Below, one piece after another: positions 1-48,498 of a stretch of DNA of 48,498 bases. The notes under the pieces are model-generated. The model ran no database searches and was not told the origin of the DNA. It saw only the letters and a list, made by a program, of their open reading frames with translations. Within the stretch, counting starts at the first letter, position 1; every line of letters begins with the position of its first letter. Origin of the DNA: Candidatus Tenebribacter burtonii (lineage in GTDB: Bacteria > Cloacimonadota > Cloacimonadia > Cloacimonadales > TCS61); assembly GCA_030765625.1 (NCBI GenBank), contig JAVCCF010000057.1, positions 1 to 48,498 of the forward strand. The letters run 5' to 3'. Position numbers and translations under genes: made by a program.

Positions 1-2
1 CA

Positions 3-200
3 CTTTCCCAGTTGAAACCGGAAGAAGCACTAATTATTGAGTTGCAATTCTACCAGAAAATGAATTATAAACAAATTGCAGAAACACTTGAAACCACACA
101 ATCTGCAGTTGATTCCAAACTTGTACGCGCCAAGAAAAAATTAATAAAAATAATAAACGCACAAAAAAAGATGCAGGAAGATAGACCAAATATTGTCTAA
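3..200 (+). CDS. ECF-type RNA polymerase sigma factor, C-terminal part (partial)
   Basis: This is the 3' end of a gene whose start lies outside the window. The 65 visible residues form sigma-70 region 4: an acidic 'LKPEEALIIEL' helix, then a helix-turn-helix 'MNYKQIAETLETTQSAVDSK' and a basic recognition end (LVRAKKKL). This arrangement is typical of ECF (group 4) sigma factors, which recognise the -35 element through region 4. A zinc-type anti-sigma gene follows 20 bases after the stop, and then a membrane-anchored sensor, so the three probably form one regulatory operon. Region 2 cannot be seen, so the ECF subgroup cannot be assigned. Confidence 0.85.
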   Translation, partial: LSQLKPEEALIIELQFYQKMNYKQIAETLETTQSAVDSKLVRAKKKLIKIINAQKKMQEDRPNIV

Positions 201-220
201 AGGAGTAGAGGTGAAAGAAA

Positions 221-616
221 ATGAAGCAAGATAATGAATGCAGCTTTAGCAAAAAATTAAATGCCTATATCGCTGGCGAACTTAGTGAGATGGAACACGA
301 AGAAGTTCGGGCGCATATTAGCAGTTGTCACCTCTGCCAGAAAAAGATTAGAGAACTAAATCAAGTAGAAAATTTCCTTATGCAATATACTGATGAAGAA
401 GTTCCTACCGGACTCAACGAGAAAATATTAAATTCAGTATCAAGAAGTTATGTAAATCCATTCAAGAGAAAAGTTGTCAGTTTTTCCATTGCTGCATCAA
501 TTATTGTTTCTTTTGTTACTGGAATATTTCTCAGCGATATTACATTCACTCAGGAAACTGAATCCGATTTTGATTTTGGACAAAACACTTTGTACAGTTA
601 TTTTGAAGGAGAGTAG
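221..616 (+). CDS. Anti-sigma factor with ZAS (zf-HC2) zinc domain and one membrane helix
   Basis: A 131-residue protein. Its N-terminal half carries the zinc-associated anti-sigma motif Hx3Cx2C (H32, C36, C39), with a helix before it (residues 10-30) expected to grip the sigma factor. One hydrophobic segment at about residues 84-105 places the rest outside the cytoplasmic membrane, leaving a short acidic C-terminal tail of about 25 residues. Established for the family: such proteins hold the cognate ECF sigma inactive until an envelope signal releases it. The start ATG has a purine-rich site (AGAGGTG) seven bases upstream. It sits between its presumed sigma factor and a CnrX/Spy-like sensor; the short external tail suggests that sensing is delegated to that partner (inference). 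Confidence 0.85.
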   Translation: MKQDNECSFSKKLNAYIAGELSEMEHEEVRAHISSCHLCQKKIRELNQVENFLMQYTDEEVPTGLNEKILNSVSRSYVNPFKRKVVSFSIAASIIVSFVTGIFLSDITFTQETESDFDFGQNTLYSYFEGE

Positions 617-618
617 GA

Positions 619-1065
619 ATGAAAAATCATACTATAAAAATTTTATTAATTATCTCTTTAGCTTTCAATATTGCTTTCCTGGGTGGTGGAATTTTCAGAT
701 CTATCAAATTTAGGAAACTTCCTCCTATCCATGAAAGGATCAAAAACGAAAAGGTAAGAAATTTCATGGAACGCAAAAAAGAGATTGGTAGTCCTTTAAT
801 GCGAGATTTCCATAAAGCAAAAAATGAATTTATGAAGGCACTGACAAAACCTGAAATGGATGAAGCAGAAATGCAGATCTTGATAGATGAGCTAATTGCA
901 AAGCAGAATGCTATGGAAAGAGAAGTTGGTAATTCCATGATCGAATTACGACAACAACTTTCTGACAAAGAAGCAAAAGAGATTTTTGGCAAATTTCAGA
1001 GATGGATGCAGCCACCGGAAGAAAAACATCCTGAACCTCGAAGAAGGTTAAAGAAAAATAATTGA
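619..1065 (+). CDS. Membrane-anchored periplasmic sensor of the CnrX/Spy-like (Metal_resist) type
   Basis: A 148-residue protein starting two bases after the anti-sigma stop. An N-terminal hydrophobic helix (about residues 7-24) anchors it. The rest is strongly helical and charged, with the look of the periplasmic four-helix 'heavy-metal resistance/Spy' superfamily: 'LMRDFHKAKNEFMKAL', then a long acidic and basic helix pair, ending in a Pro/Arg-rich tail. In the Cupriavidus CnrYXH system (anti-sigma, sensor, sigma) such a protein binds metal and controls the anti-sigma. The order sigma, anti-sigma, sensor here suggests the same logic. I see no clear Cys/Met/His metal site beyond scattered residues, so the signal could be misfolded protein rather than metal. 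Confidence 0.65.
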   Translation: MKNHTIKILLIISLAFNIAFLGGGIFRSIKFRKLPPIHERIKNEKVRNFMERKKEIGSPLMRDFHKAKNEFMKALTKPEMDEAEMQILIDELIAKQNAMEREVGNSMIELRQQLSDKEAKEIFGKFQRWMQPPEEKHPEPRRRLKKNN

Positions 1066-1109
1066 TTGCTTAATCAGGATATAAAAGTAAAATATAGATG
1101 TGATGTAAA

Positions 1110-1136
1110 GGAACAAAATAATAGTTATATTCTATA
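1110..1136 (+). promoter_or_regulatory. Candidate ECF-sigma promoter upstream of the Spy-like gene
   Basis: GGAAC at 1110-1114 is followed after 16 bases by TCTATA at 1131-1136. GGAAC plus a TCTRA-like -10 at 16-17 bases is the usual form of many ECF promoters. It lies about 50 bases upstream of the Spy-like gene and just downstream of the sigma/anti-sigma operon, so it may be a target of that sigma factor. It is a single instance read by eye. Confidence 0.4.
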
Positions 1137-1187
1137 ACGTGAATGGTACCAGTTAGGAATTGACTATTAAAAATTAAGGAGATAAAA

Positions 1188-1694
1188 ATGAAAAAATTAA
1201 CATTTGTAGTAATTGGAATAATAGCTGTGATAGGTTTGTTAACAGCATTCGATGGAGACTGTAGAGGAAGTAATGATGGTGAAAATCATCCAATGAGAGA
1301 TAAGATGGAAAAAGATGGCGGACACCGTGGAATGCAGTATGGATATCAAATGATGTGTGAAGAATTAGAACTTACTGATACACAGAAAGATCAGATGGAA
1401 GAACTTCGCATCAGCAGTAAGAAAGAGATGATAGTTACTGAATCTGATCTGAAAATATTGGAGATCGATAAAAGAAGTGCCTTAAGAGACAAGAACTTCA
1501 AGCAGTCAAAAAAGTTAACTGGAGATATTTTTAAGATCAAGCAGAAAATGGCTGAAAATAGAATTGAACAGCAGGAACAAAGATGGAATATCTTAACTCC
1601 TGAGCAGCAAGAGAAAGCTGATGAACTGCGAAAAGAACATCCACGCAGAGAATCTCAAAATAGCCCTAAATTGAAAAAACTAAAAAGACAATAA
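1188..1694 (+). CDS. Spy/CpxP-like periplasmic protein with two LTxxQ motifs
   Basis: A 168-residue protein with an N-terminal signal sequence (lysines, then a hydrophobic core to about residue 20). Two LTxxQ motifs, the hallmark of the CpxP/Spy family, lie at residues 62-66 (LTDTQ) and 136-140 (LTPEQ), joined by long charged helices. The N-terminal mature part is rich in His, Met and Asp, compatible with metal binding. Known members are ATP-independent periplasmic chaperones or repressors of envelope stress systems. It has its own leader of about 120 bases with a possible ECF promoter and a good ribosome site (AAGGAG), and is closed by a strong terminator. The most likely role is an output, and possibly feedback component, of the sigma cassette just upstream. 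Confidence 0.75.
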   Translation: MKKLTFVVIGIIAVIGLLTAFDGDCRGSNDGENHPMRDKMEKDGGHRGMQYGYQMMCEELELTDTQKDQMEELRISSKKEMIVTESDLKILEIDKRSALRDKNFKQSKKLTGDIFKIKQKMAENRIEQQEQRWNILTPEQQEKADELRKEHPRRESQNSPKLKKLKRQ

Positions 1695-1707
1695 TCAGTG
1701 TGAAATG

Positions 1708-1743
1708 AAAAAAGCCATCTGGCAAACCGGATGGCTTTTTTTT
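1708..1743 (+). terminator. Rho-independent terminator after the Spy-like gene
   Basis: The inverted repeat GCCATCTGG / CCGGATGGC (1714-1722 and 1727-1735, one T-G pair) has a four-base CAAA loop. It is flanked by A6 before and T8 after, which extend the stem. It lies 14 bases after the stop codon. The A and T tracts on both sides mean it could also stop transcription arriving from the opposite strand. Confidence 0.9.
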
Positions 1744-1765
1744 ATTGAACTGTTTCCAAGATAGA

Positions 1766-1912
1766 AAGCTACAAACTCTTCCATAAGTTCCTTCGTGAGT
1801 AAAGCTAAAAGACACCTCAGGATGACAGTTATTAACTTATTCAATAATTTATTTTTCCAACTTCCCAGCTTGTCTTTCTGACGTTTCCTTCACGTTGTTC
1901 TTTGGAAGAATC
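1766..1912. repeat. Dispersed intergenic repeat, two broken half-copies
   Basis: About 1766-1828 (ending ACACCTCAGGATGACAG) resembles the right half of the element at 45246-45370. About 1871-1912 (starting TGTCTTTCTGACG, with CACGTTGTTCTTTGGAAGAATCT) resembles that element's left half. The halves are in right-then-left order, as if two adjacent copies had lost their outer parts. The remainder of the gap to 1955 is AT-rich, with a 'CTTTGTGTCTTTGTGGC' stretch at 1936-1952 that is itself a common intergenic repeat motif. Confidence 0.6.
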
Positions 1913-1954
1913 TGTTTTATCTTTGATCCTCATTCTTTGTGTCTTTGTGGCAAA

Positions 1955-2290
1955 CTATCTATTTAGTAATTCTTTCACTTTTTTCAATTCGTTAATAATG
2001 TGCTTTTTTGCTTCCTTTTTATCTACAGAAAAATCCAGACTGATTTGCTCTTTATGCAGTATATCTTCTTTCAGTTTCTTTTTTGCACCTTCTATTGTAA
2101 ATCCTTGAGTATGAAGCATATATTTAATCTTCTTTAAAATATCTATATCATCTGGACTGTATCGCCGGTTGCGTCCGAATTTCTTCTTAGGATGGACTTG
2201 TGAAAATTCAGTTTCCCAATAGCGTAAAACATGCGCTTTCAAATCAAGTAGATTACCTACTTCCCCGATAGTATAATAATATTTTTTCAT
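1955..2290 (-). CDS. MerR-family transcriptional regulator (short form)
   Basis: A 111-residue protein that opens with the MerR helix-turn-helix: 'YTIGEVGNLLDLKAHVLRYWE' (residues 6-26), the wing 'GRNRRYS', and 'DIDILKKIKYMLHTQGFTIEGAKKKL'. This is the compact MerR type common beside essential genes in many bacteria, with no recognisable effector-binding domain: only about 35 charged residues follow the DNA-binding part. No cysteines suggest metal or redox sensing. It is the last gene of a leftward run after lnt (16 bases between them). Target unknown. Confidence 0.85.
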   Translation of the reverse strand: MKKYYYTIGEVGNLLDLKAHVLRYWETEFSQVHPKKKFGRNRRYSPDDIDILKKIKYMLHTQGFTIEGAKKKLKEDILHKEQISLDFSVDKKEAKKHIINELKKVKELLNR

Positions 2291-2306
2291 TTTTTACATT
2301 CACAAA

Positions 2307-3833
2307 TTATAATTTCTTCTTTCTGTTTATCAAATAAATAATTATAGAATAAACTAAAATTATTCCAGCTCCAATTACAAAGACAAAGGGAAACCAGAAG
2401 AAATATTTTGTAAAGTAAGAATTATTTTTATAGATATAAAGAGAATTATTTATCGTAGTTTTTTCAAATAGTGTTGTCTTTTTTAATAGTTCTCCGGTAG
2501 GAGAAACAACGAGTGAATATCCGGTATTTGCAGCACGATATATCTGTTTTCGTGTTTCAACTGCCCTGAATTTTGTCATCACAGCGTGTTGATATGTTCC
2601 TGCAGAACGCTTAAACCAGGCATCATTAGTGATGTTAACAATGAAATCAACATCGTTTTTTGCCATCTCAGTAGTTAATTGTGGAAAGGCAATTTCAAAG
2701 CAGATCAGTGGAGAAAATTTATACTCGTTAATTGAATAATATTCCAGTTTCTCACCATACTCCCAATTTGCCTGACCCAGATGAACGTTCCACAAAAAAG
2801 GAAAATATTTAAGAAAAGGAATTCGTTCTCCAAAAGGAACTAATATATTTTTATAGTATGGAGGATAAATTTTCCTGTTTTTTCCAATTAGGGTTGCAGA
2901 ATTATAAAATTTATATTTATCAGGATGATTTTTACCTATATATTTATAGTGCGGAAATCCTGTAAAGATGTCGGTATCCAATTCCTCAGAAAAATCTAGA
3001 ATCCATTTTCTGTATTCCATCTGCTTTAATAAATATACCGGTGTTGATGACTCTGGCCAAATAATGAGATCAGTTTTCTCTTTTGCAGCTTTATGGCTAA
3101 ATTTTTCATATAATGCAAAGGTTGAATCTTTGTACAATTCTTCCCATTTCTTATCCTGAGGAATACTCACCTGAACGATGGAAACATTAAAATCGGTTTT
3201 TGTAAGATGAATTGTTTTAAGCCGAATAACCCCATAAGCAGACCAGACAACAATAATAGCAGAAAGAATGATAGTATTACGTCTAAAATTCTCTCTTAAT
3301 TCAAAAAGAAGAATATTAATAAATAAGATCAGCAAAGAAAAAAGTGCTAATCCACCAAACTCAGCAAGTTGAATGAACGGCAGATAATCTGCCAGTGAAT
3401 ATCCTAAATTAAACCATGGAAAACTGAATTCACCAAAATTCTGCAAGAATTCAAAACTTATCCAAACGAAGATAAATCCGAGATAACCAAATCTTTGATT
3501 TTGTACCTTTATAAAATAATATAATTGAAATACAATATAGAAATAAACCGCAAATAAGAAAAATATTCCCAGATAACCGGGAAAGGTAACCAATGATATC
3601 CAATGCAGACAGACAAGAGTATAGGCAGAACCAAAAGCTGCTGCTGCCAGAAATATCTCTTTCTTTTTCCGCTGTTCACTAAAGAAATAAAACAAAGGTA
3701 TGAAAGCAAAAAATACGAGAAATCCAAGATGAATAGGTAATCGACTTAATCCTAATAAAGTACCAGCTAAAGCTGGAAATAGATATGTTTTAAGTTTTGT
3801 TTTAGCTCTTATTGAAACCAATTTATTTTTCAT
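2307..3833 (-). CDS. lnt: Apolipoprotein N-acyltransferase
   Basis: A 508-residue inner-membrane enzyme that adds the third acyl chain to the N-terminal cysteine of lipoproteins, the last step of maturation in Gram-negative bacteria. The N-terminal half (about residues 15-205) has six to seven hydrophobic segments. The C-terminal half is a nitrilase-type domain with the expected catalytic triad: E261 in WPES, K328 in YYKNILVPFGE and C378 in LICFE. A final hydrophobic helix (about 475-500) returns to the membrane. The start overlaps the end of the upstream lipoprotein gene by 11 bases, suggesting translational coupling. Lgt is encoded at 35.4 kb; LspA is not in the window. Confidence 0.95.
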   Translation of the reverse strand: MKNKLVSIRAKTKLKTYLFPALAGTLLGLSRLPIHLGFLVFFAFIPLFYFFSEQRKKKEIFLAAAAFGSAYTLVCLHWISLVTFPGYLGIFFLFAVYFYIVFQLYYFIKVQNQRFGYLGFIFVWISFEFLQNFGEFSFPWFNLGYSLADYLPFIQLAEFGGLALFSLLILFINILLFELRENFRRNTIILSAIIVVWSAYGVIRLKTIHLTKTDFNVSIVQVSIPQDKKWEELYKDSTFALYEKFSHKAAKEKTDLIIWPESSTPVYLLKQMEYRKWILDFSEELDTDIFTGFPHYKYIGKNHPDKYKFYNSATLIGKNRKIYPPYYKNILVPFGERIPFLKYFPFLWNVHLGQANWEYGEKLEYYSINEYKFSPLICFEIAFPQLTTEMAKNDVDFIVNITNDAWFKRSAGTYQHAVMTKFRAVETRKQIYRAANTGYSLVVSPTGELLKKTTLFEKTTINNSLYIYKNNSYFTKYFFWFPFVFVIGAGIILVYSIIIYLINRKKKL

Positions 3834-4647
3834 TTAGCTCATTATAAGTAAGTTTTCCAATCCATATTCCATTATCAGAAAGCAGAATCACATTATTTTC
3901 AATTGAAAAATCATTCCATTTGTTTGTAGAAATTGCAAATTTACTATCACTTTTGGGATGATAAATAAAATAGTCTTTCAAAATGTATTGTTGCTGTTTC
4001 TTAATTTGGATATTACCTTTCACTTCATTACGAAATCTACCCAAAATACCAAAGATCATAGTAGAGTTTTTCTGCTCATCATAAATTGTGATCTCATTTT
4101 TCCCTAAAATTATTTTACTGGGATCACTTAGTTGAAATTTTCCAAAAGTATACCAGTCAGAATGGTTAAGTGTCCGGCTTATCACTATCTCTTTAGATGC
4201 ATTGTCATAGATGTAATAAGTTTCATCAATAGCAACTGCAAAGAGTGTAGGCTCAATGAAATCATTTAAATTAATTTCTGCAATAAGTTTTCCTTCAATA
4301 TCAAATTTCTTAATTTTTTTTTGGAAGCTATCCAGTGCTAAAAGATTTCCATCAACAGAAAGTGTAATATCTGCCAATTTATTGAAACTTGAAGCAGTAA
4401 ATCCAAGACCACCAATTATATTAATCTCTTTTCCATTCTTATAAATATGAATAATATCTGCTTCTTTTTCCAGAATAAAAATAGTTTTGTTTATTGAAGA
4501 ATAAAGGCATTTTTTAGGAACAAAATCTGTTCGGATCTTTTGGATAATATTAATTTCTTCTGGAACTCTATAAGGTTGTATTTTGATAGATGAACAAGAA
4601 GCTAAAAACAGAATAAGCAGAAGCCTAAAACTGTATTTCTTTTTCAT
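3823..4647 (-). CDS. Lipoprotein with probable beta-propeller (NHL-like) fold
   Basis: From the ATG at 4647 this is a 274-residue protein with a signal peptide and lipobox (LASC, cysteine near residue 18). An ATG at 4662 would add five residues inside the end of recJ; the inner start gives a cleaner signal peptide. The mature part is beta-rich with repeating units of the type 'KLADITLSVDGNLLALDSFQKKIKKFDIEGK', which resembles NHL or six-bladed propeller repeats. Function not recognised. It is squeezed between recJ and lnt with overlaps or near-overlaps at both ends, so it is co-transcribed with the enzyme that would complete its own lipidation. Confidence 0.75.
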   Translation of the reverse strand: MKKKYSFRLLLILFLASCSSIKIQPYRVPEEINIIQKIRTDFVPKKCLYSSINKTIFILEKEADIIHIYKNGKEINIIGGLGFTASSFNKLADITLSVDGNLLALDSFQKKIKKFDIEGKLIAEINLNDFIEPTLFAVAIDETYYIYDNASKEIVISRTLNHSDWYTFGKFQLSDPSKIILGKNEITIYDEQKNSTMIFGILGRFRNEVKGNIQIKKQQQYILKDYFIYHPKSDSKFAISTNKWNDFSIENNVILLSDNGIWIGKLTYNELNEK

Positions 4648-4649
4648 AT

Positions 4650-6386
4650 TCAATAATCCCATTCATCTTGAACGGGAATTCGTAGATCTTTTAGTTTTCC
4701 CTGAATTGAAGTTCTCCCCTGCCATGTATTAAATTCTAGCGAATAAGCAATATCAACGTTTGAACCTTTTTTCAGGAAAGGCAAATAATCTCCCAGATTA
4801 AACCCGATAAGATCAAGTTCACAACCATCCTTCATAACTTTTATTTTGAGGTGGTTCTTTCCCACATTATAAGGAAAGCCAACAATTGTAACCTGCTTAG
4901 TTAAAAAAGTGGGACGCATATTCCCTGGACCAAAAGGTGCAAATTTTTCTAACCATTCAAGCAAATTGTCGTTAATCTCGAATAACTCCAGATTTGTATC
5001 AATATTGAGTGGCGGAATAAATTGATCTTCTGTCGTATGTTCTTTTACATATTTTTTTAATTTACTCTCAAATAAATCTATATATTCAACTAAAATCTGC
5101 AGACCTGCGGCATATTTATGTCCCCCGAAAGTCTCTAAATATCCTTCCACAGAAACAAGAGCATCAAATAAATTGAATCCCGCAATACTTCTGCCTGACC
5201 CGCTTCCAATTCCTTCTTTGAAAGTGATCATTATTGATGGGCGGTAATATTTTTCTACTAATTTGGAAGCTACTATTCCGATAACTCCGGGATGCCAGTC
5301 ATCAGATGAGACAACGATAATCGGAGTATCATCCATATTCTTATATTTCGCTTCAATTATGTCGCATGCTTCATGGAATGTTCGTTGATCGATCTGTTGT
5401 CTTAATGAATTCTCTCTCTCTATGATTTGAGCAAGCTCATCACTTTCTTCTTCGTCAATACTCACCATAAGTTCAACGGCTCTCATAGCACTTCCCATTC
5501 TACCTGCAGCATTAATTCGTGGTGCGATTCCAAATACGATATCAGCTGAGTTCAGCTCTTTTTGGGAAAGTCCGGCAAGTTTTATAAGTGCGTTCAATCC
5601 TATATTTTGTTTTTTTCCTAGTCTTTCCAAACCAATACTGGCAATTATTCTGTTTTCACCTGTAAGAGGAACAATATCAGCAATAGTACCAAGTGCAACA
5701 AGGTCTATATATTTATCAATAAGTTCATCTGTATTAATTTCCAATTGGGAATAAACTGCGATAAGAAGTTTATATGCAACACCAACACCGGCCAGCATAT
5801 CATAAGGATATTTACAATCTTTAATTTTAGGATTTATGATAGCAATTGCATTGGGCAACTCTTCTTTGGGGTTATGGTGATCCGTAATGATCACATCCAT
5901 GCCAAGGTCATTGATCTGTTCAACTTCTTCAACTGCATTAATACCGCAATCCACACTGATGATAAGTTCTGATCCATTCTCTTTAAGCTGATCTACTCCA
6001 CTTAAAGATAATCCGTAACCATCGATCATTCTATGTGGAATATAATAATCAATATTGGCACCGATCTTTTTCAAGCCGAGATACAATAGAGCAGAAGAAG
6101 TTGTCCCATCAACATCATAATCACCATAAACCGTGATGAGTTCTTTTCTTTCTATAGCTAAGATAATCCTCTCAGTTGCCTTTTCCATATCTTTGTAACT
6201 GAATGGATCATGCATGTTATTTAAATTTGGATGGAAGAATTTTTCAATTTCGTCAATTTCTATGATCTCTTTTCGAATTAGCATCTCTGCGATCATTTCA
6301 GGACATTTTATATTTTCGACTATATTTTCTTTCTGTTGCTGTAATTCCCCTGTTAAAGGTTCAGATATTTTCCACCTTTTCTGCAT
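4650..6386 (-). CDS. recJ: Single-stranded-DNA-specific exonuclease RecJ
   Basis: A 578-residue DHH-family 5'-3' exonuclease of recombination and mismatch repair, cytoplasmic. The catalytic DHH domain shows 'VYGDYDVDGTTSSALLY' (D89, D91, D93), 'VDCGIN' and the signature DHH at 169-171. The DHHA1 domain follows with 'GSGSGRSIAGFNL' and the GGHKYAAG motif, then a C-terminal OB-fold stretch. Length matches the family's usual 560-580. All metal-binding motifs appear intact. The gene starts 34 bases after the 3' end of rnpB and probably shares its transcript. Confidence 0.97.
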   Translation of the reverse strand: MQKRWKISEPLTGELQQQKENIVENIKCPEMIAEMLIRKEIIEIDEIEKFFHPNLNNMHDPFSYKDMEKATERIILAIERKELITVYGDYDVDGTTSSALLYLGLKKIGANIDYYIPHRMIDGYGLSLSGVDQLKENGSELIISVDCGINAVEEVEQINDLGMDVIITDHHNPKEELPNAIAIINPKIKDCKYPYDMLAGVGVAYKLLIAVYSQLEINTDELIDKYIDLVALGTIADIVPLTGENRIIASIGLERLGKKQNIGLNALIKLAGLSQKELNSADIVFGIAPRINAAGRMGSAMRAVELMVSIDEEESDELAQIIERENSLRQQIDQRTFHEACDIIEAKYKNMDDTPIIVVSSDDWHPGVIGIVASKLVEKYYRPSIMITFKEGIGSGSGRSIAGFNLFDALVSVEGYLETFGGHKYAAGLQILVEYIDLFESKLKKYVKEHTTEDQFIPPLNIDTNLELFEINDNLLEWLEKFAPFGPGNMRPTFLTKQVTIVGFPYNVGKNHLKIKVMKDGCELDLIGFNLGDYLPFLKKGSNVDIAYSLEFNTWQGRTSIQGKLKDLRIPVQDEWDY

Positions 6387-6420
6387 TTATCATCCCTTTT
6401 TTCTATAATAAAAAATAATC

Positions 6421-6838
6421 GTCAAAGAAGATATTAAGCCGAATTCTGTAAATTGCTTAATAAGCAATCCAGTGTCTATTTCTCTAAACCGGATATTGCT
6501 ATACCCAATCGGGTTCATTACTGACCGGTTTAAGCTGCCCACCCGAGAACTTAACAAGCCGGGCCGGCTCTCATTCTCCTATTTGGCATTGCACCGGATA
6601 AGGCTTTCCTAGCTTCCCGATTCACACCGGGAACTGGTGGTCTCTTACACCGCCATTTCACCTTTTCCAAATATCAAATGACATCTGGTAGTTTATTTCT
6701 GTGGAGCTAGCTTTCTGTTACCAGAACTTCCCGTTAGGAAGTATCCTGCCCTTTGGTGTTCGGACTTTCCTCCTGACCACTAAATTATGGAATTTTTCCG
6801 TAATTTAGTGGTCAGACAGACACTTTATCTTCTTTGAC
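6421..6838 (-). ncRNA. rnpB: RNase P RNA, bacterial type A-like
   Basis: Read leftward, this stretch has the landmarks of the catalytic RNA that cleaves pre-tRNA leaders: the conserved region 'GAGGAAAGTCCGAACACC' near 6756-6773, 'ACAGAAA' in the middle, 'GGTGAAATGGCGGTGTAAGAGACCACCAG' features around 6620-6665, and the 3' tail ACAGAATTCGGCTTA. The ends pair as a perfect 13-bp P1 helix (6826-6838 with 6421-6433). A second long helix (TGACCACTAAATTA and its complement, 6771-6784 with 6801-6814) sits where P3 belongs. The 5' end is only 13 bases from the stop of the zinc-ribbon gene and the 3' end 34 bases from recJ. End points are inferred from the P1 pairing. Confidence 0.95.
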
Positions 6839-6851
6839 TAAACTAAATATT

Positions 6852-7556
6852 TTATAAATGACTTACAAGAATTCTTCCGCAACTTTCGCAATATATTATA
6901 GAATTGCCTTCTTTTATGTCAATAGCAACTTGAGGTCGAATATTATAGCCGCATCCACTGCAAGCATTATTATCATTAAAAACAATAGCTTTACGATTTT
7001 TATTTTTTATTAATATACCGTATCTGCGAATAAGCTCTCTTGGAAGATCTTTTGCCAAAAAGTTTCTCTTATTTTTTAAATCTTCGATATCTTTTTGTAC
7101 TTCCTGAATTTCTTTTTCAAGCTTTTCTTCGTTAGCTTTAAGTTCATCAGAAGCTTTTTTTTGTGTTTCTCTTTCTTCTTCCAGGTGTTTTTTAAGTTCA
7201 GATTCATCTTCCATTAAACGGATCAACTTATCATCAATTTCAGAATTCTTTTTTTCTAAATGATTTATCTCACTGTTAAGTGCTTTATACTCTTTATTAG
7301 TTTCAATAGTGAGAAGTTGATTTTTATATTTTGTTACTTTGGTATTATTGTTTGCAATGTCGAGTTCTCTTAATTTTTGATCTTTTAAGTTTTCATCAAG
7401 CTCACTTTTTGTGATCTCAACAGCCTCAGTAGAATTCTTTAGAGATTGCTTTAAACTATTCAATTGCTGGGGTAATTCTTTTGTTAGAATATTTTTCTTC
7501 CCAATAACTTTATCGAATTTTTGCATTTTAATTAATGTCTCTAATTGCTTAATCAT
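6852..7556 (-). CDS. C4-type zinc-ribbon coiled-coil protein (CdsZ/DUF164 type)
   Basis: A 234-residue protein. Residues about 20-180 are a long coiled coil of alternating Lys/Glu/Leu heptads; the C-terminus is a zinc ribbon with C199-x2-C202 and C223-x2-C226. This is the widespread family of CT398/CdsZ-like proteins, often encoded next to rnpB as here. CT398 in Chlamydia binds sigma-54 and the type III apparatus; in other phyla a role in RNA or nucleotide metabolism has been suggested, so the function is open. Ribosome site AAGGAG lies close upstream of the ATG at 7556; another ATG four bases earlier leads straight to a stop. Confidence 0.85.
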   Translation of the reverse strand: MIKQLETLIKMQKFDKVIGKKNILTKELPQQLNSLKQSLKNSTEAVEITKSELDENLKDQKLRELDIANNNTKVTKYKNQLLTIETNKEYKALNSEINHLEKKNSEIDDKLIRLMEDESELKKHLEEERETQKKASDELKANEEKLEKEIQEVQKDIEDLKNKRNFLAKDLPRELIRRYGILIKNKNRKAIVFNDNNACSGCGYNIRPQVAIDIKEGNSIIYCESCGRILVSHL

Positions 7557-7586
7557 TCATACTCCTTAAATCTTTTTTAGAATAAA

Positions 7587-7615
7587 AAAAAGCATTTACA
7601 GCTGTAAATGCTTTT
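7587..7615 (-). terminator. Rho-independent terminator after the FapA-like gene
   Basis: The perfect palindrome AGCATTTACAG/CTGTAAATGCT (7591-7612) is extended by A/T pairs. On the minus strand it is followed by eight T residues (7591 down to 7584), so it fits termination of the leftward gene ending at 7718. On the plus strand the T run is only four. The next leftward gene begins about 30 bases further on, leaving little room for a promoter other than one overlapping this site. Confidence 0.85.
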
Positions 7616-7717
7616 ATCATTTATTCAAAAAATCTTTTTTATCTATTATTTTAATCCACAGATACTTCACTTTTTCTATACCCACTAATTATTTTTATAA
7701 ACAAAAGATATTTAATG

Positions 7718-8980
7718 TTATAATTTGTCAACTTCATTTATCTCCAAACCAGAATCATTTACTGATATTTCAATACTACATTTTTCCTCAGAAATCTCAA
7801 GAATATCTTTCAATATCCTGATATTTGAATTTGGATAAACTTTTCCTTCAATTGAGATCCTTAAAGAACCAGCATTATATGATTTTTCTATTTCATCCTC
7901 AAATTTGGAATGTAATTTTTCAAGTTCTTCTATAAATGATGAGATTAAAACGTTATCTTCATCTGAGTTATTTTTAGTATTAGTAAGTTTATTTTGGACA
8001 ATGCGTATTTGTTCTTTTATAAATGGTGCAATTGCAATTTCCACTTCAGTAACAACACCATGATCATTTCCGGTAGAATACACTTCTATACTTTTACCAC
8101 TTTGGATAACCCCACCTGAAATTGAGCTGAATTCTTCAGCTTTTATTGTTCCATTTGCTAACACTAAACTGTTACGAGCTTTCTTATTTATTGTGATTTC
8201 CCCTGATGCAACAATTCTGGAATCTTCAACATAATTAATTATTATATCTCCATGAACAATAATGCCAACATTATTGCAACTTCTAATACTTCCCTTAACC
8301 CAAAGATCACCAAAAATTTCCAAGTTGGAATTTGAAATTATTCCGTCAATTATTGTGTTACCGTAGATAGTTTTAGTTGTATCCAGAATATCTTGAGATA
8401 TAAAAGTAGATTTCACACAAATTTTATTATCATGATCAAAATATGGATATCCTGCTTCTGAGGATAAAATCTGATTTGTTTCTGCAGAGTAATAAACATT
8501 ATTTCCTAAAATATTTTCTACATCTATTTGAGATTTTTGTTCAGAAGATACCTCATTACCAAAAATATCAATTCCAGCCTTATGTGTGTCCGGAATATAC
8601 ATTTCTGCCAGAGGTTGATCTTTCTCAACTTTCACAAATTTTGATAAAGCATCTATTTCATAGCGTTCATTAATATTTATACAAGACTCAGAATCAAATG
8701 TATAAGATATTCCATTTTCAACTTTCTTAACAGAAGCAATGGCAATGAGAAATGGTTTACCTAGTTTTTTTATTATTTCATTTTTTATATTAAAATTAAT
8801 TGCTGCTTCCAATCTATTCTTTATTCCTGCAGATGAAATAAGAGAAGAGATTTCCTCTTCATCTATCATATTACTATTGTCTTCTATAGTAAGATAGGCG
8901 GATAGATTATCTTCTGATATTGTTAAGGTAAGTGTTTTATCCGAATTTGTATAAACTTTCCTATCAGTGATTTCATTCAT
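7718..8980 (-). CDS. FapA/DUF342-family beta-helix protein
   Basis: From the ATG at 8980 (AAGAGAG nine bases upstream) the protein has 420 residues; an ATG at 9028 would add 16 residues without a good ribosome site. The central part is a run of short beta units with Gly/Ile/Val spacing, such as 'LEIFGDLWVKGSIRSCNNV', 'IVHGDIIINYVEDSRIVASG' and 'EITINKKARNSLVLANG', typical of the right-handed beta-helix of FapA (formerly DUF342). A coiled-coil stretch follows (about residues 310-370). FapA is named for a flagellar-assembly role in Vibrio, but homologues are common in non-flagellated bacteria; no flagellar gene is in this window, so I infer a different role. It is transcribed divergently from purA. 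Confidence 0.8.
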   Translation of the reverse strand: MNEITDRKVYTNSDKTLTLTISEDNLSAYLTIEDNSNMIDEEEISSLISSAGIKNRLEAAINFNIKNEIIKKLGKPFLIAIASVKKVENGISYTFDSESCININERYEIDALSKFVKVEKDQPLAEMYIPDTHKAGIDIFGNEVSSEQKSQIDVENILGNNVYYSAETNQILSSEAGYPYFDHDNKICVKSTFISQDILDTTKTIYGNTIIDGIISNSNLEIFGDLWVKGSIRSCNNVGIIVHGDIIINYVEDSRIVASGEITINKKARNSLVLANGTIKAEEFSSISGGVIQSGKSIEVYSTGNDHGVVTEVEIAIAPFIKEQIRIVQNKLTNTKNNSDEDNVLISSFIEELEKLHSKFEDEIEKSYNAGSLRISIEGKVYPNSNIRILKDILEISEEKCSIEISVNDSGLEINEVDKL

Positions 8981-9137
8981 CTTAAATACTCTCTTTAAAA
9001 ATCTATTAAGCCCTAAAGGCGAAAGCATTAATAAGTTCTTATGTTTTGCGTCAACTTTTTTTTGGGTAATTCATTGATTGACACATAATATAAGAAATAT
9101 TTTTTTATTCTATATTTCTATTATTAGGAGAGTGTAA

Positions 9138-10382
<1,245 letters not shown>

Positions 10383-10515
10383 CACCGTTAAACTGTTAAA
10401 CAAATAATTCTTGACAGTAAGACTTTGTATTTCAGTTTGTTCCAGCCTTTACAAAAAGGTATGAAATAATGAGTTATCTGATATATAGATTGGAAATATT
10501 TAAAGGAGATTTAAG

Positions 10516-10656
10516 ATGAAAAGGACTTATCAACCTCATAATAGAAAGAGGAAAAATAAGCACGGCTTTAGATTAAGAATGTCTACAAAAGCCGGTCGCA
10601 AAGTTTTAGCAAGAAGAAGAAGAAAAGGTAGAACTCGCTTGACTGTAAGCGATTAA
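10516..10656 (+). CDS. rpmH: 50S ribosomal protein L34
   Basis: A 46-residue, highly basic protein with the diagnostic L34 start [18 protein letters not shown], then '[19 protein letters not shown]' and a short tail. It is a structural component of the large ribosomal subunit. A good AAGGAG site lies ten bases before the ATG at 10516. The stop is followed directly by the rnpA start with no spacing. TTGACA at 10411-10416 may be part of its promoter, but no convincing -10 follows at standard spacing. The order rpmH-rnpA-yidD-yidC-jag is conserved widely in bacteria. Confidence 0.98.
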
Positions 10657-10971
10657 ATGCTATCGATAACCTCAAAAAGAGAATACCAGAGTGTTTATAA
10701 GAAAAATATAAAAACAGAAGGTAATCTCTTTGTTTTTTTAAAGAAGAAAATACTTGAAGATTATTTTGCAGTTGGAATTGTAGTTAGTAAGAAAGTTGGT
10801 AATGCGGTAATTAGAAACAAAGTCAAGCGTCGCGTTCGTGCTTTCTTGAGAGAACATGAAGAATTACATCCGACTGGTATGGAACTGATAATTGTAGCAA
10901 AACCCTTAGCGGGAACTGCTATTTGGCAAAAAATTAAGGATGATTTAATTCAATTATTTGAAATTATATAA
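10657..10971 (+). CDS. rnpA: Ribonuclease P protein component
   Basis: A 104-residue basic protein that binds the RNase P RNA and helps pre-tRNA leader recognition. The RNR motif region is clear: '[27 protein letters not shown]' (split here around residues 46-72), preceded by 'REYQSVYKK' typical of the N-terminal helix. It begins at the base after the rpmH stop, so the two are translationally linked. The RNA partner rnpB lies only 3.8 kb away on the other strand. Confidence 0.96.
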
Positions 10972-10973
10972 AA

Positions 10974-11192
10974 ATGAAAATTTTTAACAAAGTTACATTA
11001 TTGATCATAACTTTTTATAGACGATATATTTCTGTTGTTTTACCACCTTCCTGTCGATTCACACCAACTTGCAGTCAATATTCATATCAGGCATTCTCTA
11101 AGTATTCATTCCTTAAAGCCCTGAAACTATCGATCCTCAGAATATTAAAGTGTCACCCTTTTCACCCGGGGGGACACGATCCGCTACCGTAA
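10974..11192 (+). CDS. yidD: Membrane protein insertion efficiency factor YidD
   Basis: A 72-residue protein of the YidD family with the conserved core '[16 protein letters not shown]' and the C-terminal '[13 protein letters not shown]'. It is an amphipathic inner-membrane-associated protein thought to assist YidC-dependent insertion. Three bases separate it from rnpA and nine from yidC, so it belongs to the same operon. Cysteines at the expected family positions are present. Confidence 0.96.
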
Positions 11193-11201
11193 GGAGAATT
11201 T

Positions 11202-12809
11202 ATGGACAAAAAGACACTATTAGCCGTACTGTTGATACTTGTTGTATTCTGGTTAAGCAGCGAATTTATTTGGAAAAAAAATAAACCAATACAGCAAACT
11301 CAACAGCAAACCACAGAAAATGCATTAGATCTATCAAACCAGACAGCAGAATCAATTGATCTTAATTCTACACCGCTTAGTGAAACTGAAATTACAGTTT
11401 TAGATAATGATATCGACATTAATAACAATATCGTATTGGAAAATGAACTTATTAAACTCAAATTCAGTAACAAGGGTGCTGTGATCAATTCGGTTCAATT
11501 AAAAGACTTTTATATGAATGACAAAGTTGCTTTTGTTGAATTATTAAACGAGAATAATGGCATATTAAACTGTAAACTTATAGATTATGCTGGTAATATT
11601 TCTAACTATTCCAACGTACCTTTCCAATATGAGTTGAATGAAGTAAATCGTAAAGTTACGTTTACTTCTAACACAGAAAAGGGAACAATAAAAAGAATAT
11701 TTACTTTGTCTGATGATTATCAGGTAAGCATGGAAACTCAACTCAATGGATTTGATAACCTGGTCGGTTATGAACTTGATTATGGCAGTGGAATTGCAGA
11801 TACAGAAGAATATTTGAAGATGAAAAACAGAGAATATGCTGTGATCTCTCAGATTGATAACGACATCAATAAACTTGCACTTTCCAAATTGAAAGAAGAG
11901 AGAAAAGCAACTGGAAGTATAGATTGGGCTGCGGTTCGTTCCAAATATTTTACACTGGCTATTATGCCCGATGAACTAATTGAAATGAATAAGATCTCAG
12001 CCTTTAAAATAGAAGAAAATCCTTCGATGAAATTATCTGTTTCCACGATCGGTTCACAGATCAACCACAAATATGAACTTTACATGGGACCACTTGATTA
12101 TGGAAGATTGAAGGAATATAATAATGGTATTGAAAATATTGTGGAAATAGGACCAAAATTTTTGCAGCCACTCAGCAAAATTTTCCTCTGGTTTTTATCA
12201 TTTTTATATGGTTTTATCCCAAGTTGGGGTTTAGTTATTATTATTTTTTCTGTAATTCTCAAAACTCTCCTTTATCCTCTAACTCACAAGAGTTTTGAAT
12301 CTACAACCAAAATGCAGAAGATTCAACCTCTTACCAAAGAGCTTCAGGCAAAATATAAAGGTGATCCGCAAAAGATGAATGTTGAACTTAAAAAATTATA
12401 CAAGGAACATGGAGTGAATCCTCTGGGTGGCTGTCTACCAATGCTGCTTCAAATGCCGGTGATCTTTGCTCTTTATCCTTTGCTTAGATATTCAATATCT
12501 TTAAGACAGGCAAGTTTTGGCTGGCTTCCTGATCTCTCAGAACCTGATCCGATCTGGTTGCTTCCCATTTTAATGGCAGTGTTTATGTTCGTTCAGCAAA
12601 AACTGATGGCCCCCTCTAAGAAGACGTTAGATGATATGGACGATAAACAAAAAGCACAACAGCAATCTCAAAAAATGATGATGTATTTCATGCCAATTAT
12701 GATGTTCTTTATTTTTAAGGGATTATCATCAGGACTGGTTCTATATTGGACTGTATTCTCAATAATCGGTTCATTTCAGCAGTATTTTATCAAGAAAAAA
12801 TTTATGTAA
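11202..12809 (+). CDS. yidC: Membrane protein insertase YidC
   Basis: A 535-residue inner-membrane insertase of the Gram-negative type. An N-terminal anchor (about residues 5-22) is followed by a Gln/Thr/Asn-rich linker and a large periplasmic beta-domain to about residue 320. The conserved insertase core comes next: hydrophobic segments near 325-365, the 'ESTTKMQKIQPLTKELQAKYKGD' coiled-coil loop, 'GGCLPMLLQMPVIFALYPLLR', and further helices near 450 and 490-525. It ends with a short basic tail. The large periplasmic domain supports a diderm cell. Ribosome site AAGGAG is well placed. Confidence 0.97.
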   Translation: MDKKTLLAVLLILVVFWLSSEFIWKKNKPIQQTQQQTTENALDLSNQTAESIDLNSTPLSETEITVLDNDIDINNNIVLENELIKLKFSNKGAVINSVQLKDFYMNDKVAFVELLNENNGILNCKLIDYAGNISNYSNVPFQYELNEVNRKVTFTSNTEKGTIKRIFTLSDDYQVSMETQLNGFDNLVGYELDYGSGIADTEEYLKMKNREYAVISQIDNDINKLALSKLKEERKATGSIDWAAVRSKYFTLAIMPDELIEMNKISAFKIEENPSMKLSVSTIGSQINHKYELYMGPLDYGRLKEYNNGIENIVEIGPKFLQPLSKIFLWFLSFLYGFIPSWGLVIIIFSVILKTLLYPLTHKSFESTTKMQKIQPLTKELQAKYKGDPQKMNVELKKLYKEHGVNPLGGCLPMLLQMPVIFALYPLLRYSISLRQASFGWLPDLSEPDPIWLLPILMAVFMFVQQKLMAPSKKTLDDMDDKQKAQQQSQKMMMYFMPIMMFFIFKGLSSGLVLYWTVFSIIGSFQQYFIKKKFM

Positions 12810-12821
12810 GGGTATATAAAC

Positions 12822-13613
12822 ATGAAAGAAACTATAGTAATAGGAAAATCAACCTCAAAAATAATATCTGAATTTATGAAAGAGCACAATCTTGAGCTTA
12901 ATGATTTCAAATTTGAAGTAGTGGATGAAGGTTCAAGCGGCTTCATGGGATTATTCGGTTCTAAGCCAACAACTATCAAATTCATTTATAAAGAGAGCAA
13001 AGCTTATCTTAGAAAATCCAAAGCAAAAAGTGTTGAAAAAACCAGAGTAAAACGGGAAAAGAAAATCAAGAATAAGATTGGTAAGAAAATTAGCTTTAAA
13101 AAGGAAAGTACAGCAAACAGCAACCCCGAAGATATAATTAAGATGACCAAAGAATTTACGCAGGGAATCTTGGCAAAAATGAATATAACCTCTGGAGATG
13201 TTGAGGTTATTCAGGATAACGGCATCTATAATGTCACCATAAATAATTCTAAAGATGCAGGTTTCATTATTGGGAAAGAAGCAAAACTACTTGATAGTTT
13301 CCAACACCTCTTAAATCAGATGGTAAATAAAGCTGAGAAAAAAAAAATTCAAGTTATAATAGATGTCGATGGCTACAGAGATAGACGGAGAAAAGCCCTA
13401 TTAGAGAAAGTTGACAGCATTGCCAAAAGGGTAAAAGATACTGGAAGAAGCTATACTTTCGAGCCACTTCAAGCCAGTAATAGAAAAGTTATTCATCAAC
13501 AAATAGAGAAAGACAATGCCCTCCGAATCAGAACAATTGGTGAAGGCTCCAGAAAACGTGTTGTTATCCTTCCGGCAAATAAGGCAAAATCAGGACAGAA
13601 GAAAGTAAAATAG
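12822..13613 (+). CDS. jag: KH-R3H RNA-binding protein Jag/KhpB
   Basis: A 263-residue protein with three parts: a Jag_N domain (residues 1-50; 'GSSGFMGLFGSKPTTIKF'), a Lys-rich linker (about 55-100), a KH domain ('GFIIGKEAKLLDSFQHLLNQ', about 145-175) and an R3H domain ('YRDRRRKALLEKVDSIAKRV' to 'SRKRVVILPA'). The R3H core has Arg and His residues at the expected places. Homologues bind RNA and influence cell-wall synthesis and division; placement right after yidC is the conserved arrangement. The usual next gene, mnmE, is absent here. Confidence 0.93.
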   Translation: MKETIVIGKSTSKIISEFMKEHNLELNDFKFEVVDEGSSGFMGLFGSKPTTIKFIYKESKAYLRKSKAKSVEKTRVKREKKIKNKIGKKISFKKESTANSNPEDIIKMTKEFTQGILAKMNITSGDVEVIQDNGIYNVTINNSKDAGFIIGKEAKLLDSFQHLLNQMVNKAEKKKIQVIIDVDGYRDRRRKALLEKVDSIAKRVKDTGRSYTFEPLQASNRKVIHQQIEKDNALRIRTIGEGSRKRVVILPANKAKSGQKKVK

Positions 13614-13712
13614 GTAAAATAGCATAATTATTGGGCACGATTCTAATAAGCAGTTTATTGGGTTTGGAAGTAGAAAAACTTATCCTAATATTTGTAAACG
13701 TTAGCTATATTA

Positions 13713-14615
13713 TCATAATAATTCATCATCATCCTTGATTTTAAGTTCAATTTGTTTTGCTTTTTTTACAATATTAGCAATGAAGTCTTGATGTTTTTTT
13801 ATATCATTCATTGTTAATTTAATTCTGTATCTTCCACTTCGCTTTTCATAATCCATTAAATCAAGACCCTTTTCTTCAATTTCTCTTTCTAATTCATCTG
13901 AACGTTCAAGACGAATTTCCATCCTCATAAATTTTTTTTTAGCTCGAAATATAATGAAATTATCCGTGTTACCGTTTTGGGCTAAACCAATATAAAACTT
14001 ATTGTACTTAAGCTCATAGCCCGGAAGAATACTTGTGATAATTGAAAGAGCTTCATCCACAATCTTTACAGTTTTTACTGTTCCTTTAACATTTTCCCAG
14101 TAATGTCTATCAGTTTCTAAACTAATATCTTCATCTTCATCAACTAGCCCTAAGTTCATTTCATCAAGAACAGTATTAAATGTTAAAAAATAATCTTCCA
14201 CATTTTTGTAAGCTGTTAATTGAATTGCTATCAATGGGATATTACCATTAAATAAGCTAATTACATTTAAAAATCTACTAGTAATTTCTTCTGCAATAAT
14301 TACCGCACAATGTTCATACTGAGGATATCTTTTTCTTTCTATATCCCAATACTCAATTGTTCTAATAATATGGCTTTCGTCTGTCTTTCCTAATTGAATT
14401 TCAACTTCATACCGCTTGTTAATTTCAGCATCTTGTAATAAAATATCCAGTCGTCCTGCACGAGGTTGTTTTCGTTCTTTATCTTTTAATACCAAGTCAC
14501 CTAAACCTAATATTTCAGGATCATTTGCTATAATATTTTGTAACCACTGTTCATTTAATATTGAATGATTTCTTAAAAATACTTTTTCAGGTTTTATTAA
14601 ATTGATTTTTTCCAT
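13713..14615 (-). CDS. Orphan PD-(D/E)XK-like protein with possible DUF5655-like C-terminus
   Basis: A 300-residue protein without a recognised gene name. The N-terminal half has a restriction-fold signature: 'RAGRLDILLQD' (D57) followed by 'RYEVEIQLGKTDESH' (E72-x-Q74, K77), fitting the D...(D/E)xK/Q pattern of PD-(D/E)XK nucleases. The C-terminal part (about 185-300: 'YKFYIGLAQ'-like segments, 'IIFRAKKKFMRMEIRLERSDE') resembles the beta-rich DUF5655-type domain seen beside NucS-like nucleases; this is recognition by eye. GGAG lies nine bases before the ATG. No methyltransferase or other defence partner adjoins it. It breaks the usual jag neighbourhood and is followed by repeat debris, so it may be accessory. 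Confidence 0.55.
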   Translation of the reverse strand: MEKINLIKPEKVFLRNHSILNEQWLQNIIANDPEILGLGDLVLKDKERKQPRAGRLDILLQDAEINKRYEVEIQLGKTDESHIIRTIEYWDIERKRYPQYEHCAVIIAEEITSRFLNVISLFNGNIPLIAIQLTAYKNVEDYFLTFNTVLDEMNLGLVDEDEDISLETDRHYWENVKGTVKTVKIVDEALSIITSILPGYELKYNKFYIGLAQNGNTDNFIIFRAKKKFMRMEIRLERSDELEREIEEKGLDLMDYEKRSGRYRIKLTMNDIKKHQDFIANIVKKAKQIELKIKDDDELL

Positions 14616-14949
14616 TTTAATTTCTCCTTTAATACATTAATCCGTATAATTTTTAAATTATTAATATAATCTTTATTAAACACCACACAGAAAAATTGAA
14701 TCATTTCCGATGTCAATATTATAATTTTTTCTTGTTCAATATTTATAGATTCCCGCTTTTGCGAGAATGACAATTACATTTACTTTTTCACTGTTCGCTT
14801 TCACCCTACATTTGTCACACTGAGTTTATCGAAGTGTAAAATCTATTTGTAAGAAAACTCTATCCTTCGACAAGCTCAGGATGACGGAAGAGATTTATAA
14901 ATGTTGATCCACCTTTGCGTCTTAGCGTTCTTTGCTGTGAATATTTCTC
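14616..14949. repeat. Intergenic gap filled with dispersed repeat debris
   Basis: No gene is seen in this 334-base gap. Three different repeat-like pieces are present. GATTCCCGCTTTTGCGAGAATGAC at 14748-14771 is an imperfect palindrome. Bases 14814-14885 have imperfect inverted ends (GTCACACTGAGTTTATCGAAG at one side, CCTTCGACAAGCTCAGGATGAC at the other). 'CCACCTTTGCGTCTTAGCG' lies at about 14909-14927. From memory, such motifs are common dispersed intergenic sequences in many environmental bacterial genomes. The first 130 bases are plain AT-rich sequence. Confidence 0.6.
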
Positions 14950-16488
14950 TCACTCCCAAAACTTCTTATCCAAGCTTCTATACTGAACAGCCTCACTGAT
15001 ATGTTCTACACCAATATTTTCACTTCCTTCAAGATCGGCAATTGTACGAGAAACCTTTAATATTCTATCATAAGCTCTGGCAGATAATCCCATTTTATCC
15101 ATTGCCATTTTCAAAATGGATTTACTGTCATTATTTAAAATGCAATATTTCCTAATCTGCTTGGAACTCATTTGAGAATTACTGAAAATTTTACTATCCT
15201 TAAAACGTTTTAATTGGATTTCTCTAGAATTATTTACACGTTTTCTGATAATTGCAGATTTTTCTCCTGTAGGCATACTGCTGAGTTCATCATATTTAAC
15301 AGCTGGAACTTCGACATGAATATCGATGCGGTCAAGTAGTGGACCGGATATTCGGGAGCGGTATCTTTGAATATTTCCAATAGGACAGGAACAGGTATGT
15401 CCCTTCACTTCACTTCCAAAATAGCCACAAGGACAAGGATTCATCGAAGCAACCATCATAAATTTTGCAGGGAATTCCAGACTTTGCGTAGCACGAGAAA
15501 TAGTGACAACTTCATCTTCCAAAGGCTGACGCAGAACTTCCAAGACAGATTTCTTGAATTCGGGAAGCTCATCTAGAAACAGAACTCCATTATGAGAAAG
15601 TGAAACTTCTCCCGGTTTAGGATAACTTCCTCCACCAATTAAAGCAACATCACTAATTGTATGATGCGGAGAGCGAAATGGTCGGCTGGTTACGATTCCT
15701 TTTTGAGCACCGATAAAACCTGCTACCGAATGGATCTTTGTTGTTTCAAGAGCTTCTTCGAGTGTAAATCCGGGTAATATTGTGGGAATCCGACGAGCCA
15801 GCATGGTTTTACCGGATCCTGGAGGTCCAATCATTAAAACATTGTGTCCTCCGGCTGCAGCAACTTCCAAAGCACGTTTAACATGAAATTGTCCTTTCAC
15901 ATCAAACATATCAACCGGACTTTCATCTAAATGTGAGAACATCTCATTTTTATCAACTTTAAAAGGTTCGATCTTTAATTTATCTTCCAGAAAATTTACA
16001 ACCTCATTTAAAGAAGTTGCCGGATATACATTCAATTCATCGATAATTGCTGCTTCTTTGGCATTTTCATAAGGAAGAATAAGCCCATCAAGTTTATCTT
16101 TCCAGCAAGCGACAGCAACCGGCAAAACACCATTCACGGGACGCAGACTACCATCTAAAGAGAGTTCACCGATGAAAGCATATTTTTCTAATTTTGCGGT
16201 TTTCATTTGATTTAAGGCATAAATCAGAGCTAATGAAGTGGGAAGATCAAGAGCTACTCCATCCTTTCTAATATCTGCAGGAGCCAGATTAACGGTATAG
16301 CTATGAGTAGGGAAACGAAAGCCGGAGTTCTTGATAGCCGCCGAAACACGATCTTTGCTTTCTTTAACTGAGTTCGAGGGTAGACCGACAATAGAAAATT
16401 TTCCCAATCCTCCTTTTATGTCAGCTTCCACTGTAATTTGTTGTGCATCAATTCCCTGAATTGCATACGAAGTTGTTTTCCCATACAT
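14950..16488 (-). CDS. YifB/ComM-family magnesium-chelatase-like AAA+ ATPase
   Basis: A 512-residue protein of the ComM/YifB family. It has an N-terminal Lon-protease-like fold ('DIKGGLGKFSIVGLPSNSVKES', 'APADIRKDGVALDLP'), a Mg-chelatase AAA+ core with Walker A 'GPPGSGKTMLARR' (about residues 220-232) and Walker B 'LFLDELPEF', and a C-terminal helical domain ending near 'AVQYRSLDK'. Vibrio ComM is a helicase that promotes branch migration during natural transformation; many homologues are in bacteria not known to be competent. A cysteine cluster 'CPCGYFG'/'CSCPIG' typical of the family is present. comF at 40.3 kb is the only other competence-related name in the window. Confidence 0.94.
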   Translation of the reverse strand: MYGKTTSYAIQGIDAQQITVEADIKGGLGKFSIVGLPSNSVKESKDRVSAAIKNSGFRFPTHSYTVNLAPADIRKDGVALDLPTSLALIYALNQMKTAKLEKYAFIGELSLDGSLRPVNGVLPVAVACWKDKLDGLILPYENAKEAAIIDELNVYPATSLNEVVNFLEDKLKIEPFKVDKNEMFSHLDESPVDMFDVKGQFHVKRALEVAAAGGHNVLMIGPPGSGKTMLARRIPTILPGFTLEEALETTKIHSVAGFIGAQKGIVTSRPFRSPHHTISDVALIGGGSYPKPGEVSLSHNGVLFLDELPEFKKSVLEVLRQPLEDEVVTISRATQSLEFPAKFMMVASMNPCPCGYFGSEVKGHTCSCPIGNIQRYRSRISGPLLDRIDIHVEVPAVKYDELSSMPTGEKSAIIRKRVNNSREIQLKRFKDSKIFSNSQMSSKQIRKYCILNNDSKSILKMAMDKMGLSARAYDRILKVSRTIADLEGSENIGVEHISEAVQYRSLDKKFWE

Positions 16489-16541
16489 TTTCTTCTCCCT
16501 TTTCTATTAAATTATATCACAAAATCCAATTATATTTCATT

Positions 16542-16654
16542 TGTCATTCTGACGAGTCTTGCAAGATACTCTTTTCAGGAAGAATAGATTATAATAAATA
16601 ATCTTCTCCTATTCTTCGTTAAGAGTAACAGCAAGAAGATTCCTCAGAAAGACG
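16542..16654. repeat. Dispersed intergenic element, full-length copy
   Basis: The element begins TGTCATTCTGACGAGTCTTGC and ends with GATTCCTCAGAAAGACGG. The outer parts are imperfectly inverted (TGTCATTCTGA against TCTTTCTGAGG when the end is reversed). It shares its left end almost exactly with the copy at 45246 and its right end with the same copy, while the middle differs. It lies between the lamin-tail protein gene and the YifB-like gene. No coding capacity is apparent. Confidence 0.65.
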
Positions 16655-16714
16655 GAGGTTTTAACTTTGCAAAGATCGAGAAAAACAGGATGCTCGACAA
16701 CCATTCGCAAGGTT

Positions 16715-19108
16715 TTATTTTCCAATCACAACTGTTATCTTTTTTGAATATACTTTTTCACTTTCCCTGGCAGTAGCCTGCATCAACACAATATAAACTC
16801 CAATAGGTAATTTCTTCTCATCATCATTATAACCATCCCAGATTATATTTCCACTAGATGATTGCAAAACTTGATCCACCAATCTTCTTACCATTCTTCC
16901 TTTAAGATCGAAGATACGTAAAGTTACCGTACTTAAAATTTCAGGAAGAGCAAAATAAAATATTGTTCGCTCATCTCGATATGGTGAAAATGGATTTGGA
17001 GATGCGTTCAGTTTCATATTATTTGGAAGTATTTGTACAAAAATGCTATTTGTTTTTCCCGGAGTACACAAATTTGTAGAAGGTCCCCAATTCTGTGCAT
17101 CAGCATGAATTTTTGGATTTACTCTCTCTATCGAAACACCATCTAATTTATCATTCCAATCTGGTTGAAAGAAAAATTCTTCGATCAGATTTCCACATTC
17201 ATCCATTAATAATATCTGTTCTCCGTCGTTGGAAAGCCCGGACATTCCGGTAAAAATGGTAGTATCATAAAGATCATATTTCACTTTGAGGGAATCAGCA
17301 TTGTTACTTGTACCTGTAACCAAATAATAGTTTTCATCGCAATATGGAATTTCAAGAGTATCTTCATCAATTACGAGTATTATCTTGGTTAGATCAGAAA
17401 TATCCATGTTATTAGTTATTTCGAGCCATTCAGGTTTATCTCCGTCGGGGTCGTACATAATTTCATTAATTACAAATGGCAGGAATCCGTTATTATAAAA
17501 ATTGAAGTCAATATTGTTAGCGGAATTCATATCATCTTCAGAGATCACTTCATATAGAAAACTGAAATATCCGCCTTCTACAATATTAGTTGTAAATTCA
17601 TAGTATAATGAATCATTTATGTTTATCTCATCTGCAAAGATATTTTCTGAAGGATATTCACCATTAATTATCAAATCACACGAAATAACTGCATCCAATA
17701 TATTTTCCAAACCGATATTCCTTATAATAACCGAATGATCGATTGAATTTTCATTTATTTGCATTTCGGTAAATTCCAGACTTAAATCATATTGTATAGG
17801 AAGAACACTGTTCGGAAAAGTTGGAGTTCCCAAGCTGTCAGTGCAAATACTCCATTGAATATTTTCATCATCAAAAGGATTTACTCGTTCAATTGAGAAA
17901 CCTGCTGGACAGCTATTTCCGTTATAGGAAGTTGAATCGAATTTTGTTTCAAATTCATCAGTTAAAATTAATGTTTCTTCTGCATTATTCAGTGATGTCC
18001 ATTGTTGTGCAAAAATAACTTTTTCAGGATCAATTTCAGGGTAGGTTTGTAAAAGCAAAATAGTATCCTGACAAACAACAATAAAATCTAATGGTGGTAT
18101 ATTTCCGTAAAAGCTAATTGTACCACCAGATGCATCCATTATCCTAAAGTTATCCACACTATATCCACAATCTGTTCGATTGAATATCTCAACCCACTCC
18201 TGATTAGTGCTGAGCGGTTTAAACATGATTTCATTTAGAACAAAAGGTGAAACACCATTCAGTAGTGAAGTTTCGACATGATTATTCCATAACACATTAT
18301 CGTACAAATAGATAAGCTCTACTGCAATTTGATGATATCCAATTGATATTTCTCCAATTTGACATAAGAAATCAATTGTACTTTCTGCAGGTATATTTGG
18401 AAGTTCGTAAGTCCCATAAAGTGTGTCATTTAACATTACTTCGATACTGGAAGTGAGGTTATCCACATTTTCCGTGGATAAATTTGTGACCTCTGTTTGA
18501 AGCCAGTATTCATCTTCATTTTCATAAATTTCAAGATTACTGATTGCCAAGTCGATAGGGTAAAAATTTGATTCTCCTGGAGTAGGTTCTAAGCACTCAA
18601 AAAAATCTATCTCACAATTATTGGAATCTTCTCCATCGTGTTTTCTGGCTATAGTATTTCCGCTACTTACATCAATTGCAAAATATTCACTCGGATCAGA
18701 AATATCATCAGGAAGTTCATTGCTGTTTGGAGAATCATATAAAACAGTATCTGTGTATAATCCAAAAGGAGAACTTAGACGAATCCCGTCTGTTTCAGAA
18801 CCGCCATTTTGAAATGCAAGATCAGCAGAAAGATCAGTATTGGGAACAAACTCTTCACCGATAAGCATAAAACTATTTGGTTCAATTTCGATATTAGGAA
18901 AAGTAAAGATTGATTCAAATGAAAGTCCTGCTTTTTCAATTGTCCAATCCTGTAAGTTCACTGCCTGATTTGAATTATTATACAATTCGATCCATTCATA
19001 ACCTGTGTCGGCACCATCAGGATCATACAGTACTTCATTGATTACAACATCTTGAGCAAAAAGAGATACAGACAACATAAAATACAAAACAAACCATAAA
19101 ATTCTCAT
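16715..19108 (-). CDS. Large secreted protein with three lamin-tail domains and a FlgD/type IX-like C-terminal domain
   Basis: A 797-residue exported protein with an N-terminal signal peptide (about 1-18). Three lamin-tail domains are visible by their openings: 'VVINEVLYDPDGADTGYEWI' (about 21), 'FVLNEIMFKPLSTNQEWVEI' (about 291) and 'FVINEIMYDPDGDKPEWLEI' (about 549). Between them are beta-rich CARDB-like segments. The last 100 residues start 'LNASPNPFSP', run through 'VTLRIFDLKGRMVRRL' and 'IIWDGYNDD', and end in a Lys-rich tail: the FlgD Ig-like or type IX-type sorting module common in this bacterial group. Role is probably surface-exposed or secreted binding or structural. It is cysteine-containing, large and stands alone with its own GAGGAA ribosome site. 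Confidence 0.85.
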   Translation of the reverse strand: MRILWFVLYFMLSVSLFAQDVVINEVLYDPDGADTGYEWIELYNNSNQAVNLQDWTIEKAGLSFESIFTFPNIEIEPNSFMLIGEEFVPNTDLSADLAFQNGGSETDGIRLSSPFGLYTDTVLYDSPNSNELPDDISDPSEYFAIDVSSGNTIARKHDGEDSNNCEIDFFECLEPTPGESNFYPIDLAISNLEIYENEDEYWLQTEVTNLSTENVDNLTSSIEVMLNDTLYGTYELPNIPAESTIDFLCQIGEISIGYHQIAVELIYLYDNVLWNNHVETSLLNGVSPFVLNEIMFKPLSTNQEWVEIFNRTDCGYSVDNFRIMDASGGTISFYGNIPPLDFIVVCQDTILLLQTYPEIDPEKVIFAQQWTSLNNAEETLILTDEFETKFDSTSYNGNSCPAGFSIERVNPFDDENIQWSICTDSLGTPTFPNSVLPIQYDLSLEFTEMQINENSIDHSVIIRNIGLENILDAVISCDLIINGEYPSENIFADEININDSLYYEFTTNIVEGGYFSFLYEVISEDDMNSANNIDFNFYNNGFLPFVINEIMYDPDGDKPEWLEITNNMDISDLTKIILVIDEDTLEIPYCDENYYLVTGTSNNADSLKVKYDLYDTTIFTGMSGLSNDGEQILLMDECGNLIEEFFFQPDWNDKLDGVSIERVNPKIHADAQNWGPSTNLCTPGKTNSIFVQILPNNMKLNASPNPFSPYRDERTIFYFALPEILSTVTLRIFDLKGRMVRRLVDQVLQSSSGNIIWDGYNDDEKKLPIGVYIVLMQATARESEKVYSKKITVVIGK

Positions 19109-19348
19109 AATTTATTCCTCTGCGAAATAAGAGCGATAGCTTTTTGTAGTTTCTATTTCTCTCCAGAATGGAGATGTATTCCTTTGATCAGACAGAAATG
19201 ATTGAATATTTATTAAATACTTTTAATTATATTTCTAAATTATTATATTTAAATATTGTTTTTTCAATCATTACAAACCTGCTCGTTCAGAAATTAAATT
19301 TATTGATTTTTTATGTCTGGTTAAAAAAATGAATAATTAATTACCATG

Positions 19349-20866
19349 TCAATACTTAAATATATTTTCAATAATATCCGAAGGGATGATAGAAGCTGGT
19401 TTGCGGATTTCTGCAAGCTTTTCTGCGGTTTCTCCCATGAGGAATGAAGCCGATACTGCAGCATTTTTTAGTGAAAGTTGTTGCCCTGCAAATGAAGTAA
19501 TAATACCGGCAAGTACGTCACCGCTCCCACCTGTGGAGAGTCCGTCATTTCCGGTTGTATCAAAGATAAATCCGGTTTTGCCACAATAAATAGAAGTTGC
19601 ACTTTTAAGCAGAACATTACATTTATATTTAGCTACAAAATTCTGTAAGTATCGTAGAGGATCTAATAAAATATCTTCGGTTGTAACATCACAAAGTCGT
19701 GCAAACTCACCAATATGTGGAGTAAGAATTACTTGTTTGCCGGAAATATTTTCAAGAATATTTTTATTATCAGCAATGATGTTTAGCGCATCTGCATCCA
19801 AAATTAGGGGTTTGTTCCAGAAAACAGTTATCTGATCTAATAAATCATACATCTCTTTAGATATCCCAATTCCAGGACCAATTAATAGAACATCCATTGA
19901 ATTGAGTTTATTGAAGAATTCACTCAACCCCTCTGATTCCAATAAATTGGACTTTTCTCCCTTTCCAAAGGGGAGCTTAGGAATTATATATGTCATTATT
20001 TCCAGTAATTGATTCTCAAAAATTGTTTCCAGACCCTGTAAGTGAAAAAGTGTGATCATTCCTGCACCTGCACGAAGAGCCGCTTTTGATGCCAGAATAG
20101 CAGCACCGGTAAATCCTGGAGAACCGGCAATAATTCCGACCTTTCCATAATTTCCTTTGTGAGAAAATCTGCTTCGGTAAGGGAACACAACATTATCATA
20201 TGTTGCAAGTTTTCCTTTTAAAGGAAATTGTAAGAAAACGTCCCCGGGAATACCAATATCAATAACCAGAATTTCACTGCTTTTTTTTCTTCCTTCTCCC
20301 AATAATTGACCATACTTCATAGCAGCCATTGTGAGTGTAAAATAAGCTTTTATGGCATTTTTTGCCTGCCCTGTATTCGCATCAATCCCACTGGCAATAT
20401 CGATAGCTACAATAGTTTTTTCAGATTCATTTATTTTATTTATTACATTCGCTTGCCAGCCCTTTATTTTGCCCTTTAATCCGACTCCAAAGATAGCATC
20501 AATTATCAGATCGAAATCATTGAGGTCATCCGGTTCTTTTTCAATTTTATTTATTGAGATACCAAGTTCCTTGCATCTATTAAAATTGATAAGAGTTTCC
20601 GGACTCATTTTATCTGTGCTACCCATTAAGAATATTTTAGATAAGTGCTTCCAATTATGCAAATATCTGGCAACGACAAATCCATCTCCACCGTTATTTC
20701 CGCTTCCACAAAAAATTGCAATTTTACTTTCCGGTAATATTAGATCATTTATAAATTTGCTGCATTCTTTCCCAGCATTTTCCATAAGTTCTTGTCCGGG
20801 AATTCCAATATTTTCAATTGTATATTTATCAATTGCATACATCTCTTCACGGGAAAGTACAAACAT
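19349..20866 (-). CDS. nnr: Bifunctional NAD(P)H-hydrate epimerase / ADP-dependent dehydratase
   Basis: A 505-residue two-domain enzyme that repairs damaged NAD(P)HX. The N-terminal YjeF_N epimerase domain (about 1-215) shows 'FCGSGNNGGDGFVVARYL', 'DAIFGVGLKG' and 'AIDIASGIDANTG'. The C-terminal ribokinase-like dehydratase domain (about 225-505) shows 'VGIIAGSPGFTGAAILASKAA', 'DADALNI', 'LTPHIGEFARL' and the catalytic 'GNDGLSTGGSGDVLAGII'. Both domains look intact and length is normal. It stands slightly apart (about 100 bases) from the leftward operon upstream. AGAGGAA serves as ribosome site. Confidence 0.95.
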   Translation of the reverse strand: MFVLSREEMYAIDKYTIENIGIPGQELMENAGKECSKFINDLILPESKIAIFCGSGNNGGDGFVVARYLHNWKHLSKIFLMGSTDKMSPETLINFNRCKELGISINKIEKEPDDLNDFDLIIDAIFGVGLKGKIKGWQANVINKINESEKTIVAIDIASGIDANTGQAKNAIKAYFTLTMAAMKYGQLLGEGRKKSSEILVIDIGIPGDVFLQFPLKGKLATYDNVVFPYRSRFSHKGNYGKVGIIAGSPGFTGAAILASKAALRAGAGMITLFHLQGLETIFENQLLEIMTYIIPKLPFGKGEKSNLLESEGLSEFFNKLNSMDVLLIGPGIGISKEMYDLLDQITVFWNKPLILDADALNIIADNKNILENISGKQVILTPHIGEFARLCDVTTEDILLDPLRYLQNFVAKYKCNVLLKSATSIYCGKTGFIFDTTGNDGLSTGGSGDVLAGIITSFAGQQLSLKNAAVSASFLMGETAEKLAEIRKPASIIPSDIIENIFKY

Positions 20867-20968
20867 TTTTAATTCCTCTCTAATTTTAGCAAATTAATTA
20901 ATTGAACATAATAATCTAAATACTCGATATCCAAAAAAAAGTTGTTTGCTACTATAAGTAAATTTATA

Positions 20969-22204
20969 TTATACTTTCGGCAGCACGATCTCAAATGTTG
21001 TCCCAACTTCTACATCACTTTCTAAAACTCTTATTTTTCCATTATGATATTCTTCTACGATACGTCGTGCTAAACTTAGTCCTAAGCCCCAACCACGTTC
21101 TTTATTAGTAACTCCGGGACGGAATATTTTCTTAAACATTTTCTTCGGCATTCCATTTCCTTCATCTGCAATATGAATATACATTTTATTTTTATGTGAA
21201 AAAGCTTTCACACCAATAATTCCACCTTTTTTTTTCATCGAATCAATACAATTTTTAAACATATTTTCTAAAGTCCATTTTATCAGATCGGGATCTAAGT
21301 TTATCTTTTTATCTTTAATTTCACTTTCAAATTTAATTTCAATTTTGTTGGAAATCACAGGTAATCTTTGTTCAAAATATTCTATAGTTTCCTCAATGAT
21401 ATTATGCAGACTGCAGGATTGAAACTTCAATACAGAACCCACCTTACCAAAACGTGAAGCAATCTTACTTAGTCTTTCTACATCGCTATGCATAAAGTTC
21501 AGCATATCTTGAAGTTTTTTTCCGTTTTTGCAATTTACCATTTTAGGATATAACACATCTATCCAGCCGCCCAATGACGAAAGAGGTGTTCCAAATTGAT
21601 GCGCAGTTTCTTTTGCCAAGCCTACCCAGAGAATATCACGTTCTGTTTTTTTTATTGTATAAACTCCATACATTCCCAAAAAAATATAAAGAAATATAAA
21701 GCCCATACCTACATAAGGCATCATTTTTAGCTGAATCATCGTTTGAGAATCACCATAAAATACATAGCTGTAAATTTTATCATCGTCATCACTTATTTTA
21801 AGCGGGATCATCGAGTGTTTTGATTCCATTTTTTTTACCATGTTTATCAGTATGTTTTGTTGCCGTGTTTCCAATTGATTGAAATCATCTTTTGGAATAT
21901 CTATGTTTTCCCAGGAAAATGGTGATTTCAGGCTATCGGTAAGAATAATAGGATAATCAATTCCGGGTAAAATTTCTTCCATGAAATATTGGAACAAAAA
22001 TTGTTCCAGATTTACATCGGCTGGCATACCAACAAATTTTGAGTAAAGATCAGGTACGATCTGCACATCTTTTTTTACATTATTAATAACAACATTTGTA
22101 AAAATAATGAATAGAACAAGCAGAAGCACGCTTCCAGCAATAAAATATATTTTAAGAATAAGATTTCTTTTACTCGCTTTCTTTTGCAATTTCCCAGATT
22201 TCAT
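20969..22204 (-). CDS. Membrane sensor histidine kinase
   Basis: A 411-residue kinase. Two transmembrane helices (about 15-40 and 163-183) enclose a periplasmic sensing region of about 120 residues with no recognised domain. There is no HAMP domain: the second helix runs almost directly into the dimerisation helix with the phospho-accepting H202 in 'LAKETAHQFGTPLSSLGGW'. The ATPase domain has an N box ('ENMFKNCIDSMKKKGG'), G1 'ADEGNGMP' and G2 'GWGLGLSLARRIVEE'. The last transmembrane-proximal H-box 'HQFGTPLSS' form is typical of kinases in this bacterial group. Its start lies 35 bases inside mazG, with a GGAGC site in the mazG coding region. Its likely partner is the receiver protein at 23.9 kb. 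Confidence 0.93.
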   Translation of the reverse strand: MKSGKLQKKASKRNLILKIYFIAGSVLLLVLFIIFTNVVINNVKKDVQIVPDLYSKFVGMPADVNLEQFLFQYFMEEILPGIDYPIILTDSLKSPFSWENIDIPKDDFNQLETRQQNILINMVKKMESKHSMIPLKISDDDDKIYSYVFYGDSQTMIQLKMMPYVGMGFIFLYIFLGMYGVYTIKKTERDILWVGLAKETAHQFGTPLSSLGGWIDVLYPKMVNCKNGKKLQDMLNFMHSDVERLSKIASRFGKVGSVLKFQSCSLHNIIEETIEYFEQRLPVISNKIEIKFESEIKDKKINLDPDLIKWTLENMFKNCIDSMKKKGGIIGVKAFSHKNKMYIHIADEGNGMPKKMFKKIFRPGVTNKERGWGLGLSLARRIVEEYHNGKIRVLESDVEVGTTFEIVLPKV

Positions 22205-22943
22205 CTAATTGCTCCAAGCTTGCATCAAGCATTTTTTTGCCATTGTTAATAAAATGACTTTCTACCTTTTTAAAACGGTTCTCAAATTTTTTGATTGTTT
22301 TTCTTAATGCAGTTTCTGTATCAAATCCAGATTTCCTGGCAATATTAACTATTGAAAAAAGCATATCACCCAATTCATTCTGCATTTCTTCGATGTTTTT
22401 GTTTTCATAAGCTTCCTGAAATTCCTTAACTTCTTCTTCCAGTTTATCTACTGCAGGAGCCAAATTGGGCCAGTCAAAACCTACAGAAGCAGCTTTTTCC
22501 TGCATTCTTTGTGCTACGATAAGTGCCGGCATTTTTTGCGGGATTCCATCAATTACAGAAGTACGGGTTTGCTTTTTTTCTTCCAGTTTTATCCGCTCCC
22601 AATTCATCTTTACGCCTTCAGCATCAGTAGCATGACCATCTCCAAAAATATGCGGATGGCGCCGGATTAATTTATCATTAATTTGTGTAAGTACGTCTTC
22701 CATCTTGAATTTATTATCTTCTCTGGCAATTTGCACCTGCATCACGATGTGCAGCATGAGGTCACCTAACTCTTCGGATAGATGCTGGTAGTTTTTATTT
22801 TCTATTGCTTCAACAGATTCATAAAGCTCTTCTATAAAATTAGGAATTAAGGATTCGTGGGTCTGTTTTAAATCCCACGGGCAGCCATTTTCTTTATTAC
22901 GTAGTTTTTCAATAACATTTATAAGTTCATCAAATTCTTTCAT
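22170..22943 (-). CDS. mazG: Nucleoside triphosphate pyrophosphohydrolase MazG
   Basis: A 257-residue tandem-MazG protein that hydrolyses NTPs or dNTPs to monophosphates and pyrophosphate, cleaning the nucleotide pool and, in E. coli, lowering ppGpp. The N-terminal domain has 'ENGCPWDLKQTHESL' and the metal ligands EELYE...EELGD ('LSEELGDLMLHIV'). The C-terminal domain repeats the pattern with 'KLEEEVKEFQEAYENK' and 'NELGDMLFSIVNIARK'. Length matches E. coli MazG. The end overlaps the kinase gene by 35 bases and the gene follows the gluzincin by 20 bases, so it belongs to the same operon. Confidence 0.95.
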   Translation of the reverse strand: MKEFDELINVIEKLRNKENGCPWDLKQTHESLIPNFIEELYESVEAIENKNYQHLSEELGDLMLHIVMQVQIAREDNKFKMEDVLTQINDKLIRRHPHIFGDGHATDAEGVKMNWERIKLEEKKQTRTSVIDGIPQKMPALIVAQRMQEKAASVGFDWPNLAPAVDKLEEEVKEFQEAYENKNIEEMQNELGDMLFSIVNIARKSGFDTETALRKTIKKFENRFKKVESHFINNGKKMLDASLEQLDEIWEIAKESE

Positions 22944-22963
22944 TTTCCCTCAAATTCAGATTC

Positions 22964-23890
22964 TTATTCTTCACCATTTATTTCTTCAGGTACAATATCA
23001 ATATTGTCTCCCCAGCTTTCAACTGTTTTTTTATTCTTTATTTTTTTTCTTATCACACCCACTATCAAAATAAGTGGAAGCACGCCCCAAATTAATCCGG
23101 AAGAAGCCATTAATATCTCTGTTCTGAAATGAGTTCTGGAATAATCTTCAAATTGGTCTGAGAATGTTCTGGTTGTCATGAAGAAGCTATTTAAAAAGGC
23201 TCTTTCGAAGTTCCCTGTAGTTTCGGCTTTATCCCAGAGCAAATAGAATGATCCTCTTTTTTTTGAGTAGAGATATTTAACTGCTAACCCAGATTTTGCA
23301 TAAAATGATTCCCACTCGATCATATTTTCTGGATAGGTTTTTTTCATTTTTTCAAGTGGAAGAGAATTTCCTAAAATATAATTTTTTGCGAAATTTAATT
23401 CACGTTCAATTCCCATATTATTAGAAAAAAATACAGCCATACCCTCGTTGAACCAGAGCGGTGGATCTTTCCAAAAAGAACCAACAAAATGATGAATGTA
23501 TTCATGCAGTAATAGTTTATGGATATTAGAAATATTTTTAAGATACTTTGGATTTTTCAAAAAAATGGTTTTATTCCTTCTATTATAAAAACCTGAGCTA
23601 TGTTCCAAAATTGTTGAGTGTTTTTGTACCCAATCATCATAAACCCTATTATCTGGTGCTATGATCACATTTACAGGAATATCAAGATATGAACCTACAC
23701 TTTTTTGAAATGATTGAATATCTTTATCTAACTGGACAATAAATTGGAAAGCTGCAGTTGTATCCTTAGCTTCTGCAAACAAAATAATATCCTGAAACTG
23801 GATCTTTTCATAATTGATATTTACGGCTAATAATGAAGAGAGAAAACAAAACAAGATGAGAAAATTAAGTATGTATTTTAGCCTGAACGT
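22964..23890 (-). CDS. Membrane-bound gluzincin (peptidase MA-like), probable ACG start
   Basis: A zinc-peptidase-like protein with 'LLHEYIHHFV' (HExxH; H129, E130, H133 in the numbering used here) and the third ligand in 'WFNEGMAVFF' (E149), the gluzincin pattern of the peptidase MA family. One hydrophobic helix near the C-terminus (about 262-280) precedes a basic cytoplasmic tail. The first ATG/GTG/TTG in frame is TTG at 23854, which would cut a signal peptide in half. Twelve codons earlier an in-frame ACG at 23890 follows GGGAG by six bases and gives a complete signal sequence (FRLKYILNFLILFCFLSSLL). I therefore place the start there, giving 308 residues. It sits between the response regulator and mazG. 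Confidence 0.75.
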   Translation of the reverse strand, partial: TFRLKYILNFLILFCFLSSLLAVNINYEKIQFQDIILFAEAKDTTAAFQFIVQLDKDIQSFQKSVGSYLDIPVNVIIAPDNRVYDDWVQKHSTILEHSSGFYNRRNKTIFLKNPKYLKNISNIHKLLLHEYIHHFVGSFWKDPPLWFNEGMAVFFSNNMGIERELNFAKNYILGNSLPLEKMKKTYPENMIEWESFYAKSGLAVKYLYSKKRGSFYLLWDKAETTGNFERAFLNSFFMTTRTFSDQFEDYSRTHFRTEILMASSGLIWGVLPLILIVGVIRKKIKNKKTVESWGDNIDIVPEEINGEE

Positions 23891-23891
23891 G

Positions 23892-24269
23892 TTATTCTCC
23901 CAGAATACGTTTTTTTATTTTATCTGTGAGTTTTTTTATGTCAAACGGTTTAAAGATTACATCTTGTAATCCGGCTTGTTTAGATTTCACGACAACATGA
24001 TCAGGATCATATCCAAAGCCAGTCATCATAATTATCGGCAAATGCTCATTATATTCTTTAGCACGGGAATAGAGTTCATAGCCGTCCATATCCGGCATGG
24101 CAATATCTGTAAGTAAAAGATCGATACCTCCAGTCATAATTCTATTTAATGCTGAATATACTTCATTTTCGCAGATAACTTCCAATTCGGAACAACATTC
24201 TTCCAGTTCAATTTTAAGGTAATCTGTTATCGCAACATCATCATCTACGATTAAAATTCTATGACCCAT
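23892..24269 (-). CDS. Single-domain response regulator
   Basis: A 125-residue CheY-like receiver with no output domain. The acidic pocket is 'LIVDDDVA', the phosphorylation site is D55 in 'LLLTDIAMPDMDGYEL', the conserved Thr lies in 'IIMMTGFG' and the Lys in 'VIFKPFD'. The ATG at 24269 has AGAGG eight bases before it; a TTG two codons upstream is a weaker alternative. Without an output domain it must act by protein contact or as a phosphate relay. The histidine kinase two genes downstream in the same direction is the natural partner. The stop codon overlaps the region containing the ribosome site of the gluzincin gene. Confidence 0.92.
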   Translation of the reverse strand: MGHRILIVDDDVAITDYLKIELEECCSELEVICENEVYSALNRIMTGGIDLLLTDIAMPDMDGYELYSRAKEYNEHLPIIMMTGFGYDPDHVVVKSKQAGLQDVIFKPFDIKKLTDKIKKRILGE

Positions 24270-24296
24270 TGCCAAACCTCTGCTTAATTATTCATA

Positions 24297-25283
24297 TCAG
24301 GTAAGATCCGATCTAATCTTAAGCTGTGACTTTTTATAGAATTCATTTATTTTATCAAGAATTATTTTATCATTTTTGTTTTTGAGATATTTATAAACTA
24401 TCCAGCGTTCTACAAGTTGATCTTTATTGAAAGCCAGTACCTCGTTATCCCTGAATTCTACAGTAATAAGCGGGGATTTGTCTTTTTTCCCATTCTCGAT
24501 AATTTCGTTCAATCTTCCGTCTTTAATTATTAAAGTTCTTCCACTTTCATTAAAGTCCAAATTTAAATTTTTGGTAATCTTCAAGAATTTCAGGTATTCA
24601 AAATATCTCTCAATTAAATTAATTTTATTATTTAGTGTTTCAGCTTTTTCAAATTGAAGATCATCAAACAACTTTTTATATTCTTCTTGTTTGGAAGATA
24701 AGAAATCTATGGGTGGAATTATGTATGGAAGAATGGCCTTAGAGTAAGTTTCATATTTTTCTTTTATGCACCAGCCAGGGCATTTATCATTTTTGTATCT
24801 CTCGCAGGGATATGGTTTTTCATCCGGACAAATCGGAAATTGAAACAATTCTGACATGGCATCCAGCAAATCAAATAAAAAAAATCTATCTCTGAAAGGT
24901 CCAATATAAAACCTGTTTTCTTGCGTATCTTCAACAACTTTGATGTATGGCGGCTCATCAAAATCAATTCCAAGATAAACATATCCTTCATAAGATTTTA
25001 TTATAGAATTAAATTCCGGATAACTTTTATTTTCCAATTTTTTTTGATGAATAAATGCTGCAAATATTGATGTGTGCTTCTTAAAACCAATTCTAACTGT
25101 TTGAGAAACAAGCTGAAAAATATTTTTATCATCTTTGGCAACTTTAAAAAATCGTCTGATGCTTTTATCAAGATTTGACGTTTTATTAACATATAAAATT
25201 TTACTTTCATTCAATAAGGTAAAAATACCAGCTCCAGATGGGATTTTTTGTTTATCAATTTCTGTTTTATTAAATTTAATCAT
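24297..25283 (-). CDS. UvrC-like protein with degenerate GIY-YIG domain and cysteine cluster
   Basis: A 328-residue protein resembling the N-terminal half of UvrC. Residues 15-95 align with the GIY-YIG nuclease, but GIY reads GIF (19-21), YVG reads YVN (31-33), and the expected catalytic Arg and Glu are not evident. Then comes the UvrC-type stretch 'RFYIGPFRDRFFLFDLLDAM' and a cysteine cluster C152-x7-C160-x7-C168-x3-C172 ('CERYKNDKCPGWC'), close to the iron-sulfur ligands of UvrC. A UVR-like helix pair follows (about 200-232, 'KLFDDLQFEKAETLNNKI'). The RNase H-like second nuclease half is absent. It is first in the operon with the receiver, gluzincin, mazG and kinase. No nuclease activity is expected; a binding or adaptor role is my inference. 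Confidence 0.7.
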   Translation of the reverse strand: MIKFNKTEIDKQKIPSGAGIFTLLNESKILYVNKTSNLDKSIRRFFKVAKDDKNIFQLVSQTVRIGFKKHTSIFAAFIHQKKLENKSYPEFNSIIKSYEGYVYLGIDFDEPPYIKVVEDTQENRFYIGPFRDRFFLFDLLDAMSELFQFPICPDEKPYPCERYKNDKCPGWCIKEKYETYSKAILPYIIPPIDFLSSKQEEYKKLFDDLQFEKAETLNNKINLIERYFEYLKFLKITKNLNLDFNESGRTLIIKDGRLNEIIENGKKDKSPLITVEFRDNEVLAFNKDQLVERWIVYKYLKNKNDKIILDKINEFYKKSQLKIRSDLT

Positions 25284-25370
25284 GAGGTTTAATGTTTGAA
25301 GCTGCTTTTGAGCGTCAATAGAAAAAATGATTTGTGATTATAGTTTCGAATTATAAATATTTTGATATAT

Positions 25371-25994
25371 CTATTTTGCCAACCAATTTGCGGTTACTAA
25401 AATTTTACCGTTCTCCAAAATTCTACCGACAAAAAAAGAACCTTTATTCACAACACCCACACCTTTGGGAGTGCCGGTCATTACTATATCACCGTCATTC
25501 AAACTCATGAATGTCAATAGCTCAGACAAAATATCTTTGGGTTTATAAATCATTTGGCTGATATTACCGGATTGGATATTCTCTCCTTCGATGTCTAATT
25601 CAATACTTAAACTTTTGTTAATGATGGGTATCTCAATAAATTCACTGAATAGAGCAGCACCATTAAAAGTCTTGACTCGTTCCCATGGGAATCCTTTTGA
25701 TTTTAGTTTGGATTGTAATGCCCTTTTTGTCAGATCGAGTCCAAAACCAATTGCTGAGAACTTGCCTTTTTCATACAAAAAACAAATTTCTCCTTCATAA
25801 TGAATTGGCTCTTCCTGAAAAGATAGTAGTTCATTAGATATTGCAGAATTTGGTTTCAGGAATATAATCATATTTTCAGGGATCTCGTTATTCAATTCTC
25901 TTATATGCTCTACATAATTTCTTCCTACGCAAATAATTTTGGAAGGTACAATCTTTCTATTCCCAACTATTATTGTATTCAATTCACTCTCCAT
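25371..25994 (-). CDS. Fumarylacetoacetate hydrolase family protein
   Basis: A 207-residue FAH-fold protein. It contains 'IICVGRNYVEHIRELN', 'LKPNSAI', the metal ligands in 'IHYEGEICFLYE', 'GFGLDLTKRALQ', 'KGFPWERVKTFNGAALFS' and 'DGDIVMTGTPKGVG', all typical of the family's acylpyruvase/oxaloacetate-type members. Such enzymes hydrolyse or decarboxylate 2-oxo acids (fumarylpyruvate, acylpyruvate, oxaloacetate). The substrate cannot be fixed from sequence. It is a stand-alone gene with a poor ribosome site before the ATG at 25994. Confidence 0.88.
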   Translation of the reverse strand: MESELNTIIVGNRKIVPSKIICVGRNYVEHIRELNNEIPENMIIFLKPNSAISNELLSFQEEPIHYEGEICFLYEKGKFSAIGFGLDLTKRALQSKLKSKGFPWERVKTFNGAALFSEFIEIPIINKSLSIELDIEGENIQSGNISQMIYKPKDILSELLTFMSLNDGDIVMTGTPKGVGVVNKGSFFVGRILENGKILVTANWLAK

Positions 25995-26104
25995 TTTGAT
26001 TCAACCATAATAATTCTGAATAATAACAATTTTGTCTTTGCGAAGGATTTATTTCAGAGCATTTCATACCAACTTAAGAATACACACTGCTAAAATTCCA
26101 ATGA

Positions 26105-27133
26105 TTATTCTGCTATTATCCTAATTGTTTTATATTTTTCTTCCTTACCAAGTTTTCTTAATAATTCATTTACTTCTTTTCTTGTTTCATTTAGCGTTAA
26201 TTCTCTATTAATTGTAATATCATTGATCATTATAAGTTGCTTCATTTTTGATTTCAGCTGATTCTCCGTCTGTTTACGCTCGCTTATATCGCGGGCAAAA
26301 CCCAGAATCATTCCCTCATTATTTATGATTACTGGGTGGGTTAATATTTCTACTTCAACTGTTTAACCATTCTTTCTTTTTAATGTTTACTCGTCAGGTC
26401 CAATGGATTCACCATTTATGTTTCTTGCTAAGACATCTAAAGCTTTCTTGGCTTGGATTGGGTATAGTATTCCAACCTCCACAAAATTTTTACCTATGAG
26501 TTCTTCCCGTGGGTAACCCAGTAATTTTTCAGCTGCTTTGTTTCCATCAATGAATTTGCCTGTAAAATCATTAAGATAGTAAGCATCTGGTGCAGATTCA
26601 AATAAAATATTTAGTCTTTCTTCTGAGTTTTTTAATGCTTCTTCTGCTTTCTTACGCTTGGTGATTTCTATCCCGATACTGAGAACTCCCGATGTTTCTC
26701 CATTTTCGTTTTTTAAAACAGTATTTTCCCAATTGGTAATTCTTTCAGAACTATCTTTGCATAAAATTGGATTTTCATAGGAAGAAACATCCGGCATTTC
26801 TTTGAGAACATCTTGGAAAACTTCTGGAATCACAGATCCATTGCGTTTAGAAATGAAAAGATCAAACCAATTCTTTCCCAGAACTTCATCCTTTTTATAG
26901 CCGGTAAGTTTTTCTGCAAATTTATTAAAGAGAGTGATATTGGCATTTACATCTAAAGTAAGAATAAATGCATTGGCATTATCCAGAAGGATTTTGGAGA
27001 ATTCTTTTTCTGTTGTTTGCACATCTTTATCCAATTTGCGTTCACTTCCAGATTTTTTCAAATCATCAATTTTTGCTCGTAACTGATCTATCTCTTTCAT
27101 TAGTTGTTCTTTGCTTTTTTCAGAATTCTTCAT
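26105..27133 (-). pseudogene. PAS-domain sensor protein interrupted by two in-frame stops
   Basis: One continuous reading frame of 343 codons is broken by two TAA codons, at 26387-26389 and 26363-26365. The N-terminal 248 residues hold a coiled coil (1-45) and two PAS units (about 50-165 and 170 on; 'FNKFAEKLTGYKKDEVLGKNWFDLF', 'GVLSIGIEITKRKKAE'). Between the stops the frame reads TLKRKNG, and after the second it continues TVEVEILTHPVIINNEG...FARDISERKQ, exactly the expected end of a PAS domain, then a helical tail 'MNDITINRELTLNETRKEVNELL' type. No kinase domain follows. The break fits two nonsense changes (probably Tyr and Glu originally). The 5' fragment could still be translated. GGAGG precedes the ATG. 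Confidence 0.8.
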
Positions 27134-27285
27134 ACTATTCCTCCTATGGTCTTATAAGCTGCAAATTTTGGACTTAATAGCCGAAGGCGTTGAGTCAAGA
27201 ATCGATGATAATGCGTTCTTTTACAAGTTCTTACATCCTGAATTGTTTCGTTTGGATTGCTCGCATTATTAAAAATATTTTTCAT
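27130..27285 (-). CDS. Small ORF (51 codons) overlapping the PAS gene start
   Basis: An ATG at 27285 with GAGGA five bases upstream opens 51 codons that end in a TGA overlapping the PAS gene's ATG (ATGA arrangement). The product would be basic (segments 'DVRTCKRTHYHRFLTQRLRL' and 'SPKFAAYKTIGGIV'), with no membrane helix and one cysteine. I do not recognise it. The good ribosome site and the coupling argue for a translated leader or small protein, but since the gene behind it is broken, it may be decaying too or may be chance. Confidence 0.35.
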   Translation of the reverse strand: MKNIFNNASNPNETIQDVRTCKRTHYHRFLTQRLRLLSPKFAAYKTIGGIV

Positions 27286-27643
27286 TATATTCCTCTTAGA
27301 TGATCATATTTTGAGTTTTGTAATCTTTTTTTACAAGAGAATGTCTTCTTCGAAGTTCTTAAGTATAATTATAAATTTTAAAATTTTAATTATGTCTACA
27401 AGGAATTTAATCACTCTACTCACAATTTCACCAATTCCAGCCTTCTTAAGTTGAACTTATTAACAAGTATTAATGAGAAAAGTGCCTAAGTTAATAAGTA
27501 AAAGTAGAATATTGTTCCGGTTTATCAGCAAAAAGACAGATCGTATTAAATCTTTTCTTCCTCTTTCGCTTATTTAGCGAGTATGTTTTTTAATATAAGT
27601 CATTATTCTTGACGTTATCAAGTCTATTTTCAAATTGCAATTT
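27286..27643. other. AT-rich gap between the PAS pseudogene region and mfd
   Basis: About 350 bases without a recognisable gene. On the minus strand an open stretch of about 40 codons (roughly 27330-27455, encoding 'GIGEIVSRVIKFLVDIIKIL'-like residues) has no convincing start or ribosome site and may be a remnant or chance. A small hairpin TCGCT/AGCGA lies at 27566-27580. TTGACG at 27609-27614 could be a -35 element for mfd, but the -10 region is poor. Confidence 0.4.
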
Positions 27644-30600
27644 ATGAGTACATTTTATAGTAAAATTAGATCTCTGATAGATAAATCGGAGTTCATAAAA
27701 AAAATCGATGCTGAAATTGCTGAGAATAAAATCGGGGATTTGTTTTATAATCTTAATCGCTCTGCTAAATCATTGCTTCTGTCACGAGTATTCGAGCAAA
27801 CAGGTAAAAATATAATATTTGTAACTGCGGATGATAAAGTTGCAGAGGATTATCTGGAAGATCTTGATCTGTTGATTGGAAGAGACAGATCACATTTTTT
27901 ACCTGATTATGAAGTTTTACCTTATGAACAGCGTTCACCTCATTATGTGCTGCGAGGTCAAAGGATAGAGACTCTCACAGCGGCGGTATCTTCTAAAGCG
28001 GGAATTTATAATATTTCTATTCGCTCACTTCTGCGTAAAATAACTTCAGCAGCAATTTTTAAAGAGAATATAATCAGGATTTCTGTTAATGAAGAATATG
28101 ATCCCGATGTACTTATTTCTAATCTGGTTGGAATGGGATATGAGAATCAGTTTCAGGTTTCTAAAGTTGGAGAGATAGCCCGTCGTGGCGGTATCATTGA
28201 TGTGTTTAGTCCCAATTCTCATCGTCCAGTAAGAATCGAATTTTTTGGTGATATAATTGAATCGATCAGAGTATTTTCTGTAAATTCTCAACGTTCTACC
28301 GGTGAGGAATTAACTAAAGTAACTTTAATTCCCTCCCGTGAATTTTCGTTACACGATATAGATACAAATGAGAAAATGTGGCAAAATATCCATGATAATG
28401 GATTTTATGATGGAATTGAGCTTGATGTTTCTATGCTTATTCCCAAAATTGAAACTTTCTTGGAATATTTCTCACCTGAAAATTGCATAATTTTCTGGGA
28501 TGAATTTCAATATCTTCCTTCTTATTTAAAAGAAATATTTGAAGAAACAACCAATCTTTATCAAAAAATTAGAAATAAATTTAAAAATCGTATTATTCCT
28601 CAACCAGATGCTCTTTTTGCCAATAAACGCTTCGTAAACAAAATACTAAAGAAATATCCAAGTTATTTTCTTTCAGCTTCTTATCAGGAATTTAAAGAGA
28701 TCACAGCCAAATTCAAAGCTCCAGTAGTCTCTCAAATAAATCTGCAGGGAAATCTAGAATTATTTGAAGGTGAGCTCAAAGAAAAGCTGGAAACCGGTTA
28801 CAGAATCATTATACAATCTGATAATAGCAGTCAGAGCAAACGAATGCGTGATCTATTACCGCAATATGATGACAAGATTGATTTCACCATTGGTGTTTTA
28901 CAATCCGGATTTTATCTTACCGATGCTAAAATAGCAGTTTATACTGATCATGAAATTTTTAGTCGATATAAACGGAAACGTCATCAAAACAGGTTTTCCA
29001 AAGAAGAAGCTCTGGTAGATTATGATGCTTTAAAACCCGGAGATTATATTGTTCACATTGATCACGGAATTGGCATTTATGCAGGGTTAAAGAAATTAAA
29101 TATTGAAGGAAATATAATTGAGACTCTCACTTTGCGTTATGCTGGAAATGATGTAGTTTACGTTCCAACCTTTCAACTTTCGTTAGTTTCCAAATTTGTT
29201 TCGGAAGAAGGAATAACGCCTACGATTCACAGACTCGGCAGTAAGAAATGGGAAAATATGAAATCCCGGGCACAAAAACAAATCGAGCTTATTGCCGAAG
29301 ATCTGATAAAATTATATGCAGAACGAAAAGTTAAAAGAGGTATTGCCTTTGAACCCGATTCTGTCTGGCAAACCGAGATGGAGGAATCTTTCATCTACGA
29401 AGATACGCCAGATCAGAAGACAGCTACCGAAGAGATCAAGGCAGATATGGAAGATAATACTCCTATGGAACGTCTGTTATGTGGAGATGTGGGATTTGGC
29501 AAAACAGAAGTTGCTATCCGTGCTGCTTTCAAGGCTGTGAACAGCGGGTATCAAGTTGTCATATTGGTTCCAACAACACTTCTGGCTGAACAGCATTATC
29601 TCGTTTTTAAGGAAAGATTAGCCCAATATCCAGTGAGTATTGCCATGTTCAGTCGATTCCGTTCTAAAGCTAATATTAACAAGGATCTTGTAAAACTATC
29701 AACTGGTGAGATCGATATTGCCATTGGAACCCACCGCTTACTATCTAAAGATATTAATTACAAAAAACTTGGGCTTCTAATAATTGATGAAGAGCATCGA
29801 TTTGGTGTACGGCATAAAGATAAACTACGGCAGATAAAAACAAATGTAGATACACTTTATATGAGTGCAACACCAATTCCACGTACTATGTATATGGCAC
29901 TTTCTAAATTGAAGGAATTATCACTCATTCGTACTCCACCCAAAGCGAGATTACCAATAAGAACTGTTATTGTTCCTTACGATGTTAATATTATTAAAGA
30001 TGCTATTAACCGTGAAGTTGACCGTGGTGGACAGGTTTTCTTTGTTCATAACAGAGTACAGACAATAGAAAGCATCGCTGCCGAACTGCAGGAACTTCTT
30101 CCTCATGTAAGTTTTGAAATTGGGCATGGACAATTGCCAGAGAAACAGCTAGAAAGGATAACACTTGATTTTGCGCATCATAAATTCGATGTACTAATCG
30201 CAACTACAATAATCGAATCCGGCATTGATATTCCCAATGCTAATACAATGATAATAAATCGTACTGATATGTTCGGACTTGCCCAATTATATCAAATGCG
30301 CGGCAGAGTTGGAAGAAGTAATCGGCGTGCTTATGCGTATCTTATCATTCCGCCCAAACTGAATGAAATTGCACGCAAAAGATTGGAATCACTTATCGAA
30401 TATGAATCCTTGGGAAGCGGCTATCAAATAGCAATGCGTGATATGGAACTACGTGGTGCCGGATCACTTTTGGGAACAAAACAAAGCGGAATTATAAACT
30501 CAATTGGATTTAATTACTATAACCGTCTTTTAGAAAGTGCAATTAAAGAATTACAGGATAATGAATTTATTGGAGAATTAGAAAAAGAAAAACTTCTTCA

Positions 30601-31048
30601 TATAAAATTAGATATCGACCATTATTTTCATGAAATTTATATTTCTAATGAAAAAGAGAGATTGGAAATTTACAGGAAACTTTTGCATTTTACTTCATTA
30701 AGTGAATTTGACGATCTCGAAAAAGAACTAATTGATAGATTTGGCAAAATACCTGAAAAATCAGCAAATACAATCTTATATTATAAATTGCGCATGTTGG
30801 CTTTGCAAGCCAATCTTCGTTCCCTTGATATTATGAAAGATAATTTCATAATTGAATTCGATTCCAAACGTCTTCCATCCCGTTCATTGATCTCAAAAAT
30901 TATCGGTGAATTCAATTATCCAATCAATTTTGATACAACAAAAAATCTACGAATAGTTTTCAATATATCAGAGACAGCTAAAGCAGCCAAAAATAATCAC
31001 ATGAAAATTTCCCTTAACATATTGCAATTCATTACTAAAAATTCTTAA
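27644..31048 (+). CDS. mfd: Transcription-repair coupling factor
   Basis: An 1134-residue ATP-dependent translocase that removes RNA polymerase stalled at DNA lesions and recruits the UvrA/B machinery. It has an N-terminal UvrB-like module ('LPDYEVLPYEQRSPH', 'RRGGIIDVFSPN'), a CarD-like polymerase-interaction domain ('GDYIVHIDHGIGIYAGLKKL', about 464), and RecG-like helicase motors with Walker A 'CGDVGFGKTEVAIRAA' (about 613), 'IIDEEHRFGV' (about 710), 'YMSATPIPRTMYMAL' and 'QMRGRVGRS'. The C-terminal TRCF domain completes it. The ATG at 27644 is preferred over a TTG nine bases upstream. I see no Shine-Dalgarno sequence before either. Length is normal. Confidence 0.97.
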   Translation: MSTFYSKIRSLIDKSEFIKKIDAEIAENKIGDLFYNLNRSAKSLLLSRVFEQTGKNIIFVTADDKVAEDYLEDLDLLIGRDRSHFLPDYEVLPYEQRSPHYVLRGQRIETLTAAVSSKAGIYNISIRSLLRKITSAAIFKENIIRISVNEEYDPDVLISNLVGMGYENQFQVSKVGEIARRGGIIDVFSPNSHRPVRIEFFGDIIESIRVFSVNSQRSTGEELTKVTLIPSREFSLHDIDTNEKMWQNIHDNGFYDGIELDVSMLIPKIETFLEYFSPENCIIFWDEFQYLPSYLKEIFEETTNLYQKIRNKFKNRIIPQPDALFANKRFVNKILKKYPSYFLSASYQEFKEITAKFKAPVVSQINLQGNLELFEGELKEKLETGYRIIIQSDNSSQSKRMRDLLPQYDDKIDFTIGVLQSGFYLTDAKIAVYTDHEIFSRYKRKRHQNRFSKEEALVDYDALKPGDYIVHIDHGIGIYAGLKKLNIEGNIIETLTLRYAGNDVVYVPTFQLSLVSKFVSEEGITPTIHRLGSKKWENMKSRAQKQIELIAEDLIKLYAERKVKRGIAFEPDSVWQTEMEESFIYEDTPDQKTATEEIKADMEDNTPMERLLCGDVGFGKTEVAIRAAFKAVNSGYQVVILVPTTLLAEQHYLVFKERLAQYPVSIAMFSRFRSKANINKDLVKLSTGEIDIAIGTHRLLSKDINYKKLGLLIIDEEHRFGVRHKDKLRQIKTNVDTLYMSATPIPRTMYMALSKLKELSLIRTPPKARLPIRTVIVPYDVNIIKDAINREVDRGGQVFFVHNRVQTIESIAAELQELLPHVSFEIGHGQLPEKQLERITLDFAHHKFDVLIATTIIESGIDIPNANTMIINRTDMFGLAQLYQMRGRVGRSNRRAYAYLIIPPKLNEIARKRLESLIEYESLGSGYQIAMRDMELRGAGSLLGTKQSGIINSIGFNYYNRLLESAIKELQDNEFIGELEKEKLLHIKLDIDHYFHEIYISNEKERLEIYRKLLHFTSLSEFDDLEKELIDRFGKIPEKSANTILYYKLRMLALQANLRSLDIMKDNFIIEFDSKRLPSRSLISKIIGEFNYPINFDTTKNLRIVFNISETAKAAKNNHMKISLNILQFITKNS

Positions 31049-31160
31049 AATAGTATATTTGCAATTATATGAAAATATTTGACAAAAAAGCTTAACTTTA
31101 GAATTTTTCATCATCTTATAAAGAATGTTGTTAGTTAGCATTAGTAGTTTGGGAGGTTTA

Positions 31161-32516
31161 ATGAAAAATATATACAAAGTTGTGCTGGTAATGACCATAG
31201 TGTTTTCTTCAATTTGTCTTTTTGCACAGGAAAATATCAGCCAGCAATATACTAATAATATCATGTACAATGTATCCGTTGTCGGAGCAGTTAAAAATCC
31301 AGGTGTATATCCGTTCCTACCAACCAGTCGTGTTTCCGAAGCTATTAAACTTGCCAACACACTTCTTGATACGATCAATATTCCTATACATGTTGTAAGC
31401 AACGCTTCAAAAAGAAACATTACCTTAAAGAGAAATGATGAAATCATAAAACTTGATCTGTTAAAATTCCTTGTGCTGGGTGAAGAGAATTCGAATCCAT
31501 ATTTAAAAGATGGAGATATTATTATTGTTCCTGTAATTAAAGAACAAGTACAAATCTTCGGAGCGATTGCTAACAGAAATGAAGAAGAGCTTCCAAATTA
31601 TATCGAATTGAAAAAAGGAGATAGAATATCTGACATTATTAAACTTTCAATGGGTATTTTGCCGGGTGCAGATAATCAGAATATTGAAATTGTTAGATTT
31701 ATTGGAAATTCATCTTTAACTGAATCGATCAATGTAAATCTTAATCTGATCATGAACGATCCCGAGAGTAAAGAAAATATTATTCTGCAAAATGATGATA
31801 GAATCTATATTCGTGAAATTCTTGAATATCATGATAAAAGTTTTATTACATTAATAGGTGAAATTGCTTACGAAGGAACTTATGCAATTGAGAATAACAA
31901 AACTACCCTTTTACAAATAATTACAAAAGCAGGCGGACCTACTGAAGATGCAGATCTTTTTAATGCCTATCTTCAAAGAATAAGTAAAGAAGATCTTCGT
32001 GATCCTGAATATCAGCAATTAAGAAAAACACGAGATGAAGATATGTCTCATCTTGAATATCGCTATATGAGAAATAGGCTAACGGAACCAAACGGCGTGT
32101 TTGTAAAAAACTTTGATACATTATGGAATAATAAGGAAATAGAATACGATATTAACCTGAAAGATGGAGACGTAATATATTTCCCAGCAAAAGCTGTTGC
32201 TATTAAAATTAGTGGTGAAGTAGCAAATCCTGGTTTGTTCAATTATGATATTGAATTGAATTACCTTGAATACATAGAATTTGCAGGTGGGTTTACGGGA
32301 AAAGCATGGAAAGGAAAGATAAAAATAATCCGTGCCAAGACAGGCGAATGGATAAATCCAAATAAAAACACCAAGCTAAATCCGGGTGATACGATATTCA
32401 TTCCACGTAAAGAAAGATTTTCTTATTACTGGCCATACATTCAAGAAACCATTGCTTTCATAACAGGTCTTGCTACAAGCATAATTGTAATCAGAAGTTT
32501 AATGAGTCCTAACTAG
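31161..32516 (+). CDS. SLBB-domain polysaccharide export-type protein
   Basis: From the ATG at 31161 (perfect GGGAGG site) a 451-residue exported protein with a signal peptide (about 1-22). Four beta-grasp SLBB-like units are visible by their openings: 'VSVVGAVKNPGVYPFLPTSR', 'VQIFGAIANRNEEELPNYIE', 'ITLIGEIAYEGTYAIENNKT' and 'IKISGEVANPGLFNYDIELN'. A C-terminal hydrophobic helix (about 425-445) ends the protein. This resembles Wza-like export proteins, but the cysteine for lipidation is lacking. It heads a run with two nucleotide-sugar enzymes, supporting a role in surface glycan export. TTGACA at 31079-31084 may mark the promoter. Confidence 0.85.
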   Translation: MKNIYKVVLVMTIVFSSICLFAQENISQQYTNNIMYNVSVVGAVKNPGVYPFLPTSRVSEAIKLANTLLDTINIPIHVVSNASKRNITLKRNDEIIKLDLLKFLVLGEENSNPYLKDGDIIIVPVIKEQVQIFGAIANRNEEELPNYIELKKGDRISDIIKLSMGILPGADNQNIEIVRFIGNSSLTESINVNLNLIMNDPESKENIILQNDDRIYIREILEYHDKSFITLIGEIAYEGTYAIENNKTTLLQIITKAGGPTEDADLFNAYLQRISKEDLRDPEYQQLRKTRDEDMSHLEYRYMRNRLTEPNGVFVKNFDTLWNNKEIEYDINLKDGDVIYFPAKAVAIKISGEVANPGLFNYDIELNYLEYIEFAGGFTGKAWKGKIKIIRAKTGEWINPNKNTKLNPGDTIFIPRKERFSYYWPYIQETIAFITGLATSIIVIRSLMSPN

Positions 32517-32524
32517 GAGAATAA

Positions 32525-33484
32525 ATGAACATATTAATAACAGGCGGTGCAGGTTTTATTGGATCACATCTTGCAGAAAAATTATTGTCAGAAGGTCATT
32601 CTGTTTCCGTGATCGATAATCTATCAACAGGAAAATATTCTAATATTATCCATTTAACAAAAAAAAATAACTTTAGTTATATCATTGATTCCATATTAAA
32701 TCGGGAAGTTTTAGAAGGATTAATAAAAAAATCCGATCAAATATACCATCTTGCAGCTGCAGTAGGTGTAAAATATATTATAGACAATCCTCTTCTTTCG
32801 CTTCAAACTAACATTGGTGGTGCTGAAAATGTTTTGGAATTTGCAAATAAATACAAAAAGAAAGTTCTCTTAGCATCAACTTCCGAAATCTATGGAAAAA
32901 GTGATAATATCCCATTTAAAGAAGAAGATGACAGATTGCTGGGATCTACACATATTTCCAGATGGAGCTATAGTACCTCTAAGGCGATAGACGAATTTTT
33001 TGCTTTAGCATATTATAGAGAAAAGAAACTTCCTGTTGTTATAGTACGATGTTTCAATACTGTTGGTCCACGCCAGACAGGACAATATGGAATGGTGATA
33101 CCAAAATTTGTAAGAAATGCTCTTTTAAATCATCCAATAACAATTTTTGGTGATGGGAAACAAACCAGATGTTTCTGTGATGTGGATGATGTGACTGATG
33201 GTTTTATCAAATTAATGAGCAATAAAAAGGCAATAGGCGAAATTTTTAATCTGGGAAATGATATAAGCATCAGCATCGAAGAATTAGCACATCTGATAAA
33301 AAAACTTACTCACAGCAGATCAAAAATTGAATATATTGATTATGCAGATGCTTATGAAGAAGGTTTCGAAGATATGCGTCATCGTAAACCGGATTTATCA
33401 AAAGTAATTAAATTGATCGATTACAAACCTAAATATAATCTTGAACAAATTCTTAAAAGAACGATAGACTATTTTGAGGAGTAG
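32525..33484 (+). CDS. NAD-dependent nucleotide-sugar epimerase/dehydratase
   Basis: A 319-residue extended short-chain dehydrogenase. The Rossmann motif 'ILITGGAGFIGSHLAEKLL' starts at residue 3, the active-site YxxxK is Y149/K153 in 'WSYSTSKAIDEF' with the upstream 'LASTSEIYG', and 'RCFNTVGPRQ' and 'TRCFCDVDDVTDGF' are typical of GalE/UDP-glucuronate decarboxylase-like enzymes. The exact reaction (C4 epimerisation, decarboxylation or dehydration) cannot be settled. It lies eight bases after the SLBB gene and eight before an aminotransferase, consistent with making an amino or modified sugar for a surface glycan. Confidence 0.9.
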   Translation: MNILITGGAGFIGSHLAEKLLSEGHSVSVIDNLSTGKYSNIIHLTKKNNFSYIIDSILNREVLEGLIKKSDQIYHLAAAVGVKYIIDNPLLSLQTNIGGAENVLEFANKYKKKVLLASTSEIYGKSDNIPFKEEDDRLLGSTHISRWSYSTSKAIDEFFALAYYREKKLPVVIVRCFNTVGPRQTGQYGMVIPKFVRNALLNHPITIFGDGKQTRCFCDVDDVTDGFIKLMSNKKAIGEIFNLGNDISISIEELAHLIKKLTHSRSKIEYIDYADAYEEGFEDMRHRKPDLSKVIKLIDYKPKYNLEQILKRTIDYFEE

Positions 33485-33492
33485 TAAACAAT

Positions 33493-34602
33493 ATGAAAGT
33501 TCCAATGCTTGATCTAAATGTGCAATATGAACCAATAATGGATGACATAAAAATAGAACTGGAAAAAGTATTTGAATCACATAAATATATCCTTGGACCA
33601 CAAGTCAAAGAATTTGAAGAAGATATGCAAAAGTATTGTCAGTGCAATCATGCTGTTGGCTGTGCTTCCGGTACCGATGCCCTCGTTCTCGCACTAAAAG
33701 CTCTTGAAATACAAGAAGATGACGAAGTTATTACAACAACTTTTACATTTTTTGCAACTGCCGGTTCGATCTCGCGAGTTGGTGCTAGACCCGTCTTTGT
33801 AGACATCAAACCAGATACATTTAATATAGACCCTCAAAAAATTGAAAATGCAATAACGCAAAAAACCAAAGCTATAATTGTCGTTCATCTATTTGGTCAA
33901 CCTGCCGAAATGGACAAAATTATGGAAATTGCCCAAAAACATGATTTGAAAGTAATTGAGGATAATGCCCAAGGAATTGGCGGCAAATATGATGGAAAAA
34001 TTGCCGGAACTTTTGGAGATATTGGTACACTTTCTTTTTTCCCAAGCAAAAACCTGGGAGCAATGGGTGATGCGGGAATGTGCTTGACAAATAGTGATGA
34101 ACTAGCAGCGAGATTGATTCAACTTCGTGTTCATGGTGAAAATCCTCAATATTTTCATAAATGGGTAGGGTTGAACAGTCGACTTGATACGATACAGGCA
34201 GCAATTCTAAAAGTGAAACTTCCTCATCTAAAAAAGTGGAGTGATGCTCGCCGAAAAAACGCGCAATATTATTATAAAAATTTGAATGATATCCCGCAAA
34301 TAAAAACACCCTTTATTCATGAAAAAGCTACTTCGATCTATAATCAATTTACTTTAATCGCAGAGGATCGTGACAGATTGCTTAAACATTTGAGAAAAAA
34401 CAACATCGGTTGTGCAGTTTATTATCCAAAACCTTTACATATTCAAGAGTGTTTTTCTAAACTTGGTTATAGAAAAGGTGATATGCCAATTGCAGAAAAA
34501 ATTTCACAAAAAGTTATTTCAATTCCGATATATTCTGAGATTTTAAAAGATCAGCAAGACTATGTAATTGAAAATATTAAGGAATTCTACGCACAGATAT
34601 AA
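33493..34602 (+). CDS. DegT/DnrJ/EryC1/StrS-family sugar aminotransferase
   Basis: A 369-residue PLP enzyme. The family start 'VPMLDLNVQYEPI', 'GCASGTDALVLALKAL', 'DEVITTTFTFFATAGSI', 'VHLFGQPAEMDKI', 'VIEDNAQGIGGKYDG' and the PLP lysine K186 in 'SFFPSKNLGAMGDAGM' are all present. 'GLNSRLDTIQAAIL' follows as expected. Such enzymes transfer an amino group from glutamate to a keto-sugar nucleotide (WbpE/PglE-like). With the epimerase before it, it probably builds an aminosugar for lipopolysaccharide or another surface glycan. Confidence 0.94.
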   Translation: MKVPMLDLNVQYEPIMDDIKIELEKVFESHKYILGPQVKEFEEDMQKYCQCNHAVGCASGTDALVLALKALEIQEDDEVITTTFTFFATAGSISRVGARPVFVDIKPDTFNIDPQKIENAITQKTKAIIVVHLFGQPAEMDKIMEIAQKHDLKVIEDNAQGIGGKYDGKIAGTFGDIGTLSFFPSKNLGAMGDAGMCLTNSDELAARLIQLRVHGENPQYFHKWVGLNSRLDTIQAAILKVKLPHLKKWSDARRKNAQYYYKNLNDIPQIKTPFIHEKATSIYNQFTLIAEDRDRLLKHLRKNNIGCAVYYPKPLHIQECFSKLGYRKGDMPIAEKISQKVISIPIYSEILKDQQDYVIENIKEFYAQI

Positions 34603-34613
34603 CAGGAGCAAAA

Positions 34614-35396
34614 ATGAATATTATTGTTTGTATCAAACAAGTTCCCGATACCACCGAAATTAAAATAGATCCTGAAACAAATACTCTGATTCGTGAAGGT
34701 GTAGAGAGTATTATCAATCCATTCGACCTCTACGCAATTGAAGAAGCTATTAGATTAAAAGAACAATATGGCGGAAAAGTTACAGCAATCAGTATGGGAC
34801 CTCCACAAGTAGAATCCGCTCTTAGGGAATCCGTGGCTATCGGTGTCGATGAAATAATACTTCTTACTGATCGTAAATTTGCTGGAGCTGATACTTGGGC
34901 TACCAGCCTCACATTAGCTGAAGCAATAAAAAAAGTTGGTGGATATGATATTATTTTATTCGGACAACAAGCAATTGATGGTGATACTGCTCAGGTAGGA
35001 CCTGGCGTAGCTACACATCTTGGAATTCCTCAAACCGGTTTTGTAAAAAAGATTGAAGAAATTAAAGATCATAGAATAATTTTACAAAGATTAATGGAAG
35101 ATGGCTATGATAGATTGGACATACCGCTTCCTGCTGCCATAACTGTTGTGAAGGAGATAAACGAACCTCGTCTTCCTTCTCTTCGCGGGAAGAGAAATGC
35201 AAAGAAAACTGAATTAAAAATCTGGACGGCTGAAAATCTGGGGTTAGATGAAGAAAAAATTGGATTAAATGGTTCTCCTACTCAAGTCATTAAAATATTT
35301 ACTCCTGATCTACAAAAAGATGGAGAAAAGCATGAGCTTCCCGCTGAAGAACTTGTTGAAATACTGTATAATAAACTAAAAAAACTTGGTAAATAG
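34614..35396 (+). CDS. etfB: Electron transfer flavoprotein, beta subunit
   Basis: A 260-residue ETF beta subunit with 'IVCIKQVPDTTEIKIDPETN' at the start, 'INPFDLYAIEEAIRLKEQ', 'AISMGPPQVESALRESVAIG', and 'FGQQAIDGDTAQVGPGVA' where the AMP or FAD phosphate binds. It passes electrons from dehydrogenases to downstream acceptors and in anaerobes may take part in electron bifurcation. The alpha subunit, almost always adjacent, is not here: lgt follows nine bases later and a sugar aminotransferase precedes. etfA must be elsewhere if the complex is made. Confidence 0.94.
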   Translation: MNIIVCIKQVPDTTEIKIDPETNTLIREGVESIINPFDLYAIEEAIRLKEQYGGKVTAISMGPPQVESALRESVAIGVDEIILLTDRKFAGADTWATSLTLAEAIKKVGGYDIILFGQQAIDGDTAQVGPGVATHLGIPQTGFVKKIEEIKDHRIILQRLMEDGYDRLDIPLPAAITVVKEINEPRLPSLRGKRNAKKTELKIWTAENLGLDEEKIGLNGSPTQVIKIFTPDLQKDGEKHELPAEELVEILYNKLKKLGK

Positions 35397-35405
35397 ATAT
35401 TATAG

Positions 35406-36200
35406 ATGCTACAATTCCCTGAAATTAATCCAACAATTGTAAAACTTGGAATGTTTGAAATCCGCTGGTACGGTCTATTTTATATCATCGGATTTTTAAT
35501 TGCTTTCATCTTTATTAAGAAAAGCTATGCTCGAAAAAACATCAAATTAAAAAAAGAAGATTATGAAACTCTTCTTTTTAATTTAATGCTTGGAGTGATA
35601 ATAGGCGGTAGACTTGGATACATTCTATTCTACAATTTTCAATACTATTTGAGTCATCCATTACAAATTCTTGCTGTATGGCAAGGCGGGATGTCATTCC
35701 ATGGTGGAGCAATTGGCGTAATAATTTTTGGGTATTTTTTCTGCAAAAAACATAATTATAATTTTTATCAATTGGCTGATCCTGTTGCGCCATTTGCATC
35801 AGTTGCACTTTTCTTAGGAAGGATAGGAAATTTTATAAACGGTGAACTATGGGGACGCGTTACAAACGTATCTTGGGCAATGATCTTCCCTGCAGATTCA
35901 CAACAACTTCCACGTCATCCTTCACAACTTTATGAAGCTTTTTTAGAAGGTGTATTACTATTTACAATTACCTATATTATGTTCCATAAAATAAAAAAGC
36001 CGGGGATAGTTTTCTGGAGCTGGATCGGATTATATGGCCTTTTTAGAACCTTGGTTGAGTTTGTACGTCAGCCCGATGCAAATTTGGGTCATTTGATTGG
36101 TTTCATGACAATGGGACAAATTTTGAGTTCTATGATGATAATTTCAAGTTTGATTGGAATTGGTTTAATTTTTAAAGTAAAAAAAGATGAAATCGAATAA
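35406..36200 (+). CDS. lgt: Prolipoprotein diacylglyceryl transferase
   Basis: A 264-residue polytopic inner-membrane enzyme that transfers diacylglycerol to the lipobox cysteine, the first step of lipoprotein maturation. Diagnostic segments are 'IRWYGLFYIIGFLIAF', 'GVIIGGRLGYILFYN', 'WQGGMSFHGGAIGVI', the signature 'RIGNFINGELWGRVT', 'RHPSQLYEAFLEGV' and 'RTLVEFVRQPD'. About seven membrane segments are visible. It overlaps the next gene, itself a lipoprotein, by 14 bases. Confidence 0.97.
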   Translation: MLQFPEINPTIVKLGMFEIRWYGLFYIIGFLIAFIFIKKSYARKNIKLKKEDYETLLFNLMLGVIIGGRLGYILFYNFQYYLSHPLQILAVWQGGMSFHGGAIGVIIFGYFFCKKHNYNFYQLADPVAPFASVALFLGRIGNFINGELWGRVTNVSWAMIFPADSQQLPRHPSQLYEAFLEGVLLFTITYIMFHKIKKPGIVFWSWIGLYGLFRTLVEFVRQPDANLGHLIGFMTMGQILSSMMIISSLIGIGLIFKVKKDEIE

Positions 36201-36813
36201 GTTTTTTCTTTTATTTATATTATTATTATTTGTTACGAATTGTGCATTTCTAGTAAAGTCCGTAGATAACGATAAAGAAAAATTACTTTCTTCACACTTT
36301 AAATTCTGGGAAAATATCCGGATTGATGGAATTATCAAAGCTAATTACAAAAATTTTGCCTTTCGAAAAGGCATAACCATTAAAAAAAATAATTCCGCTT
36401 TCAGGATTGATATTTACGATTCAGGAATATTCGGAATGCGATCGACACCATTTATTTCTGCCTATTACGATTCTGTTCTAACGATCCGCACTCCAGATCA
36501 GAAGATAGAACAGTTCAAACCAGAAAGCAAAGAAGAAATTGATTTATCATTTTTTTTCCAATTAACAGATTTGTTTGCAATGAAAGATGAAATAATTATG
36601 AATCATAAAGTTACAATAGATGATGTTACAATTATTTTTTCTGATGAAATGAAAATCATCGAGATCAGCAAGGGTAAAAGCTCTTCAAAGATAACCTTCA
36701 ACTATTTACAAGACTTGAACTCTATTACATTCCAAAAAGAAGAAAAAGAAATTATTTATATTCAAATTGACAAAATTACGCATCCGAATGAAGAAATAAA
36801 TAAATTGAAATAA
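36187..36813 (+). CDS. Lipoprotein, possibly LolA/LolB-fold (DUF4292-like)
   Basis: A 208-residue lipoprotein with signal peptide and lipobox (VTNC; cysteine at residue 19). The mature part begins with a charged helix, then many short beta strands ('IRIDGIIKANYKNFAFRKGI', 'SAFRIDIYDSGIFGMRSTPF', 'YYDSVLTIRTPD', 'KITFNYLQDLNSITF'), the pattern of the open beta-barrel LolB or DUF4292 lipoproteins that handle other lipoproteins or lipids. The fold assignment is by strand pattern only. It overlaps the end of lgt and precedes purB by 40 bases. Confidence 0.6.
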   Translation: MKSNKFFLLFILLLFVTNCAFLVKSVDNDKEKLLSSHFKFWENIRIDGIIKANYKNFAFRKGITIKKNNSAFRIDIYDSGIFGMRSTPFISAYYDSVLTIRTPDQKIEQFKPESKEEIDLSFFFQLTDLFAMKDEIIMNHKVTIDDVTIIFSDEMKIIEISKGKSSSKITFNYLQDLNSITFQKEEKEIIYIQIDKITHPNEEINKLK

Positions 36814-36853
36814 CTGAATTGCTTTTTTATAGAATGCAATTCTGAGGTATATT

Positions 36854-38146
36854 ATGATTGATAGATATTCACGGAAAGAGATGTCCAAGATCTGGGATTT
36901 GCAGAATCGATTTCAATGTATGCTGGATGTAGAGATCGCAGCCTGCAAAGCCATGAATGAATTAGGCATGATTCCTCAAGAAGATCTAGATGTGATCGTT
37001 GAAAAAGCAGATTTTGATGTTGAGAGAATAGTTGAAATCGAAGAGATCACTCATCACGATGTGATTGCTTTTCTTACAAATATAGCAGAATATGTAGGTT
37101 CTTCATCTCGCTGGATTCACTTTGGAATGACCTCTTCTGATGTACTTGATACAGCTTCTTCGATTCAACTTAAACAAGCTGGTGAACTTATTCTTCGGGA
37201 TTTACAAAAATTTTCTGAGATCCTTAAAATGAAAGCTCGTGAATACAAAAATACACTTTGCATCGGAAGATCTCATGGAATTCATGCAGAACCGACAATA
37301 TACGGTCTGAAATATGCACTCTGGTTTGATGAAATCCAGAGAAATATTACCAGAATGGGAAATGCAATTAATGTAATTTCTGTCGGACAAATATCTGGGG
37401 CTGTTGGAAATTATGCTCATCTTTCTCCTGAAATTGAAAAAATCACTTGCAAATATCTTGATCTTGATCCGGTAAATATTTCTACACAAGTTATTCAGAG
37501 AGATAGAATTTCGGAATTCATGAACACTCTTGCAATTATTGGCTCGACTATAGAGAAAATATCTATTGAGATCCGCCATCTGCAAAGAACCGAAGTTTTA
37601 GAAGTTGAAGAGAATTTCTCTAAAGGACAAAAAGGTTCCTCGGCAATGCCGCATAAACGTAATCCTATTATTACGGAACGTATGTGTGGAATGGCTCGTA
37701 TTCTCCGTTCTAACGCAATAGCAGCATTGGAAAATAATGCACTCTGGCACGAAAGAGATATTAGTCATTCTTCCGTTGAGCGTGTAATCTTGCCTGATTC
37801 TACTATCTTGATGAACTATATGTTGAATAAAATGATCCCGCTTATAGAAAATTTACTGGTTTATCCAGAAAAAATGATGCAGAATATTGAACTTACAAAT
37901 GGTCTCGTTTTTTCTCAAGTTGTGTTATTAGAGCTTGCCAAGAAAGGAATTCCCAGAGAAAGAGCTTATGCTATGGTTCAAAGAAATGCAATGGAATGTT
38001 GGGATACTAAAAAACCATTTGAAGAGCTGCTTATTGCTGATGAAGAAATCCATAAATTCCTTTCTGAAGAAGAACTACATGATATTTTTTCCTACGAAAG
38101 ATATTATAGAAACGTTGATTTTATCTTTAGTAGAATTGGAATTTAA
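36854..38146 (+). CDS. purB: Adenylosuccinate lyase
   Basis: A 430-residue fumarase/aspartase-superfamily enzyme that removes fumarate from SAICAR and from adenylosuccinate. Motifs include 'ITHHDVIAFLTNIAEYVG', 'WIHFGMTSSDVLDTASSIQL', 'GRSHGIHAEPTIYGLKYA' with the catalytic His, 'GAVGNYAHLSPE', and the signature loop 'GSSAMPHKRNPIITERMCG'. 'ERDISHSSVERVILPDST' follows. All look normal, in contrast to PurA in the same window. GAGG lies seven bases before the ATG. It is embedded in the envelope operon. Confidence 0.97.
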   Translation: MIDRYSRKEMSKIWDLQNRFQCMLDVEIAACKAMNELGMIPQEDLDVIVEKADFDVERIVEIEEITHHDVIAFLTNIAEYVGSSSRWIHFGMTSSDVLDTASSIQLKQAGELILRDLQKFSEILKMKAREYKNTLCIGRSHGIHAEPTIYGLKYALWFDEIQRNITRMGNAINVISVGQISGAVGNYAHLSPEIEKITCKYLDLDPVNISTQVIQRDRISEFMNTLAIIGSTIEKISIEIRHLQRTEVLEVEENFSKGQKGSSAMPHKRNPIITERMCGMARILRSNAIAALENNALWHERDISHSSVERVILPDSTILMNYMLNKMIPLIENLLVYPEKMMQNIELTNGLVFSQVVLLELAKKGIPRERAYAMVQRNAMECWDTKKPFEELLIADEEIHKFLSEEELHDIFSYERYYRNVDFIFSRIGI

Positions 38147-38148
38147 TA

Positions 38149-38664
38149 ATGTTAGAATATACTCCAATTGAATATTTAACAAAAATACAAAAACTAAAAT
38201 ATAAAGCTGCTATTTTCCCAATTTTATTAGTGATTATTAGTTTTGGATTAAATATGATCTTTGAGCTTGATCAAGCTAAATATCTCTCAATTATCGGATT
38301 GATATGGTATATATTTATAATAATCCGTTTCAGAGTTAGAAGAAATTACCCACCGGAAAATGAAAATGAGATAATTCTTTCTCCAATTTATGGAAAAGTT
38401 ATCAAGATAGAGAATAATTTAATTACAATAAAAAAAAGATTTTTTCAGCCTGCCGATATTCGATATTCAGGAAAAAATATTATAGTAAAAATAACATCTA
38501 AACATACAAATTATTTCGAAGATCAATCTTCTCTTGCCGGAAGATTAATTGGTATAATTTCATCCTCAGCAATTTGCATTTGTGAGATTACAAACGACTA
38601 TAAAATTGAAATAAATGTTGGCATTAAAATAGTAGCTGGTGAAACAATTTTGGCGGTTAAATGA
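38149..38664 (+). CDS. Phosphatidylserine-decarboxylase-like membrane protein lacking the usual cleavage site
   Basis: A 171-residue protein with two hydrophobic helices (about 20-38 and 46-60), then a beta-rich domain. Parts match small archaeal-type Psd: 'IILSPIYGKVIKI' (like SPADGKVV) and the last 25 residues 'IEINVGIKIVAGETILAVK' (like VKVGDKVKAGETVLA). The stretch that should hold the self-cleaving Gly-Ser ('RLIGIISSSAICICEI', about 132-147) has S140-A141 in its place, and the region normally carrying the conserved Asp/His/Asn is unlike Psd. pssA overlaps its end (ATGA), exactly the usual psd-pssA order. It is either a non-catalytic relative or a strongly diverged Psd. Confidence 0.6.
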   Translation: MLEYTPIEYLTKIQKLKYKAAIFPILLVIISFGLNMIFELDQAKYLSIIGLIWYIFIIIRFRVRRNYPPENENEIILSPIYGKVIKIENNLITIKKRFFQPADIRYSGKNIIVKITSKHTNYFEDQSSLAGRLIGIISSSAICICEITNDYKIEINVGIKIVAGETILAVK

Positions 38665-39404
38665 ATACAAGTAATTTAAAATACTTAGTACCAAATTTTT
38701 TCACTGCTCTTAGTCTTTTTTTAGGATTATCTGCACTTCATTTAATAAGTTTAGGTAATTTTTATCCCGCCGCCTGGTTAATTGGATTTGCAATGATCTG
38801 TGATTTTTTAGATGGAAAATTTGCCAGAATGTTAAATGCACAAAGTAAATTTGGAGCTCAATTTGACACCTTATCAGATTTTGTAACCTTTGGAGTTACT
38901 CCAGGATTTTTAGCTTATTCCAGCTTATTGAATGAAGTACATATTGTTGGTGCAACAATATCAATTTTCTATGTTTTTTGTGGGGGATATCGATTAGTAA
39001 GATTCACTCTAAAAAATAAAACCACTTCAAAAAAGGAACCTTTTATTGGATTGCCCATCCCTGCAGCAGCTGGAATGATAGCTTCATCTATTATCTTTAA
39101 TTCCTATTTTACAGATGCAAAATTAATCGTTGATTTTTTATTAATTTCTACTTTTTTAGTATCAATTTTAATGATAAGCAAGATAGAATATCTCCCACTT
39201 GAGAAGGGGAAAAAATTATCAAAAGAATCTAAATTCTTTATTTCTTTAGCAATTTTCAGCGTTATCTTAGCAATAAAATTTTCTTATTTTATCTTCATAA
39301 TATGGATGTCGATCTATATTCTTTATGGCGTGTTAAGACAAATTTTGCTTATCTTTAAAAAGCAAACTCACAAAATTATAAAACCAGAAGACACATCCAT
39401 ATAA
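38661..39404 (+). CDS. pssA: CDP-diacylglycerol-serine O-phosphatidyltransferase
   Basis: A 247-residue polytopic membrane enzyme that makes phosphatidylserine from CDP-diacylglycerol and serine. The CDP-alcohol phosphotransferase motif is complete: D48-x2-D51-G52-x2-A55-R56-x8-G65-x3-D69-x3-D73. 'LVPNFFTALSLFLGL' at the start and 'GGYRLVRFTL'/'FIGLPIPAAAGMIAS' later are typical of PssA type II. About seven to eight membrane helices are visible. Its start overlaps the stop of the Psd-like gene. It ends the long rightward run; the next gene has its own promoter. Confidence 0.95.
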   Translation: MNTSNLKYLVPNFFTALSLFLGLSALHLISLGNFYPAAWLIGFAMICDFLDGKFARMLNAQSKFGAQFDTLSDFVTFGVTPGFLAYSSLLNEVHIVGATISIFYVFCGGYRLVRFTLKNKTTSKKEPFIGLPIPAAAGMIASSIIFNSYFTDAKLIVDFLLISTFLVSILMISKIEYLPLEKGKKLSKESKFFISLAIFSVILAIKFSYFIFIIWMSIYILYGVLRQILLIFKKQTHKIIKPEDTSI

Positions 39405-39484
39405 ATTTAAAGTATCGTGTGTCATAACTTCATGTATATAATTGATATACCGTTAGTAATATTAGTGTGTCATATATTTTATTC

Positions 39485-39512
39485 TTGACTTACATTGCCC
39501 CATCCTTATAAA
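39485..39512 (+). promoter_or_regulatory. Candidate sigma-70-type promoter
   Basis: TTGACT (39485-39490) and TATAAA (39507-39512) are separated by 16 bases, about 70 bases before the start of the unknown protein at 39584. It lies in the only sizeable gap (179 bases) of this region, so it probably starts the transcript carrying the unknown gene and comF. Confidence 0.55.
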
Positions 39513-39583
39513 AGACATATAAATGTATTTAAAATTTGAATTATTTGTTTTGTGAGAATCATGTAGCGTATTAAGGAGATATT

Positions 39584-40279
39584 ATGGCAATATTTAAAGA
39601 TAATTATTTTACAAATGATACCTATTCACTCCGTACTGAAAGATTAAAGATCATTAAGAATTATATTCTCGATTGGTCGGGGTATTTGTCACTTCCAAAA
39701 GAATTACTCGACTGGGGAATGACTGCTCTGAATAGATGGCAAAATATTTTAAAAAAAGTAGAAGAAAAAAAAAGTGAGTCAAACGATATTTTTTTGAAAT
39801 TAAAAAAAATTGATGAAATAACTTTCAAGTATTATTTACGATGTAAACGCCTTATCAATAATAAATATTCTGAAAATATAAAGATACTGCACCGTTATGG
39901 AATAGACTCAAAATTTCCCAGGAACAGGCAGGAAAAAATTTCTGTAATAAGGAAAATGCTAAAAACTTTTTCCAAGCAAAAAAAACAAAATGAACCCGAT
40001 ATTATTCCCGAAGATTTCATTATTAAACTTGAGACTTTATTACAAAAATCGGAAGCACTAAAACAAAAAACTCAATCAGATGGTAGATCAACTTCTGCCA
40101 AAGCAGTTGAAAAACAAATTGAAATTTTTAAAGATGATTCTAAAAAATTACGTACATTATATTCATGGACTTTAATGACTTGGGAACCAGATGAACCTTA
40201 TCTTGTTCAACTTGGATTCGCCGTAAAACCTAAGAAGAAAAACAGTTTTGAAGATGAGACGGAAGAGGGATTGGAATAA
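39584..40279 (+). CDS. Helical protein of unknown function
   Basis: A 231-residue protein that I do not recognise. It has no signal peptide or membrane helix, is Lys-rich and mostly helical: 'RTERLKIIKNYILDWSGYLS', 'KKVEEKKSESNDIFLKLKKI', 'FIIKLETLLQKSEALKQKTQ'. Two Trp-containing patches ('LDWGMTALNRWQNIL' and 'LYSWTLMTWEPDEPYLVQLG') look conserved in style. An acidic tail ends it. A clean AAGGAG site and an upstream promoter argue that it is real. One base separates its stop from the comF start, so the two are co-translated; the context does not reveal a function. Confidence 0.75.
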   Translation: MAIFKDNYFTNDTYSLRTERLKIIKNYILDWSGYLSLPKELLDWGMTALNRWQNILKKVEEKKSESNDIFLKLKKIDEITFKYYLRCKRLINNKYSENIKILHRYGIDSKFPRNRQEKISVIRKMLKTFSKQKKQNEPDIIPEDFIIKLETLLQKSEALKQKTQSDGRSTSAKAVEKQIEIFKDDSKKLRTLYSWTLMTWEPDEPYLVQLGFAVKPKKKNSFEDETEEGLE

Positions 40280-40280
40280 G

Positions 40281-40979
40281 ATGAATATTCTACAAACATT
40301 CACCGGACTTTTCTTTCCAAAATTATGTTTAAATTGCAATGAACTTTTATTAGAGAATGAAAAATTTATCTGTTCAAATTGTTCTAGATCACTTGTATTT
40401 TTAGAAGATATTTGTCATATTTGTGGAGCACCGAAAACAGGAGGAAAATGTAAGGTTTGCGAAACTAATGAATTCCTATTCGATAAAGCTCGCTCGGTTT
40501 TCATGTTCAATAAAGTTGTGCAGAATTTGATCCACGAATTTAAATATAATGAAATTACACGGATTGCAAAATTCTTTGGAAGACTTTCACAGGAATATAT
40601 TAAAAAATATCAGCCTTTTGAACATATTGATTATATTGTACCGGTTCCACTTCATCGAGTAAAAAAACGTTCTCGTGGATTTAATCAATCTGAATATTTA
40701 ACGCATGAAATATCTAGACGAATGAATTGGAAACACCTTCCAAAGCTGATAATTAGAAAGAAATTCACTAAAACTCAAACAAAACTTAACAGACAGCAAA
40801 GAAAGATTAATGTATCACTTGCTTTTAAAATAAATCCAAAACATAATATTAAGGGAAAGACTATTCTATTGGTAGATGATGTGTTTACAACCGGTTCTAC
40901 AGTAAATTCGATTACTGCTGCCTTAAAGGAAAAGCAGGTAAATAAAGTTTATGTCTTTACTATCGGCAGAGCATTGTAA
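40281..40979 (+). CDS. comF: ComF-family phosphoribosyltransferase-like protein
   Basis: From the ATG at 40281 a 232-residue protein; an upstream ATG at 40248 would lie inside the previous gene. The N-terminus carries a double zinc-finger with eight cysteines (C16, C19, C31, C34, C45, C48, C57, C60). The C-terminal half is a type I phosphoribosyltransferase fold with 'YIVPVPLHRVKKRSRGFNQS' and the PRPP loop 'TILLVDDVFTTGSTVNS'. ComF proteins help move transforming DNA in naturally competent bacteria; other roles are possible where no competence machinery is known. Confidence 0.92.
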   Translation: MNILQTFTGLFFPKLCLNCNELLLENEKFICSNCSRSLVFLEDICHICGAPKTGGKCKVCETNEFLFDKARSVFMFNKVVQNLIHEFKYNEITRIAKFFGRLSQEYIKKYQPFEHIDYIVPVPLHRVKKRSRGFNQSEYLTHEISRRMNWKHLPKLIIRKKFTKTQTKLNRQQRKINVSLAFKINPKHNIKGKTILLVDDVFTTGSTVNSITAALKEKQVNKVYVFTIGRAL

Positions 40980-41190
40980 TTAAATATTTATTTATAATTA
41001 GTAACAGATGAACTTTTTATTGTTACAATCCATTTTTATTTTATGAAATCATCACGCAAATTTTTACCTATAGAATTCCCTATAAATTTTTCTTGCCATA
41101 ATTGACCGACATTTTTTTTTTAACTTTCTCGATTGCAAATAGTTAGATTATGTTAGTGTGATCGACATCAAAAATGGTTAGGAATATAGT

Positions 41191-41751
41191 ATGGTAGGGA
41201 CTTCAGATATCAGGAACGGATTGATCATAAAGTTCAAGAACGGACTCTATGAGATCATTGAATTCCAGCACGTCAAACCTGGTAAGGGTGCAGCTTTTGT
41301 GCGTACTAAACTTAAGAATATAGAAACCGGCAAGGTAATTGACAACACCTTTCGAACCAGTGAAAAATTAGAAGATGTAAGAGTTGATAAAGAAAAGAAA
41401 GAATATCTCTACTTTGATGGAACTTTCTATGTTTTCATGGATATCGAAAGTTACGAGCAGATATCGGTTCCTAAAGAAGTTATCGGTGATCTCGATAAAT
41501 TTCTGATTGAAAATATGACCGTTGCCATGAAGCTTGATCCGGATAAAAATATCCTGGGAATTGAATTACCTACAACCGTAATTCAGGAGATCGCAGATTG
41601 TGAGCCAAACATAAAAGGTAATTCTGCCTCAGTTAGCGGCAAAAATGCAACCACATCAACAGGATTAAACATTACAGTACCATTCTTTATTGAGATTGGA
41701 AACAAAGTTAAAATTGATACTCGCTCATCTGAGTATATTGAAAGAGTTTAA
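41191..41751 (+). CDS. efp: Elongation factor P
   Basis: A 186-residue three-domain EF-P that rescues ribosomes stalled at polyproline. Domain I begins 'TSDIRNGLIIKFKNGLYEII' and carries the modifiable lysine K32 in the loop 'HVKPGKGAAFVRTKLKN', the EpmA-type (Lys) rather than the Arg (EarP) type. The two OB domains follow, and the protein ends '...KIDTRSSEYIERV' as expected. The modifying enzymes EpmA/EpmB are not in the window. It lies 211 bases after comF, in a gap where I see no clear terminator. Confidence 0.96.
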   Translation: MVGTSDIRNGLIIKFKNGLYEIIEFQHVKPGKGAAFVRTKLKNIETGKVIDNTFRTSEKLEDVRVDKEKKEYLYFDGTFYVFMDIESYEQISVPKEVIGDLDKFLIENMTVAMKLDPDKNILGIELPTTVIQEIADCEPNIKGNSASVSGKNATTSTGLNITVPFFIEIGNKVKIDTRSSEYIERV

Positions 41752-41776
41752 TAAATAAAATTATAAGGAGAGTAAG

Positions 41777-41983
41777 ATGCCAAAAACAAGATCATTTTCT
41801 GCAAAACTTGCTCACGATATCAGTACTGAAGGAAAAATAATCTGTCCTAAGTGTAACCAGGAAATAAAGAAGGTTAAACTTGTCCGTGCTCGTAGTTCAA
41901 AAGCTAATTCATGGACACCAAAGTACGAGTTTGTGAGTATGTGCAAATGTAATGAAAAAGATATTTTATCAGGAAAAGTATAA
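41777..41983 (+). CDS. Small zinc-ribbon protein
   Basis: A 68-residue basic protein with C23-x2-C26 and, 30 residues later, C56-x-C58, likely a zinc ribbon. Between them are many Lys/Arg residues ('KKVKLVRARSSKANSW'), suggesting contact with nucleic acid or ribosome. A strong AAGGAGAG site is placed well. It follows efp by 25 bases and probably shares its transcript. I do not recognise a named family. Confidence 0.75.
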   Translation: MPKTRSFSAKLAHDISTEGKIICPKCNQEIKKVKLVRARSSKANSWTPKYEFVSMCKCNEKDILSGKV

Positions 41984-42022
41984 ACATATTTTTTTAAGTT
42001 AGTAAAAAAAAACAATTCAAAA

Positions 42023-42048
42023 CCCTCTTGTCTTTGCCGATAGGAGGG
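42023..42048 (+). other. Ten-base-pair hairpin before the M6-like gene
   Basis: CCCTCTTGTC (42023-42032) pairs fully with GATAGGAGGG (42039-42048), including two G-T pairs, around a TTTGCC loop. It lies 40 bases after the zinc-ribbon stop and 28 bases before the M6 start. No T run follows (CATTTGTGTGTG), so it is a weak terminator at best; it could be a leader structure. GGAGG lies in the 3' arm, too far from the ATG to be its ribosome site. Confidence 0.4.
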
Positions 42049-42076
42049 CATTTGTGTGTGAGAACAGGATGGTAAA

Positions 42077-45000
42077 ATGAAAAGATTGATTCTAATAATT
42101 CTTGTTGCATGCGTTGTCAGTACATTTCTCTCTGCAATGCCATCGGTACCGGGAAAAACAGACTATCAAAATTTTAAAATATATCCTTCAGAAAAATATA
42201 GTAGGAATAATTCGGTAATCAGAGATGAACTTCCCCAGAATATTCTAGCAATTATGGTTGAATTCAATGATATCACTTTTGATCTTGTTCCCGATTATCC
42301 AGATTCACTTGCCCATAACAAAGAATATTTTGAACGTCTCTTTTTTCATCTGACTTCCTTTTATGCCAATGCTTCTCATGGAAATTATGTACTCACGGAA
42401 GATAACTACACAGTTTGGGATAGCATTATCACTCTTTCTCAACCAATGGGATATTATGGAGAAAATGGAGAAAATGGTGATCTGATAGAACGCAAATGTG
42501 AGTTTGTTCAGGAAATCGTAGAATTGATTGATGATCAGCTGAATTTTAATGATTATGATGCAATTATAATTATTCATGCAGGAGCGGGTGAAGAAGCTGC
42601 AGGGCAAGACGAAAATGAAGATCAGCTGAGTAGTACCTTCCTCTCACGTCGTTCTTTACAAGCCGGATTAGATCCAGAAAACGATGATTTCCCAGGTATA
42701 GAAACAGAAGATGGTCTTTATCTAACTGAATTTGTAATAATTCCTGAGACTGAATGGCAACCGAATGGTGTACCTGGTGAAGATAAAATATATAGTATTT
42801 TCGGAGTTTTAGTTCATCAATTCGGGCATCAGATCGGCTTACCAACACTTTTTGACAATAACAAAGACAATGGAAAATCATATGGAATCGGCGGTTTTGG
42901 AGTTATGGGAACCGGTGTTTGGAATGCAAACGGTTTTGTTCCACCCCTACCTTGTGCTTGGTCTCGTTATTATTTAGGTTGGGAAGATGATAATATCGTA
43001 GAAATAAATTCTACATTTGAGAATCTATCACTTGTTTTCCCTATGTCGGAAGATGAAGACACACCTAAACTTTATAAAATAAATATTTCAGAAAGTGAGT
43101 ACTTCCTTATTGAGAACAGGCAGCAAAATCCGGATGGAAGCTTTTTCATAAATACTGATGGAGACACGCTAGCCACCTTTACATTTGAAACTATTCCAAA
43201 TCAAAAAGTATATCCTGCAGGGCATCCTTATGCTGGACAGCCAAAATTCAGTTTTATGGAAAATTCCTACGCCGGTTGTGAGTGGGATTTTTATCTCCCC
43301 GGATACGGTTTTGGTGCTGCCCCAGAAAACGATGGCTCAGGAATTCTTATCTGGCATATTGATGAAAATGTTATTAACGAAAATTTCACTCCCGATTTTG
43401 AAATTCATTCTGTAAACGGCGATGCTTCCCATAAAGGAGTAGATCTGGAAGAGGCTGACGGAATACAGCAACTTGATTCTACACTTCATGGATACAGTAG
43501 TTTTTATGGTTCAAAAGATGATTCATACAGAGAAGGAAATAACACTTATTTTGGACATGATTATAATAATGGTATTTTTTCAACACCTATTGCCAATAGC
43601 TATTATGGTGGGATTCCTCTTGAGATTCATAGTATTAGCAATTCCGACTCAATAATGATTTTCTCTGTGGATTATGAATGGTCATTAGCAACGGATTATA
43701 TAGGAGAAAATCCATTTCCTGCTGCATTAATAGATTTTGATGGGGATGGTGAGAATGAAATGTTCTACACAATGCCCAATGGAGAAGCATATATTTGGAA
43801 AGATGACGAAATTCTATCAGCATTTACATTTGATCCAATAGACGAATTATTTGCATTTAATGAAGCTGATGCTACAATTTTAGTTCCTCACCATGATCCT
43901 CAATATTTTTTAGCAACATTGACTATGATAAATTCAACAGGATATAATAATTTATTCTTTCCAGAAAAAGACTGGGCAGCATCACCAGTTGTGAATCCTG
44001 ATGTAAACAGTGAAAACAGGGTTTTTGTTCCATTGCATGATAATAATTCTACCGGTAGTGAGATTATTATCCTGAACAGCGATTACGAGATATTAGAGAC
44101 ATTACCCACAGAGCATATTAACTCCAACTTGATGTACAAAGATGACGAACTGTTCTTTGTTGATGACAACTGGAAAATTCAGAAAATTACCCTTACGGAT
44201 TATGAGCAAAGTGAATTTGAGTTAGATATTGAAGAACCTTATCCAAATATTTTATCCGCTCTGCTTGTAGATATCGATCTTGATGATTCCGATGATTTTA
44301 TTATCACAGCATCAGATTCAACTCTTTACGTTTTTGATTCTGCTGGGAATAATCTTGCTGGATTTCCACAAATAATCCCACTTAATTCATTCGCTCTTCC
44401 ATCAATCAGCGATATAGATAATGATGGCTTCCTTGAAATATTGATCGGTGGTGAAAATACTTTTGCTGTGTTCAATAAAAACGGAGAAGTGTTTAAGCCA
44501 AGCAATGAACTTACCGACCCTGATTCCTCATTTATCGCATCAGGCATCATCGCTTTAAATATTGATGATGATGATGAAAAAGAGATACTTGGAAACATGT
44601 CGCGCAATAGATTTTGTGTGTGGGATAATGTAAATTATAATGATTTTGAATTAAGCAGAAATTATAATATCTCGTTTGGCAGTCGCAGTTTAAACTATCC
44701 GTTGATCTCAGATTATTCAAATACAGGAATTGAAGCATTTATCCCTTCTAATAACGGTACAATTTACAAAACTGGCATCACTGCAATGCAAGAAGATATT
44801 GACTCTGAAATATGGCAGGTGGAATATGCCAATCTCCAAAGAACAGCATCACTTCTTGCTCCATCAGTAGAACCACCGGAAAATAGTAACAAGGTTTTCA
44901 ATAAAGCTCGAACATATTTTTATCCGAATCCTTTAAGCACAACGTTCAATAAAGCAATTAATTATCACTCCCGGATTCCTGCTGAAACAATAATTTTACG

Positions 45001-45205
45001 GATCGAAACATATCAAGATGTAGATGTAGAAATAAAAATATTTGACATCGCAGCTAACAAAATCTATGAAAACATCAGTTCTTGTGAAGTAGGAATCGAT
45101 ACCAAAATCAATATTGATGCATCAGATCTTTCATCAGGTGTTTATTTTGCAATATTGAGTGCAAAAGGGAAAATTTTAAAGCTAAAATTTGCTATAGAAA
45201 AATAA
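42077..45205 (+). CDS. Secreted M6-metalloprotease-like protein with Gln in place of the catalytic Glu
   Basis: A 1042-residue exported protein. Signal peptide (about 1-19) is followed by an M6 (immune inhibitor A-like) domain: 'ILAIMVEFNDITFD', 'FYANASHGNY', the zinc motif region H247-Q-F-G-H251 then 'QIGLPTLFD', and 'YGIGGFGVMGTGVWNANG' with 'CAWSRYYLGW'. The motif should read HExxH; here the Glu is Gln (CAA). Residues about 540-930 hold FG-GAP/VCBS-like propeller repeats ('LIDFDGDGENEMFY', 'ISDIDNDGFLEILIGG'). The last 90 residues ('FYPNPLSTTFNKA' to the Lys-rich end) form a type IX-like sorting domain. It is followed by a PorV-like gene and another secreted protease. Confidence 0.88.
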   Translation: MKRLILIILVACVVSTFLSAMPSVPGKTDYQNFKIYPSEKYSRNNSVIRDELPQNILAIMVEFNDITFDLVPDYPDSLAHNKEYFERLFFHLTSFYANASHGNYVLTEDNYTVWDSIITLSQPMGYYGENGENGDLIERKCEFVQEIVELIDDQLNFNDYDAIIIIHAGAGEEAAGQDENEDQLSSTFLSRRSLQAGLDPENDDFPGIETEDGLYLTEFVIIPETEWQPNGVPGEDKIYSIFGVLVHQFGHQIGLPTLFDNNKDNGKSYGIGGFGVMGTGVWNANGFVPPLPCAWSRYYLGWEDDNIVEINSTFENLSLVFPMSEDEDTPKLYKINISESEYFLIENRQQNPDGSFFINTDGDTLATFTFETIPNQKVYPAGHPYAGQPKFSFMENSYAGCEWDFYLPGYGFGAAPENDGSGILIWHIDENVINENFTPDFEIHSVNGDASHKGVDLEEADGIQQLDSTLHGYSSFYGSKDDSYREGNNTYFGHDYNNGIFSTPIANSYYGGIPLEIHSISNSDSIMIFSVDYEWSLATDYIGENPFPAALIDFDGDGENEMFYTMPNGEAYIWKDDEILSAFTFDPIDELFAFNEADATILVPHHDPQYFLATLTMINSTGYNNLFFPEKDWAASPVVNPDVNSENRVFVPLHDNNSTGSEIIILNSDYEILETLPTEHINSNLMYKDDELFFVDDNWKIQKITLTDYEQSEFELDIEEPYPNILSALLVDIDLDDSDDFIITASDSTLYVFDSAGNNLAGFPQIIPLNSFALPSISDIDNDGFLEILIGGENTFAVFNKNGEVFKPSNELTDPDSSFIASGIIALNIDDDDEKEILGNMSRNRFCVWDNVNYNDFELSRNYNISFGSRSLNYPLISDYSNTGIEAFIPSNNGTIYKTGITAMQEDIDSEIWQVEYANLQRTASLLAPSVEPPENSNKVFNKARTYFYPNPLSTTFNKAINYHSRIPAETIILRIETYQDVDVEIKIFDIAANKIYENISSCEVGIDTKINIDASDLSSGVYFAILSAKGKILKLKFAIEK

Positions 45206-45245
45206 GTTAGTTCTTTAAATTTATAAGTTATAAAAAAGTGTTTTC

Positions 45246-45370
45246 TGTCATCCTGACGAGTCTTGCACGTTGTTCTCTGGAAGGATCTCATCTTTTTGCG
45301 AGAAGTAAGGCTGAAAGCTCTTCCAATAGATTCTTCATTGGTAAAGCAAAAAGAAACCTCAGAAAGACAG
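45246..45370. repeat. Dispersed intergenic element, full-length copy
   Basis: The element begins TGTCATCCTGACGAGTCTTGC and ends AAACCTCAGAAAGACAG, with imperfectly inverted ends. Internal segments CACGTTGTTCTCTGGAAGGATCT and CTCTTCCAATAGATTCTTC recur in the broken copies at 1766-1912, and the ends recur at 16542-16654. It lies between the M6-like and PorV-like genes. Confidence 0.65.
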
Positions 45371-45407
45371 TATGTTTTCGTTTTAGAAACACTTAACGGA
45401 GGAAAAA

Positions 45408-46313
45408 ATGTTAAGAATAAATAAAATATTAATGATCCTAATCATCTTCAGTTTAACCGTAATACTTTCTGCTGAAACCAGTGGAGAATATGGCTTTCAG
45501 TTACTAAAGATAGCTTCAGGAGCGGAAGGTGCAGCCCAAGCAGGAACAGGGGCGTTTTCTTCCGGTGAAGCTTATGCTTTTATGTTAAATCCAACTGCGG
45601 GATTGTTTGCAGAGCAAAGAGCTATCTCGATAGCACAAAATTATTGGATATTCGATACAAAATTGAATAGTGCCGGTTATGTTAATACAAATGGCAAAAC
45701 ATCATTTGGTGTTGCTTACCGCTATCTAGACTATGGAACGCTAATAAATACCACTGATAATGGAACGATTACTGGTGAGTTCCACCCGATGGATTTGATA
45801 TTCTCCCTTAATTTTGGTTACCGAATCACTCCAAACCAATATGCTGGAATTAATGCGAATGCACTTTATGAAAAGATCGATACTTCTTCAAGTTATGGAT
45901 ACACTTTTGATATTGGTTACACTTACCTTTCCTTTATACAAGGACAGAAATTCAGTGCTGCAATAAAAAATCTGGGACAAACTTCAGCAATGGAAAATGA
46001 AACCATTGATCTTCCAATCTCCTTTGAACTTGGAGTTATCCAAAAATTTAATATTAACATAATTAAATTATTCACCGAATTTAAGATGATAAAACATATT
46101 GATGATGATGAGTTTAGGGCAGTATTTGGTACAAAAATTAAGCTAAATAGAATTTTAGACTTCAAACTGGGTTATAAATTAAATTTCGATGCAGAGAACT
46201 TTACTGCCGGATTTGGTATAAATTTAAAAAAAATAGCAATGGATTATGCATATGTACCATTTGAATATCATATAAATGATGTGCATGTGATAGGTTTAAC
46301 ATATAAATTCTAA
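45408..46313 (+). CDS. PorV/PorQ-like outer-membrane beta-barrel protein
   Basis: A 301-residue protein with a signal peptide (about 1-22). The start of the mature part, 'GFQLLKIASGAEGAAQAGTG' then 'AYAFMLNPTAGLF', is the hallmark of the PorV/PorQ (UPF0164) family, and the rest is alternating beta strands ending in an aromatic strand ('HVIGLTYKF'), a typical outer-membrane end. In Bacteroidota PorV is the type IX shuttle protein that presents cargo to the sortase; similar proteins occur in other phyla. It lies between two secreted proteins, one with a type IX-like tail, consistent with a secretion role. Confidence 0.85.
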   Translation: MLRINKILMILIIFSLTVILSAETSGEYGFQLLKIASGAEGAAQAGTGAFSSGEAYAFMLNPTAGLFAEQRAISIAQNYWIFDTKLNSAGYVNTNGKTSFGVAYRYLDYGTLINTTDNGTITGEFHPMDLIFSLNFGYRITPNQYAGINANALYEKIDTSSSYGYTFDIGYTYLSFIQGQKFSAAIKNLGQTSAMENETIDLPISFELGVIQKFNINIIKLFTEFKMIKHIDDDEFRAVFGTKIKLNRILDFKLGYKLNFDAENFTAGFGINLKKIAMDYAYVPFEYHINDVHVIGLTYKF

Positions 46314-46325
46314 TGAGGTGGTCTT

Positions 46326-48498
46326 ATGAAGTTGAGTTGGAATATAATTCTGATAATGGTAATTTCCATTTCTCTTTTTGGAATGGATTATGTTCCCAAT
46401 CAACTCATATTTAAAACTACTACTGCAAAACTGGTAAACAATAACATAATAGGTCTTGAGAGTTTCGATAATTTTTTAACTATTAGAAACATTGATAATT
46501 TAAAATCAATCCTGCCAAAATCGGATAATAAATATTTTATAGCAAACTTTGAAAATGATATTGATTGGGAGAATATAAAGAATTATCAATTCGAAGGGAT
46601 TGAATATATTCAACCCAATTTCCTCAATACATTTAATTTGCATCCCAATGATCCGATATTTCCAGATCAACAGTTGCATTTTGATAATTGTAACATCCCG
46701 CAAAGTTGGGATTACACAACAGGAAATGAACAGATCCTTGTTGCTATTGTCGATTCCGGTCTTCATTTTGATCATCCTGATTTACAGGATAATGTTTTTA
46801 TCAATGAAAATGAAATTCCTGATGACGGAATTGATAATGATAATAATGGCTATATTGATGATACTCGCGGCTGGGATTTTGTGAATGCACCGGAATTAGG
46901 AAGTATTGCACTAGGTGATTACCTTGAACAGGATAATAACCCTGAAGACGAAAATAATCACGGAACTCATGTTGCAGGTATAATTTCTGCCGATACAAAT
47001 AATGAAGAAGGTGTGTGTGGGATTTCATGGAATTCTAAACTATTGATCGTTCGTTCAGGATTTAAATCTATGGATGGCGGTTACCTGCAGGATGATGATG
47101 CTGCCGCCGGTATAATTTACGCTGCTGATATGGGAGCTGATGTTATAAACTTAAGCTGGGGAGATACTAATTATTCCCAGATAATTGCCGATGCCTGTTA
47201 TTATGCCCATAACAAAGGAAGTATTATTGTTGCCGCAGCCGGAAATGAAGGCGCAACCAATGAACACCAAGTTGTATATCCTGCCCAATTATCCACCACC
47301 CTTGCTATTGGTGCTGTAGATAGATATAAGGCTCTTGCTTCTTTCTCCAGTTATGGTCCGCAAATAGATATAGTTGCACCGGGGCAACTTGTTTTAAGCA
47401 CATTTGATACTACACCCGAAAATCTTTATAAGGAGCAATCTGGCACTTCGATGGCAGCTCCTTTTGTGAGTGGTGCAATTGCACTTCTTTTATCTGTTGA
47501 ACCCGAATTAAATTTTTCCGAAGTAAGAGGACGTCTCATTTCTTCTGCAAACGATCTTGGTGAAATAGGTTTTGATCATGAATATGGAAACGGACTTCTG
47601 GATGTATGTTCACTACTTACAGAAACTTCCTACCCGGTAATAGAGATAACAATACCTCAAGATAATACTGGTTTAAATTCTACTTTTGATATTATTGGAA
47701 CTATACAATGTCCAGATTTCTGGCGCTATTCAGTTAAATACACTTCTGCGGAAATGCCGGTTTCAACAGATTGGCATGATGTTGATCCGCAAATTGATTA
47801 CTACTACGAAATGGTAGAAAATGATTTTATCGCACAATTTGTAGTTGATAATTCTGTGCTGGATGATACATATACAATAAAAATTGAAGCAATAACAGCT
47901 GATAATCAGCATTATACGTATTTCAGAACCATTCATGTTGATCAAACAGCTCCAGAATTCTATGCAGCATTTGCAACATATATGAAACGATATGCGGCAG
48001 AAATTCCAGAATATTATATTCAAGCTATCTTTAATGAAGATGTAAATATCTTCCTCAGGCAATATCCTTCAACTGAATTTATTCCTCATTTTGGTAATGC
48101 TGATTCACTACAAATAGCTAAGATCGATGGACTTCCTCAAACTGCTATAATAGATATTAAAGCAAAAAATCTTTGTGACCTGGAAACAATTGTTAATGAT
48201 GCTTATGAATTTGAAACAGATCAGGATGCTATTGATATTCATGCTTTTAACCAGGCAGCTATTGGAAATAAACTTACCTGCACCCAGAAAACATATGATT
48301 TTGATGGAAACGGCAAAAATGAAGTTTTCGCCCTGGAAACAGTTAATGAACAACAAGCTCTTAAAATTCTCGAATTAAATAATGGTCAGCTTGTCACAAA
48401 ACATGAATTCTCAGCAGTTTTCTGGCCTAATGATATAGGAAATTCCAATGCTGACGGAATGGAAATTCTAGGCATTCAATTTAACCGTCCACTCATCC
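46326..48498 (+). CDS. Secreted S8 (subtilisin-like) serine protease, C-terminus cut by the window
   Basis: About 724 residues are visible and the frame runs off the end. A signal peptide (about 1-19) and a propeptide-like region (about 20-105) precede the S8 catalytic domain with a full triad: D143 in 'VAIVDSGLHFDHPDL', H212 in 'NNHGTHVAGIIS' and S375 in 'SGTSMAAPFVSGAIALL'; 'AAAGNEGA' carries the oxyanion Asn. An acidic 'DNDNNGYIDD' insert could bind calcium. Beyond about residue 440 follow beta-rich Ig-like segments and an FG-GAP-like stretch 'YDFDGNGKNEVFALE'. GAGGTGG lies before the ATG, 12 bases after the PorV-like gene. Confidence 0.93.
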   Translation, partial: MKLSWNIILIMVISISLFGMDYVPNQLIFKTTTAKLVNNNIIGLESFDNFLTIRNIDNLKSILPKSDNKYFIANFENDIDWENIKNYQFEGIEYIQPNFLNTFNLHPNDPIFPDQQLHFDNCNIPQSWDYTTGNEQILVAIVDSGLHFDHPDLQDNVFINENEIPDDGIDNDNNGYIDDTRGWDFVNAPELGSIALGDYLEQDNNPEDENNHGTHVAGIISADTNNEEGVCGISWNSKLLIVRSGFKSMDGGYLQDDDAAAGIIYAADMGADVINLSWGDTNYSQIIADACYYAHNKGSIIVAAAGNEGATNEHQVVYPAQLSTTLAIGAVDRYKALASFSSYGPQIDIVAPGQLVLSTFDTTPENLYKEQSGTSMAAPFVSGAIALLLSVEPELNFSEVRGRLISSANDLGEIGFDHEYGNGLLDVCSLLTETSYPVIEITIPQDNTGLNSTFDIIGTIQCPDFWRYSVKYTSAEMPVSTDWHDVDPQIDYYYEMVENDFIAQFVVDNSVLDDTYTIKIEAITADNQHYTYFRTIHVDQTAPEFYAAFATYMKRYAAEIPEYYIQAIFNEDVNIFLRQYPSTEFIPHFGNADSLQIAKIDGLPQTAIIDIKAKNLCDLETIVNDAYEFETDQDAIDIHAFNQAAIGNKLTCTQKTYDFDGNGKNEVFALETVNEQQALKILELNNGQLVTKHEFSAVFWPNDIGNSNADGMEILGIQFNRPLI

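Follow-up and report, generated by a model that had tools for sequence, protein, structure and literature searches.

A UvrC/Cho-like protein of Cloacimonadales with a degenerate GIY-YIG domain and a retained four-cysteine cluster

What might a stand-alone copy of the N-terminal half of UvrC do once its cutting residues have decayed? This question is raised by an open reading frame in Candidatus Tenebribacter burtonii (contig JAVCCF010000057.1; the window, meaning the whole stretch analysed, covers positions 1 to 48,498, 48,498 nucleotides). In UvrC, four cysteines hold an iron-sulfur cluster and the UVR motif binds UvrB. To our knowledge, the role of this cluster is not settled, because it is inseparable from the two nuclease activities in UvrC. 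The frame and its parts are as follows.

24297..25283, minus strand: coding sequence of a predicted nuclease-dead UvrC/Cho-like ("UvrC-like") protein, 328 aa (profile, alignment, AF2 model)
24981..25283, minus strand: degenerate GIY-YIG domain, residues 1-101 (alignment to UvrC, AF2 fold)
24768..24830, minus strand: four-cysteine cluster C152/C160/C168/C172, at the UvrC [4Fe-4S] ligand positions (kept in 39/40 orthologues)
24594..24698, minus strand: UVR-like helix pair, residues 196 to ~230-237, with L209 and F211 kept and E..RD lost (AF2 model, alignment)
24375..24563, minus strand: C-terminal segment, residues 241-303, with family-specific invariant G256, R278, N280, E281, A284 and E292 (alignment, AF2)

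Homology, constraint and distribution

Profile searches related the UvrC-like protein to UvrC and to no unrelated family. TIGR00194 (uvrC, NCBIfam) matched at 3.4e-21, with residues 12-318 aligned to positions 6-312 of the 574 in the model, while the score of 75.6 bits, covering the N-terminal half only, lies far below the curated cut-off of 285.45. The best single NCBIfam match was PRK07883 (DEDD-exonuclease/UvrC-like, 8.4e-23), and a Pfam scan returned nothing above its cut-offs, neither GIY-YIG nor UVR. Compared with local UvrCs in hhalign, the orthologue family scored 99.7% probability (262 columns, E 8e-26), and the four cysteines fell in register. The AF2 model (mean pLDDT 93.2, pTM 0.89) matched only UvrC GIY-YIG domains among PDB entries at E < 0.001 (1ycz/1yd6 and mutants, TMt 0.81-0.87), so that the structural comparison proposed in an earlier, sequence-only reading of this DNA recovers the UvrC fold, with an active site that is not intact. 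That reading had also described the second nuclease half as absent, and in the TIGR00194 alignment the frame indeed stops where this half would start: the EndoV/RNase H-like nuclease and helix-hairpin-helix (HhH) are missing, the frame ends at 328 aa and the next gene is a response regulator.

The frame is a real gene under purifying selection. Orthologues of equal length (~320 aa; 80-27% identity), a confident fold and dN/dS of 0.10-0.17 against four relatives (with dS near saturation for the most distant of them) show it to be more than a chance frame, and the dN/dS range rules out a pseudogene. A truncated or split uvrC is ruled out by the complete uvrC (602 aa, 568.9 bits) on another contig, which answers the earlier question of whether the genome encodes one; uvrA, uvrB and mfd are also present. 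A defence-system gene was excluded, as PADLOC had no match to the protein (the neighbouring response regulator gave a weak receiver-domain match only), and a viral origin was rejected after fold comparison gave no significant viral match. Promoter and terminator scans around the gene yielded no more than chance expectation.

A profile scan of genome contigs, for which alignment A2 served as query (A1 being too diverse for the scan), recovered 37 loci, 36 of them labelled Cloacimonadota, the nearest including Candidatus Tenebribacter; the remaining locus, titled Armatimonadetes, appears to be G018, which is placed in the host's own taxonomic family. Orthologue alignments comprised 40 sequences (39 in one version). 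Tallied per genome among good genomes (≥90% completeness, ≤5% contamination), orthologues occur in 60 of 62 Cloacimonadales, the exceptions being G074 and G095 and the count including G011, whose 295-aa form was matched in two pieces; none was found in the 9 good genomes of the sister order, which have full uvrC only. A scan of 387 genomes, several hundred of them from other phyla, separated full-length orthologues (228-427 bits) from everything outside the family (≤123 bits; full UvrC or Cho-like proteins where inspected), and no orthologue was seen in the other phyla sampled. Full uvrC above cut-off coexists with the UvrC-like gene in 55 of the 60 genomes tested. This distribution is consistent with an order-wide, vertically kept paralogue of the UvrC N-terminal half.

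Catalytic residues, cysteines and UVR-like region

The GIY-YIG positions read G19-I-F21 and Y31-V-N33, as originally noted, and window residues F21, Y31, N33, K34, S41, Q80 and N92 correspond to Y19, Y30, G32, K33, R40, E79 and N91 of UvrC. Scoring six catalytic positions (UvrC Y19, Y30, K33, R40, E79 and N91) in 40 orthologues and 31 UvrC revealed a consistent difference: all 31 UvrC retain six of six, the orthologues 0-5 and mostly 2-3. The window protein keeps three (Y31, K34, N92), with F21, S41 and Q80 changed. Across the orthologues, the metal-binding Glu (Q in the window protein) is present in only 14/40, the GIY Tyr is replaced by F, V, I, L or M in 33/40 and the catalytic Arg persists in 8/40; the orthologue alignment holds no substitute constellation of conserved acidic residues in this domain. 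Relationship to UvrC and loss of nuclease activity are well supported, although weak activity is possible in some lineages, given orthologues with four or five of the six residues (five in L048).

The cysteines have fared differently: the C-x7-C-x7-C-x3-C pattern was correctly recognised (C152-x7-C160-x7-C168-x3-C172), and all four are retained in 39 of the 40 orthologues in register with UvrC. Silva et al. 2020 reportedly found a [4Fe-4S] cluster in UvrC, and the UvrC-like protein would bind one in the same way. Because the cutting residues are lost and the four cysteines kept, the cluster module seems to serve a purpose that does not require cutting. The sole orthologue with cysteine loss (L070:9139-10086, genome G049) has lost three of four; its genome, 93% complete, has intact uvrA and uvrB, but no uvrC was found in it. 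This single case, in which an assembly gap is possible, is suggestive of a function tied to UvrC.

The UVR motif described as kept is preserved only in its hydrophobic core. In the aligned helix pair, L209 is found in 39/40 and F211 in 40/40 orthologues, but the charged hallmark of the signature L.FE.AA..RD.I is lost, with E in 13/40 and RD gone, whereas E, R and D are invariant in UvrC. Because of this loss, and because Pfam UVR (PF02151) matches only 2 of 39 orthologues, weakly (best 0.08), canonical UvrB docking is doubtful. The C-terminal segment searched by itself had no significant match to other proteins, intact Cho-like proteins included. Invariant or near-invariant in the family are K81, Y101, Y103, T120, GPFxxRFF, R278, N280, E281 and E292, and these new residues show that the family is under a constraint specific to itself.

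Origin, known relatives and gene neighbourhood

Phylogenetic analysis recovered the UvrC-like family as one long-stemmed clade that lies outside every UvrC and has the intact Cho-like proteins as its closest neighbours, a group broken by one row labelled Cho-like that is a full UvrC (L183, 651 aa). Forcing the family together with Cloacimonadales UvrC cost 20 log units and was not rejected (AU p 0.144). Many end branches measure 1-1.4 in the family, compared with mostly 0.1-0.6 in Cloacimonadota UvrC. The preferred origin, at somewhat better than even odds, is decay of a Cho-like nuclease; duplication of the N-terminal half of uvrC is the alternative and is not favoured by the tree. The intact Cho-like proteins are not named as its evident nearest source, the C-terminal segment alone having no significant match to them.

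The "Cho-like" (C4-UvrBb) subfamily was defined with a single stand-alone member, within the nuclease superfamily, by Dunin-Horkawicz et al. 2006, its architecture being GIY-YIG, C4 and a UvrB-binding region with no EndoV or HhH (PMC1564403). The UvrC-like protein has the same domain order and length, its UVR part corresponding only partly; the published subfamily is treated as nucleases, whereas the active site here is degenerate order-wide and the UVR charges are lost. Another UvrC paralogue, an intact stand-alone Cho-like GIY-YIG nuclease of ~310-340 aa, appears sporadically in the host's taxonomic family, in three genomes (L171:5885-6817, L172:3670-4638, L074:2957-3928). While the fold is that of the GIY-YIG nuclease superfamily at large, the catalytic Tyr, Arg and Glu are not maintained. 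Relative to UvrC (TIGR00194), the protein is collinear with residues 1 to ~310, cluster cysteines included, but lacks the EndoV/RNase H-like nuclease and helix-hairpin-helix and coexists with complete UvrC. All 39 aligned orthologues match the UvrC-like part of the DEDD exonuclease-UvrC-like fusion (PRK07883, "Cho-like+Exo"), from which the family differs in lacking the exonuclease domain and in its degenerate GIY-YIG residues. E. coli Cho is likewise a stand-alone UvrC N-terminal half with a C4 region, but it is active as a 3' nuclease and carries a C-terminal domain of its own, and its model matches only 10 of 39 orthologues (best 1.6e-7). No description of an order-wide nuclease-dead UvrC-like/Cho-like family was found in the open-access papers searched.

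The surroundings of the gene in the window comprise the following.

23892..24275, minus strand: single-domain response regulator, 21 bp downstream of the UvrC-like gene (codirectional neighbour in 38/40 loci)
22964..23854, minus strand: gluzincin-like metallopeptidase (HEYIHH...E) with a C-terminal membrane segment (motif, neighbourhood)
22170..22943, minus strand: MazG nucleoside triphosphate pyrophosphohydrolase (profile match)
20969..22204, minus strand: sensor histidine kinase (profile match)
19349..20866, minus strand: NAD(P)HX epimerase/dehydratase (NnrD/YjeF), end of the conserved run (profile match)
27635..31048, plus strand: mfd (transcription-repair coupling factor), divergent from the UvrC-like gene (immediate divergent neighbour in 9 related loci)

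The survey of related genomes that had been suggested showed the gene order to be conserved. In 38 of 40 loci the response regulator lies 3' of the UvrC-like gene, either immediately or with a single gene (as a rule purC) in between, and in most loci the gaps measure roughly -8 to +45 bp. In the host's taxonomic family the order is UvrC-like gene, response regulator, peptidase, MazG, histidine kinase and NnrD; elsewhere in the Cloacimonadales, most families have purC (SAICAR synthase) between the UvrC-like gene and the regulator. The operon proposed earlier, headed by this gene and including a two-component pair, MazG and a membrane peptidase, therefore holds for its members but not for its arrangement: regulator and kinase genes are not neighbours, and another gene may precede the UvrC-like gene in the run, since the window has a same-strand FAH-hydrolase gene 87 bp upstream of it. 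The metallopeptidase gives a poor Pfam match and belongs to the same gene run across families.

On the other side, nine loci of the host's taxonomic family have mfd directly adjacent in divergent orientation, 55-393 bp away; three open reading frames intervene in the window, where a PAS-PAS protein without an output domain (26387-27133) lies between the two genes. The sister order shows OsmC-like (a label read from sequence), purC, response regulator and a 110-aa gene followed by full uvrC in convergent orientation, which indicates a long-standing association of the regulator/purC pair with uvrC itself. Six such loci (L156, L157, L158, L161, L165, L166) have full uvrC convergent with the regulator and a conserved 108-112-aa gene, beyond which purC and OsmC-like genes usually follow; this 110-aa family (KVSPKSHKK...) looks uncharacterised. 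The adjacency of mfd and the sister-order linkage of uvrC and regulator may be taken as hints of a repair link, while, mfd aside, none of the genes sharing the operon (purC, response regulator, peptidase, MazG, lpxK) belongs to DNA repair.

Possible functions and significance

The explanation that we favour, tentatively and at a little under an even chance, is a Cho-like/UvrC paralogue that does not cleave DNA and serves to modulate nucleotide excision repair (NER) or to sense damage. Its dead GIY-YIG face and helix pair would let the protein dock on DNA and/or an NER complex, where it would act as a non-incising modulator (competitor, damage/redox sensor or scaffold) and not as a nuclease. 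The sequence-only reading had likewise proposed a non-cleaving UvrC relative that might bind UvrB or DNA; the catalytic loss bears out the first part and binding to DNA or a role in NER is plausible, whereas binding to UvrB is made less likely by the lost UVR E, R and D.

At a low probability, the protein might instead be a cluster-bearing DNA-binding or redox sensor outside NER, reporting damage or oxidative state to the downstream response regulator with no role for UvrB. The regulator lies within two codirectional genes in nearly all loci, mostly across tight gaps, and adjoins full uvrC in the sister order, which together with the lost UVR charges and the family-specific invariant residue set would fit such signalling; gene order alone is no proof, however, as purC, lpxK, MazG and others share the run, and no known signal-transmitting domain was found in the protein. 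Doubtful, too, is a housekeeping or RNA-associated protein that reuses the UvrC fold without any DNA-repair link: the metabolic and envelope neighbours and faster evolution than UvrC are in line with it, whereas full collinearity with UvrC, cysteine cluster included, and the divergent mfd of the host's taxonomic family argue against it. An active but divergent GIY-YIG nuclease, incising 3' in the manner of Cho and with its active site rebuilt, is improbable despite the intact fold, the persistence of K34, Y31 and N92, the near-complete set in L048, the (near-)invariant K81 beside the lost Glu position and the intact Cho-like proteins in three related genomes, given the widespread loss of Glu, Tyr and Arg with no alternative acidic set.

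Alongside the favoured NER-modulator explanation, a more specific and rather unlikely proposal is that of a dead UvrC paralogue whose iron-sulfur module is kept for a non-cutting role (damage/redox sensing or NER gating) and which is coupled to a dedicated response regulator. Here a natural protein, fixed order-wide beside a normal UvrC, has seen its cutting residues decay while the four cysteines were kept, and this natural split therefore makes a non-catalytic role of the cluster testable. If the sensor or gating proposal is true, the UvrC cluster would have one function that is separable from incision. For the Cloacimonadota, the family suggests an additional layer of NER control.
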